Part shown: positions 1 through 64,000 of the stretch, in pieces
Position numbering within the stretch: position 1 is the first letter of the stretch
Layout of the letters: each line of letters opens with the position of its first letter
From: Aliikangiella coralliicola
GTDB taxonomy: Bacteria; Pseudomonadota; Gammaproteobacteria; Enterobacterales; Kangiellaceae
Length of the DNA: 64,000 bases
Reading direction: 5' to 3'
Assembly: GCF_007004725.1 (NCBI RefSeq)
Contig: NZ_ML660162.1
Location: 620,001 to 684,000 of the forward strand
Notes under the pieces: generated by a model
The model's input: the letters and a program-made list of their open reading frames with translations, nothing else
Databases searched by the model: none
What the model was told of the DNA's origin: nothing
Made by a program: the position numbers and the translations under genes

Positions 1-215
1 TCCCATTTTTTTAGTTTTTTAATTTTGATCTTGTCGTCTATTTCTTCCAATCCTGTCAGACAATTTTATTTTTTTGATTTGTCTTTTTTAGAGAAAATTC
101 ACAATAGTAAAACTGTATTTGAGAACTCCTGCACAGTAATTTCAAAAAATGTTTTTTGAAAAAAACGAACTCCAATTGATCAAAAAATTAAAAGTAAATT
201 CAATAAAGTATTGCG

Positions 216-243
216 TTGACTCACTAAAAAATTACTTTATACT
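216..243 (+). promoter_or_regulatory. sigma-70 promoter of the TonB receptor gene
   Basis: TTGACT (216-221) and TATACT (238-243) are separated by 16 bp, a near-consensus sigma-70 promoter. It lies about 45 bp before the receptor ATG, which also has a TGGAG ribosome site at 274-278. The T-rich stretch before it (1-148) shows no gene. Confidence 0.65.
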
Positions 244-287
244 CCTGCCCGATTTTTTAGTCTTACCAATCAATGGAGTAATATCAA

Positions 288-2747
288 ATGCGAAAGTTTC
301 ATCCTGTTTCTTTCGCTGTGTCAGTCTGTATTTCGGCAACCAGTTTTTCAACGTATGCCGAAATGACGCAGGACGACCAGCAAAAAATTATTATCACCGG
401 TTCTCATGTAAAACGCATCGATAACGAATCATCTTCCCCTCTCGTAATAATCAGTAAAGACGAAATTGCCCGTTCAGGAGCCACTACCCTGGCTGATTTA
501 TTACAGACAACTGTTTATAGCAATGGCGCATCTTTAAACAATCAACAAACAGGTGGCTTCACACCTGGAGCCGCTAGCTATAATTTGAGAGGTTTACGAA
601 CAGACAGAACTTTGGTGTTAGTTGATGGACGACGATTGCCAAGTTACCCATTTGGCCAAGATGGAAATATTGCATTTGTTGACCTTAATATCATTCCATT
701 GGCAGAAGTTGAAAGCGTCGAAATTTTAAAAGATGGCGCTTCAGCTGTCTATGGTTCAGATGCGATCTCTGGGGTTGTTAACGTGATCACAAAACGTGAA
801 CATAAAGGTAGTGAGATCGCTGTAAAAACGACTCAGTCAGATTCCAATTATAACGGTAACTTTATTTCTTATCTTGGCGGTTTTTCAGGCGACTCTAACG
901 ATTTGATTGTGATCGCAGAATTACAAGATTACCAGGCGTTGCTTGGTGAAGATCTAGATGAAAGCTCGCGGTTACAATTGGGCGACCTAAGCTCATTTAG
1001 TTTTCCCGGAACCTATATTACTTCAGACGCCAACTCTAATTTATTGGCGACCGCCGCTGAAAACTGCGAGAGAACAGAAAACGCAGCAGGTTTCCTCAAT
1101 AATGTTCAAGGTCAGGTTTGTGTCAACGACTGGGCGAAATTGCGCCAACTTATTCCAGAAAATCAAAGGGCCTCTGTTTCAGTAAAATGGAATCAATATT
1201 TTGGTGATAGTACTTTTTATGCAGGTATTAGCGCTAACCAGATTGAAACAAGTTCTGATGTACCTTTTGGTTTGGTTGGAGGTGACTTTTTTATCGCCGC
1301 TAACTCTGCTATTAACCCTCTGACCGAAGATATGTTTTATCGCCGAGGTTTTTCTGAGCTAGGGCTTCAGACAATTGAAACAGAGTCGCGTAATTATCGT
1401 TTTGTGGCAGGTATCGAAGGTTTTATTTCCGACTTCGATTATGATGTAGCGTTAAGTCACGGTTTGACAGAGGTCAAAGAAGTTTATTCTAAAGGCTGGA
1501 TGAGTGTGACCGATCGTGATGCGCTATTCGCTGCGGTTAATAACGGAGAAATTAATCCATTTAATCCACTATCGCAGCAGCAAATTGATAACTATACGTC
1601 TCAATTTAATCACGACGGACGAAGCTATCATTCATCGGTATCGGGCAATCTATCTGGAGAACTTGCGGAGTTGGAGAGTGGTACACTTTATTTCGCTTCG
1701 GGTATTGAATTCAGACGAGAGTTTATTCGTGACTCTTCTGACCAGGCGATAATTGACGGAAATGTTGTTGGTCTTGGTAATTCGTCGGCCAGGGGTGATA
1801 GAGATATTTCCGCATTGTTTGCCGAGTTTATTATTCCTGCAACTGAGGAACTAGAACTTAACCTGGCGGTGCGTTATGACGACTATAGTGACTTTGGCTC
1901 CAGCGTTAACCCTAAAGTATCTTTTAGTTATGCACCTAATGAAACTCTGTTGGTAAGAGCTTCATGGGGAACTGGTTTCCGCGCGCCTAATCTGTTTGAA
2001 CTACATACCGATCAGGTATCTGGCTCTGCAGGCACTATTCCATTTGTCACTCAGGGGAATCCTGACCTTGATGCTGAAACTTCCGAGAGTTTTAATTTAG
2101 GTATAGTGTTTGATATCGATGAGCGCTTTATGGCGTCATTCGATTTATGGCAGATTGATGTTGAAGATATCATTACCAATCTTGGTGTTAACACGATATT
2201 AAATGCCGTTGATGAGTCGGGCAACTTGATCTATGAAAACTTGATCACCTTTAACCCGGATAACTCAATCGCCTTTGTTACGGATCCCTTTCTAAATATT
2301 GATAGCCAGAAAGCCCAGGGCATTGATATTACATCGCGACTGAGTTTAAGCCAGTCGGTTGAATTACAAATGAGCGTTACCCACTTATTAAAATTACAAC
2401 AGGATAACAAAGCACTGAATAGTCGAACAGAATTAGACGGTGAATACTTATTTCCAGAAAACCGGTTTAATGCAAGTTTGATCTGGGATCAAGGTGATTT
2501 CGAGCACGTATTGTCGGCTTACTATACCGGTTCGCATGGAACTGAAACTACTGAGGTTGAAGATTTCACTAAGCTGGACTATCGATTGAATTACCAGTAC
2601 CACGAACATGCCTTCACATTGATGGTTTCAAACCTGGCTGACGAAGAGCCACCGGTTAGTGGATTTGGTCAATGGCCTTATTTTGAGCAAAGAATGTATT
2701 CTCCACTCGGTAGAACTTATTCGTTGCAATGGACTTATGCTTTTTAG
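288..2747 (+). CDS. TonB-dependent outer-membrane receptor
   Basis: This 819-aa outer-membrane protein should import a scarce ligand using energy from TonB/ExbBD. A signal peptide covers about residues 1-24, with likely cleavage after TYA. The plug domain follows (about 40-165): it starts with IITGSHVKR and contains LRGLRTDRTLVLVDGRR and ILKDGASAVYGSDAISGVVNVITK, both typical of this superfamily. The remainder is a 22-strand-type barrel with the late motif RASWGTGFRAPNLFELH and a terminal aromatic residue (YAF), the Bam recognition signature. The length is normal. It is monocistronic: its own promoter lies upstream and a terminator downstream, and the next genes run the other way. The ligand cannot be read from sequence. 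The subgroup resembles receptors linked to peptides or glycans in Alteromonadales and Xanthomonadales rather than clear siderophore receptors, and no Fur box is visible upstream. Confidence 0.93.
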   Translation: MRKFHPVSFAVSVCISATSFSTYAEMTQDDQQKIIITGSHVKRIDNESSSPLVIISKDEIARSGATTLADLLQTTVYSNGASLNNQQTGGFTPGAASYNLRGLRTDRTLVLVDGRRLPSYPFGQDGNIAFVDLNIIPLAEVESVEILKDGASAVYGSDAISGVVNVITKREHKGSEIAVKTTQSDSNYNGNFISYLGGFSGDSNDLIVIAELQDYQALLGEDLDESSRLQLGDLSSFSFPGTYITSDANSNLLATAAENCERTENAAGFLNNVQGQVCVNDWAKLRQLIPENQRASVSVKWNQYFGDSTFYAGISANQIETSSDVPFGLVGGDFFIAANSAINPLTEDMFYRRGFSELGLQTIETESRNYRFVAGIEGFISDFDYDVALSHGLTEVKEVYSKGWMSVTDRDALFAAVNNGEINPFNPLSQQQIDNYTSQFNHDGRSYHSSVSGNLSGELAELESGTLYFASGIEFRREFIRDSSDQAIIDGNVVGLGNSSARGDRDISALFAEFIIPATEELELNLAVRYDDYSDFGSSVNPKVSFSYAPNETLLVRASWGTGFRAPNLFELHTDQVSGSAGTIPFVTQGNPDLDAETSESFNLGIVFDIDERFMASFDLWQIDVEDIITNLGVNTILNAVDESGNLIYENLITFNPDNSIAFVTDPFLNIDSQKAQGIDITSRLSLSQSVELQMSVTHLLKLQQDNKALNSRTELDGEYLFPENRFNASLIWDQGDFEHVLSAYYTGSHGTETTEVEDFTKLDYRLNYQYHEHAFTLMVSNLADEEPPVSGFGQWPYFEQRMYSPLGRTYSLQWTYAF

Positions 2748-2781
2748 GCTAACCTGATACTTGATTGAACTATTGATTTAT

Positions 2782-2808
2782 TCGGCCGGCATTATGTCGG
2801 CCGATTTT
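2782..2808 (+). terminator. Rho-independent terminator after TonB receptor
   Basis: A 7-bp stem TCGGCCG/CGGCCGA with a 9-nt loop is followed by ATTTTAGTTTT. It lies 35 bp after the receptor stop and can also serve the convergent LytTR gene weakly. Confidence 0.7.
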
Positions 2809-2854
2809 AGTTTTAGGGAGAGCTTTGTTACTGAGACAGAAGTGAGAAATTTTG

Positions 2855-3628
2855 CTATTCAATGCCAAGGCGACAAAGAAGTCTTTCTTTATAGCTTTGA
2901 CTTACACTAACTTGTTCTCCCGTTTTTAACACGACAGCATATTGTCCATCGGCAAGCGTCAAAAATTCATTTACTTGGGAAATTCTGATCATCGCCGTTC
3001 GATGTATTCGAAAAAAATCCTCTGTTGTTAAGTGTTTTTCCAGATAACTCAAACTTACCCGGTGTAAAATAATTTGATCATCCAGGTGTAGCTCAACATA
3101 GTTTCCGGCAGTTGATAACCAATTTATTTTTTCGATAGCAATCAACTGAATCCTACCAACGGATCGTACGATGAGCGTTTCCAATTTCTCATTTGGTTGA
3201 GCTGATACTTGTTTGAGTTGATTAACTTGTTCTTGTTGATCATGGTTGTTGATCAATAGCTTTTCTACCCTGTCGATAGTTTTGGCAAAGCGTTCGTCGT
3301 CGAAGGGTTTTAAGAGATAATCAAGTGCACACAATTCGAATGCATCAACCGCGTGCACATCGAAGGCAGTTACAAATACAATTAAGGGCGGCTTGTTTAG
3401 TTGTTGAAGTTGTTCACAAACGCTTAAACCATCTAGTCCCGGCATTTTAATATCGAGAAAAACCACATCAGGATCTTGTTGTTTGACAGAGTCTAATACC
3501 TGGTCGCCGCGGCTACATTGACCGCAAATCGACCAATCACTAAATTCCATCAGTGAATATTCAATGTTCGCTCTGGCTAAGCTCTCATCATCGACAATTA
3601 GTGCTTTATATTTTTGTTGCTCTGCCAT
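2855..3628 (-). CDS. LytTR-family response regulator
   Basis: A 257-aa DNA-binding response regulator of the LytR/AlgR type. The receiver domain (about 7-125) has the acidic pair in IVDDES, the phospho-acceptor Asp59 in VVFLDIKMPGLDG and Lys in YLLKPFDD. A Gln-rich linker leads to a LytTR domain (about 152-255) with LIVRSVGRIQLI, FFRIHRTAMI and the closing QSYKERL segment. This domain inserts beta-strands into DNA instead of using a helix-turn-helix. The gene lies 75 bp after its cognate membrane kinase on the same strand, so the two form one operon. Target genes are unknown; the convergent TonB receptor is the nearest neighbour but has no visible regulatory link. Confidence 0.92.
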   Translation of the reverse strand: MAEQQKYKALIVDDESLARANIEYSLMEFSDWSICGQCSRGDQVLDSVKQQDPDVVFLDIKMPGLDGLSVCEQLQQLNKPPLIVFVTAFDVHAVDAFELCALDYLLKPFDDERFAKTIDRVEKLLINNHDQQEQVNQLKQVSAQPNEKLETLIVRSVGRIQLIAIEKINWLSTAGNYVELHLDDQIILHRVSLSYLEKHLTTEDFFRIHRTAMIRISQVNEFLTLADGQYAVVLKTGEQVSVSQSYKERLLCRLGIE

Positions 3629-3703
3629 TTTTCTGGTGGTGTTGAATGTGTAATTATGTCATTGAAAAAGTGATTAGTTTAATCAAAACACTTCTATTTA
3701 TTG

Positions 3704-4810
3704 CTAGTCATCTTTGGCGAAAGCCGGTACAACTATTTCTACAGTATAGTGCTGAGAGGTCTCAAAGGTATTAAATTCAATTGTGTCACGGTACAAAATT
3801 TCCAGGCGCGATTTTAAGTTAGAGAGCCCTATACCCAGGCCCCGTGTTTTAGTTTGTGTTCGTTGGTGAGTGTTTTGAATAAATAAAGTCAGTGAGTTAT
3901 TTAAATCGCTAATTTTGATGATGAGATCCATCGAATCGCCGCACCGCTCTAAACCGTGCTTAATCGCATTTTCGACAAAAATTTGTAACAAAAATGGTGG
4001 GCATTCTTGATTGTGGGAAGTTCTTTTGTCGATAAATTCCACTGACAGTTTATCGTCAAACCGCAATGATTGAAGCGATAAATAATCTTGAACAAAGTCG
4101 ATCTCATTGTCGATTGGAACAAACTTATGGCTGCTTGCTTCCACTGCGTAGCGCAGCAAGTCACTCAATTGTTTTATGGCTGTCAACGCTTGTTTTTTCT
4201 CGGTGATCCTGACCAGGCTAGCGATTGAATTGAGTGAGTTAAATAAGAAATGGGGCTCCAACTGAGTTTGCAGCGACTTCATTCTTAGCTCGCTGAGTTG
4301 AAGTTCCAACTCAACATTTGCCTGCTTTATTTTTAACGCTTCCAGTTTATTGGCATCATATCTCTGGTAGTAAATGAGCGAGAGACAAGCCCCCATCACC
4401 GCACAAAATAACATCAGACAATAGACCCAGTAAAAAATCGGCAGATGAACCACAATATCGAGCATCGATCGATCACTGATGTCTCTTATCACCATAAAAG
4501 ATTTAGTTTCAAAAAACGCGACAAGTGGGGCCCAGGCAATGAGTAAAAATAAAGAGGTTTTTAAAATTGATAGTCGCTTAAGTTTTTGTTGCTTTTGAAG
4601 TACCCAATAAAAAAATGGTGTAACAAACATCCAGGGTATAAAGCTGATCAGATAGCCTGTTGTTCTTAGAGAATAGTTAAATTCGTGGCCTGCTCGTTCC
4701 GAATCAATAATTGACGCAGATAAACTAATGGTGATGAATGCGGCCCAAATAATGAAGTTGGCAATCAGGGCCTTGGAATTAAAACTCGACAATTTCATGT
4801 TTCGAAGCAT
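3704..4810 (-). CDS. LytS/AlgZ-type membrane sensor histidine kinase
   Basis: A 368-aa kinase of the His_kinase (PF06580) family, partner of the downstream LytTR regulator. The N-terminal half carries four hydrophobic membrane segments (about 14-30, 48-70, 84-102 and 120-147) with no obvious periplasmic sensor domain. A short coiled coil (about 150-180) precedes the phospho-acceptor block LQTQLEPHFLFNSLNSI. The ATPase part shows FVENAIKHGLE (N box) and the glycine-rich GLGIGLSNLKSRLEILY. The first ATG is preceded by GGGAA; a second in-frame ATG four codons on is equally possible. The signal sensed is unknown, and kinases of this architecture often sense membrane state or small hydrophobic ligands. 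Confidence 0.9.
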   Translation of the reverse strand: MLRNMKLSSFNSKALIANFIIWAAFITISLSASIIDSERAGHEFNYSLRTTGYLISFIPWMFVTPFFYWVLQKQQKLKRLSILKTSLFLLIAWAPLVAFFETKSFMVIRDISDRSMLDIVVHLPIFYWVYCLMLFCAVMGACLSLIYYQRYDANKLEALKIKQANVELELQLSELRMKSLQTQLEPHFLFNSLNSIASLVRITEKKQALTAIKQLSDLLRYAVEASSHKFVPIDNEIDFVQDYLSLQSLRFDDKLSVEFIDKRTSHNQECPPFLLQIFVENAIKHGLERCGDSMDLIIKISDLNNSLTLFIQNTHQRTQTKTRGLGIGLSNLKSRLEILYRDTIEFNTFETSQHYTVEIVVPAFAKDD

Positions 4811-4996
4811 AGCTAATTCCCGTCTGAGTTAAAAGCTAACTCAGCCCAGCAGAGCGGTATTTGAAACAACTCAACTGTTTTACCCGACAGATCCTGCTCT
4901 TTTCCCTACTTTTCGGAACGCCTTAGAGGTTTTATTTGCCTGTCAATGTGAGTAAAATAGGTCTCTTACCTAATAACTACGGATCAATACAATAGA

Positions 4997-6373
4997 ATGG
5001 ATATCCAGGTCATAATTCTTGCTGCCGGAAAAGGTAGCCGAATGAAGTCACGACTACCTAAAGTTTTGCATCAAATAGCCGGTAAATCACTGGTACAACA
5101 CGTTATTGATAGCTGTCGCTCTATGGGGGCAAACCACTGCCACCTGGTTGTCGGTCACGGTGCTGAAGCGGTTAAACAAGCAGTTGATGGTGGTCGGGTA
5201 GAACTCTCTTTTGTTGAACAAAAACAACAGCTTGGAACCGGTCATGCGGTTAAGGTTGCCCTTGATGGCTTAAAACCCGATACACCGACTTTAATCTTAT
5301 ATGGCGATGTTCCGCTCATTCACCATGATACATTGTCAGAATTGGTCGCTATCCATGAGTCAGATAAATCTGGAATCGCGTTAATGACCTGTTTTCTGGA
5401 TGATCCCACTGGCTATGGTCGAATTACTCGAGACGCTGATGATCGAGTAACCGGAATTGTTGAGCATAAAGATGCTAGCGATGAGCAAAAGAAAATCAAT
5501 GAAATCAATACTGGCATTCTTTGCTGTAATTCGAATCAGTTAACGACATGGATCAATCAGCTAAACAATGATAATGCGCAAGGCGAGTACTATCTCACTG
5601 ATATTATCGCTATGGCCGTCGCTGAAGGTAATCAGGTGACAGCTATGCAACCTAAGCAGCTGTTTGAAGTGGAAGGGATTAACACGCTACGCCAATTGGC
5701 TGAATTAGAACGAGTATGGCAGTTAGAAATGGCTAAGCAACTGATGGGTGGCGGCGTGACTTTTCTTGACCCCACTCGGTTTGATTTACGCGGTACCCTG
5801 ACTTGTGAGTCAGACGTGGTTATCGATATTAATTGTATTATTGAAGGCCGGGTCTGCCTACATGAAGGGGCTCGAATTGGACCCAACGTAGTTCTGAAAG
5901 ATTGTGTAATTGGTGCGGGCAGCGTCATTAAAGCGAACAGTGTGATTGAAGATAGCACGGTTGACCAAGGGTGTAGCGTCGGTCCATTCGCCAGACTTCG
6001 TCCCGGGACTCATTTACGTGATGACTCTCATGTTGGCAACTTTGTCGAAATTAAGAAGTCAACTATTGGCGAAGGATCTAAAGCAGGACACCTGGCGTAT
6101 ATCGGCGACAGCGAAGTTGGCCGACAGGTAAACATAGGTGCGGGAACTATTACCTGCAACTATGATGGTGCAAACAAACATAAAACAATAATCGAAGATG
6201 GAGCCTTTATCGGCTCTGACACACAACTTGTTGCACCGGTGAGAATTGGCAAAAATGTTACTGTTGGCGCGGGCACGACCGTCACCAGTGATGTTGAAGA
6301 TAATGCTCTTTGTACCAGAAGAGTTAAGCAGAAAAATATTACTGGTTGGAAACGACCAACCAAACAAAAATAA
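4997..6373 (+). CDS. glmU: Bifunctional GlmU: GlcN-1-P acetyltransferase / GlcNAc-1-P uridyltransferase
   Basis: This cytoplasmic enzyme makes UDP-GlcNAc for peptidoglycan and lipopolysaccharide in two steps: acetylation of glucosamine-1-phosphate, then uridylyl transfer. The N-terminal pyrophosphorylase domain has the nucleotide loop [26 protein letters not shown] and YGDVPL. The C-terminal part is a left-handed beta-helix of hexapeptide repeats (about 250-440) with [19 protein letters not shown] and [18 protein letters not shown]. At 458 aa it matches the E. coli length (456). glmS follows after 20 bp, so the two consecutive sugar-nucleotide steps are likely one operon. Confidence 0.98.
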
Positions 6374-6393
6374 TTCGAGGGAGATCCAATTAC

Positions 6394-8226
6394 ATGTGTG
6401 GAATAGTCGGCGCAGTCGCGCAAAGAGATATAGCCGAAATATTAGTTGAAGGGCTTAGGCGATTAGAATATCGAGGTTATGATTCTGCTGGATTAGCAGT
6501 TATTTCTAACAATCAAATTGCGCGAGTCAGACGAGTCGGAAAAGTCTCTGAATTACAAAAAGCACTTGATGAGGAGCCAGTCGATGGTAGCAGTGGTATT
6601 GCCCACACCCGATGGGCTACCCATGGAGAGCCAACTGAATCTAATGCACACCCCCACTTTTCGAATGAGCGTATTGCTGTTGTTCACAACGGTATTATTG
6701 AAAATTACGAAAACCTGAGAAGCGAATTGAAATCACAAGGTTATGTTTTTGCTTCTGATACCGATACCGAAGTAATGGCTCACTTAATCGAAAGGGAGCG
6801 CCAATCAAGCGATTCATTGTTAGATGCTGTGCTTAAAGCGACTAAATTGTTAGAAGGCGCGTATGGTACTGTTGTGATGGAGCTGGACAGCCCGGATAAG
6901 TTAGTGGTTGCTCGTTCAGGCAGTCCGCTAGTGGTTGGTAAGGGGATCGGTGAAATGTTTATTGCCTCTGATCAACTGGCGTTATTACCTGTTACGCGAC
7001 AGTTTATGTTCCTTGAAGAAGGCGAAGTTGCGGAAATTAGTCGTCGTAGCGTTAAAATCCTTGCACCATCTGGTGAAGAGGTTAAAAGAGAGTTTGAAGA
7101 GTCCAGCGTTCAACACGACGCGGGCGATAAGGGCCAATTCCGTCATTTCATGATGAAAGAGATTTTCGAGCAGCCTAGTTCGATCAGCAGCACATTGGAA
7201 GGAAGACTGGCGAATGATTCCGTTATCGTGGAATCGTTCGGAAATAAAGCGCCTGAATTGTTAGCGAACGCTGAGGCGGTACAGGTCGTTGCTTGTGGAA
7301 CCAGTTATCATGCCGCCATGGTCGCCAAATATTGGATTGAGTCGATGGTTGGTATCCCTTGCCAGGTAGAAATTGCCAGCGAGTACCGGTATCGAAAAAC
7401 GGTTGCAGTCCCTAATTCATTGTTTATCAGCATTTCTCAGTCTGGCGAAACAGCCGATACATTGGCTGCTTTACGCATTGCGAAAGAGCAAGGGTTTATG
7501 GCGAGTCTGGCGATATGCAATGTTCCTGGCTCTTCGTTGGTTCGTGAGTCGGATATGGCATTTATGACTCGCGCTGGTGCAGAAATCGGTGTGGCTTCAA
7601 CCAAAGCCTTTACCACGCAGTTAACTGGATTGCTGATGTTAGCGACGGCAATGTCACAAACCAGACAAACCATGACTGAAGCCGAAATTGCTTCTATTGT
7701 TGAGCAACTACGCCAATTACCGGCGGAAATTAACGAAGCGTTGACGATGGATCAATTGATTGAGCAGGTTGCTGAAGAGTTTACCGAAAAAGATCATTGT
7801 TTATTCCTTGGGCGCGGGGAGCAGTACCCGATTGCGATGGAAGGTGCGTTGAAGCTAAAAGAAATTTCCTACATCCACGCTGAAGCCTATGCTGCGGGGG
7901 AACTTAAACACGGTCCGTTGGCGCTTATTGACCAAGATATGCCGGTTGTTGTGGTCGCGCCAAATAATGAACTAATCGAAAAGTTAAAGTCAAATATGGA
8001 AGAAGTTCGCGCTCGCGGCGGTCAATTATATGTGTTTGCCGATGAAGCTTGTGAAATTAGTGAAAATAGCGGTATTAAATTAATTCACTGTTCAGCGAAG
8101 GGAAGCTATATTGCACCTATTATTTTTACGGTGCCGCTGCAACTGTTGTCTTACCACGTTGCGGTTATCCGTGGTACAGACGTTGACCAGCCTAGAAACC
8201 TGGCTAAGTCAGTAACTGTTGAATAG
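6394..8226 (+). CDS. glmS: Glutamine-fructose-6-phosphate aminotransferase GlmS
   Basis: GlmS converts fructose-6-P and glutamine to glucosamine-6-P, the entry step of amino-sugar synthesis. I place the start at the ATG giving MCGIVGAV, because the Cys directly after Met is the N-terminal nucleophile of the glutaminase domain once Met is removed. A GAGGGAGA ribosome site is just upstream, and in-frame codons before it would bury the nucleophile. The class II amidotransferase domain (about 1-240) has HTRWATHG and HNGIIENY. Two SIS sugar isomerase domains follow ([59 protein letters not shown]), ending in the typical [13 protein letters not shown]. 610 aa is normal. I saw no glmS ribozyme, as expected outside Firmicutes. 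Confidence 0.98.
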
Positions 8227-8323
8227 TTATTTTTCGAAAAGCTGCTTATCAATCGATGGGCGGCTTATTAAAGCCACTGGCTGTTTTAAAGTATAAGATA
8301 AGATTTTTGACCAAGAGGGTATT

Positions 8324-8953
8324 ATGAAAAAACTGAAGAAGTTATTCGCGATTGGGGTTGCGGTTATCGCCTCTGCTTCGTGGAATGTTGCTGCTAACTC
8401 ATTCGAAGCTGGCAAAGACTATGAGATCGTAGGGCCTCAAATCCAGACAGAGCCGGTTGTAGAAGAGTTTTTTAATTATGCTTGTGGTGCATGTTATGGC
8501 GCGGAACAATTTGCCACTAATCTGAAAAAAAATAATCCCGGACTGAAATTTAGAGCTGTGCCGGTGGAATTACGCCCAGCATGGAAAATATACGTTAAAG
8601 CTTATTTTATTGGTGAAAAGTTGGGCGTGTTAGAGAAAAGCCATGGCAAAATTTTTCATCGGCTTCACGTTGAAAAGAAGTTTTTTAAAGGGGAAGACGA
8701 CATGAAAGAGTTTTTCCTATCTTTGGGCGTCGAATCAGATGCTTATGATAAGGTGGCAAAATCTTACTGGTTGAAAACTCAGATGCGTCTAGCAAAACAA
8801 TATTCTTTCAAGAATAAAGTGGCAAGCACACCGGTTTTCCTGGTTAATAAACGCTATAAACTTAATAGTGCCGGACTTGGCTCTTATCAGCGTATGGAAG
8901 AGGCAGTGAAAGAACTGTCCGGGCTAAACAAATCGCAGGCTCCAGCTCAGTAA
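8324..8953 (+). CDS. dsbA: DsbA-family periplasmic thiol:disulfide oxidoreductase with CGAC active site
   Basis: A 209-aa periplasmic thioredoxin-fold protein that should introduce or shuffle disulfides in exported proteins. The signal peptide is about residues 1-24 (KKLKKLFAIGVAVIASASWNVAA). The active site is Cys54-Gly-Ala-Cys57 inside VEEFFNYACGACYGAEQF, and the cis-Pro loop is STPVFLVN (about 166-173). Length and the YEIVGPQ...VEEFF layout fit DsbA. The classical dipeptide is CPHC; CGAC lacks the His that destabilises the disulfide in E. coli DsbA, so redox potential or partner choice may differ. The gene is monocistronic, with a strong terminator 14 bp after the stop. A DsbA-like paralogue rather than the main oxidase remains possible. 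Confidence 0.85.
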   Translation: MKKLKKLFAIGVAVIASASWNVAANSFEAGKDYEIVGPQIQTEPVVEEFFNYACGACYGAEQFATNLKKNNPGLKFRAVPVELRPAWKIYVKAYFIGEKLGVLEKSHGKIFHRLHVEKKFFKGEDDMKEFFLSLGVESDAYDKVAKSYWLKTQMRLAKQYSFKNKVASTPVFLVNKRYKLNSAGLGSYQRMEEAVKELSGLNKSQAPAQ

Positions 8954-8966
8954 TCAAACTCATAAA

Positions 8967-8995
8967 AGAGCGTGTTTATCTCAGAAACACGCTCT
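8967..8995 (+). terminator. Terminator after dsbA
   Basis: An 11-bp perfect stem AGAGCGTGTTT/AAACACGCTCT with a 7-nt loop lies just after the dsbA stop and is followed by a pyrimidine-rich CTTCTTCTCC stretch. Confidence 0.75.
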
Positions 8996-9128
8996 CTTCT
9001 TCTCCTCTGAAATAGTTTCTTACATCCTTCGCTACACAAATCCCGACTTTATCGCTATTTTAGACGACTCAATGGTTAGCGTGCAGAAATAGCTGGCGTT
9101 ATAGACCATCGTTTACGGGAGGATTTCA

Positions 9129-9920
9129 ATGAAGAAAATATTATTGACCGCAATGATTTTGGGGGCGAGCGGTATTGCCAATGCGGATTCAAATGTTTGT
9201 GAATTTTCAACGGATTTTAATATTAATATTGACGAAGACAGAGTTGTTTTTGATAAAAATAGCGGCGACGCAATAGAATTTAAAGGCGACAAGCTATTTA
9301 TCAATGGCGAAGCCGCAAAATTAACCGCGAAACAAAAACGCGCGAGTGAAAAACTGCAAGCTGGTGCCAGAGCAATGGTGCCAAAAATTGCAGAAATAGC
9401 GGTGGAAGGTGCTGAGCTAGGTATCAAAGCGACAACTATCGCGCTTACTGCACTGGTAGGAGATGATCAAGGTGTTCACAGTGATCTAATTCAGCCAATC
9501 GAAGCGATTAGCAACAAAATAAAGCAAAATATTAGTGCGACAAGCTTGAATACACAGGCATTGGAAGCCTCCTTTGAGAATGCATTTGACGAAGAATTTG
9601 AGAAATTGATCGAGGTTGCCGCGACCAAGTATGCCGGAAAAATAGCAGGAAGCGTGCTGACTGCGGTGTTTTCGGGTGACCAGGAGGAGTTAAAAGATTT
9701 CGAATTTAGAATGGAGAATATGGAGCGCCAAATGGAGGAGTATGTTGAAGCTAATGCCACAGAAATCGAAGTAAAAGCTGAAGCGTTATGCGCAAATGTA
9801 GAGGCTTTGGACAAGTTTGATACCGTGCTTGAAGCTGTGGATGGATATCCTGAAGGCGGTTTGCTTCATAAAGGCGATAAAGACGGGTTTAAATTTAGTG
9901 GTATCACGTTTAACCGTTAG
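9129..9920 (+). CDS. DUF2884 (YggN-like) periplasmic protein
   Basis: A 263-aa exported protein with a signal peptide (residues about 1-19, MKKILLTAMILGASGIANA). It shows the DUF2884/YggN pattern: a Cys soon after the signal (VCEFSTDF), a strand pair ending in LFINGEAAKLT, then a long helical region with ARAMVPKIAEIAVEGAELGIKATTIAL and a second Cys near the C terminus (ALCANVEALD). The middle is very Ala/Glu/Lys-rich and likely coiled coil. The function of this family is not established. A GGGAGG ribosome site precedes the ATG by 6 nt. It stands alone between two terminators. Confidence 0.75.
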   Translation: MKKILLTAMILGASGIANADSNVCEFSTDFNINIDEDRVVFDKNSGDAIEFKGDKLFINGEAAKLTAKQKRASEKLQAGARAMVPKIAEIAVEGAELGIKATTIALTALVGDDQGVHSDLIQPIEAISNKIKQNISATSLNTQALEASFENAFDEEFEKLIEVAATKYAGKIAGSVLTAVFSGDQEELKDFEFRMENMERQMEEYVEANATEIEVKAEALCANVEALDKFDTVLEAVDGYPEGGLLHKGDKDGFKFSGITFNR

Positions 9921-9997
9921 TTAATCAAATTGATAGATATCTCCGCTCTTTTCAATTGAGCTGTGTCAGCAATCGCTTAACTTTCATCAAGTTCAAG

Positions 9998-10025
9998 AAA
10001 AGCACAATCTTCTGATTGTGCTTTT
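9998..10025 (+). terminator. Terminator after DUF2884 gene
   Basis: A 12-bp perfect stem AAAAGCACAATC/GATTGTGCTTTT with a TTCT loop and a flanking T-run makes an excellent intrinsic terminator. It can act on both strands because of the A-tract on its left side. Confidence 0.85.
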
Positions 10026-10133
10026 TGCTGATTGTCAAGGCAACTAAAATACCAATCTACTTTTCTCACAGCCGTTTTTTGATTATTATCCGGTTCTTTT
10101 TTAAGCAACACTTTCAAGCGGAGTTTAGCGATT

Positions 10134-10946
10134 TTGTGGACCCAATTCTTGACCAAACTGGAAAAAATTAACCAAAGCAAGATATTCCAGGTATCTGTTG
10201 TTTTGGTCATTGTTTTTTCTGCTCTTTCAATCGGTGCTAAAACACACAATTTGCCTGTAGAATACATTCAGGCGCTAGTGATCGCCGATGTGGCAATTAC
10301 CGTTTTTTTTGCGATTGAAATTATTATTCGTTATTTAGCGACCAATAACGCTAAGAAGTTTTTTTCCAGCGGCTGGAATATTTTTGATACCGCCATTGTT
10401 ATCGGTAGTCTGATTCCGGCTGGTGGTTCGGGTGTGCTCTTAGCTAGATTGTTAAGAGTTTTCAGGGTTTTGCGTCTGGTTTCAATGATTCCAGAATTAA
10501 GAATATTGATTAACGCATTACTTAAAGCGATCCCTCGAATGGGATATATAGCGCTGCTAATGTTCGTTATTTTCTACATTTACGCCGCTATTGGTAGTAT
10601 TCTTTTTGAAAATATCAATCAAAAGCTATGGGGTGATGTTTCTATTTCAATGCTGACGCTTTTCCGAGTCGCGACCTTTGAAGACTGGACTGACGTGATG
10701 TATGAAACAATGGATGTCTATCCATTTAGCTGGATCTTTTATTTGAGCTTTATCTTCTTAACTGCGTTTATTTTCCTGAATATGATGGTTGGCACAGTAT
10801 TGGAAGTTATGGGTAGCGAGCACGAGCGGTACCGCGCTGAGAGCCATGGTGAGACTGAGGAAGGCGGTGAGCCGGCAAGTAGAGCGCAAATTGAGCAATT
10901 ACAAAAAGAGTTGGCTGAAATAAAGCAACTCATCAGCAGGCGGTGA
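10134..10946 (+). CDS. Single-domain voltage-gated cation channel (BacNav/BacCav type)
   Basis: A 270-aa Ion_trans protein expected to form a homotetrameric voltage-gated channel in the inner membrane. S1-S3 lie at about 18-100; S3 is FDTAIVIGSLIP. S4 is ARLLRVFRVLRLVSM (about 104-118), with four gating arginines at three-residue spacing. S5 is MGYIALLMFVIFYIYAAIGSILF, followed by the pore helix and selectivity filter T181-F-E183-D-W185-T-D187, then S6 (about 205-228). A charged C-terminal tail ends in a short coiled coil (QIEQLQKELAEIKQLI), as in NaChBac-type channels. Compared with the sodium filter TLESW(S/T), the Asp at 184 and 187 resembles calcium-selective filters, so Ca2+ permeation is an inference. 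The start is a TTG with AAGCGGAG about 10 nt upstream. Confidence 0.88.
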   Translation: MWTQFLTKLEKINQSKIFQVSVVLVIVFSALSIGAKTHNLPVEYIQALVIADVAITVFFAIEIIIRYLATNNAKKFFSSGWNIFDTAIVIGSLIPAGGSGVLLARLLRVFRVLRLVSMIPELRILINALLKAIPRMGYIALLMFVIFYIYAAIGSILFENINQKLWGDVSISMLTLFRVATFEDWTDVMYETMDVYPFSWIFYLSFIFLTAFIFLNMMVGTVLEVMGSEHERYRAESHGETEEGGEPASRAQIEQLQKELAEIKQLISRR

Positions 10947-10994
10947 ATTTTGGCTTATCGAGATAGAACAAGCACCCGAATTAAGGGTGCAATA

Positions 10995-11858
10995 ATGAAA
11001 GTTGTTCTGGTGTGCTCGTACCGCCTGCCGCGAATGATTGTAACTGGCCTAAGCCGGTTTTTTGCCTATGCAGGATATTGGCTTAACAGCAAAAATAGTC
11101 AAACCGTGTTGACCAACCTGAAGCTTTGTTTCCCTGCGCTTGAGAAGCGAGAGAGACGCACTTTAGCCCGTCAGGTTGTGGCGGAAAGTGCGTTAATGTA
11201 TGGCGAAGTCGTTGATGCATGGATGGGAAGCAAGCAAGAGATTGAATCGAAAATCTTCGAAATTAACGGACAGAACATACTGGAAGAATGCCGGCAGGCA
11301 GAGAAACCAATAATTGTAGCCGTTCCTCACATTGGTAACTGGGAATATTTCTGGCACTGGTTGCAATTGAATTACACAGCGATTTCCATGTATAGCCCGG
11401 CGAAGTTTGATTTGTTGGATGAGGTGATGTTTAAGGCAAGAACCAAGTTTGGCGGAAAACCTTTTGCCACAGATCCTAAAGGTATTATGGGGTTGTTAAG
11501 AGCGTTAAAAAAAGGCGGAATTATGATGATCCTGCCTGATCAGGCGCCGCGAGAAGGTGCCGGAGTTTATACCCCCTTTTTTGGTTATCCTGCTTATACC
11601 ATGACGTTGTTGCATAAATTTATTGGCAAGACCGGCGCTCAGTTGCTTTTCGGCAGCTGTATAAGATTAAAAGATGGTAAGGGTTTTTCAATTAATATTG
11701 AGAAAGCTGACTTTCCGTTCGAAAAAAGAGAAATTGACCCATTCAATCTCGCAATGAATCAGCAAATTGAAAAGATCATTGAACGAAATCCAGAACAATA
11801 TCAATGGAGTTACAAGCGTTTTAAGCGCCAATCAAATGGAATAACGCCGTATCAGTAA
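10995..11858 (+). CDS. LpxL/HtrB-family lipid A or lysophospholipid acyltransferase
   Basis: A 287-aa membrane-anchored acyltransferase of the LpxL/LpxM/MsbB superfamily, which adds a secondary acyl chain to a lipid acceptor, classically lipid A. Features are the N-terminal hydrophobic anchor (about 1-30), the catalytic H-x4-E motif in VPHIGNWEYFWHW, and the acceptor/lipid motif MILPDQAPREGAGVYTPFFGYPAYT. The C terminus has the family ending ERNPEQYQWSYKRFKRQ. I chose the ATG preceded by AAGGGTG; a TTG 45 bp upstream is in frame but lacks a good ribosome site. The gene begins about 50 bp after the channel and is probably co-transcribed with it. Whether it is the lauroyl or myristoyl enzyme, or an ornithine-lipid type, cannot be told. 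Confidence 0.88.
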   Translation: MKVVLVCSYRLPRMIVTGLSRFFAYAGYWLNSKNSQTVLTNLKLCFPALEKRERRTLARQVVAESALMYGEVVDAWMGSKQEIESKIFEINGQNILEECRQAEKPIIVAVPHIGNWEYFWHWLQLNYTAISMYSPAKFDLLDEVMFKARTKFGGKPFATDPKGIMGLLRALKKGGIMMILPDQAPREGAGVYTPFFGYPAYTMTLLHKFIGKTGAQLLFGSCIRLKDGKGFSINIEKADFPFEKREIDPFNLAMNQQIEKIIERNPEQYQWSYKRFKRQSNGITPYQ

Positions 11859-11883
11859 TCTGAGTTTGAGAGCAATTGTTTCT

Positions 11884-12351
11884 TTAGTGGAAACAGGCAT
11901 CCATGTTTTCCAACCACACTGCAGCACCCTGCTTCCCCGGTAGGTTGAATAGAACCATCATGACGACCCACTTTAACTGGTCGAGATCTACCGGTTTACT
12001 TGATTCTAATGCAAGCACGCGATCAATGACGGCTTCCCGGCTATGTGGATCGAGTACACCGACCTGTTCCAGAAAATACATAAAACCACGACATTCTGTG
12101 GATAAAAAATGCTGTTCGTAAGGGTGATAAACGCGAGTGTTTTGTTGACTAGACTCAATTGGTGCGAAATTATCAGAACTGGTATCAACCAGACCATCCA
12201 GCCAACTAAGCGCAGAGTCTATTTCAATACTTTTAAATCCGACTTCTTCAAGTTCACTCACCAGTTCTTGAGCTCTTTCTACTGGCACAATTTCGTCGTC
12301 TTGAAATCTCTCGAAGATATAGAGTAGTACATCAAGTACTCCTGCTTTCAT
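11884..12351 (-). CDS. smg: Smg family protein (DUF494)
   Basis: A 155-aa acidic cytoplasmic protein with the typical Smg start MKAGVLDVLLYIFERF and the helical middle ELVSELEEVGFKSIEIDSALSWLDGL. The C-terminal half (ECRGFMYFLEQVGVLD, REAVIDRVLALE, LDQLKWVVMMVLFNLPG) is also family-typical. It lies 20 bp after dprA, as in many gammaproteobacteria (lysM-dprA-smg). Its molecular role is not well defined; co-occurrence with dprA suggests a DNA-related or linked housekeeping role, but that is only contextual. Confidence 0.9.
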   Translation of the reverse strand: MKAGVLDVLLYIFERFQDDEIVPVERAQELVSELEEVGFKSIEIDSALSWLDGLVDTSSDNFAPIESSQQNTRVYHPYEQHFLSTECRGFMYFLEQVGVLDPHSREAVIDRVLALESSKPVDLDQLKWVVMMVLFNLPGKQGAAVWLENMDACFH

Positions 12352-12371
12352 TCATTTTCCCCAAAAAGGTA

Positions 12372-13520
12372 TTATTGACGGATATAACCGCCTGCGCTGT
12401 TAATAATCCAGCCTTCTAATTCTAACAACAGTAGTTTATTGGTCACAGCTTCCACTGTCAATTGGCTACGAACCACGATAGTGTCCAGACTGGTTATGTC
12501 ATAATCGATCAACTTAAGAAATTCTGCATCTTCCTGGCTGAGTGCGGCCCTGCTATGCTGTTGTGAGCGATCGATTTGCCCCTTCGCGATACAGGGTAAA
12601 TCTTCAATAATATCTTCTACAGATTCGACGAGCTTTGCGCCTTGCTTTATCAGTTTATGGCAGCCTTTGGCGAGCGAATTATGGATTGAGCCGGGAATTG
12701 CAAACACATCTCTCCCCTCATCAACTGAACATCGTGCGGTAATTAAGGTACCGCTTTTTTCCGCCGCTTCAACAACCAAAGTTCCAAGGGACAAGCCAGC
12801 AATAATTCGATTTCGTTGTGGAAAACTTCCTCTATCGAAAGGTTCCATTGGCATTTTTTCTGAAATTAATAGCCCTCTTTCCGCTATTTGATGGGCAAGT
12901 TCTCGGTGGTGCGCCGGGTACACTCGGTTAAGTCCAGTGCCCATGACCGCTATGGTGTGGCCATCGGCTGCAAGTGCTGCTCGATGTGCCTCTCCGTCAA
13001 TACCGGTCGCAAGGCCGCTAGTAATTGTTAATCCGTGTTCACAGAGCGCTTTGCAAAAAGACTGTGTATTCGACAAACCTTGAGCCGTTGGTTGCCGAGA
13101 TCCCACCACCCCAATCTGAGGAGACAAAAGCAACTCGGGGTTACCGAGGGCAAAAAGTAATAATGGTGGCGTAGCGGTTTCGGCAAGTAAGGGTGGGTAA
13201 TAGGCTGAATTTAATGGAATGATGTGACGATCTGACGAGTCCGACCAACTAAGTGCTGTTTCTAAGGCGTCAAAGTTAAAGCTTAGTATTTGGTTAACAA
13301 CTGATGATTTTAAACCCGCCTGTATCAGCTGCTCCTTACTGGCATCGAAAATAGCTTGTGCTGTGTGAAAGTGATTCAGGAGTTTATGGGCGCTGATGAT
13401 GCCAACGCCCTTGAGGTTTTTTAACGCGAGTAAATAACCAATTTCATTGCTACTTTTCTGAGTTTTTTGATTTTTTATCGATTTTTGAGTTAATTGTTCA
13501 GAACTTTTAACTGAGTGCAT
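12372..13520 (-). CDS. dprA: DNA-processing protein DprA/Smf
   Basis: DprA loads RecA on incoming single-stranded DNA during natural transformation. The 382-aa protein has a SAM-like N-terminal helical region (about 25-100; LLALKNLKGVGIISAHKLLNHF), the Rossmann-type core with VVGSRQPTAQGL, GLTITSGLATGIDGEAHRAAL, MGTGLNRVYPAHHREL and SFPQRNRIIAGLS, then a C-terminal winged-helix segment (about 305-382; LIDYDITSLDTIVVRSQL). All family blocks are intact. It sits in the middle of the lysM-dprA-smg operon, 24 bp after the LysM gene. Confidence 0.96.
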   Translation of the reverse strand: MHSVKSSEQLTQKSIKNQKTQKSSNEIGYLLALKNLKGVGIISAHKLLNHFHTAQAIFDASKEQLIQAGLKSSVVNQILSFNFDALETALSWSDSSDRHIIPLNSAYYPPLLAETATPPLLLFALGNPELLLSPQIGVVGSRQPTAQGLSNTQSFCKALCEHGLTITSGLATGIDGEAHRAALAADGHTIAVMGTGLNRVYPAHHRELAHQIAERGLLISEKMPMEPFDRGSFPQRNRIIAGLSLGTLVVEAAEKSGTLITARCSVDEGRDVFAIPGSIHNSLAKGCHKLIKQGAKLVESVEDIIEDLPCIAKGQIDRSQQHSRAALSQEDAEFLKLIDYDITSLDTIVVRSQLTVEAVTNKLLLLELEGWIINSAGGYIRQ

Positions 13521-13544
13521 TCCCTGCTTTTGTTCCTGTGTTTA

Positions 13545-14642
13545 TCAATACGGCATCTTTACCTTATCATAAACGTGGATGGTTTTTTCTGCTTTTAGCA
13601 CTAAACCTAAGCTAACCTTTTCAAAAGTTCTAAAGATCATGAGCCTGCCCGCTAACTCGTCGGGTAACTTAACTTCTTGCTTAGTATTGGTGATTGACTC
13701 CTTAAATTTAGTCAGAGCACTAACAGAATCATCTTCCTGACGTCTTTTAGTCGCAATGTCATCGACAATTGTCTCACCTTTTTTGTATATTGAAAGCACG
13801 TGGCCAACTTCCATCATTTCTCTCTCGCCACGATTAATGACCACAACATCGTATTGCCCTATCTGCTGCACGCCACCGTAAACAGAAATTATTTGCCCGC
13901 CATCGAATGATTTCGGTGAATGAGGAAAATAAACAGGTCGTAATTGTTCTTCATTAGTTGGCCAGGCTCTGTCACCGCGTCGTAACTCCTGTACCGACTT
14001 TTTCAGCCGCATTACTGACGGGTCGCCAGAAACCTCTTTTAAGCCCTCGGCAATATGAATGGCCTCTATACCTAGCATTTCGCCGGTTTCAGGATCGATG
14101 TAGGGATCGCCTTTGCGAAAGAAGGTATATTTTTGTGCGGCTTCGTCCAGGATCCCTCGAACGTAAACTTTGTTATTTTCAGCCGCTAGTAAGCGGTCAC
14201 TATCGCTACCCACTACATAAGGAGAGTCTTCGATTTGAGACTCGGAGACAACTTGTGCTGAGGTCAGAAAGGGTAAGATTGCATCTAGTGGTAATGTGGA
14301 GATAGCTGAATCAGCAGACAGCTCCCTCGCCTTCGGTCTTAACTTAATAGTTCCGTTTGGCAAACGATTGGTTTTGGTAATTCTTGGCTGGCCATCAACA
14401 TAAACCAGAGCGATAATATCCCCTGGAAAAATTAGATGCGGGTTATCAACCTGGTTGTTAACATGCCAGATTTCCGGCCATAACCAGGGAGTATCCAGGA
14501 ATTTTTCGGAGATATCCCACAAAGTGTCGCCGGGCTGCACAATATGAAATTCTGGATGATTTTGTTTTAATTCGGCGGCGCTACTGAACCAAGCGGATAA
14601 GCTGAGCAGTGTCGACAAAATGCCAATGGTGAGTTTTTTCAT
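13545..14642 (-). CDS. LysM peptidoglycan-binding protein
   Basis: A 365-aa exported protein with a signal peptide (about 1-22) and one LysM domain (about 32-80: FHIVQPGDTLWDISEKFLDTPWLWPEIWHVNNQVDNPHLIFPGD), which binds glycan strands. The remaining 280 residues are a beta-rich region with no recognised enzymatic motif; it mentions repeated YVVGSD, GEMLGIEAIHI and RGDRAWP strands seen in gammaproteobacterial homologues. These homologues are nearly always found divergent to def, as here. It heads the dprA-smg operon. The likely role is an envelope-associated glycan binder. Confidence 0.88.
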   Translation of the reverse strand: MKKLTIGILSTLLSLSAWFSSAAELKQNHPEFHIVQPGDTLWDISEKFLDTPWLWPEIWHVNNQVDNPHLIFPGDIIALVYVDGQPRITKTNRLPNGTIKLRPKARELSADSAISTLPLDAILPFLTSAQVVSESQIEDSPYVVGSDSDRLLAAENNKVYVRGILDEAAQKYTFFRKGDPYIDPETGEMLGIEAIHIAEGLKEVSGDPSVMRLKKSVQELRRGDRAWPTNEEQLRPVYFPHSPKSFDGGQIISVYGGVQQIGQYDVVVINRGEREMMEVGHVLSIYKKGETIVDDIATKRRQEDDSVSALTKFKESITNTKQEVKLPDELAGRLMIFRTFEKVSLGLVLKAEKTIHVYDKVKMPY

Positions 14643-14822
14643 TGCGCTTTCCCTTATCTAGGTGGGCCCATTGTTAATTTTTGCTCTCTGTAAGCCATTT
14701 TAGCCTAAAATCAGTTAAAAAGACTAGTTTGTTAAAATGGTGTATTCATAGCAAATTTTCCAGTATGATCATTATCTTAGCAGTATTACTTATGAATTTA
14801 CTAGAACTTACGTCACAGAGTT

Positions 14823-15332
14823 ATGTCAACATTAGAAATTCTTGAATATCCAGACCCTCGTTTACGCACCAAAGCGAAACCGGTTACTGATTTTGGTGCG
14901 AGCTTACAAAAGCAGATCGATGACATGTTCGAAACCATGTATGCTGCGCCTGGAATTGGCCTGGCCGCTACTCAGGTGGACATTCACAAGACCCTCTTTG
15001 TCATTGATGTTTCTGAAAATAATGACAATCCGCTAACATTCATTAACCCTGAAATTGTTGAGTTGCGGGGTGTAGAAGAAATGGAGGAAGGTTGCCTTTC
15101 ATTTCCAGGGATCTACGCCAAGGTTGAAAGAGCCGATGAGGTGACAATTAAAGCACTGGACCGGAATGGTGAGCCATTTGAGCTCGATGCAGACGGTTTA
15201 CTGGCTGTGTGTATTCAGCACGAACTCGATCATACGCAGGGAAAATTATTTGTCGATTATTTATCGCCATTAAAACGCCAGCGTATCCGCAAAAAACTCG
15301 AAAAAGAACATAAGGCTAGAAACCGCGCCTGA
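14823..15332 (+). CDS. def: Peptide deformylase
   Basis: Def removes the formyl group from nascent N-formyl-methionine. The three diagnostic metal-site motifs are present: GIGLAATQV (GxGxAAxQ), EGCLSFPG (EGCLS with the Cys ligand) and QHELDHTQG (HExxH). At 169 aa the length equals the E. coli enzyme. It is the first gene of the def-fmt-rsmB operon and is divergent from the LysM gene, with a 180-bp shared upstream region. Confidence 0.98.
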
Positions 15333-15333
15333 A

Positions 15334-16311
15334 ATGAATAACCATCCGTTAAAAATAATTTTTGCCGGTACGCCGGATTTTGCCGCCAGCGCGCTAAAAG
15401 CTTTGCTTGAACAAGGACACGATATTTGTGCCGTCTATTGTCAACCAGACAGGCCTAGCGGCCGCGGTAAAAAATTAATTGCCGGACCTGTGAAGCAACT
15501 CGCGCTAGGCCACAATATTCCAGTCGAACAACCGCTAAACTTTAAGCAAGAGTCCAGTGTTGAGCAATTGGCAAGTTATCAGGCCGACTTGATGGTCGTG
15601 GTGGCGTATGGGCTTTTGCTGCCCCAAGCTGTTTTAGATACGCCCCGATATGGATGCGTTAATATCCATGGCTCAATACTGCCCCGTTGGCGAGGTGCTG
15701 CGCCCATTCAAAGAGCGATTGAGCATGGCGACGATGAATCCGGCATTACAATTATGCAGATGGATAAGGGACTGGATACAGGGAATATGCTGCTAAAACT
15801 GAATTGTCCGATTGAAGATAAGGAAACCGGCAGCAGTTTGCACGATAAGTTGGCTGTGCTCGGCGGTCAGGCAATTAATCAATATTTGACGGACTTTAAT
15901 CCATCGAAATTCGACGCTTCGAATTATGGAGAAGTTCAGGATGATACTCTCGCCTGTTATGCCCATAAGTTGTCAAAACAAGAAGCCGAAATTGACTGGT
16001 CTGAGGGCGCCGAGCAAATTGAGCGCAGAATCAGAGCCTTTAATGGCTGGCCGGTTTGTTTCACAAGTGTTAATAATAAACGATTGAGAGTTTGGCAAGC
16101 GCAACCTGGAATAAAACCAGAAACGGAGCAAACTCCGGGCACAGTAACAGGTTTTTCAAAAAACGGCATAGAAGTTGTGTGTGGTGACCAGAAAACACTT
16201 TTACTGACACATCTTCAACCTGATGGCAGTAAGAAGATGGACGCCGCCGCCCTGCTTAATTCTCGTAAAGAATGGTTTGAAAACAGTCCGGTTCTGGGAA
16301 GTCGTGGCTGA
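15334..16311 (+). CDS. fmt: Methionyl-tRNA formyltransferase
   Basis: Fmt formylates initiator Met-tRNA using 10-formyl-tetrahydrofolate. The catalytic domain has IIFAGTPDFAASAL, the VVAYGLLLPQ block, VNIHGSILPRWRGAAPIQRAIEHGD with the Asn-His pair, and ITIMQMDKGLDTGNML. The C-terminal tRNA-binding domain spans about 207-315. 325 aa is slightly longer than E. coli (315). It starts 1 bp after the def stop, showing translational coupling in the def-fmt-rsmB operon. Confidence 0.97.
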   Translation: MNNHPLKIIFAGTPDFAASALKALLEQGHDICAVYCQPDRPSGRGKKLIAGPVKQLALGHNIPVEQPLNFKQESSVEQLASYQADLMVVVAYGLLLPQAVLDTPRYGCVNIHGSILPRWRGAAPIQRAIEHGDDESGITIMQMDKGLDTGNMLLKLNCPIEDKETGSSLHDKLAVLGGQAINQYLTDFNPSKFDASNYGEVQDDTLACYAHKLSKQEAEIDWSEGAEQIERRIRAFNGWPVCFTSVNNKRLRVWQAQPGIKPETEQTPGTVTGFSKNGIEVVCGDQKTLLLTHLQPDGSKKMDAAALLNSRKEWFENSPVLGSRG

Positions 16312-17644
16312 TCCGCGTTTAGTGGCGCTAGGCTGGCTAATCAGAGTCCACGAGGGTCGTTCTGTTAACGATTTGTTGGCAAACAGTAGTCAATCTCCTG
16401 GTTCAGACAGGCATCCAGCCAACCAGTTATCTCCTCAGCAAAAAGCCCAGGCAAAACAGATACTCTATGGCTGTTTGCGCTATTATCATCAGCTTAAAAC
16501 CATTGCTGAAAATTTGTTGGCAAAACCATTTAAAGACAAAGATCTCGATTTGTTGCTAGTGGTAGTCACCGGTCTTTATCAACTTAAATATTTATCAACA
16601 CCCGATCACGCGGCCATTTCTGAGTCAGTTGAGTTAACTCGAAAACTTAAAAAGAAATGGGCGAGCGGCGTGATAAACGGTGTTTTGCGCCGATATCAGC
16701 GAGAAAAGGATGAGATCGAAGATTCCTTGAGCAAATCGCTGCAATTTCAATTTTCCCACCCTGGCTGGATTATTAAAAAATTACGTCAGGACTGGCCGTC
16801 TCGCGCCGAAGATATTTTGTCGCAAAATAATCAACATGCGCCAATGATTTTGCGTGTTAATACACAAGTTATTTCTCAGAAAGACTATCTTTCGCAACTG
16901 ACAGAAAATAATTATCAGGCATCTCCCCATCCTGTCGCAGCAGATGCTGTGGTGCTGGAAAAAGCATCTGATGTTTTTTCACTGCCGCTATTTCAATCGG
17001 GCGGTGTTACCGTTCAAGATGCGGCACCACAACTTGCGGTTGAATTGTTGCAACTCGACGAGAACCTTCGAGCGTTGGACGCGTGCGCCGCGCCAGGCGG
17101 AAAAACCGGCCATATTATGCAGCGTCAGCCAAATCTTGAGTTAACGGCTGTCGAGTTGTCGCCAAGGCGTGCACAAAAAATTCAAGAAACCCTTGAGCGA
17201 CTTTATCCTGCTCAGAGTTGTCATCTTATTTGTGCCGATGTCACCGAGGTCGAAGATTGGTGGGACGGGCAACTGTACGATCGAATTTTATTGGATGTTC
17301 CCTGCTCGGCGAGCGGTGTGATCCGACGTAACCCGGATATTAAAATACACCGTAAAACTACTGATATTCAGCCACTAGTTGAAATACAGTCAAAAATACT
17401 CGATAAAACATGGGAATTGCTTAAGCCCGGCGGCATATTGGTTTATGCCACCTGCTCGGTGTTTAAACAGGAAAACGATGCACAAATTGCTGCTTTTACC
17501 AAGAGAAATGAAGTCGAGTTTGTTTCACTACCCAATAAGATAGAGAAAAAACTGAATAACGAGGCTGAGTTCGGCTATCAGATTTTTCCCGGAGAAGCGC
17601 AAATGGACGGGTTTTACCTGTGTGGTTTGAAAAAGCCTGGTTAA
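16304..17644 (+). CDS. rsmB: 16S rRNA (cytosine-967 C5) methyltransferase RsmB
   Basis: RsmB methylates C967 of 16S rRNA using S-adenosylmethionine. An N-terminal NusB-like helical domain (about 1-135) is followed by the methyltransferase core with LDACAAPGGKTGHIM (SAM binding), LDVPCSASGVIRRNPDIK (one catalytic Cys) and YATCSVFKQENDAQI (second Cys). The GTG chosen here gives 446 aa beginning VADPRLVALGWL, close to the usual 430, and overlaps the fmt stop by 8 bp. A longer reading from 16223 would lie wholly inside fmt and has no family support. The ribosome site (GGGAAG) is rather close, so the start is probable rather than certain. Confidence 0.94.
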   Translation: MADPRLVALGWLIRVHEGRSVNDLLANSSQSPGSDRHPANQLSPQQKAQAKQILYGCLRYYHQLKTIAENLLAKPFKDKDLDLLLVVVTGLYQLKYLSTPDHAAISESVELTRKLKKKWASGVINGVLRRYQREKDEIEDSLSKSLQFQFSHPGWIIKKLRQDWPSRAEDILSQNNQHAPMILRVNTQVISQKDYLSQLTENNYQASPHPVAADAVVLEKASDVFSLPLFQSGGVTVQDAAPQLAVELLQLDENLRALDACAAPGGKTGHIMQRQPNLELTAVELSPRRAQKIQETLERLYPAQSCHLICADVTEVEDWWDGQLYDRILLDVPCSASGVIRRNPDIKIHRKTTDIQPLVEIQSKILDKTWELLKPGGILVYATCSVFKQENDAQIAAFTKRNEVEFVSLPNKIEKKLNNEAEFGYQIFPGEAQMDGFYLCGLKKPG

Positions 17645-17909
17645 AAAACTCTTCTAATTCCTTGTTTACTGGTAAGTCGTTGTAAATAATAATTAAATGG
17701 GCTGGTTGATTTTTTGGGGACGAGGTTGTTGATTGTTGGTGAATCTTAACGCTTGTGGCTAAAATAAGCTCACTGTTGAAAGGAATGCAATAAAATGATT
17801 TCAGTAGCGATTTATCAAGAAAGATGATTACTCGACAAGATCATTTACCAATGAGCGACAGTCTCAAAATTAGTGAGCAGGAACAGCCTGATCCAGGCAT
17901 AGAGAAACA

Positions 17910-19283
17910 ATGAAAATAATTATCTTAGGTGCAGGACAAGTTGGTGGAACCCTTGCAATCAGCTTAGCTGGTGAAGATAACGATATCACCCTGGTTGATA
18001 CCAATCCCAAAAAACTTAGAGCATTACAGGACCACCTCGACCTCCGAACCATTGTGGGCTATGGCGCTCATCCGCAAATTCTGCGTCAAGCAGGCGCTGA
18101 GGATGCAGATATGGTAATCGCGGTAACCAACAGTGATGAGACCAATATGATTGCCTGCCAGGTTGCCTATTCGATTTTCAACACTCCGACCAAAATAGCG
18201 CGCGTACGTAGTGCAGAATATTTAAAAGAGAAAAAGCTGTTCGACGCGAAAAATTTGCCAGTCGATGTTGTCATTAGTCCTGAGCAACTGGTAGTTAAAT
18301 ATATCAGACGATTGGTTGAAAACCCGGGGGCGCTGCAAGTCGTTGATTTTGCTGACGGGTTAGTCAGGTTGGTGGCGGTAAAGGCCTACTACGGTGGATT
18401 ACTGGTGGGAAATGCCCTCTCCGCGTTAAAAGATCACATGCCGAACATCGAAACCCGCGTTGCCGCCATTTTTCGTCGCGGTCGTGCGATTATGCCGACG
18501 GGCGATACAGTTATTGAGGCCGATGATGAAGTCTTTTTTATTGCTGCCAGTCATCATATTCGTCAGGTGATGGGTGAACTGCAAAAGCTTGAAAATCCTT
18601 ATAAAAGAATCATGATTGCCGGTGGCGGAAATATCGGCCAGGGCTTAGCGAAATCCCTTGAAGATACTTATCACGTCAAGTTATTGGAAGCTGATCCCAA
18701 GAAAGCCCATTCAATCAGTGATGGACTGGAGAACACGATTGTTCTTCAAGGCGATGCCAGTAATCAGGAATTGTTGCTCGATGAAAATATTGATCATATG
18801 GACGTGTTTATTGCCGTCACCAATAAAGACGAAGCCAATATTATGTCGGCGATGCTGGCGAAAAAATTAGGTGTACGAAAAACCATGGTGCTCATTAATC
18901 GCACTGCTTATATCGATTTACTTCAGGGTAATGAAGTTGATATTGCGATTTCGCCACAACAAACTACAACTAGTAGTTTGCTAACGCATATTCGTCGTGG
19001 TGATGTTGCCAACGTGTATACTTTGCGACGTGGAGCGGCTGAAGCGATGGAAGCGGTTGCCCACGGTACCGAAGAAACTTCCAAGGTTGTGGGCAGAGCT
19101 ATTGGTGATATCGAACTTCCCAGAGGGACCACAATCGCGGCAATTGTGCGTGATGATAAGGTTATAATTGCTCATCATAATATTGTTATTCAGAGTAATG
19201 ACCATGTGATTTTATTTTTGGTTGGTAAAAAATATGTACGTGATGTTGAGCAGCTGTTCCAGGTGGATTTAACATTTTTCTAA
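17910..19283 (+). CDS. trkA: Trk K+ transport regulatory subunit TrkA
   Basis: TrkA is the peripheral NAD(H)-binding gating subunit of the Trk potassium uptake system. The 457 aa hold two tandem RCK units: the first opens with [20 protein letters not shown], the second with [18 protein letters not shown], and each is followed by an RCK_C lobe ([12 protein letters not shown]..., [15 protein letters not shown]...). trkH follows after 80 bp. Linkage to rsmB is a common gammaproteobacterial order. The 265 bp before it hold no convincing gene. Confidence 0.97.
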
Positions 19284-19364
19284 TTTGCCAAGACAGCCGA
19301 TTTTTAACCAACAGTTCCTTATCAATAAAAAGTGTTCAACAAGAGATAAGCTTCAAATAAAAAT

Positions 19365-20813
19365 ATGCAAAGCCAGTTAATAATAAGAATCCTCGGTATT
19401 TTGTTGATGATTTTCAGCGTCACCATGATACCACCTATGGGTGTGGCAGTGTTGTACAAGGATGGTGGTGGCCTTGCATTTTTTCTCGGTTTTCTGATCA
19501 GCTTATTAACCGGCCTGGTGCTTTTTCTCCCTCGAAAAAAGTTACGCGGCGAGTTGAGGATCAGAGATGGTTTTTTGGTCGTCGTGCTTTTTTGGGCGGT
19601 GTTGAGTTTATTTGGTGCCATACCGCTTTACTTAAGTGACATTAACAACCTTGGAATAGCTGATGTGGTTTTTGAATCCTTTTCGGGATTAACCACAACC
19701 GGCGCAACGGTAATTGTTGGGCTAGACGACCTTTCCCATTCTGTCTTGTTTTATCGACAACAGCTCCAATGGTTGGGGGGCATGGGGATCATTGTACTCG
19801 CGGTCGCTATTTTACCCATGCTTGGTATTGGGGGAATGCAGCTTTATCGTGCGGAAACTCCCGGGCCGGTCAAAGACTCAAAATTAACGCCCAGAATTGC
19901 CGGAACGGCTAAGGCACTCTGGTTTATTTACCTCGGATTAACCATTATTTGCGCGCTCAGTTATTGGGGCGCAGGTATGTCGATGTTCGATGCAATTAGC
20001 CATAGTTTTTCTACCGTTGCAATCGGCGGCTTTTCTACTCACGACCAAAGTATCGGATGGTTCGACAGTTCAAGAATTGAAATGATTTGCACCATATTTA
20101 TGTTAATCAGCGGTGTAAATTTTTCACTACACTTTGCTTCTGTTCGCGGATTAACGATTGAGCCTTATACGCGCGATCCCGAATTTAAAGTTTATATCAC
20201 TATAATTATCACAGTCAGTTTAATTGCGCTATTGGTATTAATTTTCCAGGCTAACTTTGAATTTTCTAAAGCTTTTAGAAACGCCATATTTCACACCGTA
20301 TCAATTGCCACAACAACCGGCTTTTCTACTGACAACTTTTCTCAATGGCCGTTGTTCCTTCCCGTGTTATTGATATTTGCCAGTTTCATCGGTGGGTGCG
20401 CAGGTTCTACCGGCGGTGGGATGAAAGTCATCCGGTTTTTGTTGTTGTTTAAACAAGGTGCAAGAGAAATTAAAAAGCTGATTCATCCTAGTGCAATCTT
20501 CAAAATTCGAGTTGGTAGCTCATCTTTACCCGAAAGTATTATTGAAGCAGTGTGGGGATTTTTCGCAACTTATGTCGCGTTGTTTTTTATCTTTATGTTA
20601 ATTTTGATGGCCGATGGGCTCGATCAGGTTACCGCATTTTCTGCTGTGGCGGCGTGTATGAATAATCTGGGTCCTGGGCTGGGTGAAGTTGCTAACAATT
20701 ACTCCAGCTTAAGCGATTTGTCTAAGTGGGTATTGGCGATTTCAATGTTGTTCGGTCGTTTGGAAATTTTTACATTGTTAGTATTGTTTACCCCCGATTT
20801 CTGGCGCAGTTAG
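19365..20813 (+). CDS. trkH: Trk K+ transporter membrane subunit TrkH
   Basis: This 482-aa inner-membrane subunit has four pseudo-repeated M1-P-M2 units and works with TrkA. The filter loops are visible: SGLTTTGATVI (first), FSTVAIGGFST (second), VSIATTTGFSTDNF (third) and CMNNLGPGLGE (fourth). Gly is kept at the key filter position of each loop. GGCAGSTGGGMKVIR is the intramembrane gate loop region following the third repeat. Full length compared with E. coli TrkH (483). It forms an operon with trkA. Confidence 0.97.
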   Translation: MQSQLIIRILGILLMIFSVTMIPPMGVAVLYKDGGGLAFFLGFLISLLTGLVLFLPRKKLRGELRIRDGFLVVVLFWAVLSLFGAIPLYLSDINNLGIADVVFESFSGLTTTGATVIVGLDDLSHSVLFYRQQLQWLGGMGIIVLAVAILPMLGIGGMQLYRAETPGPVKDSKLTPRIAGTAKALWFIYLGLTIICALSYWGAGMSMFDAISHSFSTVAIGGFSTHDQSIGWFDSSRIEMICTIFMLISGVNFSLHFASVRGLTIEPYTRDPEFKVYITIIITVSLIALLVLIFQANFEFSKAFRNAIFHTVSIATTTGFSTDNFSQWPLFLPVLLIFASFIGGCAGSTGGGMKVIRFLLLFKQGAREIKKLIHPSAIFKIRVGSSSLPESIIEAVWGFFATYVALFFIFMLILMADGLDQVTAFSAVAACMNNLGPGLGEVANNYSSLSDLSKWVLAISMLFGRLEIFTLLVLFTPDFWRS

Positions 20814-20881
20814 TTGGGCTATTGAAATTGAGGCACGCTATTAAAAAAATAGCGTGCACGAAAATTATTCAGAGAAATAAA

Positions 20882-22162
20882 ATGAAAAAAATAAAGTTGA
20901 TTGTCATTTCCCTATTCCTGTTAAATTTAAATACTTTTGCTTCTTCGGCAGTTGTTGACGAAGTGGCTGAGCAATACGTCAAGTTGGTGTTAGCCATGGG
21001 TCAGCACGATAGCAATTATGTTGACGCTTATTATGGGCCGGAAAAGTGGCGCGAAGAGGCGGCAAAAGCGCCAATGGACTTAAAAAAAATTGTCATTGCG
21101 GCCAAGTCATTACAAGACGTCTTAACTCGCGAGCAGAAAAAAAATGATACTGTGCCATTGAGGTTTGCTTATCTGAACACTCAGCTCGGGTCTCTTGCGG
21201 CCAGAGCATTAATGTTAATTGGCAATGTTAAGTATAATTTTGACCAGGAAAGTAAGGCACTTTATGACACTCAACCACCGCAATACGAATGGTCTGAATT
21301 TCAGAAAGTCCTCGATGAGTTAGATAAACTTCTGCCAGGTGAGAAACCCTTGGCGGAAAAGATCAATGCTTTTCGCAGTCAATTTGTTATTCCAGAGGAC
21401 AAGTTAAAAGCTGTGTTTGACGCGGCAATAAAAGCATGCCGAGAGAGAACCAAAATTTATGTTGAGTTACTTGGTAATGAAACCTTTACGCTGGAGTTTG
21501 TGAAAGATAAGCCCTGGAGTGGTTACAACTGGTATAAAGGTAATGGTTTCTCTCTCATTCAGGTTAACACCGAGTTACCGATTGAAATATCGCGCGCGGT
21601 TGATTTGGGTTGCCACGAAGGTTATCCGGGACACCATACTTATAATGGCTTGCTGGAAGCTAATTTGGTAAAAAAGCGAGGTTGGGTCGAGTTTTCCGTT
21701 TACCCTCTTTTTAGTCCACAGTCGCTTATTGCCGAAGGAAGCGCTAACTATGGCGTGGATATGGCATTTCCCGGCGATGAGAAAAAACTGTTTGAAAAAA
21801 AGCTGCTTTTTCCGCTGGCGGGACTCAATCCTGAGCTGGCGGATCAATATGCGCAAGTCACGCAGCTAACCGGAAAGCTGGACTATGCGATTAATGAAGT
21901 AGCGAGATCCTATAGAAACGGAAAAATTGACGCCGACAAAGCGCAGGAAATGTTGCAAAAGTATGCACTGATGAGCCCGGAAAAAGCAAAGCAGAGAGTC
22001 CGTTTTATTGATAGTTATGGTGCCTATGTGATTAATTATAATTGGGGAAAAGAGCTGGTTAAAAATTGGGTCGAGGCCGGTCCGGACCAAAGCCCTATTG
22101 GACGTTGGAAGCGGTTTGCGAAATTATTGTCATCGCCGCGGTTACCTTCAACTTTGAACTGA
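20882..22162 (+). CDS. Secreted DUF885-like zinc metallopeptidase
   Basis: A 426-aa exported protein; I start it at MKKIKLIVISLFLLNLNTFASSA, which gives a clean signal peptide (about 1-20), rather than at an upstream in-frame codon inside trkH. The motif HEGYPGHH (about 244-251) matches the H-E-x-x-P-G-H site of DUF885 family peptidases. A later Glu in LIAEGSANYGVD is the likely third metal ligand. DUF885 proteins are usually near 580-600 aa, so this is a shorter variant. The substrate is unknown, and context gives no hint beyond following trkH by 70 bp. Confidence 0.75.
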   Translation: MKKIKLIVISLFLLNLNTFASSAVVDEVAEQYVKLVLAMGQHDSNYVDAYYGPEKWREEAAKAPMDLKKIVIAAKSLQDVLTREQKKNDTVPLRFAYLNTQLGSLAARALMLIGNVKYNFDQESKALYDTQPPQYEWSEFQKVLDELDKLLPGEKPLAEKINAFRSQFVIPEDKLKAVFDAAIKACRERTKIYVELLGNETFTLEFVKDKPWSGYNWYKGNGFSLIQVNTELPIEISRAVDLGCHEGYPGHHTYNGLLEANLVKKRGWVEFSVYPLFSPQSLIAEGSANYGVDMAFPGDEKKLFEKKLLFPLAGLNPELADQYAQVTQLTGKLDYAINEVARSYRNGKIDADKAQEMLQKYALMSPEKAKQRVRFIDSYGAYVINYNWGKELVKNWVEAGPDQSPIGRWKRFAKLLSSPRLPSTLN

Positions 22163-22329
22163 TTTCGTTGTATTGATTGGCAATTATTGCTATTCGGTCG
22201 GAATATGGCAGCAGATTGCCTGAATCTTGATATAATAACTCACTAAAGATCACCAACTTGCAGCCAGACTTATCGCCAAGTCGAACTTGGTGAAAAGATG
22301 TTTGAGAAGAGAGTACGAGAAAGCTAGCT

Positions 22330-22548
22330 ATGAATAACCAGGATGCAACCCCAATCACCTCCCCTTGTATTAGTCAGTGTTGCCTGGACGAAGAAGATAT
22401 TTGTGTTGGGTGTTTTCGTCATATTGATGAGATAACCGGCTGGCATGGCGCCGATAACCAGCGTCGTCAAGAAATACTTGATAACACCGCGAAGCGGAAA
22501 CTGGCTAAAGACGCGTCAATTTCAAATAAGATGGGTGGTCTTTCCTAA
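22330..22548 (+). CDS. DUF1289 small cysteine protein
   Basis: A 72-aa protein with the DUF1289 pattern: SPCISQCCLDEEDICVGCFR, that is C-x3-C, then C-x2-C, followed by TDEI-like DEITGWHGADNQRRQEIL. The four conserved Cys suggest a zinc or Fe-S knuckle. Homologues are widespread in proteobacteria with no settled function. A GAGAGTACGAGA stretch lies upstream as a weak ribosome site. Confidence 0.88.
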   Translation: MNNQDATPITSPCISQCCLDEEDICVGCFRHIDEITGWHGADNQRRQEILDNTAKRKLAKDASISNKMGGLS

Positions 22549-22588
22549 ATTCGATAATTTACCGGCGACCGTATTAGTGAGCCTGTTT

Positions 22589-23068
22589 TTAAAGCTGCTT
22601 AAGCATTTCCTCCCGTTTCTTTGCTGACTCTCTGATAATAAGTGCTTTTTTGTGATCTTTTTCGTCCTCGGGTAGTAGTTCCAGTAACGGGACTATCGTT
22701 GGCTGTCTTTGATAGTCAAATGCAACAAAAGTTAAAAAAGCGCTCACACATTTCATTAACCCACCATTGCCATCATCTCGGTAAACATCGGATTTAACCG
22801 TCAGTGAAGTTGAGCCCACTGCAACGACTTTTGCCGTTGTCTTTATGTTGTCGCCAACCATTATTGGCTTGGCGAAATGAACTGCTTCTACTGTCACTGT
22901 TGAAACTTGGTGCTCACTAAATCGCTTCGCGGCCATCGCTGCGGTGGTATCCATTATCGCTAAGACATCACCACCAAACATATTACCGCTTGGGTTGGCC
23001 TGATTTGGAAACACAAGATTCCAGTTAACCATTTGTTCTGCTTGCTTAGTTTTTCGCTTAATACTCAT
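22589..23068 (-). CDS. Acyl-CoA thioesterase (hotdog fold, YciA-like)
   Basis: A 159-aa hotdog-fold enzyme that hydrolyses acyl-CoA to free acid and CoA. The signature NPSGNMFGGDVLAIMDTTAAMAAKRF (residues about 22-47) carries the catalytic Asn/Asp area of the YciA/BFIT branch, with VEAVHFAKPIMVGDNI as the second strand block. The C-terminal Lys/Glu-rich helix is common in this group. Substrate length is not predictable. The gene is transcribed divergently from the GFA-fold gene, with a long perfect inverted repeat between them. Confidence 0.88.
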   Translation of the reverse strand: MSIKRKTKQAEQMVNWNLVFPNQANPSGNMFGGDVLAIMDTTAAMAAKRFSEHQVSTVTVEAVHFAKPIMVGDNIKTTAKVVAVGSTSLTVKSDVYRDDGNGGLMKCVSAFLTFVAFDYQRQPTIVPLLELLPEDEKDHKKALIIRESAKKREEMLKQL

Positions 23069-23120
23069 TGAATCACGACGCCCTATTTTAAACGGTAAAA
23101 TTTGAGTGACTAAAAGTAAA

Positions 23121-23152
23121 TAACCAGAGTTCTTATGTAAGAACTCTGGTTA
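23121..23152. repeat. Perfect 15-bp inverted repeat (32 bp)
   Basis: Two exact 15-nt arms, TAACCAGAGTTCTTA and its complement, are separated by only TG. It lies 52 bp upstream of the thioesterase start and 153 bp upstream of the GFA-fold start. There is no T-run, so it is unlikely to be a terminator; an operator for a dimeric regulator or a cruciform is more plausible. Confidence 0.6.
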
Positions 23153-23304
23153 AGTATATCTTTAAGAGGTGAAACAACAAAATATCTACAAGGAATCTAT
23201 GGTTTAATGATTGTTATATGGCGTGCCAGATTATGGTGAATTGACAGATGTGTTGTGAGCGTATTCAATAGACAGACCTATCGTTTTTAAATTGGAGAAA
23301 GCTA

Positions 23305-23709
23305 ATGAATTCTGGAAAGTGTCAATGTGGTGCTATTGGGTTTACGATTGATTTGCCTGAGCGACTGTCAAATTATTCTCCCAGGCAATGTGACTGTGAT
23401 TTTTGTACAAGTCGTCATATTAGTTATGTTTCCGACCCGAAAGGTAAAATTATTCTTAAGTGTGGCCACTCAAAATTAGTTTTGAAGCAAGGCGATGAGC
23501 AAGCCGATTTTATCGGCTGTAGCAATTGTGAAAGTATTGTTGCCGTGATCTATCAGTCAGGTCAGAGTGTTAAAGGTGCTATCAATAGCACGATGCTCGA
23601 TCGTCAAAATGAGCTCGGAGAGCCTCAAGTCGTTTCACCAAAAAAACTAACCGCTGAGCAGAAAGTATCGCGTTGGAAAACGCTTTGGTGTGAAGTTATT
23701 TTTGAATAA
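23305..23709 (+). CDS. GFA/CENP-V domain zinc protein
   Basis: A 134-aa protein of the GFA superfamily (glutathione-dependent formaldehyde-activating enzyme fold, beta-tent). Zinc ligands are visible: KCQCGAIGF (C-x-C) and CDCDFCTSR (C-x-C-x2-C), with GCSNCESIVAV as the second pair. Several members bind glutathione adducts, but most are of unknown function. The start follows a GGAGAAAG ribosome site. Confidence 0.85.
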   Translation: MNSGKCQCGAIGFTIDLPERLSNYSPRQCDCDFCTSRHISYVSDPKGKIILKCGHSKLVLKQGDEQADFIGCSNCESIVAVIYQSGQSVKGAINSTMLDRQNELGEPQVVSPKKLTAEQKVSRWKTLWCEVIFE

Positions 23710-23759
23710 TCAGAGAAGACAATTGTCGAAAAAAAACACAGAATTAGTGGCACTTTTTG

Positions 23760-23789
23760 TTGGACAAAACGGCACTTTTTTAGTATAAT
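23760..23789 (+). promoter_or_regulatory. Candidate promoter with consensus -10 box
   Basis: A perfect TATAAT lies at 23784-23789, with TTGGAC (a weak TTGACA match) 18 bp upstream. A repeated GGCACTTTTT-like element occurs at 23749-23758 (approximately) and 23771-23780. It would transcribe the small ORF at 23866 and possibly the GEVED gene. Confidence 0.5.
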
Positions 23790-23865
23790 TGCTGTCGTTG
23801 TTTGAGGTGATTTCCTACACGACTTTTCTGTCTAAACCATCTCGAATTCAAACGGAGTTTTTCTT

Positions 23866-23985
23866 ATGAATTCTTTCTTTTTCCCAAAAAAATATTTTTT
23901 TAAAACCAGCCGCTTTAAAACTTTCATTTTATCTTTAGATTCGTCAGGTAAAAGATATTTCAATCCAGCCTTTCGAGGTTGCTAG
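23866..23985 (+). CDS. Possible 39-aa aromatic/basic small protein
   Basis: The ATG is preceded by ACGGAG with 8-nt spacing and by a TATAAT promoter about 77 bp upstream. The 39-codon frame begins MNSFFFPKKYFFKT and ends NPAFRGC, rich in Phe, Lys and Arg, and closes with TAG. I recognise no family. It may be a leader peptide for the downstream GEVED surface protein or a real small protein. Chance occurrence is also possible, since a frame of this length is not rare. Confidence 0.35.
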   Translation: MNSFFFPKKYFFKTSRFKTFILSLDSSGKRYFNPAFRGC

Positions 23986-24139
23986 CTCCTCAGATTTTAT
24001 TTTTCTTGTAGTAATTTTTAATTCAATCTCAATCACTCAGTCATAATTGCCACTGACAACTTGCTTGTTTGTCAGTTAAAAATATTTGCAAATATACACT
24101 GTACTTTTTGCTTATTTATGGACTGAAAAGGAGCTTTAC

Positions 24140-25996
24140 ATGTTAAAAAACAAATCTAAATTATCTTCACTGTTTTTACTGCCTGCTTTATTTTGTTCAA
24201 CTTTAATAAAAGCAGAAACGCTTTCACTCAATCAAAGTGTATCTGCTTACGGCATCGATGGTGGAGCAAACTATAACTGGACGATGGATGGTGAGTTTGA
24301 TAACTATTTAGAAAACGATAAAGTCGTCATTCGTCGTTATCGTAGTCTGGACTTCACTAAATACACAGAGTTTAGAGGAATGTTCGAGTTCAATCTTGGC
24401 TCTATTCCTGATAGCACAAATATCTCTGTCGATTCGGCCAAATTAAAAATAAAAACGATCAGCTCTACTTCTACTTTTGGCGATAAAGTGAGAGTGTATG
24501 GATATACGGCTAACGGTACAATCGAACTAGATGACTTTGAACATTCAGACTTGTTAGTCACCAGCATTGACTACCCTACTGGGGAGTATGAGATTGATGT
24601 CACTTCTTTCGTTGCAGATAAAATGGGAACGACAAATTATATCGGCTTTAATTTAGTGGCTTCCTGGTGGGATGCATTCCTTTCCATCGAACGTGATGCG
24701 CAACTCGAAATTGAGTACAGTAGTGACACTGGTTCTGTGAATGAGTTGCCGGTTGTCAATATTAGTTCTCCGACAGGCCAGACGTTTTATGAAGGCGTTC
24801 CGATTCATTTTTCTGCGACGGCGTCAGACGTTGAAGACGGTGATCTTTCTGCGCAAATTAGTTGGCATTCACCTTATTATGGAGACTTAGGCACAGGTGC
24901 CAGTTTTAGCAAAACATTTTTTGCTAATTCGAATCACGTTGTAAGAGCGTCTGTCACGGATTCATTGGGGGGGTCTACATCAGAATCTATTTCGTTCAGC
25001 GTGTTAGCCAATTCAACACCCACTGTGAATATCAGTACCCCTGCTCAGAGTTCTACATATCATCTGGGTGAAAATATTCAGTTTAACGCGAGTGCGCAAG
25101 ATGAAGAAGATGGAAATATTGATCCAAGTATTTCCTGGTCTTCTGATGTGGATGGTCACTTCGGAACCGGCGCTCAAATCAGCATCACTAGTTTATCATT
25201 GGGAGAGCATGTAATAACGGCAGCTGCTACCGACTCAGTGGGAGCAATAAATACTGCAACGGTTCAGCTTTCTGTCACTGAAGTGCCTGATGCGAAACCG
25301 GTGGTCAATATTTTATCGCCTGCGAATAATGCAGAATTCCTCACCAGCGATCTCATCGAGTTTACCGCTGAGGCTAGTGATCAGGAGGACGGTGAAATTA
25401 GCGATAATATTGAGTGGACCTATAACGGTTCTGGTCCTATGGGGAATGGCAAAACGGTGTCCCGAAAGTTTGAAGCCGGAACTTATACGATAAACGCAAG
25501 AATTGGCGATTCTGCTGGACAGAGAACAACCCACACGATTTTAATCAATGTAAAGGAAGACACTAGTGTGGTTTCGTATTGCGCTGCTAATGGACGGAAT
25601 ACGTCTTATGAATGGATTCAAGAAGTTCAGTTGGCCGACAAAGTTTTTTCTTCTGGAAAAAGTACCAGTGGATACCAGGACTTAACCGAGCAATCTGTTG
25701 TTGACTTAAGAGCAGGTTCGAATACGCTGATTTTGAAGCCTGGGTTCAGATCTACAAGTTATCGAGAGAACTGGAAAGTTTGGATCGACTTTAATAAAAA
25801 TGGCGAATTTGAAACAGACGAGAGCGTATTTTCTCAGAGTTCCAAAAGCCAAATTAATGGAGAAATAAACTTACCGATGTCTGTAGAAACAGGTGTTACT
25901 CGAGCTCGAATCGCGATGCGGTATGGCAGCTATGCATCACCTTGCGGTAGTTTTCCCTGGGGCGAAGTCGAAGACTTCACCGTTAATATTCAATAA
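24140..25996 (+). CDS. Secreted multidomain surface protein: DNRLRE-like, three Ig-like repeats, GEVED
   Basis: A 618-aa exported protein; the ATG after AAAAGGAG is chosen, giving a signal peptide MLKNKSKLSSLFLLPALFCSTLIKA. Residues about 25-205 form a beta-sandwich resembling DNRLRE modules (MFEFNLGSIPDS, DSAKLKI, GEYEIDVTSFV). Three tandem cadherin/Ig-like repeats of about 90 aa follow. Each opens with P-x-V-N-I-x-S/T-P, continues with DxEDG and W, and closes with TDSxG (about 212-305, 308-400, 404-490). The C terminus is a GEVED domain (about 495-618: WIDFNKNGEFETDE and ending FPWGEVEDFTVNIQ). Such proteins bind glycans or act as adhesins or hydrolase accessories; no catalytic residues are seen. 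Acidic DxDG elements suggest Ca2+ binding. Confidence 0.82.
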   Translation: MLKNKSKLSSLFLLPALFCSTLIKAETLSLNQSVSAYGIDGGANYNWTMDGEFDNYLENDKVVIRRYRSLDFTKYTEFRGMFEFNLGSIPDSTNISVDSAKLKIKTISSTSTFGDKVRVYGYTANGTIELDDFEHSDLLVTSIDYPTGEYEIDVTSFVADKMGTTNYIGFNLVASWWDAFLSIERDAQLEIEYSSDTGSVNELPVVNISSPTGQTFYEGVPIHFSATASDVEDGDLSAQISWHSPYYGDLGTGASFSKTFFANSNHVVRASVTDSLGGSTSESISFSVLANSTPTVNISTPAQSSTYHLGENIQFNASAQDEEDGNIDPSISWSSDVDGHFGTGAQISITSLSLGEHVITAAATDSVGAINTATVQLSVTEVPDAKPVVNILSPANNAEFLTSDLIEFTAEASDQEDGEISDNIEWTYNGSGPMGNGKTVSRKFEAGTYTINARIGDSAGQRTTHTILINVKEDTSVVSYCAANGRNTSYEWIQEVQLADKVFSSGKSTSGYQDLTEQSVVDLRAGSNTLILKPGFRSTSYRENWKVWIDFNKNGEFETDESVFSQSSKSQINGEINLPMSVETGVTRARIAMRYGSYASPCGSFPWGEVEDFTVNIQ

Positions 25997-26051
25997 TTGA
26001 AAAATTGATTTAAACGAATCTACTGAAAGTTATTTTCGCATAGATGAACTG

Positions 26052-26083
26052 AAAACAGGCGCAAAAGGAGTTGTGCCTGTTTT
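26052..26083. terminator. Bidirectional terminator between GEVED gene and recN
   Basis: The stem AAAACAGGCGCAA/TTGTGCCTGTTTT (one G-T wobble) with a 6-nt loop is flanked by A- and T-runs. It lies between two convergent genes and can stop both. Confidence 0.75.
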
Positions 26084-26098
26084 ATGACGCTGTATTTA

Positions 26099-27760
26099 TC
26101 AAACGCCCAACATTTCTTTAGCATGTAGCAAAGTTTTTTCCGACACCACTAAGCCGCCTAACATTCGCCCGATTTCATCAATGCGTTGTTGTTCATCAAG
26201 TAGTGTCATTTTGGTCGTCGTTGAATTCAATTGCTTTGTTTTGCTAGCCACCAGATGATTATCTCCACATGCGGCAACTTGTGGCTGGTGAGTGACACAG
26301 ATAACCTGGCGCTTTTGTGCTAATTGATTGAGTAAATTGCCGACTGTTTCAGCGGTTCCTCCGCCGATCCCAACATCCACTTCATCGAAAATAATACTCG
26401 GTACGAGTTGTTGCTCGGCGGTGATAACTGAAATAGCCAAACTGATTCTTGATAGCTCACCCCCAGAAGCAACCTTGTTCAATGGTTGCAGTGGTTGGCC
26501 TGGATTTGCTGAAACCAGAAAGTCTACAGAGTCAACGCCAACCGAACTGTGAGTATTCTCTGTGGAAGTCAGTTGAATTTCCAGTTTCCCACCTTCCATT
26601 GCGAGTCCCTGGATTTTTTCTGTTACCAAACGCTGCAATTTATTGGCTGTTTTTTGCCGGCTTTTAGTGAGCTTTCCAGATTTTTTCAGATAATCGTTGA
26701 GCGCTTTTTGATACTCAAGTTCAATTTTATCTAACTCGTTATCATCCGCTTCCAATTGTTCAAGTTCTTCCTGTAACGACTTAAAGTGAGCGGGTAGTTG
26801 TTCGAGCGAGACATGATGCTTTCTTGCCAGATCGTGAAATTGGCCGAGTTGTTGATCGAGTTCATAAAGTTTTTCAGGATCGCAATTAAGGTTATTGCGA
26901 TAGTCACTCAGTTCTGCTTTAGCCTCCTGAAGCAGGCTTTCCACCTGAATGAGAATTTCGTTTAGATTATCTACGCCTTCGTCCATTGTTTTGAGCTGTG
27001 CGATTTGATCGTTAACTCTAGCCACTGCTGATAACGCAGATGATGAGTCGTTTTCATGCAGCCATTGAGCACTTTCTTCCACAAGCTGCAGGCGTTCCTG
27101 GCTGGTTGCTGCTTGTTTATGTTCCTGTTCTAGACTATCTAAAGTCGCTTGTTCCGGGTTGGCTTCATTGAGTTCTTCTACTTGATAAATGAGTAGATCT
27201 CGTTTTGCATCTCGAGCTTGCTTTTCATCTTCAAGGGTGAGTTTTCTTTGCTGGAGTTGTTTAAGCGTGTGGGCACTCTTTTTTACGGCGTTCAGTAAAT
27301 CGGGGTGGGCCGCATAACGATCGAGTAGATTGAGTTGTTCTTTTGATTTGAGCAGACTTTGATGGGCGTGTTGACCGTGAATATCTATCAGCAAACTACC
27401 AAGACTTTTCAGCTGAGATTGAGTCACACTCCTGCCGTTAATAAAACATTTGCTGCGCCCTTCTCTAACCACCACTCTTCGTAATATGCATTCTCCTTCT
27501 TCGTCGAGCCCCTGCTCAACCAGCCACTGACTAGCGTACGAATTTTCGTCCAAATCAAAAAGTGCGGTGACCTCTGCTTGCTTAGCCTGTGGGTAAATGA
27601 CTGCTTGATCAGCCCTTTCACCCAGCGTCAGCCCGAGTGCATCGATCACTATGGACTTACCGGCACCTGTCTCACCGGTGATAACTGTCATTCCCGAAGA
27701 CCAGTCCAAATCCAGACATTGGATGATAGCAAAGTTACGGATTTCAATGCGGCTTAACAT
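26099..27760 (-). CDS. recN: DNA repair ATPase RecN
   Basis: RecN is an SMC-like ATPase that acts at double-strand breaks during recombinational repair. The 553 aa contain the Walker A motif GETGAGKSIVID near residue 32, RADQAVIY and the Q-loop block FINGRSVTQSQLKSLG. A long coiled coil follows (about 155-365), then the signature VASGGELSRISLAISV, Walker B SIIFDEVDVGIGGGTAE and the H-loop VICVTHQPQVAA. The length is normal. I looked for a LexA box (CTGT-N8-ACAG) upstream and did not find one, although recN is an SOS gene in many species. It neighbours nadK, as is usual. Confidence 0.97.
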   Translation of the reverse strand: MLSRIEIRNFAIIQCLDLDWSSGMTVITGETGAGKSIVIDALGLTLGERADQAVIYPQAKQAEVTALFDLDENSYASQWLVEQGLDEEGECILRRVVVREGRSKCFINGRSVTQSQLKSLGSLLIDIHGQHAHQSLLKSKEQLNLLDRYAAHPDLLNAVKKSAHTLKQLQQRKLTLEDEKQARDAKRDLLIYQVEELNEANPEQATLDSLEQEHKQAATSQERLQLVEESAQWLHENDSSSALSAVARVNDQIAQLKTMDEGVDNLNEILIQVESLLQEAKAELSDYRNNLNCDPEKLYELDQQLGQFHDLARKHHVSLEQLPAHFKSLQEELEQLEADDNELDKIELEYQKALNDYLKKSGKLTKSRQKTANKLQRLVTEKIQGLAMEGGKLEIQLTSTENTHSSVGVDSVDFLVSANPGQPLQPLNKVASGGELSRISLAISVITAEQQLVPSIIFDEVDVGIGGGTAETVGNLLNQLAQKRQVICVTHQPQVAACGDNHLVASKTKQLNSTTTKMTLLDEQQRIDEIGRMLGGLVVSEKTLLHAKEMLGV

Positions 27761-27861
27761 CTATCTGTACAAGTAGTTATTAGTGGTTGATTGCATTTTA
27801 TAGTAGTTAACAGATTTTGAACAGTTACAGTTGCCTAATTGTTATGCACAGTGCAAGAGCG

Positions 27862-27926
27862 CCTCTCCTTGCGGACAGGTCGGTAGTGTATCCTTCCTCG
27901 CTTTGGGAGGGAGCTAGAGGGAGGGA
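27862..27926. repeat. Intergenic G/C-rich palindromic repeat between nadK and recN
   Basis: CCTCTCC-TTGC-GGACAGG (27862-27879, one mismatch) is followed by a C-rich then G-rich segment (CCTTCCTCGC...GGGAGGGAGC). This style of repeat is common between gammaproteobacterial genes, and a related element is seen at 63820-63839. It may act as a transcript-end hairpin for nadK. Confidence 0.4.
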
Positions 27927-27930
27927 TGTG

Positions 27931-28815
27931 TTAAAGCTTTTGGCCCCAATTCAACTTACTGCGAAGAACTTCAAAGTAGTCATAATCCAATGGATGCACT
28001 AGACGCATCTCAATCGGATATTGCTTAATTTGTATGCGGTCGCCCGGCGCCAGGGAAATAATCTCCTGACCATCGCAGCTGAGTTGTGGGCTGTGAGGGT
28101 TGGCTTCAGAAATGACCAGATCAATAATACGTTGCCTGTTAACGGTGATTGGTCTGCTGGTCAGAGTATGAGGGCACATGGGAACCAGCACCACTGAATC
28201 TGTCTCGGGGGCCATAATAGGTCCGCCGCCGGATAATGAATAAGCGGTTGAGCCGGTTGGGGTTGAAACAATTAGACCGTCTGAGCGCTGACTGTAAACA
28301 AACTGTCTGTCCATATAAAGCTCAAATGAAATCATTCGCGCTATTTCACCAGGATATAGGACAACGTCATTAACCGCGCAAGAAGAGCCGATGATTTGAT
28401 CTTTTCGGTAGACTTCAGCGTGGAGTAAAAAGCGATTCTCCAGCGTATATTCACCGTCAAGTATGGGGGGAACGCGGGTTTCCAGCTCTGTTGGTCGAAT
28501 ATCTGTGAGAAACCCTAAGTGACCGCGATTAATCCCTAATAAAGGAACCTGACTGTTGACTAGTTCCCGCGCTGTTTTCAACATACTGCCGTCACCACCG
28601 ACAACAATGACCAACTCGCATAAGTTACCCAATTCCTTAAAGCCGACAAGCTCGACATCATTGGCATTGACAAATTCGTGGTTTCGTTCAGGGACAAAAA
28701 CCCGCTTACCGGCTTTGAGTAATTGATTGCACAACAAACTCACGGTTTCCATAGCGGCCTTACTGCCTGGCTTACCGGTTATTCCGATTTTGTTAAATGC
28801 TTTTGAATTTGGCAT
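27931..28815 (-). CDS. nadK: NAD kinase
   Basis: NadK phosphorylates NAD to NADP. The 294-aa protein has the catalytic GGDGSMLKTARE motif (GGDG with the essential Asp), GINRGHLGFLTDI, the substrate loop NDVVLYPGE, and the highly conserved DGLIVSTPTGSTAYSLSGGGPI. All key residues are intact. It is divergent from hrcA, with a 184-bp shared upstream region. The order recN-nadK-(hrcA)-grpE is classical. Confidence 0.97.
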   Translation of the reverse strand: MPNSKAFNKIGITGKPGSKAAMETVSLLCNQLLKAGKRVFVPERNHEFVNANDVELVGFKELGNLCELVIVVGGDGSMLKTARELVNSQVPLLGINRGHLGFLTDIRPTELETRVPPILDGEYTLENRFLLHAEVYRKDQIIGSSCAVNDVVLYPGEIARMISFELYMDRQFVYSQRSDGLIVSTPTGSTAYSLSGGGPIMAPETDSVVLVPMCPHTLTSRPITVNRQRIIDLVISEANPHSPQLSCDGQEIISLAPGDRIQIKQYPIEMRLVHPLDYDYFEVLRSKLNWGQKL

Positions 28816-28999
28816 CTTGGATACTCGTGGACTTGAAATTTCCGCCCAAAGGTCTCATATTGTTCTAGTGTGTTTATCATCGGTTGTTTTTTGTTAATTA
28901 TCAAGATGCTAGCGAATTTAATCGTTTTTCGTCTAACCCTTAGCGGGCCCCAGGTCGCGCAATTAGTAACAGAACGAAGCCTATAACTAAGAGTTGTTT

Positions 29000-30046
29000 A
29001 TGAAAAATCGTGACCTGATATTGATGAAATCTCTGATTGAATCTTACGTTCGAGAAGGTCATCCTGTTGGTTCCAAGGCACTATTACGTTCTTCACACCT
29101 TTCAGTAAGCACAGCAACTATTCGTAATGTTATGGCTGATCTGGAACGACAGGGATTATTGCTGTCGCCCCATACTTCTGCCGGTAGAATACCCACAACG
29201 CAAGGCTTAAGGATATTCGTCGACCAGCTGGTTCAAGTGAAAAGTTTGGGTGACGATACGATGGAGCATCTAAAACATTCACTCAATCCCGGTCAGGAAA
29301 CCAACACTATTTTAGGGAATGCGTCTTCTGTGTTATCTGAAATGACACGAATGGCCAGCTTGGTGCAAATACCCAGTAAACCTTTTCAAAAACTGGAACA
29401 TATCGACTTTGTGCCTTTGTCCGATAACCGTATATTGGTTGTACTCGTGCTTCAAAATGAAGAAATTCAAAATCGCGTTATTCGGGTTGAACGTGGTTAC
29501 AGCCGTGAAGAACTCAGCGTGATGGCTAATTTCCTTAACCATCACATTGCCGGCAAAGACTTAAATACTGCGCGAGAAAACTTGTTACAGCAGATGATTA
29601 ACGAACAACGGCAGTTGGATGAGCTAACTCGGCAAGCGATTAAATTGGCAGAGCAAGGGTTGGAAACAGAAAGTGGCGCGGAAAATAAAGGGTCCGGATT
29701 TCATTTTTCCGGCCAGACTAACCTTGTATCGATGGCCACCCATGGGCAATTGGAAAACCTGGAACGAATTTTCCAGGCGTTTAAGCAAAAGCAGCAGATA
29801 TTGAGTATTTTAGAGCGCTCCCTGGTGGCTGATGGTGTCAAAATCTTTATTGGTGAAGAAAGTGGTAATCAAAACTTGCATGATTGTAGTATCGTTACTG
29901 CCCCTTATAAGCTGAATGGTGAATCTATCGGCGTTCTGGCGGTAGTTGGGCCAACGAGAATGCGTTATGACAAGGTCATTCCCATCGTTGATGTGACTGC
30001 TAAGTTGCTTTCAAATGCCCTGACAATGAAATCTTCCGTGGAATAA
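29000..30046 (+). CDS. hrcA: Heat-inducible transcription repressor HrcA
   Basis: HrcA is a dimeric repressor that binds the CIRCE operator of chaperone genes and is refolded by GroEL. The N-terminal winged helix (about 1-75: LIESYVREGHPVGSKALLRSSHLSVSTATIRNVMADLERQGLL...HTSAGRIPT) is followed by the GAF-like and dimerisation domains, with ERSLVADGVKIFIGEES and IGVLAVVGPTRMRYDKVIPIVD. I use the ATG rather than the TTG two codons upstream, since CTAAGAG sits 7 nt before it. 348 aa is normal. HrcA is uncommon in enteric bacteria but occurs in several marine gammaproteobacteria. I see no CIRCE in this window, so its target (probably groESL) is elsewhere. Confidence 0.96.
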   Translation: MKNRDLILMKSLIESYVREGHPVGSKALLRSSHLSVSTATIRNVMADLERQGLLLSPHTSAGRIPTTQGLRIFVDQLVQVKSLGDDTMEHLKHSLNPGQETNTILGNASSVLSEMTRMASLVQIPSKPFQKLEHIDFVPLSDNRILVVLVLQNEEIQNRVIRVERGYSREELSVMANFLNHHIAGKDLNTARENLLQQMINEQRQLDELTRQAIKLAEQGLETESGAENKGSGFHFSGQTNLVSMATHGQLENLERIFQAFKQKQQILSILERSLVADGVKIFIGEESGNQNLHDCSIVTAPYKLNGESIGVLAVVGPTRMRYDKVIPIVDVTAKLLSNALTMKSSVE

Positions 30047-30079
30047 ATCCAAATTTTTTCCTGATCTATCGAAAATTGG

Positions 30080-30107
30080 CTTGAATATAGCCAACTCGCC
30101 CCCATAT
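30080..30107 (+). promoter_or_regulatory. Sigma-32 (RpoH) promoter of grpE
   Basis: CTTGAAT (30080-30086), a 13-bp spacer and CCCCATAT (30100-30107) match the RpoH consensus CTTGAAA-N13-15-CCCCATNT at nearly every position. It lies 78 bp upstream of the grpE ATG. Confidence 0.88.
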
Positions 30108-30184
30108 TTTCACCATCTAATTTTTGGACTTACTAATAAATCTGGGACGAACAGATCGTTCTTTTTGGCTTAGGAGCTGTATCA

Positions 30185-30766
30185 ATGAGTAATAATGAGG
30201 ATCTTCAAACACCTGATGAGCAGGTCGAAGAGGTGACCGAGCAAGCGGAGAAAGACCAGACTTTTGAGGAGAAGGTTGAGAGCTTAACCGCTGAACTAAA
30301 TAAAGCGTTAGAAGAAGTCGCGACACATAAAGACGTTGCTATTCGTGCAAAAGCAGAATCGGAAAACATCCGTCGTCGCGCAGAAAGAGAAGTCAGCAAC
30401 GCGAGTAAATTTGCACTCGAAAGATTTGCCAAAGAAATACTGGCTGTTGTTGATAGTTTGGAAAAGGCACTTGAGCATCCGGTTGAAAATGATGCGCAGG
30501 CTGCTATGCACCAAGGTATCGAGCTAACGCATAAATTATTAATTGATACTTTGAATAAGTTTTCCATTGAGCAAATCTCTCCGCTAGGCGATGCATTTGA
30601 TCCCGGCTTACACGAAGCTATGGTTATGCAGGAAAGCGATGAGCACGAACCAAATAGCGTTATGCAAGTGATTCAGATGGGCTATTCTTTGAATGGGCGA
30701 TTGATTCGTCCTGCAAGGGTGATAGTGGCGAAAGGTAAGGCGCCGGAAATCGATCAAAAAGCGTAA
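30185..30766 (+). CDS. grpE: Nucleotide exchange factor GrpE
   Basis: GrpE releases ADP from DnaK. The 193-aa protein has an acidic disordered N terminus (1-35), a long dimerising coiled coil (about 38-90) with RAKAESENIRRRAEREVSNASKFALERFAKEILAVVDSLEKAL, a four-helix part, and the beta-domain with FDPGLHEAMVMQES, NSVMQVIQMGYSLNGRLIRPARVIVAKG. It has its own sigma-32 promoter and is followed by dnaK, which has a second one. Confidence 0.97.
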   Translation: MSNNEDLQTPDEQVEEVTEQAEKDQTFEEKVESLTAELNKALEEVATHKDVAIRAKAESENIRRRAEREVSNASKFALERFAKEILAVVDSLEKALEHPVENDAQAAMHQGIELTHKLLIDTLNKFSIEQISPLGDAFDPGLHEAMVMQESDEHEPNSVMQVIQMGYSLNGRLIRPARVIVAKGKAPEIDQKA

Positions 30767-30772
30767 AAAAAC

Positions 30773-30800
30773 CTTGAATTAGCAAATAGTGCCCCCAGAT
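30773..30800 (+). promoter_or_regulatory. Sigma-32 (RpoH) promoter of dnaK
   Basis: CTTGAAT (30773-30779), a 13-bp spacer and CCCCAGAT (30793-30800). It repeats the spacing and -35 element of the grpE promoter. It lies 88 bp before the dnaK ATG and starts 7 bp after the grpE stop, so dnaK can be induced separately. Confidence 0.85.
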
Positions 30801-30888
30801 AAAGGGCATCTGAAGATTTAATGAAGTTTGTTTTCGGTTTTGCTTTACAACGACTAGCGAATCAAAACAAAAATGTTGGAGAAATAAC

Positions 30889-32838
30889 ATGGGTAAAATT
30901 ATTGGAATCGATTTGGGGACAACCAACTCTTGCGTGGCTGTTCTTGATGGAAAAGATACAAGAGTCATTGAAAATGCAGAAGGTGCGCGCACAACGCCTT
31001 CAATCGTTGCTTATACTGACGAAGGTGAAATCCTGGTCGGTCAATCTGCCAAGCGACAAGCGGTTACTAACCCTAACAATACATTGTTTGCGATCAAGCG
31101 ATTAATTGGTCGTCAATTCAAAGATGATGTCGTCCAAAAAGACATCAAAATGGTTCCTTACACAATTTCTGCAGCAGATAACGGTGATGCCTGGGTTGAA
31201 GCGAAAGGCGAAAAAATTGCACCACCACAAGTTAGCGCAGAAGTTTTAAAGAAAATGAAGAAAACTGCTGAAGACTTTTTGGGTGAAACTATCACCGAAG
31301 CAGTTATCACTGTTCCTGCATATTTTAACGATTCACAGCGTCAAGCGACTAAAGATGCCGGTCGTATCGCGGGTTTGGAAGTTAAGAGAATTATTAACGA
31401 GCCGACAGCCGCTGCACTTGCTTATGGTTTAGATAAAGGGAAGGGCGACAAAACAATCGCTGTTTATGATTTAGGTGGCGGTACATTCGATATTTCGGTT
31501 ATTGAAATTGCAGAAGTAGAAGGTGAGCACACTTTTGAAGTATTGGCGACCAATGGAGATACTTTCCTTGGTGGTGAAGATTTCGATATGCGCGTCATTG
31601 AGTATTTGGCAGATGAATTTAAGAAAGAAAGCGGTATTGATTTACACAATGACCCGCTTGCATTACAGCGTTTGAAAGAAGCGGGCGAAAAAGCGAAAGT
31701 TGAGTTGTCTTCAAGTCAACAAACTGATGTTAACTTGCCATATATCACTGCAGATGCGTCTGGTCCTAAACATTTAAATGTTAAGTTGACTCGCGCCAAA
31801 TTAGAGTCATTGGTTGATGACCTGATTGAGCGTTCAATGGAGCCAGTTAAAACTGCAATCAAAGACGCAGGCTTGAATGTTTCTGATATTGACGATGTTA
31901 TCCTGGTTGGTGGTCAAACGCGGATGCCTAAAGTACAAGAAGCGGTTACCGGTTTCTTTGGAAAAGAGCCTCGTAAAGATGTGAACCCAGACGAAGCGGT
32001 TGCAATGGGTGCTTCTATTCAAGGTGCTGTTTTGGCAGGTGATGTGACTGACGTACTATTGTTAGATGTTACGCCACTATCTCTTGGTATTGAAACCATG
32101 GGTGGTGTGATGACTAACCTGATTGATAAAAACACTACTATCCCAACCAAAGCGAATCAGGTGTTCTCTACTGCGGAAGACAATCAAACTGCGGTAACCG
32201 TGCATGTGTTGCAAGGTGAGCGTAAGATGGCTGGACAAAATAAGTCATTAGGTAAGTTTGATCTTTCTGACATTCCACCTGCGCCACGTGGTATGCCGCA
32301 AATTGAAGTTATCTTTGATATTGATGCGAACGGTATTCTTAACGTGTCAGCTAAAGATAAAGCGACGGGTAAAGAACAATCTATCGTGATTAAAGCTTCT
32401 TCTGGTTTGTCTGATGATGAAATCGAGCAAATGGTTCGTGACGCCGAAGCGCATGCTGAAGAAGATAAGAAATTCCAGGAATTAGTCGAAGTTCGTAACA
32501 AAGCCGATGGCTTGATTCACGCGACTAAGAAAACGATGGAAGATGAAAAAGTCACTTTTGAAGATGGCGAAAAAGAAGCGATTGAAGCAGCGATCAAAGA
32601 TCTTGAAGACGTTATCAAGAGCGATGACATGGCTGCGATTGAAGCCAAAATTGAAGCACTAACCAAAGCCTCACAAAAAATGGCTGAGAGAATGTATGCC
32701 CAGGCGCAAGCTGAAGCACAACAAGCTCAACCTGAAGCAGGTGCCGGTGCAGAAGGTGGTGACACAGCAAGTGATAACGCTAATGATGATGTTGTTGATG
32801 CTGAATTTGAAGAAGTTAAAGACGACGATAAGAAGTAA
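30889..32838 (+). CDS. dnaK: Hsp70 chaperone DnaK
   Basis: DnaK is the ATP-dependent Hsp70 chaperone. The 649-aa protein has [15 protein letters not shown] (phosphate 1), [57 protein letters not shown] (phosphate 2) and [14 protein letters not shown] (adenosine). The linker [19 protein letters not shown] leads to the substrate-binding domain (about 393-505) and the helical lid. The C terminus is the usual Ala/Gln/Gly-rich tail followed by the acidic [14 protein letters not shown]. Its ribosome site is GGAGAAATAAC before ATG. Confidence 0.99.
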
Positions 32839-32884
32839 TCGTTAACAGGCATTATTTGTCTGATTATTTAACTTGGTTGTTGTT

Positions 32885-32904
32885 GCGCGGGGGACACCCC
32901 GCGC
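32885..32904 (+). promoter_or_regulatory. GC-rich hairpin between dnaK and dnaJ
   Basis: An 8-bp perfect stem GCGCGGGG/CCCCGCGC with a GACA loop and no T-run follows. It is likely an mRNA processing or stabilising hairpin, or a partial attenuator, that adjusts the DnaK:DnaJ ratio, not a full terminator. Confidence 0.6.
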
Positions 32905-32941
32905 AGCTGATCTAAAAAGTTAACTATTGGTATTCCGTAAG

Positions 32942-34078
32942 ATGTCAAAAAGAGATTACTATGAGGTTTTAAGCGTTAGTAAAGACGCTAATGAGCAGGA
33001 GCTTAAAAAAGCTTATCGGCGTTTGGCAATGAAATATCATCCTGACCGAAACCCTGACTCAACAGAAGCCGAAGAAAAATTTAAAGAAGCCAAGGAAGCT
33101 TACGAAGTTTTAAACGACTCGCAAAAGCGACAAGCTTATGACCAATTTGGTCATGCCGGCGTTGATCCCAGCCAGGGAGGATTTCATGGCCAAGGCGGCG
33201 CAGATAGCTTCAGTGATATATTTGGTGATGTATTTGGTGACATCTTTGGTGGAGGTCGTCGTGGTGGCGGACGTCAAAGACAAAGACGTGGTGCTGATCT
33301 TCAATATAATCTGGAGTTATCACTAGAAGATGCGGTAAAAGGCATTAAGAAATCGATAAAGATTCCTACCTACGTTAATTGTGACACTTGCGATGGTAGC
33401 GGTGCGAAAAAAGGAACAGCACCTACGACTTGTGGAACCTGTAAAGGTGCCGGTCAGGTAAGAATGCAGCAAGGTTTCTTTTCTGTTCAGCAAACCTGTC
33501 CAACTTGCCATGGTCAAGGGACAGTTGTTTCTGATCCATGTGGTGCTTGTTCTGGGCAAGGTCGGGTTAGAAAAGAAAAAACGCTATCTGTCAAAATTCC
33601 TGCTGGCGTTGATACTGGTGACCGAATTCGGTTAACGGGTGAAGGTGAAGCTGGTGGCCCTGGCGCCATCGCTGGTGACCTCTATGTACAGGTTCATGTT
33701 AAAGAGCATTCAATTTTTGTGCGCGATGGTGATAACTTGTACTGTGAAATGCCAATTAGCTTTGTGACTGCCTGCTTAGGTGGGGAGCTAGAAGTTCCCA
33801 CATTAGACGGTAAAGTGAAGCTAAAAATTCCAGAAGAAACTCAAACAGGTCGCATGTTCCGTCTCAGAGGCAAAGGCATTACGCCAATGCGTGGTGGAAT
33901 GCGTGGCGATTTACTATGTCGAGTGATTGTAGAGACGCCGGTTAAACTTAACAAAGAGCAGAAGAAAATGCTGCGAGACTTTGATGAGTATTTAGCTGGT
34001 AGTAAAAAACAACACAGTCCAAAATCCAGTAATTGGTGGGAAGGTGTTAAAAATTTCTGGGATGAAATGACTAATTGA
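32942..34078 (+). CDS. dnaJ: Hsp40 co-chaperone DnaJ
   Basis: DnaJ delivers clients to DnaK and stimulates its ATPase. The start is the ATG of [13 protein letters not shown], the universal DnaJ beginning, not an in-frame TTG 15 bp upstream. The J domain has the HPD motif (YHPDRNPDS). Next come a G/F region ([27 protein letters not shown]), four CxxCxGxG-type zinc repeats ([32 protein letters not shown]) and the C-terminal client domains. 378 aa is normal. It completes the grpE-dnaK-dnaJ cluster. Confidence 0.98.
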
Positions 34079-34134
34079 TTGAGTTGGCATTAACAAAAAA
34101 TACTATATATCTAGAATTTTTCCCTGAGAAGATT

Positions 34135-34166
34135 AAAAAAGGTAGCTCAATTGCTACCTTTTTTAT
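34135..34166. terminator. Strong bidirectional terminator after dnaJ
   Basis: The 12-bp stem AAAAAAGGTAGC/GCTACCTTTTTT with a TCAATT loop lies between the convergent dnaJ and TPR-kinase genes. It marks the end of the heat-shock cluster. Confidence 0.9.
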
Positions 34167-34210
34167 TGCGTCGAATTTGGTTGAACTAAAGTGCAAAATT
34201 GGATTGGGGG

Positions 34211-36103
34211 TTATGCTGAAATTGTCTCGGTTTTTTTGACCGGAAATTCGATACTGACTGTTGTTCCAATGCCAAGCTCTGATTGCAGATCGATTGAACC
34301 GTTCATATTTGATATTAGTTCGCGGCTGATTGCTAAGCCCAATCCTGAACCGGTATGACTGCGATTGTCATTTGGATTAACCTGTTCGAAGCCTTCAAAA
34401 ATTCGTTCGATTTTATCTGCGGGGATCCCCACTCCAGTGTCACTCACGCTAATGCGAACATTATCATCTAGCATTGCATAGCGGATTCTAATGCTTCCAT
34501 TTTCAGTAAATTTCGCAGCATTTCCAATTAGGTTAAATAACAATTGTTGGACGCGTTTTTTATCGTGATGAATAGTTAGTGAATCATCTTGCGCATCAAA
34601 ATCAAAACTAACTTCAGGACCGTTGGTTAATGATTCGCAAAGTTTGATCACTTCATTAATAACCGAAATGAGATCAAAGTCGCTGTACTTAAATGGCATT
34701 TTTCGATTTTTGAGCCTGGCTAAATCGAGAATGTCGTCGACGGTCTCTGACAGTTGGGTTCCGCTTTTTCCGATTAGTCTCACCGACTCTAATATTTCTG
34801 GATCAAGATTATCGCCATGTTCAGTTTCAATAATATCTGATAAACCGATAATTCCATTAAGTGGCGTTCTTAATTCGTGTGATGTGTTGGTTAATATCCT
34901 ATCTTTTAATTTATCTAATTCTTTTAGCTCGTTGTTAACTTGTATCTGTTGTTCAATTTGTTTTTTACTTGAGTGGCGGTAAAATCCGAAAATTATTAGC
35001 AAAGATAGTGAAATCAGACCTGCGGTCCAAATTACCTGAATCTGTTCTTGGGTTTCTAATTCTAACTGGGCAATTTTTGTTTCTTGTTCGCTTTGTTTTA
35101 GGCGTTCTTGGGTCTCGTAGACTTGGCGATCTACTTTAGTAACTTCTGCGAGTAATTGAACTTTCTCGCCAGTGATTACCTGATTCATTTCATAGGTTTT
35201 TCTACTATGTTTTAATGCTAAATCAAACTGACCTGATTTTTCATAAATTTCGCTTAGAAGTTGGTGGTTCTGTAGTTCACTCGACTTCATTTTTAATTCA
35301 ACTGCAGATTTTATAGCGGTTAGTGAGTTTTTCTTTGCGTTATCTGTGTCGTTATTTTTGAAATGAAACTCAGCCATTTCAGTAAGGATTTGAACCTCCA
35401 GACCTTGAAAGTTATTTTGTTTAGCTATGAGTAGAGCATGTTCTAATGAGCGGATTGATTCAAAGTAATTTTGGTCGAGAGCAGCTATTGCTGCACGTCT
35501 CATCAAGACGTATACATCATAAAAAGGAAGCTTAAAACCCTCAAGCAACTTTCTAGCTAAATCATAATATTTATATGCTTTAGCTTTGTCATTTAGTTTT
35601 ATGTAAATATCCGATAAACCGATTAGTGTTGCAGCCTTAAGCTTTGTGTTATTTGTATTTTGTAGAAGCTCGTACTTTCTGACTTGGTAATTAAGTGCCT
35701 CAGTAAAGTTATCAAGTTTAAAATAAATTGCGGAAATATTTCCAAGCGCTCGATCTATACCCAGAGTGTCATTTTGATCTCGAGCGATTTTTAGGGACTC
35801 TCTATAAAGAGAGAGGGCCTGCTCAAAATTCCCTAAGTAATACAAATTCGATGCAATATTGCTGATAGCTCTTGCCAGCTCTCTTTGATCATCTTCCAAA
35901 AGTGCCATTCGCTTTGCGACATTGGACAACTTATAAGCTTGTTCGTATTCTCCCTTTACTAAATGAGCATAAGCAATTTCGTTGGTCTGTTTTGCGTTTT
36001 TTGAAGAGACGCCAACTTCGGATGAGTCGGCGGTTATAAACGCTACTCTACCGTATAGTACTAACAAAATAATAAGGAAAGCCGACTTTCTAATTAATAC
36101 CAT
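34211..36103 (-). CDS. TPR-domain sensor histidine kinase
   Basis: A 630-aa membrane kinase. A signal/anchor (about 7-25) is followed by a periplasmic tetratricopeptide array (about 40-300) with repeats such as AISNIASNLYYLGNFEQALSLYRESLKIA and AYKYYDLARKLLEGF. Next are a coiled coil (about 320-350), one membrane span (WTAGLISLSLLIIFGFY, about 354-370), the HisKA box NTSHELRTPLNGIIGLSD (His near 412) and the HATPase_c domain with NLIGNAAKFTENG, DTGVGIPADKIERIFEGF and HTGSGLGLAISREL. No receiver domain and no adjacent response regulator, so it is an orphan. It is AT-rich and lies 208 bp after the borosin precursor on the same strand, so partial co-transcription is possible. TPR arrays bind peptides, making a link to the peptide product imaginable but unproven. 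Confidence 0.88.
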   Translation of the reverse strand: MVLIRKSAFLIILLVLYGRVAFITADSSEVGVSSKNAKQTNEIAYAHLVKGEYEQAYKLSNVAKRMALLEDDQRELARAISNIASNLYYLGNFEQALSLYRESLKIARDQNDTLGIDRALGNISAIYFKLDNFTEALNYQVRKYELLQNTNNTKLKAATLIGLSDIYIKLNDKAKAYKYYDLARKLLEGFKLPFYDVYVLMRRAAIAALDQNYFESIRSLEHALLIAKQNNFQGLEVQILTEMAEFHFKNNDTDNAKKNSLTAIKSAVELKMKSSELQNHQLLSEIYEKSGQFDLALKHSRKTYEMNQVITGEKVQLLAEVTKVDRQVYETQERLKQSEQETKIAQLELETQEQIQVIWTAGLISLSLLIIFGFYRHSSKKQIEQQIQVNNELKELDKLKDRILTNTSHELRTPLNGIIGLSDIIETEHGDNLDPEILESVRLIGKSGTQLSETVDDILDLARLKNRKMPFKYSDFDLISVINEVIKLCESLTNGPEVSFDFDAQDDSLTIHHDKKRVQQLLFNLIGNAAKFTENGSIRIRYAMLDDNVRISVSDTGVGIPADKIERIFEGFEQVNPNDNRSHTGSGLGLAISRELISNMNGSIDLQSELGIGTTVSIEFPVKKTETISA

Positions 36104-36311
36104 TTGATTTATTTTTTGTGAATTGCACCAAGATATACCCCTAAATTTGTTAACTACAATAAATTTTGATGATAACTACCTTAATAGTTTCGTTGAAATC
36201 AAACATTCCCATTCATAGAATATAGTACACGCATAAGCAGGATTGCTAAAATAAAATTCTACAACCGGTTTAATAGTTAGAGAGAATTCGTTGACCGAAA
36301 GATCTGCTATC

Positions 36312-36533
36312 CTAGATAATCCACCCAGAAATAAAAGTACCTGAAGCTGGCGAATTTTTTTGACTTAAATAGCTGCCAATAGCTTCAAAATTTGAGTTGA
36401 TTACTAATTTTATTTCCTCTTGAGATACTCCGTATTTGGTCATTGATTGGATTTTATCTTGCTTATGAAATGCCATCAATTGAGGATTAACTGATAAATC
36501 TGAAAGATAGTTTTGTAAGTTATTTTCTAACAT
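36312..36533 (-). CDS. Split borosin precursor peptide (RiPP)
   Basis: A 73-aa protein that I interpret as the substrate of the adjacent alpha-N-methyltransferase. Residues about 4-54 form a helical leader: LQNYLSDLSVNPQLMAF, HKQDKIQSMTKYGVSQEEI and VINSNFEAIGSYL. This has the compact LigA-like pattern (NPQLMAFxxxD, GVSQEEI) of borosin-binding domains of split borosins. Residues 57-73 are a flexible tail, SQKNSPASGTFISGWII, the expected core, hydrophobic and beta-branched at its end, where backbone N-methylation would occur. The ATG has AAAGGAA at 7-nt spacing. It lies 137 bp after the methyltransferase, same strand. A short hypothetical of other function is the alternative; pairing with the enzyme makes the call strong. 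Confidence 0.8.
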   Translation of the reverse strand: MLENNLQNYLSDLSVNPQLMAFHKQDKIQSMTKYGVSQEEIKLVINSNFEAIGSYLSQKNSPASGTFISGWII

Positions 36534-36670
36534 ATTTATTTCCTTTGCGATAAATTAAAATCGATAGAGATAGCCTCTCTACCTCCTTTAAATAACGAGT
36601 TAATTCAGTTACAACCGGATTCAATTAAACTCGAGAAAAACTTATTAAATGTTGACAACCTTATTCACAA

Positions 36671-37513
36671 TTAAGCTGAACAAGAAATTAGTTCTTGAGT
36701 ATCTACTCCCCATTTTTTGCAAAACTCTAAATTTAGTTCAGGTTTTGACACGGGAGGAATATACATTGTTGTAATCGTTTTAACGCTGACTGAAGTTAAG
36801 TTTGCAAGTAAAATTTTTTCTGTTCTTGGCTCTATGATGGGCAACGTCGTTGCCTCATATAAAATCACTTCGTGATTTTCTGGATACCACTCAAGCATTC
36901 TGTCTTTTAGCATTGCCAAACCATTTTTGGCTGGATTAAATTTTTGCATTGATTCGTCCCCTGCAGCTCCAATTTGCCAAAGAACAAGCGCCGAATGAAT
37001 GTTGATTGAATGTTTATAAAACATAAACTGTGTCGCTTCATAGGCTTGGCAACCCATGTAACCGGGATCAACACCCAAGTCTGCAAATAAACAATCTTCC
37101 GCTGAGATTGATGGCAACATTTTTGCCTCAAATCCCTCACTTCTTGCTTGTTTGATTGAGGCATGTGAAGGGTTAACAAAAACACCTGGATGACCGTAAA
37201 ATACGGCACAAACATTCAGCCCATCACGAACATCAGACATTATCGACTCAACCATCTTATTGTAACCATCAATACGATTCGATCCGTTAACTGTATCTTG
37301 TGGTTTATAATAAAGTTCGTCTAAATTTTTGATATTGTCGTTCAGTTTTTGGATGGTCGAAAAGCCTAAGGGATCCGGAACTAGTGCATGAACGATATCG
37401 GCGGATTTAATATGTGCTATGGATTCTTGTGACAGATGTGCAGGTGTCAAAATTCCGGTGCCAACAATGACAAGGTTACCTGTTTTTTCGTTTTGCTTAC
37501 ACCTATCATCCAT
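36671..37513 (-). CDS. Borosin peptide backbone alpha-N-methyltransferase (split, SonM-like)
   Basis: A 280-aa SAM-dependent enzyme of the tetrapyrrole-methylase fold that methylates backbone amide nitrogens of a ribosomal peptide. Residues 15-25 (VIVGTGILTPA) start the fold. Arg80 and Tyr84 in NRIDGYNKM match the catalytic R-x3-Y of the fungal enzyme OphMA. VFYGHPGVFVNPSHASI (104-120), KMLPSISAEDCLFADLG (131-147) and VLWQIGAAG (177-185) are the hallmark borosin blocks, distinct from precorrin methylases and MazG-linked proteins. The strand TTMYIPP (248-254) closes the catalytic domain. Fungal enzymes carry the core peptide in cis at the C terminus; this one ends shortly after the domain, so the substrate must be in trans: the 73-aa gene just downstream. 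AAAGGGAA precedes the ATG. Confidence 0.92.
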   Translation of the reverse strand: MDDRCKQNEKTGNLVIVGTGILTPAHLSQESIAHIKSADIVHALVPDPLGFSTIQKLNDNIKNLDELYYKPQDTVNGSNRIDGYNKMVESIMSDVRDGLNVCAVFYGHPGVFVNPSHASIKQARSEGFEAKMLPSISAEDCLFADLGVDPGYMGCQAYEATQFMFYKHSINIHSALVLWQIGAAGDESMQKFNPAKNGLAMLKDRMLEWYPENHEVILYEATTLPIIEPRTEKILLANLTSVSVKTITTMYIPPVSKPELNLEFCKKWGVDTQELISCSA

Positions 37514-37614
37514 AGGCTTCCCTTTAAAATTAATTGTACTGATAATTGCTTATAACTACTTATTAGTCTTATTGAGTTTGATACTACCGGAACAGAAATG
37601 CTGGTACAATCGGA

Positions 37615-37634
37615 CCACTGCAATGGGGTGCAGT
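37615..37634. promoter_or_regulatory. Candidate palindromic operator upstream of marR
   Basis: An inverted repeat of ACTGCA/TGCAGT arms with a 6-nt centre lies about 105 bp before the marR GTG and about 100 bp before the borosin methyltransferase start. MarR proteins bind such dyads, so it could control either divergent gene; this is speculative. Confidence 0.3.
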
Positions 37635-37737
37635 CGAGCCATAAAAAATGAAAAAATATCGCATTTGTAGAACTTTATTGAATTTTATTTGGGCTAATAA
37701 TTAGCTTTGCTAACTAAATCGAGTTTATGGACCCAGT

Positions 37738-38139
37738 GTGAGCATAGAAACAAAACTTCTCCGGTTGAATCGCTATTTGAATATGACGGCGCAAAATGCG
37801 GAAATTTCCGCAGCAAGATTTGACGTATTGCGAATCATTCAAGAGAAAAATCCCGTTACGCTGCGCCAGCTTTGTGATATTCAAGGTGTCAGCATGCCCA
37901 CTATGTCCAAATTAGTGGATGAGTTGCAAAAAGATAACCTGGTTATTCGGGCTCAATCTAAGGATGACGGGCGACAGCGGTGGATTGTCCCCACTCAAAA
38001 AGGGCTGCAGATTTTTGCCGAAGCAGCGCTAGCGAGTAAAGAAAAATGGGAAAAGAAACTCGGCGATCTCAGCAAAGAGCAGCAACAAACATTGTTAGAG
38101 TCGCTCGATTTATTGCTGGAAAGATTGAGCACCAGCTAG
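37738..38139 (+). CDS. MarR-family transcriptional regulator
   Basis: A 133-aa winged-helix regulator starting at GTG. It shows SAARFDVLRIIQEKNPVTLRQLCDIQGVSMPTMSKLVDELQKDNLVIRAQSKDDGRQRWIVPTQKG, the complete MarR helix-turn-helix and wing with the conserved DDxR motif, flanked by dimerisation helices. It is divergent from the borosin methyltransferase (224-bp shared region) and convergent with the SufR-like regulator. The two share a CTAG at their stops and overlap by 4 bp. Ligand and targets are unknown; autoregulation and control of the divergent RiPP genes are possibilities. Confidence 0.88.
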   Translation: MSIETKLLRLNRYLNMTAQNAEISAARFDVLRIIQEKNPVTLRQLCDIQGVSMPTMSKLVDELQKDNLVIRAQSKDDGRQRWIVPTQKGLQIFAEAALASKEKWEKKLGDLSKEQQQTLLESLDLLLERLSTS

Positions 38140-38780
38140 GCTTCTACGCGATAAGCACACCGTCTCGCCCCTTCCAGAATATACTCTGTTCTTTCTATCT
38201 TACACCCTAGAACCTGCTTAAAAATACTCAGTTCTGAACGACAAAACTGTTGGCACTGGGTGGCTGCCGAACAGATGGGACAGTTGTTCTCGACTAAAAA
38301 TAATTGCCCGTCTTCCTCAACCACCTCTGCCATGTAACCTTCATTGGTGCGAATTTCGGCGAGTTTGCTTAGCTTTTCCGGCACCGTTTCAAATTGAGCG
38401 AGTTGCTGCTGGTAACTGTCACGCATTTCTTTTTCCCTGATTGTAATCAGGTTATCTAATGCATTTTCGCCGAGCTCTTGTTGGATATGCCCTAAAAGAT
38501 TAACGAGTAAAGCGGAATGGGTATTCGGAAACTGTGACTGAGCTTTTCGGGTCAAGTACCACTTTTTCTTGGGGCGCCCTCTTCCTTCTGCAATAAACTG
38601 ATGCTCAAGCAAGCCCTGATGCTCCATATTTTCAAGATGCTGTCGCGCGCCCATTGAAGTCATCTTGAGTATTTCTGCTACCTGCCCGGCAGTCAATTCT
38701 CCACGGGTTTTCAGCAAGTGAAGAATTTTGCTCTGACTGGCGTTATTTTCGTTGCTTGTTTTATTATCTGAGGTGTTCAT
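38136..38780 (-). CDS. HTH regulator with cysteine cluster (SufR-like)
   Basis: A 214-aa regulator. The N-terminal winged helix (about 15-75) has ILHLLKTRGELTAGQVAEILKMTSMGARQHLENMEHQGLLEH and the wing GRGRPKKKWYLT. The C-terminal half ends in NNCPICSAATQCQQFCRSEL, GCKIERTEYILEGARRCAYRV, with several Cys at spacing similar to SufR/ArsR-like Fe-S or metal sensors. It abuts the MFS gene with no gap, which is read first, so the regulator probably controls its own exporter operon. A metal, Fe-S or redox signal is inferred only from the Cys pattern. Confidence 0.82.
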   Translation of the reverse strand: MNTSDNKTSNENNASQSKILHLLKTRGELTAGQVAEILKMTSMGARQHLENMEHQGLLEHQFIAEGRGRPKKKWYLTRKAQSQFPNTHSALLVNLLGHIQQELGENALDNLITIREKEMRDSYQQQLAQFETVPEKLSKLAEIRTNEGYMAEVVEEDGQLFLVENNCPICSAATQCQQFCRSELSIFKQVLGCKIERTEYILEGARRCAYRVEA

Positions 38781-40007
38781 TTATGCCTCGACGGTGCTAT
38801 TTTTCAGTTGCTTTTCAGGAGTCTGAAACAAAAATACAGATAATACAATTAGTGCGGCGGCAAGCCAAAGAGTTGTGGTTGCGCTGATGAGAGCAACAAT
38901 ACTGCCACCGATAGCGATGACGACATTGGTGAAACAAAACACGCTCACCTGAAGCCCCATGATTTTACCTTGACCATGATGCCCGAAATACTCAGATAGC
39001 ATTGCAGGAAACACGATATTGATGACAGCTATCACTGCGCCGGTTAACGCCAATGGCAGGTATACCGATTCGGCATCGAGAAAAGTCGCAACGATGATAA
39101 GTCCAGCAAATATTAAATTTCCACCCAATAATGCCTTCTTTTCGCCGATCTTTTTTGGTATTTTTTCTGCAATTGTCGAGCTAACCAAAACCATCAGGAG
39201 AGTGATCGCCACAGTAATCCAGGCAATTTCTTTGCTATTAAAAGAATAGGATTCGACTAACCACAAAGGATAAAACTCATAGTAAGCATTGATGCCGAGT
39301 GTATAAATAAAGTAGTAAATAAAGAAGTGTCGAATTGCCGGAATTTTTAACAAAGTCGCCGAGTGGTTACTTTTAATTTCTTGCCATAAGGGCAGTGTTG
39401 AACGTTTTTGAGGCGGCTGATCCGGCAAAGTGAAAAATACCAGGATGAGGGATAACAACACCGCAATCGCCGCGATGTAAAAAGGCGTTTCGATGCCATA
39501 AGGCATAAGATACCCACCTGCTAACGGGCCGACTAACCATCCACCATAAACCGTTGCATACAGCAGTGATAATGAACGTCCTCTATCAATATGTGGGTGC
39601 AGTTCTACGGCGATTGCTCGGGCTACAGAAATATTACCTTCACAAAAACCGGTAATCAGTCGCGCAGTAATAAAGCCAATGAATGAACTTTGCTGAATCG
39701 CCCATCCGGTCACCAGGTAACCCAGAATACTACCAATTAACGAATAAATTAAAATTGATTTTCGGCCATATCGATCAGACAAAGACCCTATTATGTTGCT
39801 TCCGATCAAAATGCCCAGAGGGTATGTGGCCAATGCGATACCCAATAAAATTTTAGGATCTATTCCGCCAAAATTGATTAAGGGATCATCACCACCACTC
39901 ATAAAATAGGGCGACAAAATCGGGTAAGGTAAAGCAATACCTGCGGTTCCTAATAAAGAAACCAACATGATCGTTGCTAAAATCAGTCTGGCTTGCACTT
40001 TCTCCAT
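38781..40007 (-). CDS. MFS transporter (drug/efflux type)
   Basis: A 408-aa inner-membrane protein with about 12 hydrophobic segments and the MFS loop motif between helices 2 and 3: GSNIIGSLSDRYGRKSILI (G-x-L-S-D-R-x-G-R-K). Helix 5 contains the antiporter-like GWLVGPLAGGYL. These favour a proton-coupled exporter of the DHA1 group. It is the first gene of an operon with the SufR-like regulator. Substrate unknown. Confidence 0.88.
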   Translation of the reverse strand: MEKVQARLILATIMLVSLLGTAGIALPYPILSPYFMSGGDDPLINFGGIDPKILLGIALATYPLGILIGSNIIGSLSDRYGRKSILIYSLIGSILGYLVTGWAIQQSSFIGFITARLITGFCEGNISVARAIAVELHPHIDRGRSLSLLYATVYGGWLVGPLAGGYLMPYGIETPFYIAAIAVLLSLILVFFTLPDQPPQKRSTLPLWQEIKSNHSATLLKIPAIRHFFIYYFIYTLGINAYYEFYPLWLVESYSFNSKEIAWITVAITLLMVLVSSTIAEKIPKKIGEKKALLGGNLIFAGLIIVATFLDAESVYLPLALTGAVIAVINIVFPAMLSEYFGHHGQGKIMGLQVSVFCFTNVVIAIGGSIVALISATTTLWLAAALIVLSVFLFQTPEKQLKNSTVEA

Positions 40008-40407
40008 AATTATTGCCTGTTTTTAGAGTTGGGGTTTTTATATATAAGGTAATTGGTTTATATATTAAAAGCTGTGAGTAAAAAGTGCTAATAGAATTAA
40101 AATATAGTCTGTATACTTTCTTCCTATGCTTTTCGTTGAGTTTGGAAAACTTTGCTAACCGGCTGTTTTTCAAAGGTTTTAACGAACAGTGGAGAAGAAA
40201 CTGAATAGGATTCAGAATTTTATAGAATAATAACTCGATAAAAGCTGATCTTTTATACAAAAGCAAGACACAAAGTTTGAAAAATCAGTATAATCACGCT
40301 CAATTAACAAAAAATAACCTATGCTTAGATGTATCTAATTGTTGGTTAGAATTGATGGCTTTTGACAAAGCTTTTTACCACTTAACAGACATTTAGGGGA
40401 CTTTGGT
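40008..40407. other. 400-bp divergent promoter region
   Basis: This gap separates the MFS and the oxidoreductase operons. Two direct TTTATATAT elements (40037-40047 and 40057-40068, about 20 bp apart) sit next to the MFS start and could be operator half-sites. A TATAAT at 40289-40294 and a TTGACA at 40362-40367 lie before the oxidoreductase gene, though neither has a clear partner box. No gene is evident in it. Confidence 0.45.
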
Positions 40408-42189
40408 GTGAAGCCAACAAATATTAAAGATCCTGAATATTTTCACAAGGTTGTAGACTGTCAGTATGCGTGTCCCGCGCATACACCGGTGCCAGAATAT
40501 ATTCGACTGATTGCCGCAGGGCGTTATGATGATGCCTATATGATTAATTGGGAGTCGAATGTATTCCCTGGCATCTTGGGTCGGGTTTGTGATCGTCCCT
40601 GTGAGCCGGCATGCAGGCGCGGCCGAGTTGAAGAAGAGCCGGTTGCAATTTGCAGATTGAAACGTGTTGCAGCAGATAATAAAGAAGATATAAAAGATCG
40701 ACTGCCAACCATCATGCCGAAAAATGGTAAAAAGATTGCACTGGTTGGTGCTGGACCTGCGTCACTGACTGTTGCTCGTGATCTTGCCCCATTGGGTTAT
40801 GAAGTTGAGCTCTTTGATGAACAAGACATCGGCGGCGGTTTCATGCGCAATCAGATTCCCTCTTTCCGCCTCCCAATCGAAGTGTTAAACGAAGAAGTTA
40901 ACTACATTCTTGATATGGGCGTTGCTGCTCATTTTAAACATTATGTCGATAGTTTAAAAAGTTTAGTCGATAAAGATTATGACGCTATTTTTGTTGGGTC
41001 TGGCGCGCCAAATGGCCGCGACTTGACTAAATTACCTGGGCGTCAGGAAGGCGATGACAGCATTCATGTTGGTATTAATTGGCTTGATAGTGTGGCTTTT
41101 GAGCACACTAAGTCTATCGGCGAAAACGTCATCGTGTTAGGCGGCGGTAACACCGCTATGGATTGTTGCCGTACTGCGCTTCGATTAGGCGGGAAAAACG
41201 TCAAAATTGTCGTGCGTAGTCCACAGGCTGATATGAAAGCATCACCTTGGGAAATTGAAGATGCAATTTCGGAAGGCGTACCGATTTTCGAAAACCATAC
41301 ACCGAAAGAATTTGTGGTAGAAAACGGTAAATTGACCGGAATGAAGTTTGAAAAGGTGCGCGCTGAATATGATGAAAATGGTAAGCGTTCTTTAGTACCA
41401 ACCGGTGAAGATTTAGTTTTCATGGAAGCAGACCAGGTCTTGATTGCGATTGGTCAGGATAATGCGTTCCCTTGGATTGAGAGAGACATTGGCATTGAGT
41501 TTGGCAAGTGGGATATGCCGGTTGTCGATCAGGTGACGTTCCAGTCTACCAATGAGCGAGTTTTCTTCGGCGGTGATGCTGCTTTCGGGCCATCAAATAT
41601 CATTACCGCAGTTGCCCACGGCCATCAGGCCGCGATTTCAATTCACAAGTTTTGTCAGGGCGAAAGTTTAACTGACAGACCCGCGCCGCAGGTTAATTTA
41701 TTGTCACAGAAAATGGGTTTCCACGAGTGGACCTATGATAATGAAATTGATCATGACAAGCGCCATCTGGTGCCTCACGTTGATAAGGAAATTGCACTAA
41801 ACAACTTAAAAGTTGAAGTTGAAAAAGGCTACGATCAAGATTTAGGTTACGAAGAAGCCATGCGTTGTCTGAATTGCGACGTGCAAACGGTATTTACTGA
41901 CAACCTTTGTATTGAATGTGATGCATGTGCTGACGTTTGTCCGACTAACTGTATTAATTTTACGGACAACGGTGAGGAAGAAGACCTTAGAACACGTCTA
42001 CTAGAACCGGCTAATTTAACCGATCAGGATTTATATGTTTCTGGCGAATTAAAAACTAGCCGAGTGATGGTGAAAGACGAAAATGTTTGTCTCCACTGTG
42101 GTTTATGTGCCGAACGCTGTCCGACGGCAGCATGGGACATGCAAAAATTTTCTTATTCTGTTACTAAGGCGGGCAAAGAATGCGCATAG
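40408..42189 (+). CDS. GltD-like FAD/NAD(P) oxidoreductase with [4Fe-4S] clusters, partner of 2-oxoacid oxidoreductase
   Basis: A 593-aa cytoplasmic flavoprotein starting at GTG with AGGGGAC upstream. Residues about 10-80 are a Fer4_20 cap (CQYACPAHTPV, CDRPCEPACRRGRVEEEP). FAD and NAD(P) folds follow (VALVGAGPASLTVARDLAPLGYEV near 107 and VIVLGGGNTAMDCCRTALRLG near 237). The C terminus has ferredoxin-type clusters CIECDACADVCPTNC and CLHCGLCAERCPTAA. It overlaps the next gene by 10 bp. In this arrangement it would pass electrons between the 2-oxoacid oxidoreductase and NAD(P)(H). The family is related to the small subunit of glutamate synthase, but no large subunit is present. Confidence 0.88.
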   Translation: MKPTNIKDPEYFHKVVDCQYACPAHTPVPEYIRLIAAGRYDDAYMINWESNVFPGILGRVCDRPCEPACRRGRVEEEPVAICRLKRVAADNKEDIKDRLPTIMPKNGKKIALVGAGPASLTVARDLAPLGYEVELFDEQDIGGGFMRNQIPSFRLPIEVLNEEVNYILDMGVAAHFKHYVDSLKSLVDKDYDAIFVGSGAPNGRDLTKLPGRQEGDDSIHVGINWLDSVAFEHTKSIGENVIVLGGGNTAMDCCRTALRLGGKNVKIVVRSPQADMKASPWEIEDAISEGVPIFENHTPKEFVVENGKLTGMKFEKVRAEYDENGKRSLVPTGEDLVFMEADQVLIAIGQDNAFPWIERDIGIEFGKWDMPVVDQVTFQSTNERVFFGGDAAFGPSNIITAVAHGHQAAISIHKFCQGESLTDRPAPQVNLLSQKMGFHEWTYDNEIDHDKRHLVPHVDKEIALNNLKVEVEKGYDQDLGYEEAMRCLNCDVQTVFTDNLCIECDACADVCPTNCINFTDNGEEEDLRTRLLEPANLTDQDLYVSGELKTSRVMVKDENVCLHCGLCAERCPTAAWDMQKFSYSVTKAGKECA

Positions 42190-44036
42190 AAGCGGTTAAT
42201 GATTTTGTCATTCGCTTTGCGAATGTGAACGGTACTGGATCTGCCAGTGCGAATAATATGTTTTCCAAAGCAGTGTTTAGAATGGGAGTGCCGGTTAGTC
42301 CGAAAAATATTTTCCCTTCTAACATTCAGGGTTTACCAACCTGGTTTGAAGTTCGAGTCACTGAAAAAGGTCATCTGGGTAGTCGAGGTGATGTCGATTT
42401 CGTTGTGGCGATTAATGGCCAGACGATGCGTAAAGACTATGATTCGTTGTTGCCCGGCGGATATTTTTTGTTCGATTCTACCAAAGCTTTGCCGAGAGAT
42501 TTTAAACGAGACGACATTATCGAAATTGGCATTCCGTTAACTCAGATGTGTATCGATAACTACACCAACCCGAGACAACGCCAGTTATTTAAAAATATTA
42601 TTTACGTTGGTGCCCTCGCCTATCTTTTCGATATGGAGTTTGAGGTATTAACCAATATGGTTAAGGATCAGTTTGCTAAAAAAGAGAAATTGATACCACC
42701 GAATATTGGTGCGCTCGAATTAGGTTACAACTATGCCAAAGAACATTACCCAAATGCTTGTGGCTTGAAGGTTCAACGTCGAGATAATGTAGGCGATTCA
42801 ATTATCATTGACGGTAATAGTGCCGCTGGTCTTGGTGCTGTTTACGGCGGTGCAACAGTCGTTGGTTGGTATCCGATTACACCATCAACATCTGTGGTCG
42901 AAGCATTTGAAAAGTATGCAAAAAAATTCCGCATAGAAGATGACACTAAACAAAATAAGTTCGCCATTATTCAGGCCGAAGATGAACTGGCCGCTATTGG
43001 TATGGCCATAGGTGCTAACTGGAACGGCGCTCGCGCTTTTACCGCAACGTCGGGTCCTGGCGTATCATTAATGAGTGAATTTTTAGGCCTTGCTTATTTT
43101 GCAGAAATTCCGGTTGTCTTAATGGACATTCAGAGAAGCGGTCCGAGTACAGGAATGCCCACAAGAACTCAACAGTCAGATGTTATTTCTGCCGCTTACG
43201 CGTCGCATGGTGATACCAAGCAAGTTTTGTTGATTCCTTGTGACCCCGCTGAATGTTTTGAAATGTCTGCCACAGCTTTTGATTTGGCTGACAGATTACA
43301 AACGCCTGTCATTTTATTATCGGATCTTGATTTGGGAATGAACGATCATATGAGTCGACCGCTGATATGGGATGATGAACGTAAATATGATCGCGGAAAA
43401 GTATTAACTGCTGAAGATTTGGATAATATGAAAGAACGTTGGGGTCGTTATAAAGACGTCGATGGTGATGGCATCGGTTATCGAACTTATCCTGGTACTC
43501 ACCCAACTAAAGGCTCTTACTTTACTCGTGGTTCTTCACATGACGATTATGCTGCCTACACTGAAGACAGCGGCGTTTATGAAGATAATATGCAGCGATT
43601 GGTTAAAAAGTGGGATACGGCAAAAGATTTAGTACCAAAACCACAAATTAAATACCGCGACGAAAATTCGAAGGTTGCCGCAATTTTTTATGGCACGAGC
43701 GCGCAAGCTAGCTATGAAGCGCTCGATGGTTTGGAAGCTGAAAATATCAAAATTAATACTTGCCGAATCAAGTCTTTCCCCTTCCATCCTGATATTAAGG
43801 ATTTCATTGAGCAACACGACACTATTTTTGTTATCGAGCAAAATCGTGATGCGCAAATGAGAACTTTGCTTATCAATGAGTTCAACACTGGCACCGAAAA
43901 ATTACAGTCAATATTGAATATCGACGGAATGCCGATCCGAGCCCGTCGAATCAAACGGAAAATTGAAAGAATGTTAAATGGTGAAAATGTTAATCCTTTT
44001 ACGACGGCCAATAGCGGTAAAGAGGTAGCGGCATGA
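42180..44036 (+). CDS. 2-oxoacid:ferredoxin-type oxidoreductase, fused gamma-alpha subunit
   Basis: A 618-aa subunit whose first about 190 residues are the gamma domain (VNGTGSASANNMFSKAVFRMGV) and the rest the alpha (POR_N) domain with GWYPITPSTSVVEAFE, QAEDELAAIGMAIGANWNGARAFTATSGPGVSLMSEF and the DVDGDGIGYRTYPGT insertion typical of KorA. It supplies the pyrimidine-side contacts and the CoA-binding half; TPP sits in the beta subunit. ATG overlaps the GltD-like gene and the next ATG overlaps its stop by 4 bp. The likely substrate is 2-oxoglutarate, from similarity to KorAB; pyruvate or a branched 2-oxoacid cannot be excluded. Confidence 0.88.
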   Translation: MRIEAVNDFVIRFANVNGTGSASANNMFSKAVFRMGVPVSPKNIFPSNIQGLPTWFEVRVTEKGHLGSRGDVDFVVAINGQTMRKDYDSLLPGGYFLFDSTKALPRDFKRDDIIEIGIPLTQMCIDNYTNPRQRQLFKNIIYVGALAYLFDMEFEVLTNMVKDQFAKKEKLIPPNIGALELGYNYAKEHYPNACGLKVQRRDNVGDSIIIDGNSAAGLGAVYGGATVVGWYPITPSTSVVEAFEKYAKKFRIEDDTKQNKFAIIQAEDELAAIGMAIGANWNGARAFTATSGPGVSLMSEFLGLAYFAEIPVVLMDIQRSGPSTGMPTRTQQSDVISAAYASHGDTKQVLLIPCDPAECFEMSATAFDLADRLQTPVILLSDLDLGMNDHMSRPLIWDDERKYDRGKVLTAEDLDNMKERWGRYKDVDGDGIGYRTYPGTHPTKGSYFTRGSSHDDYAAYTEDSGVYEDNMQRLVKKWDTAKDLVPKPQIKYRDENSKVAAIFYGTSAQASYEALDGLEAENIKINTCRIKSFPFHPDIKDFIEQHDTIFVIEQNRDAQMRTLLINEFNTGTEKLQSILNIDGMPIRARRIKRKIERMLNGENVNPFTTANSGKEVAA

Positions 44037-45085
44037 GTTATTTAAAGTCCAGGTTTCGTCATCCTGAATCGGCCAAAAATGACCTGGGATATACAAAGGC
44101 TAATTACGAAGGTGCTTTGTCGACGTTATGCGCGGGTTGTGGGCATGACTCTATCAGTAACTCGATCATCAATGCGTGTTTTGAGTTATCACTTGAGCCC
44201 CATAAAATTGCCAAAATGTCTGGTATTGGTTGCTCGTCAAAGACTCCTGCGTATTTTCTGTCGAACTCTCATGGTTTCAATTCTGTCCATGGCCGAATGC
44301 CATCGGTAACCACCGGTGCCAATATGGCTAACCGTGACCTGGTTTACGTGGGTATTTCTGGTGATGGAGACACAGCTTCGATTGGAATGGGACAGTTCAT
44401 GCATCTGGTTCGCCGGAATATCAACATGGTTTATATCGTGATGAACAATGGCGTTTATGGATTGACTAAAGGCCAGGATTCGGCCACCGCTGATGTCGGT
44501 AGTGCGAGTAAAAAAGGTGTGCCTAACATGTACGAGCCGATGGATTTGTGCGAGCTGGCCATTTCTCTTGGTTCGGGTTACGTCGCGAGAAGTTTTTCTG
44601 GCGATAAAGACCAGTTAGTTCCTCTTATTAAAGGCGCAATAAAACACAACGGTTTTGCACTGATTGACTGTATTTCCCCTTGCGTGACTTTTAACAATAA
44701 TAACGGTTCTACCAAAAGTTACGAATGGGTTCGTGATCACAAAGAAGCGACAGGTACTTTTGATCTGGTACCTCACGAACAAGAAATTAAAGTACAGGAT
44801 CCGGAGCAGTTGCACGAAAGTGTCAAATTGCATGATGGTTCAGTCATTAATTTGCATCGTCAGCCGGGCTCTCTGGATATTAAGTGTAGAGAATCGGTTT
44901 TATCGGCATTGGAAGAAGCGAAGCAAAGTGGCCAGGTGTTAACTGGGTTACTGCACCTTAATAGTGATTCGCAAAATACCCATGAAATTATTAATACGTC
45001 CAAGCGGCCACTCAATACCATGGACGAAGCCGATCTTTGTCCTGGCAATGATTTGCTACAAGCTTTTAATCAGAGTTTAAGATAA
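44033..45085 (+). CDS. 2-oxoacid:ferredoxin-type oxidoreductase, beta (TPP-binding) subunit
   Basis: A 350-aa TPP-binding subunit. The block LCAGCGHDSISNSII gives a Fe-S/TPP-region Cys pair, and GIGCSSKTPAYFLSNSHGFNSVHGRMPSVTTG is the KorB-type signature with a third Cys. GISGDGDTASIGMGQFMHLVRRN holds the GDGD metal/TPP motif, and NNGVYGLTKGQDSATA the catalytic pocket. The C-terminal 80 residues extend beyond the minimal core. Operon with the two preceding genes, ending in a strong terminator. Confidence 0.88.
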   Translation: MSYLKSRFRHPESAKNDLGYTKANYEGALSTLCAGCGHDSISNSIINACFELSLEPHKIAKMSGIGCSSKTPAYFLSNSHGFNSVHGRMPSVTTGANMANRDLVYVGISGDGDTASIGMGQFMHLVRRNINMVYIVMNNGVYGLTKGQDSATADVGSASKKGVPNMYEPMDLCELAISLGSGYVARSFSGDKDQLVPLIKGAIKHNGFALIDCISPCVTFNNNNGSTKSYEWVRDHKEATGTFDLVPHEQEIKVQDPEQLHESVKLHDGSVINLHRQPGSLDIKCRESVLSALEEAKQSGQVLTGLLHLNSDSQNTHEIINTSKRPLNTMDEADLCPGNDLLQAFNQSLR

Positions 45086-45145
45086 ATATGTCTGGTGACA
45101 TTTTAAGTTAATCATTTCATTAGATAGTTAAAATTAATACTGTTT

Positions 45146-45171
45146 AAAAACGCGCTTTATTGCGCGTTTTT
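45146..45171 (+). terminator. Terminator after the 2-oxoacid oxidoreductase operon
   Basis: The stem AAAAACGCGC/GCGCGTTTTT with a 6-nt loop ends in a T-run, about 60 bp after the beta-subunit stop. It separates the operon from dapB. Confidence 0.85.
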
Positions 45172-45239
45172 ATTCTGCACTCTACTAATAGTTTTTAAGT
45201 AAAGCGATCTTAATTGATGATAAGTTCACAAGGATAATT

Positions 45240-46028
45240 ATGAAAACCAAAATTGCTGTTAATGCCGCTTCTGGAAAAATGGGGCAGCAAGTTATTAGTC
45301 AAGCAACCTCACATTCGCAGGTGGAGCTCACTGCCGCTTTCTGCCGTTCGGACCATCGATTGTTAGGACGTCAGGTGGGGTTTAACAATATTGAATACAC
45401 CAGTGATATTGAGCAAGGTCTAAACCAGAGTGATGTCGTTATTGATTTTAGTTTACCTGAAGGAACAATGGAGCTGGTAAAGCAAACGGCTAAAACTAAA
45501 ACGCCATTAATTATTGGTACAACAGGTTTTAGTGACGAGCAAATTAGTGAACTCAAAGATGCCGCGAAAAATTTTCCTGTGTTACTTGCGCCAAATACCA
45601 GCATTGGTGTTAATTCTACTTTAGCATTATTGTCTTTGGCGGCAAAAATGCTTGGTAAACAAGCCGACATTGAAATTATCGAAGCCCATCATAAGCACAA
45701 AATTGATGCGCCGTCAGGGACGGCGATTCGAATGGGTCAGGCCATTGCCGAAGCAATGGGAGAGAATTTTAACGACCTCAAAACAACCGATAGCCGTTTT
45801 GAAAAAAGAACGCGCAAAAAAGGTGAAATCGGTATGTCCGTCATTCGAGCTGGGGAAATTATTGGTGAACATAAAGTATTATTTGCGCTGGATAACGAAA
45901 TCATCAGTATTGAGCATAAAGCACAAAATCGCCATTGTTTTGCGGAAGGCGCGGTGGAAGCTGCAGTTTGGTTAGCGCAGCAGCCAGCGGGTTTTTATAC
46001 TATGCAGGACTTTTTAGCGAACCGGTAA
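45240..46028 (+). CDS. dapB: 4-hydroxy-tetrahydrodipicolinate reductase
   Basis: DapB is an NAD(P)H-dependent step of lysine and diaminopimelate synthesis. The 262-aa protein shows the Rossmann start IAVNAASGKMGQQVI, GTTGFSDEQI, APNTSIGVNS, the catalytic IEAHHKHKIDAPSGTA block (His-His and Lys) and EIGMSVIRAGEIIGEHKV. The first loop reads AASGKMGQ, where G-x-x-G-x-M-G is usual. In many gammaproteobacteria dapB follows dnaJ directly; here about 11 kb lies between them, and carAB does not follow. Confidence 0.96.
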   Translation: MKTKIAVNAASGKMGQQVISQATSHSQVELTAAFCRSDHRLLGRQVGFNNIEYTSDIEQGLNQSDVVIDFSLPEGTMELVKQTAKTKTPLIIGTTGFSDEQISELKDAAKNFPVLLAPNTSIGVNSTLALLSLAAKMLGKQADIEIIEAHHKHKIDAPSGTAIRMGQAIAEAMGENFNDLKTTDSRFEKRTRKKGEIGMSVIRAGEIIGEHKVLFALDNEIISIEHKAQNRHCFAEGAVEAAVWLAQQPAGFYTMQDFLANR

Positions 46029-46053
46029 AATCGTCAACAGGAAAGGACAAATA

Positions 46054-46082
46054 AAAAACGGGGCGCTAGTTGCCCCGTTTTT
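46054..46082. terminator. Bidirectional terminator between dapB and sucB
   Basis: An 11-bp perfect stem AAAAACGGGGC/GCCCCGTTTTT with a 7-nt loop and A- and T-runs on both sides, between two convergent genes. Confidence 0.9.
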
Positions 46083-46114
46083 CGTCGATGCTTTTAAGTG
46101 CTGCAATCTATATA

Positions 46115-47320
46115 TTACAGTCCTAAAAGTAACCGCTCCGGCTCTTCAAGCAGCTCTTTTATCGTTACCAAAAATCCAACCGCTTCTTTGCCATCGATTA
46201 GTCGGTGATCATAAGAAAGCGCCAGGTACATCATTGGTAAAATTACGACTTCACCATTAACCGCCATGGGGCGATCTTGGATTTTGTGCATACCCAGAAT
46301 TGCAGTTTGCGGTGGATTAACGATAGGCGTTGAAAGTAACGAACCAAATACGCCGCCATTTGAAACCGTGAAAGTTCCACCGGTCATGTCATCGATTGAT
46401 AGTTTTCCATCTCGGGCTTTTATGCCATAGCCGCGAATATTATTTTCAATATCGGCGAGGCTCATATTATCAACATTTCTTAATACTGGAACGACTAGTC
46501 CCCGTGGTGAAGACACTGCAACACCGACGTCTTGATAACTATGGTAAATAATATCGTTGCCATCGATAGAGGCATTAACTGCTGGAAAACGCTTTAGCGC
46601 TTCAACTGATGCTCTAACAAAAAATGACATAAAACCTAGGCGAGTATCATGACGTTTTTCAAATTCATCTTTGTACTTGGCACGTAAGTCCATAATCGGT
46701 TTCATATTCACTTCGTTGAAAGTGGACAGCATGGCCATATTTTGCTGTGCTTCAACTAAGCGATTCGCGATTTTTGCGCGCAATCTCGACATAGGTTCGC
46801 GTCGCTCGAAACGCTCTCCCTGTGGAATGACTGGTTCGCTTGGCGCTTTGCTGCTTGCTGCAGGTGCTGCTTCTTTGTTTGATCGGTTTTCAATAAAGGC
46901 CATCACGTCTTCTTTGACAATGCGTCCATTTTTGCCCGTTCCTTGAATGAGATCAGGATTAATTTCATATTCAGCCACCAGCTTTCTTACTGCTGGGCTA
47001 AGAATAGCATCACTGCTATCAGCTTCTGCGCTGCCGCTTGAAGATTCTTCGTCGGTTGATGGCGCTGAAGTAGAACCACCTGCGCCGGCATCATAGTGCC
47101 CAATGACTTCATCACTCAGCACCGTGTCTCCTTCATCCTTAAGAATTTTGCTTAGTGTACCGTCTTCAGGAGCCACCACTTCGATGACGACTTTGTCGGT
47201 TTCTATATCAACAATCAATTCGTCTCGTGAGAAAGCTTCGCCAGCACTTTTGTGCCAGGTAGCGATGGTTCCGTCTGCTACAGATTCTGGAAATGTTGGA
47301 GCTTTTATTTCAGTAGCCAT
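46115..47320 (-). CDS. sucB: 2-oxoglutarate dehydrogenase E2, dihydrolipoamide succinyltransferase
   Basis: E2 core of the 2-oxoglutarate dehydrogenase complex; it transfers the succinyl group to CoA. The 401-aa protein has the N-terminal lipoyl domain with the modified Lys in [11 protein letters not shown] (residue about 43), an Ala/Ser/Pro/Glu hinge (75-100), the E1/E3-binding domain (about 105-142: [33 protein letters not shown]), a second linker and the catalytic domain ending in [19 protein letters not shown] (His and Asp active site). It lies 96 bp after sucA. No lpd gene for E3 follows, so E3 is shared from elsewhere. Confidence 0.96.
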
Positions 47321-47416
47321 GATTATTCCTATAAGGTTTTGTTATCTATTAATTTCGTTCAATACTGATTTTTTATTAATGCCCACATCTCTGGAGCACT
47401 CAATTAATTTGGGGTC

Positions 47417-50239
47417 TTACTTTTGACCTATCGCCTGTGTAATAAACTCTTCCAACTGTTTTAAATGTAATGCCATATAACCCGCTGCCGGTGCGGCTGA
47501 GGCTTCTCTTCCGGCAAATTCAACTAGCAAGTTTTCGTTATGGGCATGAACTACATCTTTTAGATGGTGATGAGAGCTATACCAGGCACCTTGATTTTTG
47601 GGCTCTTCCTGACACCATATCGCTTTATCAAGGTTCTTATACTCAGAAATTGCTGCTTTTAATTCTTCTTCAGGGAATGGATAAAGCTGCTCTATTCTTA
47701 CAATCGCGATATGCTCAGCGTTAATCTGGCGACGTCTCTCAAGTAAATCGTAATAAACTCGCCCACTACACATTACTAGCCTGGTGACTTTTTCTGGAGA
47801 AATATCGTCAGTTTCAGGTAATACGTTTTTAAAGCTACCGTTAGCAAGCTCTTCCATAGTGGAAACTGCTTCTTTGTGGCGCAATAGACTTTTGGGCGAC
47901 ATGATGACCAATGGTCTTCTCATCGGGCGAATAACCTGACGGCGTAATAAGTGGAAAATTTGTGCCGGCGTCGTTGGAACGCAAACCTGAATGTTATGTT
48001 CGGCGCAAAGCTGTAAAAAGCGTTCAAGTCTTGCGGATGAATGCTCTGGTCCCTGCCCTTCATAACCATGGGGTAGCAACATGGTTAATCCACATAACCG
48101 GCCCCATTTATGTTCACCACTGGTTATAAATTGGTCGATAATCATTTGCGCGCCATTGGCAAAATCACCAAACTGGGCTTCCCAGATAACCATGGTCATC
48201 GGGTTAGTTGTTGCATAACCATATTCAAATCCGAGTACCGCTAATTCAGACAAGAATGAATCGTAGATGGTGAATCGCTTCTCAACATTTTGCAGGTTTT
48301 GTAATGGAACGTAAGATTCACCGGTTTTCTGGTGGTGCAATACGGCATGACGATGAGAGAAAGTTCCTCGACCAACATCTTGCCCGGTGATTCTTACAGA
48401 ATTGCCACCCTTCAAAATACTGCCGTATGCGAGTGTTTCGGCAAATCCCCAATTTACGGGAAGTTCGCCACTCGCCATCAGTTTTCGATCTTCAATGACT
48501 TTTTGAACCTGGCGTTGTAATGCAAATCCTTCCGGTACTTCACAAAACTCACCGGCTAATTCTACTAAGGCTTGTTGATCATAAGTTGTATCAGCGGGTG
48601 TATCCCAGTCATGGCCCAGATAAGGTGTCCAATCGAAAAACAGGGCTTTGTCAGGATCCTCAACCAGGCCTTTAACGACGCTATTGCCTTTTTCCAGGTT
48701 GGCACGATATTCATCAGCCATCTGGTTGATTTGTTGGTTAGTTATCTGATTATGCTCCACCAGGCTTTTACTGTATTGGGACAAAACAGACGGTAATTTT
48801 CGAATAATGCTATACATCAATGGCTGAGTGCCAAAGGGCTCATCAGCTTCATTGTGACCGCGGCGCCGGTAGCAAACCAGGTCAATGACAATGTCTTTTT
48901 TGAAACGGAAACGATAGTCGATGGCAAGCTGGCTAACAAAAAGAACCGCTTCTGGATCGTCACCATTAACATGAAGAATTGGCGCTTCGACAACTTTAGC
49001 AACGTCGGTGCAGTATTCAGTTGAGCGCGCATCTTCTTTTTTACTGGTTGTAAAACCGACCTGATTATTAATAATGATATGGACGGTACCGCCGGTTTTA
49101 TAGGCGCGAGTCTGAGACATTTGCAGGGTTTCCATCACCACACCCTGGCCGGAAAAGGCCGCGTCTCCATGAATGTTGATTGGAACTACGGTATCACCGG
49201 ACAAATCTCTGCGTTTGTCCTGTCTGGCTCGTGCAGAGCCTTGAACAACCGGCGAAACAATTTCCAGGTGACTGGGGTTAAATGCCAGGGCTAAATGAAT
49301 TTCTCCACCTGGTGTCATAACATTGGACGAAAATCCTTGATGATATTTTACATCGCCCGAACCCATTTCATATTCGGCAGTTCCTTCGAATTCATCAATT
49401 AGCTCAGAAGCTTTTTTGCCTAGTGTATTAATCAGAACATTCAATCTGCCGCGGTGTGCCATGCCGATGACAACTTCTTTGGTGTTGTAACTTCCGGCTT
49501 TTTGTATCAGCTCGTCGACGATGGGAATTAAACTTTCTCCACCTTCAAGTCCGAAGCGTTTCGTTCCGGGGTATTTAGCGCCAAGGTATTTTTCCAGGCC
49601 TTCGGCGGCAATTAACCGATCCAACAACTTAAGTTTGGTCTGTTGGTCATATTTGGGGTGAGACTGAACCGACTCTAACCTTTCTTGAAACCACTTTTTC
49701 TCTTCACTGTTAACAATGTGCATAAACTCAGCACCAACCGAGGTACAGTATGTCTTTTTCAGTGCGTCGATAATATTTTTCAGCGTGGCTTGCTCTTCGC
49801 CGAAATAAAGTGTTTTGGTTTGAAATTTAGTGTTTAGGTCAAGCTCTGATAAGCCATGATAGCCGAGTGCTAAATCAACCACCGGCTTCCTTTCCATGAG
49901 TCCTAGCGGGTCCAGGCTGGCGACTTGATGTCCCCTGACGCGATAAGCTTCTATCAATTCTAAAACAGCAACTTGTTTCGTTTCATGTTCGATAGAAACA
50001 GTGCCGCTAATTTTGCGTCGGTTACTGAGTTGGGAAAATTGTTCTTTGACTTGTGCGTGTGAAATGTCTTTTTGACCTGCAGGAAGTTCACTGGCAATGG
50101 ATTTAAAGTAAGCTCTCCACTCTTCCGACACCGATTCTTCTGAATCCAGATATTGCTCATAGAGCTCTTCTACGTAAGAAGCACTGCCACCGGAAAGGCT
50201 GCTACTACTTCGCATTCGGTCGATATATTTTTCCTGCAT
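47417..50239 (-). CDS. sucA: 2-oxoglutarate dehydrogenase E1
   Basis: This TPP-dependent decarboxylase is the first component of the complex. The 940-aa protein (E. coli 933) begins with the E2-binding N-terminal helix containing SYVEELYEQYLDSEESVSEEWRAYF. The active-site blocks include EFMHI, GMAHRGRLNVLINTLGK, SHLEIVSPVVQGSARARQD, HGDAAFSGQGVVMETLQMS (GDA TPP motif), GHNEADEP, GQDVGRGTFSHRHAV and PHGYEGQGPEHSSARLERFLQL. The C terminus is normal. No sdh genes adjoin, unlike the E. coli sdh-suc cluster. Confidence 0.97.
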   Translation of the reverse strand: MQEKYIDRMRSSSSLSGGSASYVEELYEQYLDSEESVSEEWRAYFKSIASELPAGQKDISHAQVKEQFSQLSNRRKISGTVSIEHETKQVAVLELIEAYRVRGHQVASLDPLGLMERKPVVDLALGYHGLSELDLNTKFQTKTLYFGEEQATLKNIIDALKKTYCTSVGAEFMHIVNSEEKKWFQERLESVQSHPKYDQQTKLKLLDRLIAAEGLEKYLGAKYPGTKRFGLEGGESLIPIVDELIQKAGSYNTKEVVIGMAHRGRLNVLINTLGKKASELIDEFEGTAEYEMGSGDVKYHQGFSSNVMTPGGEIHLALAFNPSHLEIVSPVVQGSARARQDKRRDLSGDTVVPINIHGDAAFSGQGVVMETLQMSQTRAYKTGGTVHIIINNQVGFTTSKKEDARSTEYCTDVAKVVEAPILHVNGDDPEAVLFVSQLAIDYRFRFKKDIVIDLVCYRRRGHNEADEPFGTQPLMYSIIRKLPSVLSQYSKSLVEHNQITNQQINQMADEYRANLEKGNSVVKGLVEDPDKALFFDWTPYLGHDWDTPADTTYDQQALVELAGEFCEVPEGFALQRQVQKVIEDRKLMASGELPVNWGFAETLAYGSILKGGNSVRITGQDVGRGTFSHRHAVLHHQKTGESYVPLQNLQNVEKRFTIYDSFLSELAVLGFEYGYATTNPMTMVIWEAQFGDFANGAQMIIDQFITSGEHKWGRLCGLTMLLPHGYEGQGPEHSSARLERFLQLCAEHNIQVCVPTTPAQIFHLLRRQVIRPMRRPLVIMSPKSLLRHKEAVSTMEELANGSFKNVLPETDDISPEKVTRLVMCSGRVYYDLLERRRQINAEHIAIVRIEQLYPFPEEELKAAISEYKNLDKAIWCQEEPKNQGAWYSSHHHLKDVVHAHNENLLVEFAGREASAAPAAGYMALHLKQLEEFITQAIGQK

Positions 50240-50657
50240 TGTTGTTCTCTAGTGTTCCAGGTTAGCTTAAAGTCTGTCTTATGAATCCGTCTTAAAATCG
50301 GTTCGAAATCGCATTTTTAATCGTTAAGTTAAGCGCGTTGATTGTATTATTTTAGATAGCATTGGCCAAAACGCTTAATAAAACTGTATTTTAATTAACC
50401 ATTCGCTGTTTTAATTGGGATAATCATTGGTTTCCAAAGGGTGAAATAGGGAATTTAAGACATCGTTATAACAATATTTAGTTAACAATTCTGGTTGTTT
50501 GGTTCGGTAACGGTCCATTTTTAAAAATGTGTGTTGACAGCCCTTGTTTTGCAGGCGGATCCTAACTTTTTAATCGCCTCAGGTCTATAGCTCAATAACT
50601 GAATTGTATTAAAAAATTCGACTGCCTCAGCATAATTTTAGTGATTATAAAATAAGT

Positions 50658-50676
50658 GATAATGATTATCATTAAT
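50658..50676. promoter_or_regulatory. Fur box (iron-response operator)
   Basis: GATAATGATTATCATTAAT matches the 19-bp Fur consensus at 16 positions and is nearly palindromic. It overlaps or adjoins a minus-strand -10-like TATAAT at 50644-50649 directed at sucA, 419 bp away. Fur with Fe2+ would repress from here. Confidence 0.65.
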
Positions 50677-50732
50677 GGGCTTGTCTTTTTTCAGTTTTTT
50701 GTACTTCTAAGCCGTTTTTGTCGCACCAGTTA

Positions 50733-50771
50733 CTAAAAATCGAGTTAATTACCAATTAACCCGATTTTTAG
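50733..50771. terminator. Long bidirectional hairpin after the DoxX gene
   Basis: Arms of 18 nt (CTAAAAATCG-A-GTTAATT and its near complement, one mismatch) with a 3-nt loop. It lies 24 bp beyond the stop of the DoxX gene on the minus strand, and its AT-rich arms supply a T-run in either direction. Confidence 0.65.
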
Positions 50772-50794
50772 TCTTAGAGTTTTCAATTGAAAAG

Positions 50795-51400
50795 TTAGCT
50801 TTTGTTGAAATGCTTATCCAGAAAGTAGTCAACGCTAAATAGCTTACCGCCGCCGCTGAAAAACAGGGCAAGTAGCATGACAAAATAAGTGACTCCAAAC
50901 TCAATTCCGTTATTTAGGCTAGCGATACTCCCTTTTTCGGTTAGCCAGTCATAATTACCGTGTTCTTGTAAAATACTCTTTGCGCGAGATAACCTTTCAA
51001 CAGCGACTTCAGTGTTTTCTGTTGCTCCCCAACTATTCAAATCATGTATAGCCTGCCAGCCGTTCTCCCAGTGGACAGCAAAAATAGCGACTAACATGGT
51101 TACCATTAAGGGAATAGCGATCCAGCGTGTAGCAAGTCCAATTAATAATAAAATGGCGCCTATTGTTTCCGTGCCTGCTGCCAGACCTGCCATCACCTCA
51201 GGAAAAGGTAAGCCTAATCCCCAATCTGAATTTCCAAACCATGCAACGACATCTTCAAATCCATTCAGTTTATTGGTGCCGGCAACCCAAAATACGGGGA
51301 ATAGGAATAATCTGAGTGCTAAGGGGCCAAGCCCAGAAATTAAGTCTGTTTTGTTAAAGATTGCATTGTGTAACTTATAATAATTTTCGACTAGCTTCAT
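50795..51400 (-). CDS. DoxX family membrane protein
   Basis: A 201-aa inner-membrane protein with four helices (about 20-40, 75-95, 100-118 and 165-185). It shows LALRLFLFPVFWVAGTNKLNGF and MAGLAAGTETIGAILLLIGLATRWIAIPLM, both DoxX/DoxD-like blocks. The chosen ATG has GGAGA about 11 nt upstream; a longer frame begins 69 bp earlier but looks random. Family members are linked to redox of thiosulfate, quinones or metal-stress, but no single function is established. Long loop at about 120-160 is specific to this protein. Confidence 0.82.
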   Translation of the reverse strand: MKLVENYYKLHNAIFNKTDLISGLGPLALRLFLFPVFWVAGTNKLNGFEDVVAWFGNSDWGLGLPFPEVMAGLAAGTETIGAILLLIGLATRWIAIPLMVTMLVAIFAVHWENGWQAIHDLNSWGATENTEVAVERLSRAKSILQEHGNYDWLTEKGSIASLNNGIEFGVTYFVMLLALFFSGGGKLFSVDYFLDKHFNKS

Positions 51401-51485
51401 CAAAATAAAAATCTCCGACCATTTAATTAGATTGTTCTCAAAGACTGATGAAGTGGCAAAATGTTTCACACTGCTGAATTATTCG

Positions 51486-52211
51486 TTACTGCTGCAGGCC
51501 GTACCACCTTTCCATCGCCAGTTTATCCAGTGCTGATAGTTCGCTTTTCGCAAGAATCAGTTTTTCGGTGTTATCTTCCAGGACGACTACTTGAGGATAG
51601 TTCATTATCGAGTGTTGGTCATAGATAGTGGCGTTAATTTTCTGACTTGGTAGCGGCTGATTGATTTCTCTGCACTTGATTGTTGCTTTTTGCCCCAGAT
51701 AGCCGAGTTGCTTCATTCGAGGAATGCAATTTTCGATATGTTTTTGAATGGGAGCGTTGCCGAAGGGCCAGGTAGGATTACGGTATTCGTGTTCAAATCC
51801 CAGTGCGTGACCAAATTCATGAAGAACATACCGTTTTGCCAGTTCAGGTGCCAGTTGTTCCTGACTTAGCCGGTTGAGTAATAATGTTGGGGTTGTTCCA
51901 GCGTAGTCTCCATGGTCACCTAACATCGAGCCGGTATGAGAGCTAAAACTAATTCGGATGTGAGTGTCGATGGATTTAGAGTCTATTTTGCTAATAAAGC
52001 GCAACTTCAGACTGGTATTCTCTACCCAAAGCGGCGCAATGTTTTTGACCAGATCGATTTGTTGGGCTGATCCGTCAAGAAACACCACATTCAGTACCAT
52101 GTTCTGAGGCCACATTTTATCTTTGACTAAAACCGCAGCACGACCTGTTTGGCTGTATGAGAGCGCAAGAAGCAGGTAAGCGATGGTTAATTGAATGAAA
52201 GTTCGGTTCAT
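51486..52211 (-). CDS. Secreted zinc metalloprotease (astacin/matrixin-like)
   Basis: A 241-aa exported protease with a signal peptide (about 1-25). The site YVLHEFGHALGFEHEYRNP is an extended HExxHxxGxxHE motif: three His zinc ligands plus the Glu typical of astacins. A Met-turn-like SIMNYPQVV (about residue 206) follows. The N-terminal region is a short beta-sheet with VVFLDGSAQQIDLV and lacks a large propeptide. The substrate is unknown. It is followed in transcription by the DoxX gene after 85 bp. Confidence 0.85.
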   Translation of the reverse strand: MNRTFIQLTIAYLLLALSYSQTGRAAVLVKDKMWPQNMVLNVVFLDGSAQQIDLVKNIAPLWVENTSLKLRFISKIDSKSIDTHIRISFSSHTGSMLGDHGDYAGTTPTLLLNRLSQEQLAPELAKRYVLHEFGHALGFEHEYRNPTWPFGNAPIQKHIENCIPRMKQLGYLGQKATIKCREINQPLPSQKINATIYDQHSIMNYPQVVVLEDNTEKLILAKSELSALDKLAMERWYGLQQ

Positions 52212-52409
52212 CTTTGGCTGATATTAGTAAATGCGGGTATTAATTGAGCGGATACTATACCTGATAGTTACCCTTTAATCAGCAGAATGACGCAACAACT
52301 CAGTCAGAGTGTGACCTGTAGGTCAATCAATCAGGATGAAATTTCAGTGCAACGATACATTCAATCTTATAAAATGAATACACTTTAGATCGCTACTGAG
52401 AATTTTTAC

Positions 52410-53087
52410 ATGCGAAAGCCAATTATTGCGCCCTCTATTTTGTCCGCTGATTTTGCCCGTCTAGGGGAAGAAGTTGAAGCTGTTATCGCCGCTGGAGCTG
52501 ACTGGGTTCATTTTGATGTGATGGACAACCACTACGTTCCTAATTTGACCATTGGTCCGATGGTTTGTAAAGCATTGAGAAATCATGGCATTGAAGCACC
52601 GATTGATGTGCATTTGATGGTAAAGCCAGTTGATAGGATTATTCCGGACTTTGCTGAAGCTGGTGCGAGTATTATCACTTTTCATCCTGAGGCCAGTGAA
52701 CACATTGATAGAAGCCTGCAACTGATCCGTGATTCTGGCTGTCAGGCTGGTTTAGTTTTTAATCCTGCGACGCCGATACATTATCTGGAGCATGTAATGG
52801 ACAAGTTAGATGTCATCTTGTTGATGTCGGTTAACCCCGGTTTTGGTGGTCAGTCGTTTATTCCACAAACACTTAATAAGCTTAAACAGGTCAGAAGCTT
52901 AATTGATAACAGTGGTTATGATATACGCCTGGAGGTTGATGGCGGTGTTAAGGTTGATAATATCGGTGAAATTGCTGCCGCCGGTGCCGATGCTTTCGTT
53001 GCTGGGTCAGCTATTTTTAATGCCGAAGATTATCAAGCAACGATAGAGTCAATGCGACAAAATATTACTAAAGCTGTCGGCGCTTAA
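52410..53087 (+). CDS. rpe: Ribulose-phosphate 3-epimerase
   Basis: Rpe interconverts ribulose-5-P and xylulose-5-P in the pentose phosphate pathway. The 225-aa TIM barrel has [33 protein letters not shown] (metal His and Asp), [27 protein letters not shown] and [21 protein letters not shown]. All conserved residues are intact. trpG begins 5 bp after its stop. In related genomes gph and trpE usually stand between them. Confidence 0.97.
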
Positions 53088-53092
53088 TTATC

Positions 53093-53758
53093 GTGACAGC
53101 AAGTAAAAATGTCGGTCGTATTTTAATGATCGACAACTATGACTCCTTCACTTTTAATCTTGTTCATTATCTGCAGCAAATTACTGCTGAGATAAACGAC
53201 GATGAAGAGCAACAACAAAAAAGCGAAGTGGTTGTTAAGCGTAATGATCAGTTAACGCTAGCAGATATTGAGCGATTAGCGCCCTCCCATATTGTGATTT
53301 CGCCGGGGCCCTGTGATCCTGATAAAGCGGGGTTGTCATTGGATATCGTGAATCATTTCAAAGGCGTTATTCCAATTTTGGGTATCTGTCTTGGCCACCA
53401 GGTGATTGGGCAATGCTTCGGTGGAAAAGTTGTTAAAGCTGAAACTGTAGTTCATGGTAAAACGTCGAAAATTTATCACGTTAACCAAGGGATTTTTACA
53501 GGATTACCACAAGGGTTTACAGCTACTCGATATCATTCTTTGGTATTGGAAAAAGAATCATTGCCCGATTGTTTGCAAGTGACTGCCTGGACGAATTTTA
53601 ATTCCGATGAAAATCAGGATGATAGGCAAAATGATATTGAATATATTATGGGAATTAAGCATCGAGAATTTCCGATTGAGGGGGTTCAATTTCATCCTGA
53701 GTCTGTGCTGTCTCAGCATGGGGTCGAAATGTTACGTGTGTTTGTTCACAATAGTTAA
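53093..53758 (+). CDS. trpG: Anthranilate/aminodeoxychorismate synthase glutamine amidotransferase subunit
   Basis: A class I glutamine amidotransferase that supplies ammonia to TrpE or PabB. Motifs are [39 protein letters not shown] (nucleophile Cys), and [14 protein letters not shown] (His-Glu). At 221 aa it is longer than usual (about 195): an acidic insertion, [11 protein letters not shown] (about 34-44), lies after the first helix. The GTG start follows the rpe stop; the ATG at 53126 ([10 protein letters not shown]) is an alternative that would match the usual family start. No synthase large subunit is in this window, so trpG versus pabA cannot be decided. Confidence 0.9.
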
Positions 53759-53838
53759 GATTGTGTAGAAAGGCGATTCAATTATCTAATGAAATTACAA
53801 ATAACGCTAATTTTTCGGTTTAGGCTTGTCGTTTCAAT

Positions 53839-56800
53839 ATGAAGTTAAAACCAATAATAAGCTTTTTAGTTATCCCTCTCTTTTTTATTAGTATTCACTC
53901 TTATCCAAAATCAGATAGAGTTTTTCAAACGAAGATTTTTGAGACATTCACAAAGAAGAATGGCCTTGGTAGTAATTCTGTTTTCGACATTTATCGAAGT
54001 TCAGACGGTTTTTTGTGGGTTGGTACTGTTTATGGACTTTATCGTTATGACGGAGTTCGATTTTCTCTAGTAAATATACAAGATATTATGGCTTCCAAAT
54101 ATTGGGTACATCATGTTACTGGAGATCTTGAGAAAAATATCTGGTTGAGCATCTATCCGAGGACTATTGTTAGATATAATACTAGAACTAGCAGTACGAA
54201 ATTATACAATCTAAAAAATAAGCACGGAGAACTCTTAGATGAAGGAAAAGTTACGAAAGTTTTTGTTGACAGTTCCAACGATATTTGGGTTGGCACCACA
54301 ACAAATTTACAAAAGTTAAATCGAAAAATAAATCAGTTTGAGGAATTCCCTCTTGTTAGCAATAATAAGAAATCGACAATTGATTCTGTGTCAGATATTG
54401 TTCAGGAAGGAAAAAAACTATGGATTGGAACAAATAATGGTATTGTCGAACTAGATCACAATAATAGTTATAAAAGACATTTACCTGCTTTTTTAAGGGA
54501 TACTAATAATTTTCAAGTTGTAGATATTGAAAAAAGTAATGATGGATATCTATGGGTTGCGACATCAAAAAATATCTATAAATTTAACTCGAAAAAAAAT
54601 AACGACATCACCTTACTCGATTGGAAAGAAAAGGAGCTTTGTAGGCAGCCGATTAAAAAAATGTTTTTTGATGATGCTAATCGAATCTGGCTGAGTTTTA
54701 GTGGCGATAGCATTAATATTTGCGTCATTAACATCGGAAAATTTTCTGCAAGAGAAATTCTGTCTAGCAACGCTTTTCAGTCTTCTTTTAAGAATGATGA
54801 TTTCTATCAAGCACACCAAGATCAAGAAGGTATTATCTGGTTTGGGACGGATGGGGGCCTAGTTAAGTTAAGTAAGAATTTAGATGTATATGAGTTCTTT
54901 ACGGCTACTACAAGTAAGGGACTACTGATGTCCATGGATAAAATTCATAATAACCTTTTCATGTCCTCAAATGGTTTTTGGCATTTCGATAGAGAAACTT
55001 TATTGGGTGAAAAGCTATTAGAGCATGAAATTCAGAGTTCCGGAATTTTAAATGGAATTGGTATTTATTACACTAAGCGTTTTCAAGGGAGAGTTAATGT
55101 ATACTTTTATGATAGCTCTAGTAAACGAAATATAGAAGCAACTGCGCTTAACAAAACGCTGAGCAACTTAAATATCAATAATGTTTCTTTGATTGGTGGA
55201 GATAATGGTTACTTATGGGTCGTAACTTCAAAAGGGGTTATTCGTTATCAACATTTTAACAAAAAAATAGCGAAGATTTTTTGGAAAAAACGTGGCTTAA
55301 AATCGAAAATCTCTCCTTTCTACCTTAGAAATTTTGATAGCCAAGTATGGGGCTGTGCTATGGATGGCGAATTATTCTATTCCGATCTAAATGGCGCGAA
55401 TTTACAAAAAGTCACTTTAACGAATAGAAATCAAGTTACACTTCGATGTAATACTATAAGTCAAGGTTTAGGTCGTTATTTATGGGTTGGTGCGCAGGCT
55501 GGAGTGTTTTCAGTCGACATGTTATCAAAAAACGTAAAACATGTGCACGATGTAGATGTATATGTTGGACGAACGGTAGAGACTGATACAGATTTATGGA
55601 TTGAGTCGGAAGGACTCTTCTATATATTTAATAAGGAAAGCGAAAAACACTCAATAGTGGATCTTAGCAGATTCGAAGATATCTCTACTGCTTCTTATTA
55701 CTCGAAACCATATATCGAAAATAACGTAGGCTTTTTCCCATATTTGCAAAAATCGTTAAAGTTGAGTTTTGATAAATTCGAGCATCCGGAAGAGCATGTA
55801 AAAGTTAATTTCAGCGATTTTTACCTGAATAATAATAAGGTTGATCTAAGAAACCATCCTTTAGTTAATACTAACTTTCAAATACCTTATGTCGAAAATT
55901 TAGAGATAAAATACTCAAAAAGTACAATCAAATTTGATTTCTTTTCATCAAATTTCTCGGTGCCACACAAGGTTAAGTACCGATACAAATTAGATGGCTA
56001 TGATGAAGATTGGTTGTATGCTAATTACCAACAAAACTTTGCAAGCTATCCCAGTTTATTTGACGGTGTATATACTTTAAAGGTTCAGGCACGCATAGAA
56101 GATAGTGAACAATGGGGGCCAGTCAGAGAGCTTACTTTAACAATCACTCCACCTCCGTGGAGAACATGGTTGGCTTATAGTTTCTATTTTATTGCGATTG
56201 GCTTTATTCTATATTCAATATACCAGTATCGTTTACGTGTACTTACGCGTAAGGCAAAGGAATTAGAGCAACAAGTCAAACAAAGAACTGAGCAAATTGA
56301 AATTCAAAAAGAGACGATAAAAAACTTACTTGAAAGAAAAAATGAAATGTTTGCCAATGTCTCTCACGAGTTTAGAACGCCTTTAACGCTAATTATTGGA
56401 CCGGTCAATTCGTTTATACAAAAGCACAAAGATTATAAGGTTGACTTCATGCCGGTCATAAATAATGCCAAACGTTTGCTAAGAATGGTCGATCAACTAT
56501 TAGACATTGCGAGAATTGACAGCGACCAAAAAAGCGATTTCGAAATAATAAATCTTTCAGAACTTGTAAAAAAAATTGCCGTTAATATGCAATCTCTTGC
56601 TGAGGAGAGAAAACTTAATATAAAAATCAATGTTAGCGATTCTGCTTACGTACAAGTTAACTATGATGCGGCGGAAAAAGTAATCGTTAATTTAGTGTCG
56701 AATGCCATCAAATATAATTCTCCTAATGGAACTATTTCGATAAAGCTTGAAACTAATAAAGACAAAGTCTTCTTTTCAATTTCTGATACAGGAATAGGAA

Positions 56801-57903
56801 TTCCGTCATCAGAGCAAGAAAGAATTTTTGAGCGATTTGTCAGATTAGAACAAAATGAAACTGATATCCCTGGAGCAGGCATTGGTCTTGCTCTGGTTAA
56901 AGAACTGGTTGAACGCTACCAAGGAAAAATATCTATAAAAAGCGAAATAGATCAGGGGTCCTGTTTTAGCATTGAGTGGCCGAAAGCTGAAAACAAGGAA
57001 CATCTACACTCTAGTGAAATAAACACGGAGATCGATTTAGACAGCATTATTTCAACGCAAGAAGTCGATGCAATAAGAAATAGTCAATCTACCATTGAAG
57101 TTAGTAGCCAAGAAGAGACCCTGGCAGAAAATAAACCTAAAGTATTAATTGTTGAAGATCACCCTGAAATGCGTGCCATGTTAAATAATTTATTGAATAG
57201 CAACTATGATTGCGAGTTGGCAAAAAATGGTAGTGAGGGGATCGAAAAAGCAATTAATACAATTCCCGATCTGGTTATTACTGACTTAATGATGCCTGGT
57301 AAGTCAGGATTTGATGTCGCCAAGGCGCTCAGAAACGACACTAAAACTTCACATATTCCAATAATATTACTCACCGCTAAAGGAGATATCGGCAGTCGAT
57401 TAACGGCATGGAAAACAGAAATAGATGAATTTATCACTAAGCCATTTGATCAACATGAATTACTAGTTAGATGTCAAAACCTTCTCAATATTCGTCGGCT
57501 ATTAAGCTCTCGCGTTAATTCACAGCTAAATAATGTGAATCATGATGAACGGGTTTCGCTGGAAGGAATTAGCCTCCGTGATCAAGAGTTTATCAAATCA
57601 CTAGAGGATGCAGTGGAAAGTCGTTATTCGAACGATAAATTGACCGTGTCAATATTAAGTGGTCTTTTATTTATGAGTGAAAAACAATTACAGAGAAAAG
57701 TGAAAGCTCTGTTGAACCAAAGTATTCCGGATTATGTAAGAAACTACCGTATGCGCAAAGCCGCCGAGTTACTGGAAAGTGGTATGCAAGTTTCGCAAAC
57801 TGCATTTGAGGTTGGCTTTTCTTCTGCCAGCTATTTTGGCTCGTGCTTCAAAGCCTGTTTTGGTGTTAATCCTTCTGAATATTTAAAACAGAAAAATAGA
57901 TAA
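53839..57903 (+). CDS. Hybrid two-component regulator: propeller sensor, kinase, receiver, AraC output
   Basis: A 1354-aa HTCS protein that joins sensing and transcription in one chain. A signal anchor (about 5-23) is followed by a two-component propeller region of about 14 short repeats (such as DGFLWVGTVYGLYRYDG) and a Y_Y_Y domain ending KYRYKLDGYDEDWLYANYQQNFASYPSLFDGVYTLKVQA. One membrane helix follows (WLAYSFYFIAIGFILYSIY, about 775-795). Next come HisKA (NVSHEFRTPLTLIIGP, near 840), HATPase (NLVSNAIKYNSPNG, GAGIGLALVKELVERY), a receiver (Asp near 1147 in VITDLMMPGKSG) and a C-terminal AraC domain (MSEKQLQRKVKALL, TAFEVGFSSASYFGSCFKACFGVNPSEYL). It is strikingly AT-rich versus neighbours. 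Such proteins control glycan-utilisation genes in Bacteroidetes; the target here is unknown. Confidence 0.92.
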   Translation: MKLKPIISFLVIPLFFISIHSYPKSDRVFQTKIFETFTKKNGLGSNSVFDIYRSSDGFLWVGTVYGLYRYDGVRFSLVNIQDIMASKYWVHHVTGDLEKNIWLSIYPRTIVRYNTRTSSTKLYNLKNKHGELLDEGKVTKVFVDSSNDIWVGTTTNLQKLNRKINQFEEFPLVSNNKKSTIDSVSDIVQEGKKLWIGTNNGIVELDHNNSYKRHLPAFLRDTNNFQVVDIEKSNDGYLWVATSKNIYKFNSKKNNDITLLDWKEKELCRQPIKKMFFDDANRIWLSFSGDSINICVINIGKFSAREILSSNAFQSSFKNDDFYQAHQDQEGIIWFGTDGGLVKLSKNLDVYEFFTATTSKGLLMSMDKIHNNLFMSSNGFWHFDRETLLGEKLLEHEIQSSGILNGIGIYYTKRFQGRVNVYFYDSSSKRNIEATALNKTLSNLNINNVSLIGGDNGYLWVVTSKGVIRYQHFNKKIAKIFWKKRGLKSKISPFYLRNFDSQVWGCAMDGELFYSDLNGANLQKVTLTNRNQVTLRCNTISQGLGRYLWVGAQAGVFSVDMLSKNVKHVHDVDVYVGRTVETDTDLWIESEGLFYIFNKESEKHSIVDLSRFEDISTASYYSKPYIENNVGFFPYLQKSLKLSFDKFEHPEEHVKVNFSDFYLNNNKVDLRNHPLVNTNFQIPYVENLEIKYSKSTIKFDFFSSNFSVPHKVKYRYKLDGYDEDWLYANYQQNFASYPSLFDGVYTLKVQARIEDSEQWGPVRELTLTITPPPWRTWLAYSFYFIAIGFILYSIYQYRLRVLTRKAKELEQQVKQRTEQIEIQKETIKNLLERKNEMFANVSHEFRTPLTLIIGPVNSFIQKHKDYKVDFMPVINNAKRLLRMVDQLLDIARIDSDQKSDFEIINLSELVKKIAVNMQSLAEERKLNIKINVSDSAYVQVNYDAAEKVIVNLVSNAIKYNSPNGTISIKLETNKDKVFFSISDTGIGIPSSEQERIFERFVRLEQNETDIPGAGIGLALVKELVERYQGKISIKSEIDQGSCFSIEWPKAENKEHLHSSEINTEIDLDSIISTQEVDAIRNSQSTIEVSSQEETLAENKPKVLIVEDHPEMRAMLNNLLNSNYDCELAKNGSEGIEKAINTIPDLVITDLMMPGKSGFDVAKALRNDTKTSHIPIILLTAKGDIGSRLTAWKTEIDEFITKPFDQHELLVRCQNLLNIRRLLSSRVNSQLNNVNHDERVSLEGISLRDQEFIKSLEDAVESRYSNDKLTVSILSGLLFMSEKQLQRKVKALLNQSIPDYVRNYRMRKAAELLESGMQVSQTAFEVGFSSASYFGSCFKACFGVNPSEYLKQKNR

Positions 57904-57941
57904 AGACGTAGTTAACTTTAAGTAGGTAGGTTGATGGCAAA

Positions 57942-60900
57942 TCAATCAGACGACTCCCCCACCAACTGACAAACCCGGTGGGGATGATTAAATCCTTTAA
58001 ATTGAATTTCTTCTAACTCAGTAAAATCAAACTCGTTACGGCATTGGGCGTAAATAGGATAACTAACTGTTATTTTCCCTGATGGAGAATAATTTTCTAA
58101 ACGAGAGGCCAGATTAATTCCGCTGCCCACAGCTCTAAAGGCGACAATATCCTCAGAACCAAAGTTTCCGACAGTGGCAAAATCTTGATGAATGCCAATG
58201 CGCAATTTGACATTATGATCAAAGCCCGCTTCCAACCACTGCTCTGAAAGTTCGGTCATTGCTTGCTGCATTTCAAGTGCTAATTTTGCTGCGGATTTTG
58301 CTTGCAATTGTTTGTCCATATTATCCAGGGCGCCAAAAAAGACCACCAGGCCGTCTCCCAAAATTTCATTAAGCACGCCATTTTTGTTTTCGATTAACTG
58401 GCCCATTTTCCCAAGAAAACTATTGAGAATATCGGTGATGGATTCGGGCTCAAAACGATCAGAGATCGAAGTAAAACCAGCCAGATCTGCGAATAAAACG
58501 GTGATCTGTTTTCGCATCGCCACCAATGGATTCTGAGTGTCATTAGTAATGATTTGTTTAACCATTTGTTTTGGAAAATATTTTCCCATGCGCTCACACG
58601 CTTGTTGCAATGTAGCAGTATGTTCTTGCTGCTGTTTAGCGTCAACCAGGCCTCTTAGCAAACTCATGGTATGAATACGGCTTAACAAAACTTCACGCTC
58701 AATAGGTTTAGTAACATAATCATTGGCACCGGCCTCGAAGCCTGCGCTGATATCGCCAGGTTGATTTCGCGCCGAAAGTAGCAGTATCGGCAACTCGATC
58801 GCTGTATATTTTTTCCGTAATCTTTTGCACACATCATAGCCAGATAATCCTGGCATCATGATGTCAATAATGGCTAAATCAAATTTTTCCTGTTCGCCTA
58901 ATTCAACAGCTTTTAATCCGTCTTCTGCGCTGACAACCTGGTAGCCGTTCATTTGCAATAAATCTGAAAGTACTTGAAGATTGATTGGATCATCGTCGGC
59001 GATAAGAACCTTACCTTTGTCCAGGTTATTATTTTTTTTCCTCTTTTTAATAGTTTTAGATTTATTCGTTGTTGAAATCACTCTAGCAGGTTTTTCGTGT
59101 GTGATACTTTCCACCACTTCAACTTCGTGGATATTCTCCAACCACATTGGAATTTCAAAGTAAAATTGCGAGCCTTCGTCCAGCTTAGAAACTGCCCATA
59201 AATTTCCACCGTGCTCTTCAATTAATTGGTGGCTGACCGATAGGCCAAGACCGGTTCCGCGGTGACTGATGGTTTCCGGCAAGGAGGCTTGTTCAAATGG
59301 TTCAAAAATGACTTCTAGCTGCGAGTTGTCAATCCCCATTCCTGTATCGCTAACGCAAACTTCGACAAAATTATTTTTACTATTTGCACTGATTTCTATT
59401 AAACCCTTGTTGGTGTATTTGATCGCATTACCAATCAAATTATGTAGCACCTGTTGAATACGGTTTTCGTCGGCATAAATTAACGGTAACTCTGCTGGAA
59501 TCGAGTTAACTATTTGTAATGACTTTTCTAACGCCAGCGGTCTTAATAAACTCACCACTACATTAACAATTGAGGAGAGATCGACGGCTTTTCGTTGCAA
59601 TACCAGGTTATGATGAGACAGTTTTTTAAAGTCCAGAATATCATTAACGAGTTGAGCTAGTCGCTTACCGCCATCAATAATTAGTTGTAAATGGTTAAGC
59701 GTTTTCTGATTTTGCAGACCTGCTATTCCTTCCTTAAGAGATTCTGCGATGCCGATAATACCATTAAGTGGAGTGCGCAGTTCGTGCGAAGTATTGGCCA
59801 GAAATTCATCCTTTAGTTGATCCACGCGACGTAAATGCTCATTAATCGCTTTTTGTTCTTGTAGTGAGCGTTCATGCTTGTTGAGGTAGTAAGCCAATAG
59901 CGCAATCACTAATGCAAAATATAAAAAGTAGGCCCACCAGGTTTGCCACATGGGCGGCTTAATCGTGAAGGTCACTTTAACCACTTCATCTACCCAGTTT
60001 CCATCACTGTTAGTTGCTTTTAATTCAAATGTATATCGATTGGGATCAAGGTTGGTAAATACAGCCTGGTTATTCAATCCTGATTCTGTCCATTGATCAT
60101 TATAGGGAATTAAACGATAGCGAAATCGGTTTCTTTCCGGGTGACGAAAATCGAGAGAAGCAAACTCAAAAAATAAATCGTTTTCGTTATATTGAAGTTC
60201 AATGGGTTGTTGCTGGTAAGGTACACCGTGCGGTAAAAAGGGTTTTCCCTGGACGTTTATGCCAGTTATTTTTACCTGTGGCTGAAAGTTATTGCGAGTT
60301 CGCGTTATCGGGTTAACAATGGTCACGCCATTAACGCTGCCGAAATAAATTTCGTCGGACAAAGAGCGCGTCACGGCATTCCCGGTAAATTCATTGGTCG
60401 TCAGTCCATCTTCAATAGTGTAGTTGGTAAATCGCCCGGTATTAGGGTCAAGTTCTGATAGTCCCCGGTTAGTACCCAGCCACAAATTTCCGTTCGCAGC
60501 GGCGACAATTCCATGTATGGCGCTGTTAGGTAAACCATCTTTTTCAAGATAACTTTTGAATTGAAAGTCTTTGTTTTGAATTTGCTCGGCTGATAATAGA
60601 TTCAATCCGTTAAAAGTCCCTACCCACAAATTTCCTGAATTATCTTTATAAAGACTTCGCACACTATTATCACTGATTGAAGTTTCATCACCCGGTTTGT
60701 TTTCAAACGCGAGCAAGGTGCCAAATTCCGGATCATAACGCTGGAGACCTTTGTTCCATGTCCCAAACCAGATAATGCCATCTTCATCCTGCAACATGGT
60801 ACGAACAATGGTGTTACCTAGCTGGCCCTGCTCAACAAAGTTATAGTCGTTAGCAATGTTGAGCGTTTCAGAATCAATTTTTAACAAGCCGTCGTCAGTA

Positions 60901-62357
60901 CCTACCCAGATGTTGCCGAAGCGGTCGCTTTCGACCATGCGAATACGATTGCTACTGACATAACCTTTTCGAAAATCCTTGCGTTGAATAAGCTGAGACT
61001 GTTTCGTATTAGGGTCAAAAACTGCTAATTGCCCTTGCTGATTTCCAAACCAGATACGCCGTTTATGATCAAAAGCGAATGCCTGGATCCGATTGCCGAT
61101 AGGTTGATTATTGCTGTCAAAAAATTCAGTGAAATGAACAAACTTATCATTGGTCGGGTCATATTGATCGAGACCATTTAAAGTCGCGATCCAGATCAAT
61201 CCGTTATTATCCTCTTCAATGTCCCAGACAAATTCATGGGATAAGCCATTAGACTGATGTGGCGCGTGGGTCAGTCGAGAAAGTCGGTTTTCAAAGGACA
61301 TGGTAATATTAATACCACCACCGGCTGTGCCCACCCAGATTAATCCAGAACGATCCTGATACATTGACCAGATGTCGTTAATGGTGAGGCTGTGGTTGTC
61401 TGCAGAGTTACGCGAAAAACGCTGAAACTTGTTGGCGCCTTTGCGGCGAATGTTTAAACCGCCTTCATTAGTCCCAACCCAGAGATCGCCGCTGGCAACC
61501 CTCAGTATCGAACGAACATCATTATTGGCGAGACTTTCGGGGTCAGATTCGTCGTGCATGTATTGTTCAAAATCATTCTGGTCCGGGCGTAAGTGATAAA
61601 GACCGTCGAAAAGTGTTCCAATCCAGAGGCTGTTGTCCGTATCCAGATAAAGGTCGTTAATATTTTCGGGCGCGGTTTCTCCCTGATAATAAGTAAAAAC
61701 CTGCTGATCGATATCGAAGTGCGCCAACGTCTCATCACTGGCAATCCATAAATTGCCATTGCCGTCATCAACAATGTCGACGATTGCGCCGTCGGGCAAT
61801 GACTGATTATCTAATGGATTATTGAGAAAATGTGCGAACGCTTGTTTTTCAGGGAGAAAAAGATTGAGTCCCTGGTCGGTGCCAACCCAGATGCGATTAG
61901 CATTGTCTTGATGGATCACTCTGACCTGAGGGTTACTCAAACTATCAAAATCGTCTTCTTTGGAAATAAATCGCGTGAATTCGCCGTTTTTCGGGTTAAA
62001 TCGATTAACACCGTTTTGCGCTGTACCAATCCATAAGTAACCCTGATCATCTTCGATAATCGAAACCACGATATTATCGGAAAGCGAACCGGGATCTTGT
62101 GGGTTATTTTTAAAATTAACAAATCGATACCCATCGTAACGAGTTAATCCGTCGTAAGTACCTATCCACATAAACCCCTGGCTGTCCTGATAGATGGTGT
62201 TGACGGTACTCTGCGGGAGTCCCTGTTCGGTGCCGATATGTAAAAAGCTGATAGCGTTGCGGCTGGCAAACGTCGGGCTTGCAAAAATACAGCCCAGCAA
62301 TATCAGCAGGCAAACGGCAGCTTTTTTGAATGCGTTCAGGTTAACGGGCAAAAACAA
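57942..62357 (-). CDS. Propeller hybrid histidine kinase with receiver and class III nucleotide cyclase
   Basis: A 1471-aa protein with a signal anchor (about 1-31), two propeller blocks built from repeats such as GFMWIGTYDGLTRYDG and NIWVGTDDGLL, a Y_Y_Y domain (about 690-800) and one membrane helix (about 805-823). The HisKA box is NTSHELRTPLNGIIG (near 854); HATPase follows with NLIGNAIKYTNKG and HRGTGLGLSVSHQL, then a receiver (about 1116-1235, Asp near 1160 in IIDIMMPGLSG). The C-terminal cyclase (about 1275-1470) has the metal Asp1291 in VLFADLAGFT and Asp1335 in ILGDGLVVFFG, and Asn/Arg in GINLASRLE. Glu1331 takes the position usually held by Lys in adenylate cyclases, and Arg replaces the usual Asp/Thr near FRAVG. 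A cyclic-nucleotide output is likely, but cAMP versus cGMP is open. Confidence 0.92.
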   Translation of the reverse strand: MFLPVNLNAFKKAAVCLLILLGCIFASPTFASRNAISFLHIGTEQGLPQSTVNTIYQDSQGFMWIGTYDGLTRYDGYRFVNFKNNPQDPGSLSDNIVVSIIEDDQGYLWIGTAQNGVNRFNPKNGEFTRFISKEDDFDSLSNPQVRVIHQDNANRIWVGTDQGLNLFLPEKQAFAHFLNNPLDNQSLPDGAIVDIVDDGNGNLWIASDETLAHFDIDQQVFTYYQGETAPENINDLYLDTDNSLWIGTLFDGLYHLRPDQNDFEQYMHDESDPESLANNDVRSILRVASGDLWVGTNEGGLNIRRKGANKFQRFSRNSADNHSLTINDIWSMYQDRSGLIWVGTAGGGINITMSFENRLSRLTHAPHQSNGLSHEFVWDIEEDNNGLIWIATLNGLDQYDPTNDKFVHFTEFFDSNNQPIGNRIQAFAFDHKRRIWFGNQQGQLAVFDPNTKQSQLIQRKDFRKGYVSSNRIRMVESDRFGNIWVGTDDGLLKIDSETLNIANDYNFVEQGQLGNTIVRTMLQDEDGIIWFGTWNKGLQRYDPEFGTLLAFENKPGDETSISDNSVRSLYKDNSGNLWVGTFNGLNLLSAEQIQNKDFQFKSYLEKDGLPNSAIHGIVAAANGNLWLGTNRGLSELDPNTGRFTNYTIEDGLTTNEFTGNAVTRSLSDEIYFGSVNGVTIVNPITRTRNNFQPQVKITGINVQGKPFLPHGVPYQQQPIELQYNENDLFFEFASLDFRHPERNRFRYRLIPYNDQWTESGLNNQAVFTNLDPNRYTFELKATNSDGNWVDEVVKVTFTIKPPMWQTWWAYFLYFALVIALLAYYLNKHERSLQEQKAINEHLRRVDQLKDEFLANTSHELRTPLNGIIGIAESLKEGIAGLQNQKTLNHLQLIIDGGKRLAQLVNDILDFKKLSHHNLVLQRKAVDLSSIVNVVVSLLRPLALEKSLQIVNSIPAELPLIYADENRIQQVLHNLIGNAIKYTNKGLIEISANSKNNFVEVCVSDTGMGIDNSQLEVIFEPFEQASLPETISHRGTGLGLSVSHQLIEEHGGNLWAVSKLDEGSQFYFEIPMWLENIHEVEVVESITHEKPARVISTTNKSKTIKKRKKNNNLDKGKVLIADDDPINLQVLSDLLQMNGYQVVSAEDGLKAVELGEQEKFDLAIIDIMMPGLSGYDVCKRLRKKYTAIELPILLLSARNQPGDISAGFEAGANDYVTKPIEREVLLSRIHTMSLLRGLVDAKQQQEHTATLQQACERMGKYFPKQMVKQIITNDTQNPLVAMRKQITVLFADLAGFTSISDRFEPESITDILNSFLGKMGQLIENKNGVLNEILGDGLVVFFGALDNMDKQLQAKSAAKLALEMQQAMTELSEQWLEAGFDHNVKLRIGIHQDFATVGNFGSEDIVAFRAVGSGINLASRLENYSPSGKITVSYPIYAQCRNEFDFTELEEIQFKGFNHPHRVCQLVGESSD

Positions 62358-62500
62358 AATATTGACTTATACTTTATCAAAGTAGTTTTCTGACTAAGCA
62401 AAGTACCTCAAATTAAACAAAAAGTCATTGTAAATAAAGGCATTTTGATTCGTGGTATAGTCTGGAACATCCAATCATCCCAACAATTGAAAATACATTA

Positions 62501-63787
62501 ATGTCGCAACTTTCGGATATTTTGGTTACTGAAAATCGCTCGCTGGACGAAGTTCCTCACGCGCCCGACCGACGTGAACCCGTTGGGTTTTTATTGCGAT
62601 TGTCCAAGGCACTGCATACTTACGGATTGCCAGCATATGAGCTTGAAAATACCATGAACGGGTGTGCGGAAGCGCTTGGCTATGGTATTCAGTGCATGTC
62701 TTTGCCAACCTCAATTAGCATGACGCTGTTACCGCCGCAGGGCGAGCCCCAAACTTACCTGATCCGTGTTGCACCAGGCGAAGTTAACCTGGAAAAATTG
62801 CGCAAAACGACAGATATCGCGCAGCAGGTCATCGCTGGTAATCTGTCAAGTGATAATGGTGCCGCTAAATTAAAAGCTGTTTCTCAAGCCAAGCCTGAGT
62901 ATCCCTGGTGGATCACCGTGTTGGCGTTCGCTTTTGTTTCGGGTGCAATCGCTCGGATTTTTTCCGGTGGAATGTTAGAAATTGCAGCGGCAGGGGTTAT
63001 CGGCCTTGTGGTTGGTGTGGTTGCGCTAGCTTCAAGAACTCGGCCATTGCTTGATCACCTTTTGCCGTCAACCTGTGCTTTTCTGGCGACCTTGTTGGCT
63101 TTTGTTATCGAGCATTTCTTGTTGCCGAATATCGCCGTGTCTGTGGTGGTTATTTCCGGGCTGATCATATTGCTCCCGGGATTATCGTTAACCATAGCAA
63201 TGGCAGAATTGGCGACCCAAAACATGGTGTCTGGTACTGCGCGATTGACTGGGGCTGCGACGGTATTTATTCAACTGGCCTTTGGCAGTGCGCTAGGCGT
63301 TGAAGTTGGAAAGTTGTTCTCTTTCAGTGTGCAAGATAGTAGCGTGACTCAGGTGCCATTCTGGAGTATCTGGTTGGCTGCGGCAGTGGCGGCTATTGCA
63401 CTTGTTCCTCTATTTGAAGCACGCAAAAAAGATGTCGTCTGGTTTCTGCTGGCAGCGTTATCGGCGTTTACCACTGTTCATTTCGCATCTCAATTGCTAG
63501 GGCCATCACTCGGTGCGTTTAGTGGTGCAATTACGGTCGGATTGTTAGCAAAACTCGGTTCGCGGGTTTTTTCTATTCCCGGCGCGATGATTATGATGCC
63601 TGGATTTATTATCCTGGTGCCTGGTTCCGTTGGTTATCGGAGTATTTTGGCATTGGTAGAAAAAGATATTGTTGGTGGCCTGGAGATAGCTTTTGATGTG
63701 GCTGTTATCGGGATCTCACTGGTGGCGGGTTTTCTGATTTCATCGATGGTTCCTTTGCCGAAAGATCGTGCTAAGGATCAGTACTGA
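62501..63787 (+). CDS. Threonine/serine exporter (ThrE) family protein
   Basis: A 428-aa inner-membrane protein joining ThrE N-terminal (PF06738) and C-terminal (PF12821) parts in one chain. The soluble N terminus has RREPVGFLLRLSKALHTYGLPAYELENTMNGCAEALG. About ten hydrophobic segments follow, with the conserved ILLPGLSLTIAMAELATQNMVSGTARLTGA and MMPGFIILVPGSVGYRSILAL motifs. It should export small amino acids driven by the proton motive force. Start ATG is after TGAAAATACATTA. The gene stands alone, divergent from the giant kinase; the shared 143-bp region holds no clear operator. Confidence 0.88.
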   Translation: MSQLSDILVTENRSLDEVPHAPDRREPVGFLLRLSKALHTYGLPAYELENTMNGCAEALGYGIQCMSLPTSISMTLLPPQGEPQTYLIRVAPGEVNLEKLRKTTDIAQQVIAGNLSSDNGAAKLKAVSQAKPEYPWWITVLAFAFVSGAIARIFSGGMLEIAAAGVIGLVVGVVALASRTRPLLDHLLPSTCAFLATLLAFVIEHFLLPNIAVSVVVISGLIILLPGLSLTIAMAELATQNMVSGTARLTGAATVFIQLAFGSALGVEVGKLFSFSVQDSSVTQVPFWSIWLAAAVAAIALVPLFEARKKDVVWFLLAALSAFTTVHFASQLLGPSLGAFSGAITVGLLAKLGSRVFSIPGAMIMMPGFIILVPGSVGYRSILALVEKDIVGGLEIAFDVAVIGISLVAGFLISSMVPLPKDRAKDQY

Positions 63788-63819
63788 GCATATGTTTTAA
63801 ACCTTTCCCTTCTCCCTGG

Positions 63820-63839
63820 CCCTCTCCCGCCGGAGAGGG
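63820..63839. repeat. Intergenic GC-rich palindromic repeat after ThrE gene
   Basis: The stem CCCTCTCC/GGAGAGGG with a CGCC loop lies in a pyrimidine-rich stretch. It resembles the element between nadK and recN and common intergenic repeats in gammaproteobacteria. It may also end the ThrE transcript. Confidence 0.5.
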
Positions 63840-63862
63840 GTAAAACAATGTGAATTAGAAAT

Positions 63863-64000
63863 TTACGATAGTTTCAGATTTTGCTGCAAAATTTGCTGGG
63901 TGAAACTCGACCTCAGGTAAAACCCTCTTGGCAGGGTTTCGATCATTTTTCCTTCGCGGTTTACCGCATGAGTAAGTGCCTTGGAGTCAGCTGCTTTGGG
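63863..64000 (-). CDS. C-terminal 45 codons of an unidentified protein (partial)
   Basis: A minus-strand frame is open from the window edge to a TAA at 63863-63865. The C terminus reads HAVNREGKMIETLPRGF... and ends QQILQQNLKLS. I do not recognise the family. It shows ordinary amino-acid composition and faces ThrE across a palindromic repeat, so it is likely the tail of a real gene. Confidence 0.5.
   Translation of the reverse strand, partial: PKAADSKALTHAVNREGKMIETLPRGFYLRSSFTQQILQQNLKLS

Follow-up and report, generated by a model that had tools for sequence, protein, structure and literature searches.

A type IV split borosin locus of Aliikangiella coralliicola and its neighbouring TPR sensor kinase, a candidate receptor for the methylated peptide

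The window analysed here is a 64-kb stretch of DNA, part of the 7.04-Mb genome of Aliikangiella coralliicola, which is assembled in 22 contigs. Three genes on its minus strand are the subject of this study. They encode an alpha-N-methyltransferase of the borosin family (280 aa, 36671..37513), a precursor peptide (73 aa, 36312..36533) and a sensor histidine kinase (630 aa, 34211..36103). The original prediction recognised the enzyme and the precursor as a split borosin pair, and in this it was right, but it stopped at the precursor and overlooked the third gene, a kinase with a TPR sensor. This kinase bears on the function of bacterial borosins, which the same prediction had called poorly understood.

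The identity of the methyltransferase is clear from its ORF and its matches. A profile search, which had been suggested as a check, assigns it to the Pfam family TP_methylase (1.3e-14), and SonM of Shewanella oneidensis matches it at 1.2e-66 (228 bits) over enzyme residues 12-275. OphMA and dbOphMA match at about 1e-53 to 1e-56. The motifs quoted in the original prediction are all found, with FYGHPGVF at residues 105-112, SAEDCLFADLG at 137-147 and R80-x3-Y84. In an alignment of 18 sequences Y68, R80 and Y84 are invariant, and pairwise alignment to SonM places them on Y58, R67 and Y71, the residues described as stabilisers of the deprotonated amide (PMC8429565). A clasp or core is absent from the C-terminus, and both the ORF length and the SonM match, which runs to residue 275, bear out the earlier description of an enzyme without a peptide tail. 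A cobalamin-type precorrin methylase, the identity that would have spoken against a borosin, is disfavoured, since the NCBIfam models of the precorrin methylase families give 12.3 and 11.2 bits against curated cut-offs of 391 and 271. Because of these low scores and the SonM and OphMA matches, we reject a tetrapyrrole methylase identity. The enzyme occurs in 41 of 61 genomes, A. coralliicola included. Within the family 35 of 37 genomes have it, and in the rest of the order 6 of 24. A class-wide draw found it in 10 of 369 genomes, again counting A. coralliicola. The enzyme is thus near-universal within the family and sparse outside it.

The precursor gene lies 137 bp past the enzyme gene on the same strand, as the ORF coordinates confirm, and the ribosome site noted earlier is a good one, AAAGGAAATAAAT standing ahead of the ATG. 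A small ORF follows the enzyme in all 12 loci of the window's type (the window and L065-L075), although in L075 it was detected only by a looser ORF scan. Among curated families, Pfam gives solely DUF3243 (E 0.08, under the cut-off) and NCBIfam gives nothing. The outcome of the profile search that had been proposed for this protein depends on the query. Used as a single sequence, the precursor has SonA chains as its only PDB matches at E up to 1, and these are weak (E 0.076-0.15). A family profile built from 12 precursors of the window's type, with no Shewanella sequence among them, finds SonA clearly at 5.5e-10, and the next non-borosin match stands at 0.15.

The predicted fold agrees with the helical leader and flexible tail that had been proposed. 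AlphaFold2 gives five helices (residues 5-15, 17-25, 27-34, 38-45 and 49-59; mean pLDDT 76), followed by a mostly disordered tail with pLDDT below 50 for residues 63-72. This helix layout is the one described for SonA (PMC8429565). Together with the superposition on SonA, the model delimits a predicted borosin binding domain at residues 5-59 (36357..36521, minus strand). Residues 60-73 (NSPASGTFISGWII; 36315..36356, minus strand) are the predicted linker and core, positioned by comparison with SonA. In Foldseek the 24 top matches of the model are all SonA chains (E 0.04-0.35), and in several of these about 50 residues superpose at about 1 A rmsd. Since the alignment behind the model includes Shewanella precursors, the model cannot count as independent of them.

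The window precursor and its relatives have the leader in common, but the tail NSPASGTFISGWII is unlike the relatives' endings (e.g., NSVIEAFKIKK), and an N-S/T pair is the only feature common to both. The window core has diverged from those of close relatives, despite 61-65% enzyme identity to the four nearest. A frame slip was considered and rejected. Neither alternative frame of the tail gives the relatives' ending, so we take the diverged core as real. Other precursors carry repeats. The ORF at about 9339 (minus strand) of L078 (G004:C1) encodes a precursor in which one segment (ASHKALIITPKAQ-like) is repeated in tandem, which makes it a multi-core split borosin, and a similar repeated precursor is found in the Colwellia locus L111.

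The enzyme-precursor pair is almost certainly a type IV split borosin. It combines homology to SonM and OphMA, with the Tyr-Arg-Tyr residues, the lack of a fused clasp or core, and a separate precursor with a predicted binding domain. The enzyme sequence, the precursor profile match to SonA and the predicted precursor fold all support the split borosin reading of the original prediction and, by analogy with SonM/SonA, the pair probably makes a backbone-N-methylated peptide. The likeness to the Shewanella oneidensis pair is extensive, as both systems have an enzyme of about 260-280 aa without a clasp, a separate precursor of about 70 aa with a five-helix leader, and the catalytic Y/R/Y. The cores differ in sequence, SYLVISHGNGD in SonA versus NSPASGTFISGWII in the window. 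In the third gene, the window has a histidine kinase end where the Shewanella loci have GGDEF, and a 208-bp gap precedes it in the window. OphMA and other fungal fused borosins belong to the same methyltransferase family as the window enzyme, but in OphMA the substrate is fused to the enzyme whereas in the window it is separate.

The Shewanella loci also have the third gene. In L143, from a Shewanella metagenome genome that is not MR-1, 66 of 71 precursor positions match the crystallised SonA, and the core is the same. A 456-aa TPR protein comes right after this precursor, followed by a 161-aa GGDEF ORF. In the related Shewanella loci L123 and L147, an intact TPR-GGDEF gene of 594-595 aa is found at the same place. 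A bacterial borosin product has reportedly been described in a 2023 paper (Crone). In the literature covered, which was open-access and took in the key borosin papers only partly, we found no explanation for the biological role of these borosins. As of 2021, no type IV pathway had been tied to a final natural product (PMC8429565).

The sensor kinase of the window is recognised by Pfam through TPR_12 (2.5e-21), HisKA (3.5e-15) and HATPase_c (1.4e-29). It starts with a hydrophobic N-terminus, a putative signal peptide, and goes on with a TPR domain, a membrane helix near residue 357, and then the HisKA and HATPase domains; the hydrophobic stretches begin at residues 2 and 357. Because a hydrophobic N-terminal stretch and a membrane helix lie on either side of the TPR part, we infer that this part is periplasmic. 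The TPR sensor domain (residues 28-355; 35039..36022, minus strand) is the proposed peptide-binding part. Its AlphaFold2 model has a mean pLDDT of 90.9, with TPR helices up to residue 262 of the modelled fragment and one long helix (266-327 of the fragment) that is predicted to run towards the membrane. The best Foldseek matches are eukaryotic, namely LGN complexes; those that come next include Rap proteins, of which some were solved with peptide, and kinesin light chain bound to a cargo peptide. The LGN, Rap and kinesin light chain matches hold peptides in the TPR groove. Since TPR folds match widely, this likeness is support and not proof.

In the Rap-Phr and NprR systems of Firmicutes, a TPR domain is the peptide receptor. 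RapI and Rap structures solved with peptide align to the TPR model at a TM of about 0.54-0.67 on the query, and the TPR profile matches RapF (4.5e-14) and NprR (1.1e-13), though many non-receptor TPRs score better. Rap and NprR receptors lie in the cytoplasm, and the peptides they bind are not known to be N-methylated. The window TPR domain, unlike these, would be periplasmic and is carried by a membrane kinase, and we claim no membership of that family.

Relatives whose kinase is intact are 28-38% identical to the window in the sensor, 46-56% in the kinase part and 55-63% in the enzyme. The faster divergence of the sensor is compatible with a fast-changing ligand site, and also with ordinary sensor evolution. 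The gap between precursor and sensor is 208 bp in the window versus -1 to 84 bp in L065-L074, and co-transcription is thus less certain in the window. A scan for promoters and terminators was at chance, with 15 promoter-like sites versus 13.3 expected and 2 terminator-like sites versus 3.2. Among the three genes of the window locus we see no evident gene for export or proteolysis. Elsewhere in the window lies a convergent pair of large hybrid sensor kinases, both with Reg_prop propellers (57942-62357, minus strand; 53839-57903, plus strand). At the end of one is a class III nucleotide cyclase domain (Guanylate_cyc 3.8e-22), and at the end of the other an AraC-type HTH.

In loci of the window's type the TPR gene is a constant companion of the pair, coming after the enzyme and precursor and on their strand in 12 of 12 cases, which are the window, its seven orthologues L065-L071 (53-65% enzyme identity) and the four Pleionea-type loci L072-L075 (44-46%), whereas the other flanks differ. 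All 12 TPR genes encode a hydrophobic N-terminus, TPR repeats and a membrane helix. A. coralliicola itself has three enzyme loci, each with a precursor and a TPR transducer (kinase, GGDEF and kinase). In addition to the window trio, the C11 locus encodes a 94-aa precursor and a TPR-GGDEF protein, and the C8 locus a 103-aa precursor and a TPR kinase.

The linkage was followed further with a TPR HMM trained on the window and L065-L084 only, a match being E <1e-20 on the same strand within 1.5 kb of the enzyme. The scan of named genomes drew on at least 588 relatives, of which the best 80 by similarity to the query were kept; the counts from these named loci therefore hold for the window's nearest relatives. 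Among these best 80 of at least 588, 58 of the 62 enzymes in gammaproteobacterial loci have a TPR match, 57 downstream and 1 upstream. These enzymes span 14 named genera, but they are not independent events because 21 of the 62 are from Shewanella. Of the four misses, L090, L106 and L145 lie where a contig ends; the fourth is an enzyme of L111, a locus that has two. Left out of the 62 are L085-L089 and L091, taken as duplicates, L101, in which no enzyme ORF was kept, and a 50-aa enzyme fragment in L106. A TPR match was found for 22 of 24 enzymes in the training set and 13 of 20 in L165-L184. Among the nine other enzyme-positive genomes of the class-wide draw (L165-L173), the TPR gene is present in 3, with enzymes 42-44% identical to that of the window, and absent in 6, with enzymes at 25-40%. 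Outside Gammaproteobacteria, 0 of 13 enzymes (12 loci) in the best 80 of at least 588 reach the threshold, one of these loci (L118) ending 173 bases after the enzyme. Five of the 12 have a weaker TPR match (4e-5 to 8e-16) no more than 1.5 kb away, and in four of these it shares the strand of the enzyme. These four same-strand genes (L136, L140, L093 and L162) encode proteins of 292-1032 aa with no predicted membrane helix, perhaps another kind of TPR partner.

The positional control compared genes of at least 350 aa near to and far from the enzyme. In the named loci (best 80 of at least 588), 60 of 92 such genes within 1.5 kb match the TPR HMM, against 8 of 202 further away. The corresponding figures are 22/40 and 0/109 in the training set and 14/34 and 2/72 in L165-L184, giving 96/166 near and 10/383 far over all sets, training loci included. 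All ten far matches are in loci that also have a nearer one.

We suggest that the three genes form a module in which the methylated peptide is sensed by the neighbouring TPR kinase, and as a whole we regard this as moderately probable. Acting in trans, the methyltransferase would bind the precursor by its helical leader and methylate backbone amides of its C-terminal tail, as SonM does on SonA. A protease would free the tail, and the hydrophobic N-methylated peptide would then get to the periplasm. There it would bind the TPR domain of the neighbouring sensor kinase and alter the kinase output, steps that are suggested by the linkage, the domain make-up and the duplication of the precursor-kinase pair. 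Better membrane permeability and resistance to proteolysis are named as benefits of N-methylation (PMC8429565), which would suit a peptide without a linked exporter. The peptide is suggested as the ligand because the TPR transducer is conserved beside the enzyme and precursor, and on these genomic patterns we lean slightly towards this ligand role. Against it, TPR proteins bind many things, Pfam TPR_12 reaches only 33 of the 58 named TPR proteins (best 80 of at least 588) at E 0.001, one relative (G021, below) keeps an intact kinase without the pair, and enzymes under about 42% identity lack the linkage.

No pepsin-like maturase is proposed for the window locus. Shewasins are bacterial pepsin homologues, and shewasin A reportedly cleaves a borosin precursor, according to a 2024 paper. 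A. coralliicola has one such gene, its only pepsin-like aspartic protease gene (PF00026; L079, G000:C11, 10851-12131, minus strand), beside the second borosin locus at C11, and none adjoins the window locus. A GNAT acetyltransferase gene (L079, 10329-10829, minus strand) adjoins the second locus as well. Sets of protease and GNAT genes seem to recur in relatives, which suggests cleavage and N-acetylation of the C11 product. The pepsin-like gene is found in 23 of 61 relatives, all of them enzyme-positive, and in 0 of 20 enzyme-negative genomes, and by coordinates it lies beside the enzyme in 8 of the 23. It is absent from G003, G008, G012 and G024 (75-94% complete), the four genomes whose only enzyme is an orthologue of the window's, and we therefore reject it as the maturase of the window product. 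As of 2016, bacterial pepsins had yet to be studied functionally in any detail (PMC4814920).

The strongest alternative to the ligand role is that the TPR transducer responds to some other cue, either to activate the borosin operon or to act elsewhere, and that the peptide itself serves, for example, in metal handling or antagonism. We consider this unlikely, though it deserves to be weighed. Sensor kinases often adjoin operons under their control, and the TPR sensor can exist alone, since G021 (95% complete) keeps an intact kinase (2.3e-41; 82% identical to the kinase of L065) with no enzyme or precursor match in the genome scan, the precursor profile search or inspection of the locus. This kinase (L231, G021:C5, 7994, minus strand, 617 aa) lies in the gene order of L065, with neighbours that are 70-99% identical. 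The silence of the precursor profile alone is inconclusive for G021 because the profile also misses some enzyme-positive genomes. The G021 kinase is a remnant or a listener. Five further TPR genes of this kind in A. coralliicola also have no clear precursor-profile match beside them; in L194-L197 the best E is 0.18, with a profile that is weak for divergent precursors (E 0.047 for that of L080). One feature of pheromone systems, the linkage of peptide and receptor genes, is seen in 12/12 window-type loci and for 58/62 enzymes of named gammaproteobacterial loci (best 80 of at least 588), but another, a receptor that is never without its peptide gene, fails at G021.

Other observations argue against a separate cue. 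The TPR-membrane part is conserved while the output is not, being a kinase, a GGDEF domain or none, and GGDEF and output-less TPR proteins exert no direct control of transcription. By Pfam, 48 of the 58 named TPR proteins (best 80 of at least 588) contain GGDEF and 8 contain HisKA. The output types comprise a kinase, a kinase with two receiver domains (L083), GGDEF (L076-L079, L081 and L084) and none (L072-L075). In addition, L067 (G012) has the precursor-kinase pair twice around a single enzyme; between its two sensors, identity is 30% for the TPR parts and 54% for the kinase parts.

The output-less forms bear on a second alternative, in which the TPR protein, rather than being a receptor, handles or anchors the peptide in the periplasm or confers immunity to it, and the kinase or cyclase is an add-on. 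In L072-L075 the kinase part is absent while the TPR part and membrane helix are kept, and L184 has a TPR gene without an output domain beside the enzyme, its Pfam TPR score being under the cut-off. In the Kangiella-type loci L235-L237, the enzyme and precursor are accompanied by two to four tandem signal-peptide TPR genes with no output motif, as judged from motif patterns. The output-less versions in L072-L075 and L235-L237 are at odds with a simple kinase signal and count against the ligand reading. The TPR kinase of L070 (10838-12835, plus strand) has the H-box TAREFQRP instead of TSHELRTP, so that the phospho-acceptor His is replaced, while the HATPase domain is still recognised and the TPR part and membrane helix remain. 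However, the GGDEF and HisKA domains of the named TPR proteins, counted above, speak against a mere add-on, and we rate this alternative as rather improbable.

It is very improbable that the linkage is only historical, an ancestral gene order retained in one subfamily without functional coupling. In favour of this reading, no linkage outside Gammaproteobacteria passes the chosen threshold, the class-level draw shows it solely for enzymes with more than about 42% identity, and many of the loci come from related genera. However, other neighbour families are kept in at most 11 of 37 genus labels, whereas a TPR match within 6 kb of the enzyme is found in 92 of 97 gammaproteobacterial loci and 36 of 37 labels. 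The next family, GNAT acetyltransferase-like, reaches 20/97 loci and 11/37 labels, and a pepsin homologue-like family 9/97 loci and 5/37 labels. This count leaves out duplicates, non-gammaproteobacterial loci and L168-L173, none of the last having a TPR match; its TPR cluster joins kinases and cyclases via common domains, and the 37 labels overcount genera, since g3 is counted under two labels and coded genera may be the same as named ones. The linkage also outlasts changes of gene order in the Kangiella-type loci, where L232-L234 and L241 have the order precursor, TPR-GGDEF, enzyme; the loci with genus code g5 were taken as Kangiella because their precursors nearly equal that of L106. Lastly, a tetrapyrrole methylase beside an unrelated small ORF is hardly credible, for although the Pfam label is the general TP_methylase family and Pfam and NCBIfam leave the single precursor sequence unrecognised, the enzyme matches SonM and OphMA with the catalytic residues in common and the adjoining ORF belongs to a SonA-like precursor family.

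The linkage of borosins to TPR proteins may be partly known already, and its GGDEF part, as a neighbour or fusion, has probably been seen before, since GGDEF is defined in the legend of a borosin architecture figure in a published paper (PMC11395268). In the open-access literature, outside which some key borosin papers lie, we found no mention of a TPR domain or of the kinase version with borosins. The conserved TPR transducer gives a concrete and testable role for the preferred reading, with the peptide as signal and the neighbour as receptor. The linkage is also present in the examined loci of Shewanella, a genus that is easy for genetics. More broadly, and only tentatively, we propose that gammaproteobacterial split borosins, including SonM/SonA, could be N-methylated peptide signals, each recognised by a receptor encoded alongside it, a membrane protein whose TPR domain would face the periplasm and which acts through a histidine kinase or a diguanylate cyclase. 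If this is true, N-methylation would spare the peptide the need for a dedicated exporter in crossing membranes and would protect it from proteases. Such signals would also constitute a Gram-negative peptide signalling system of a kind not yet described. A backbone-methylated ribosomal peptide would then join the known bacterial signals, tied to c-di-GMP and two-component control.
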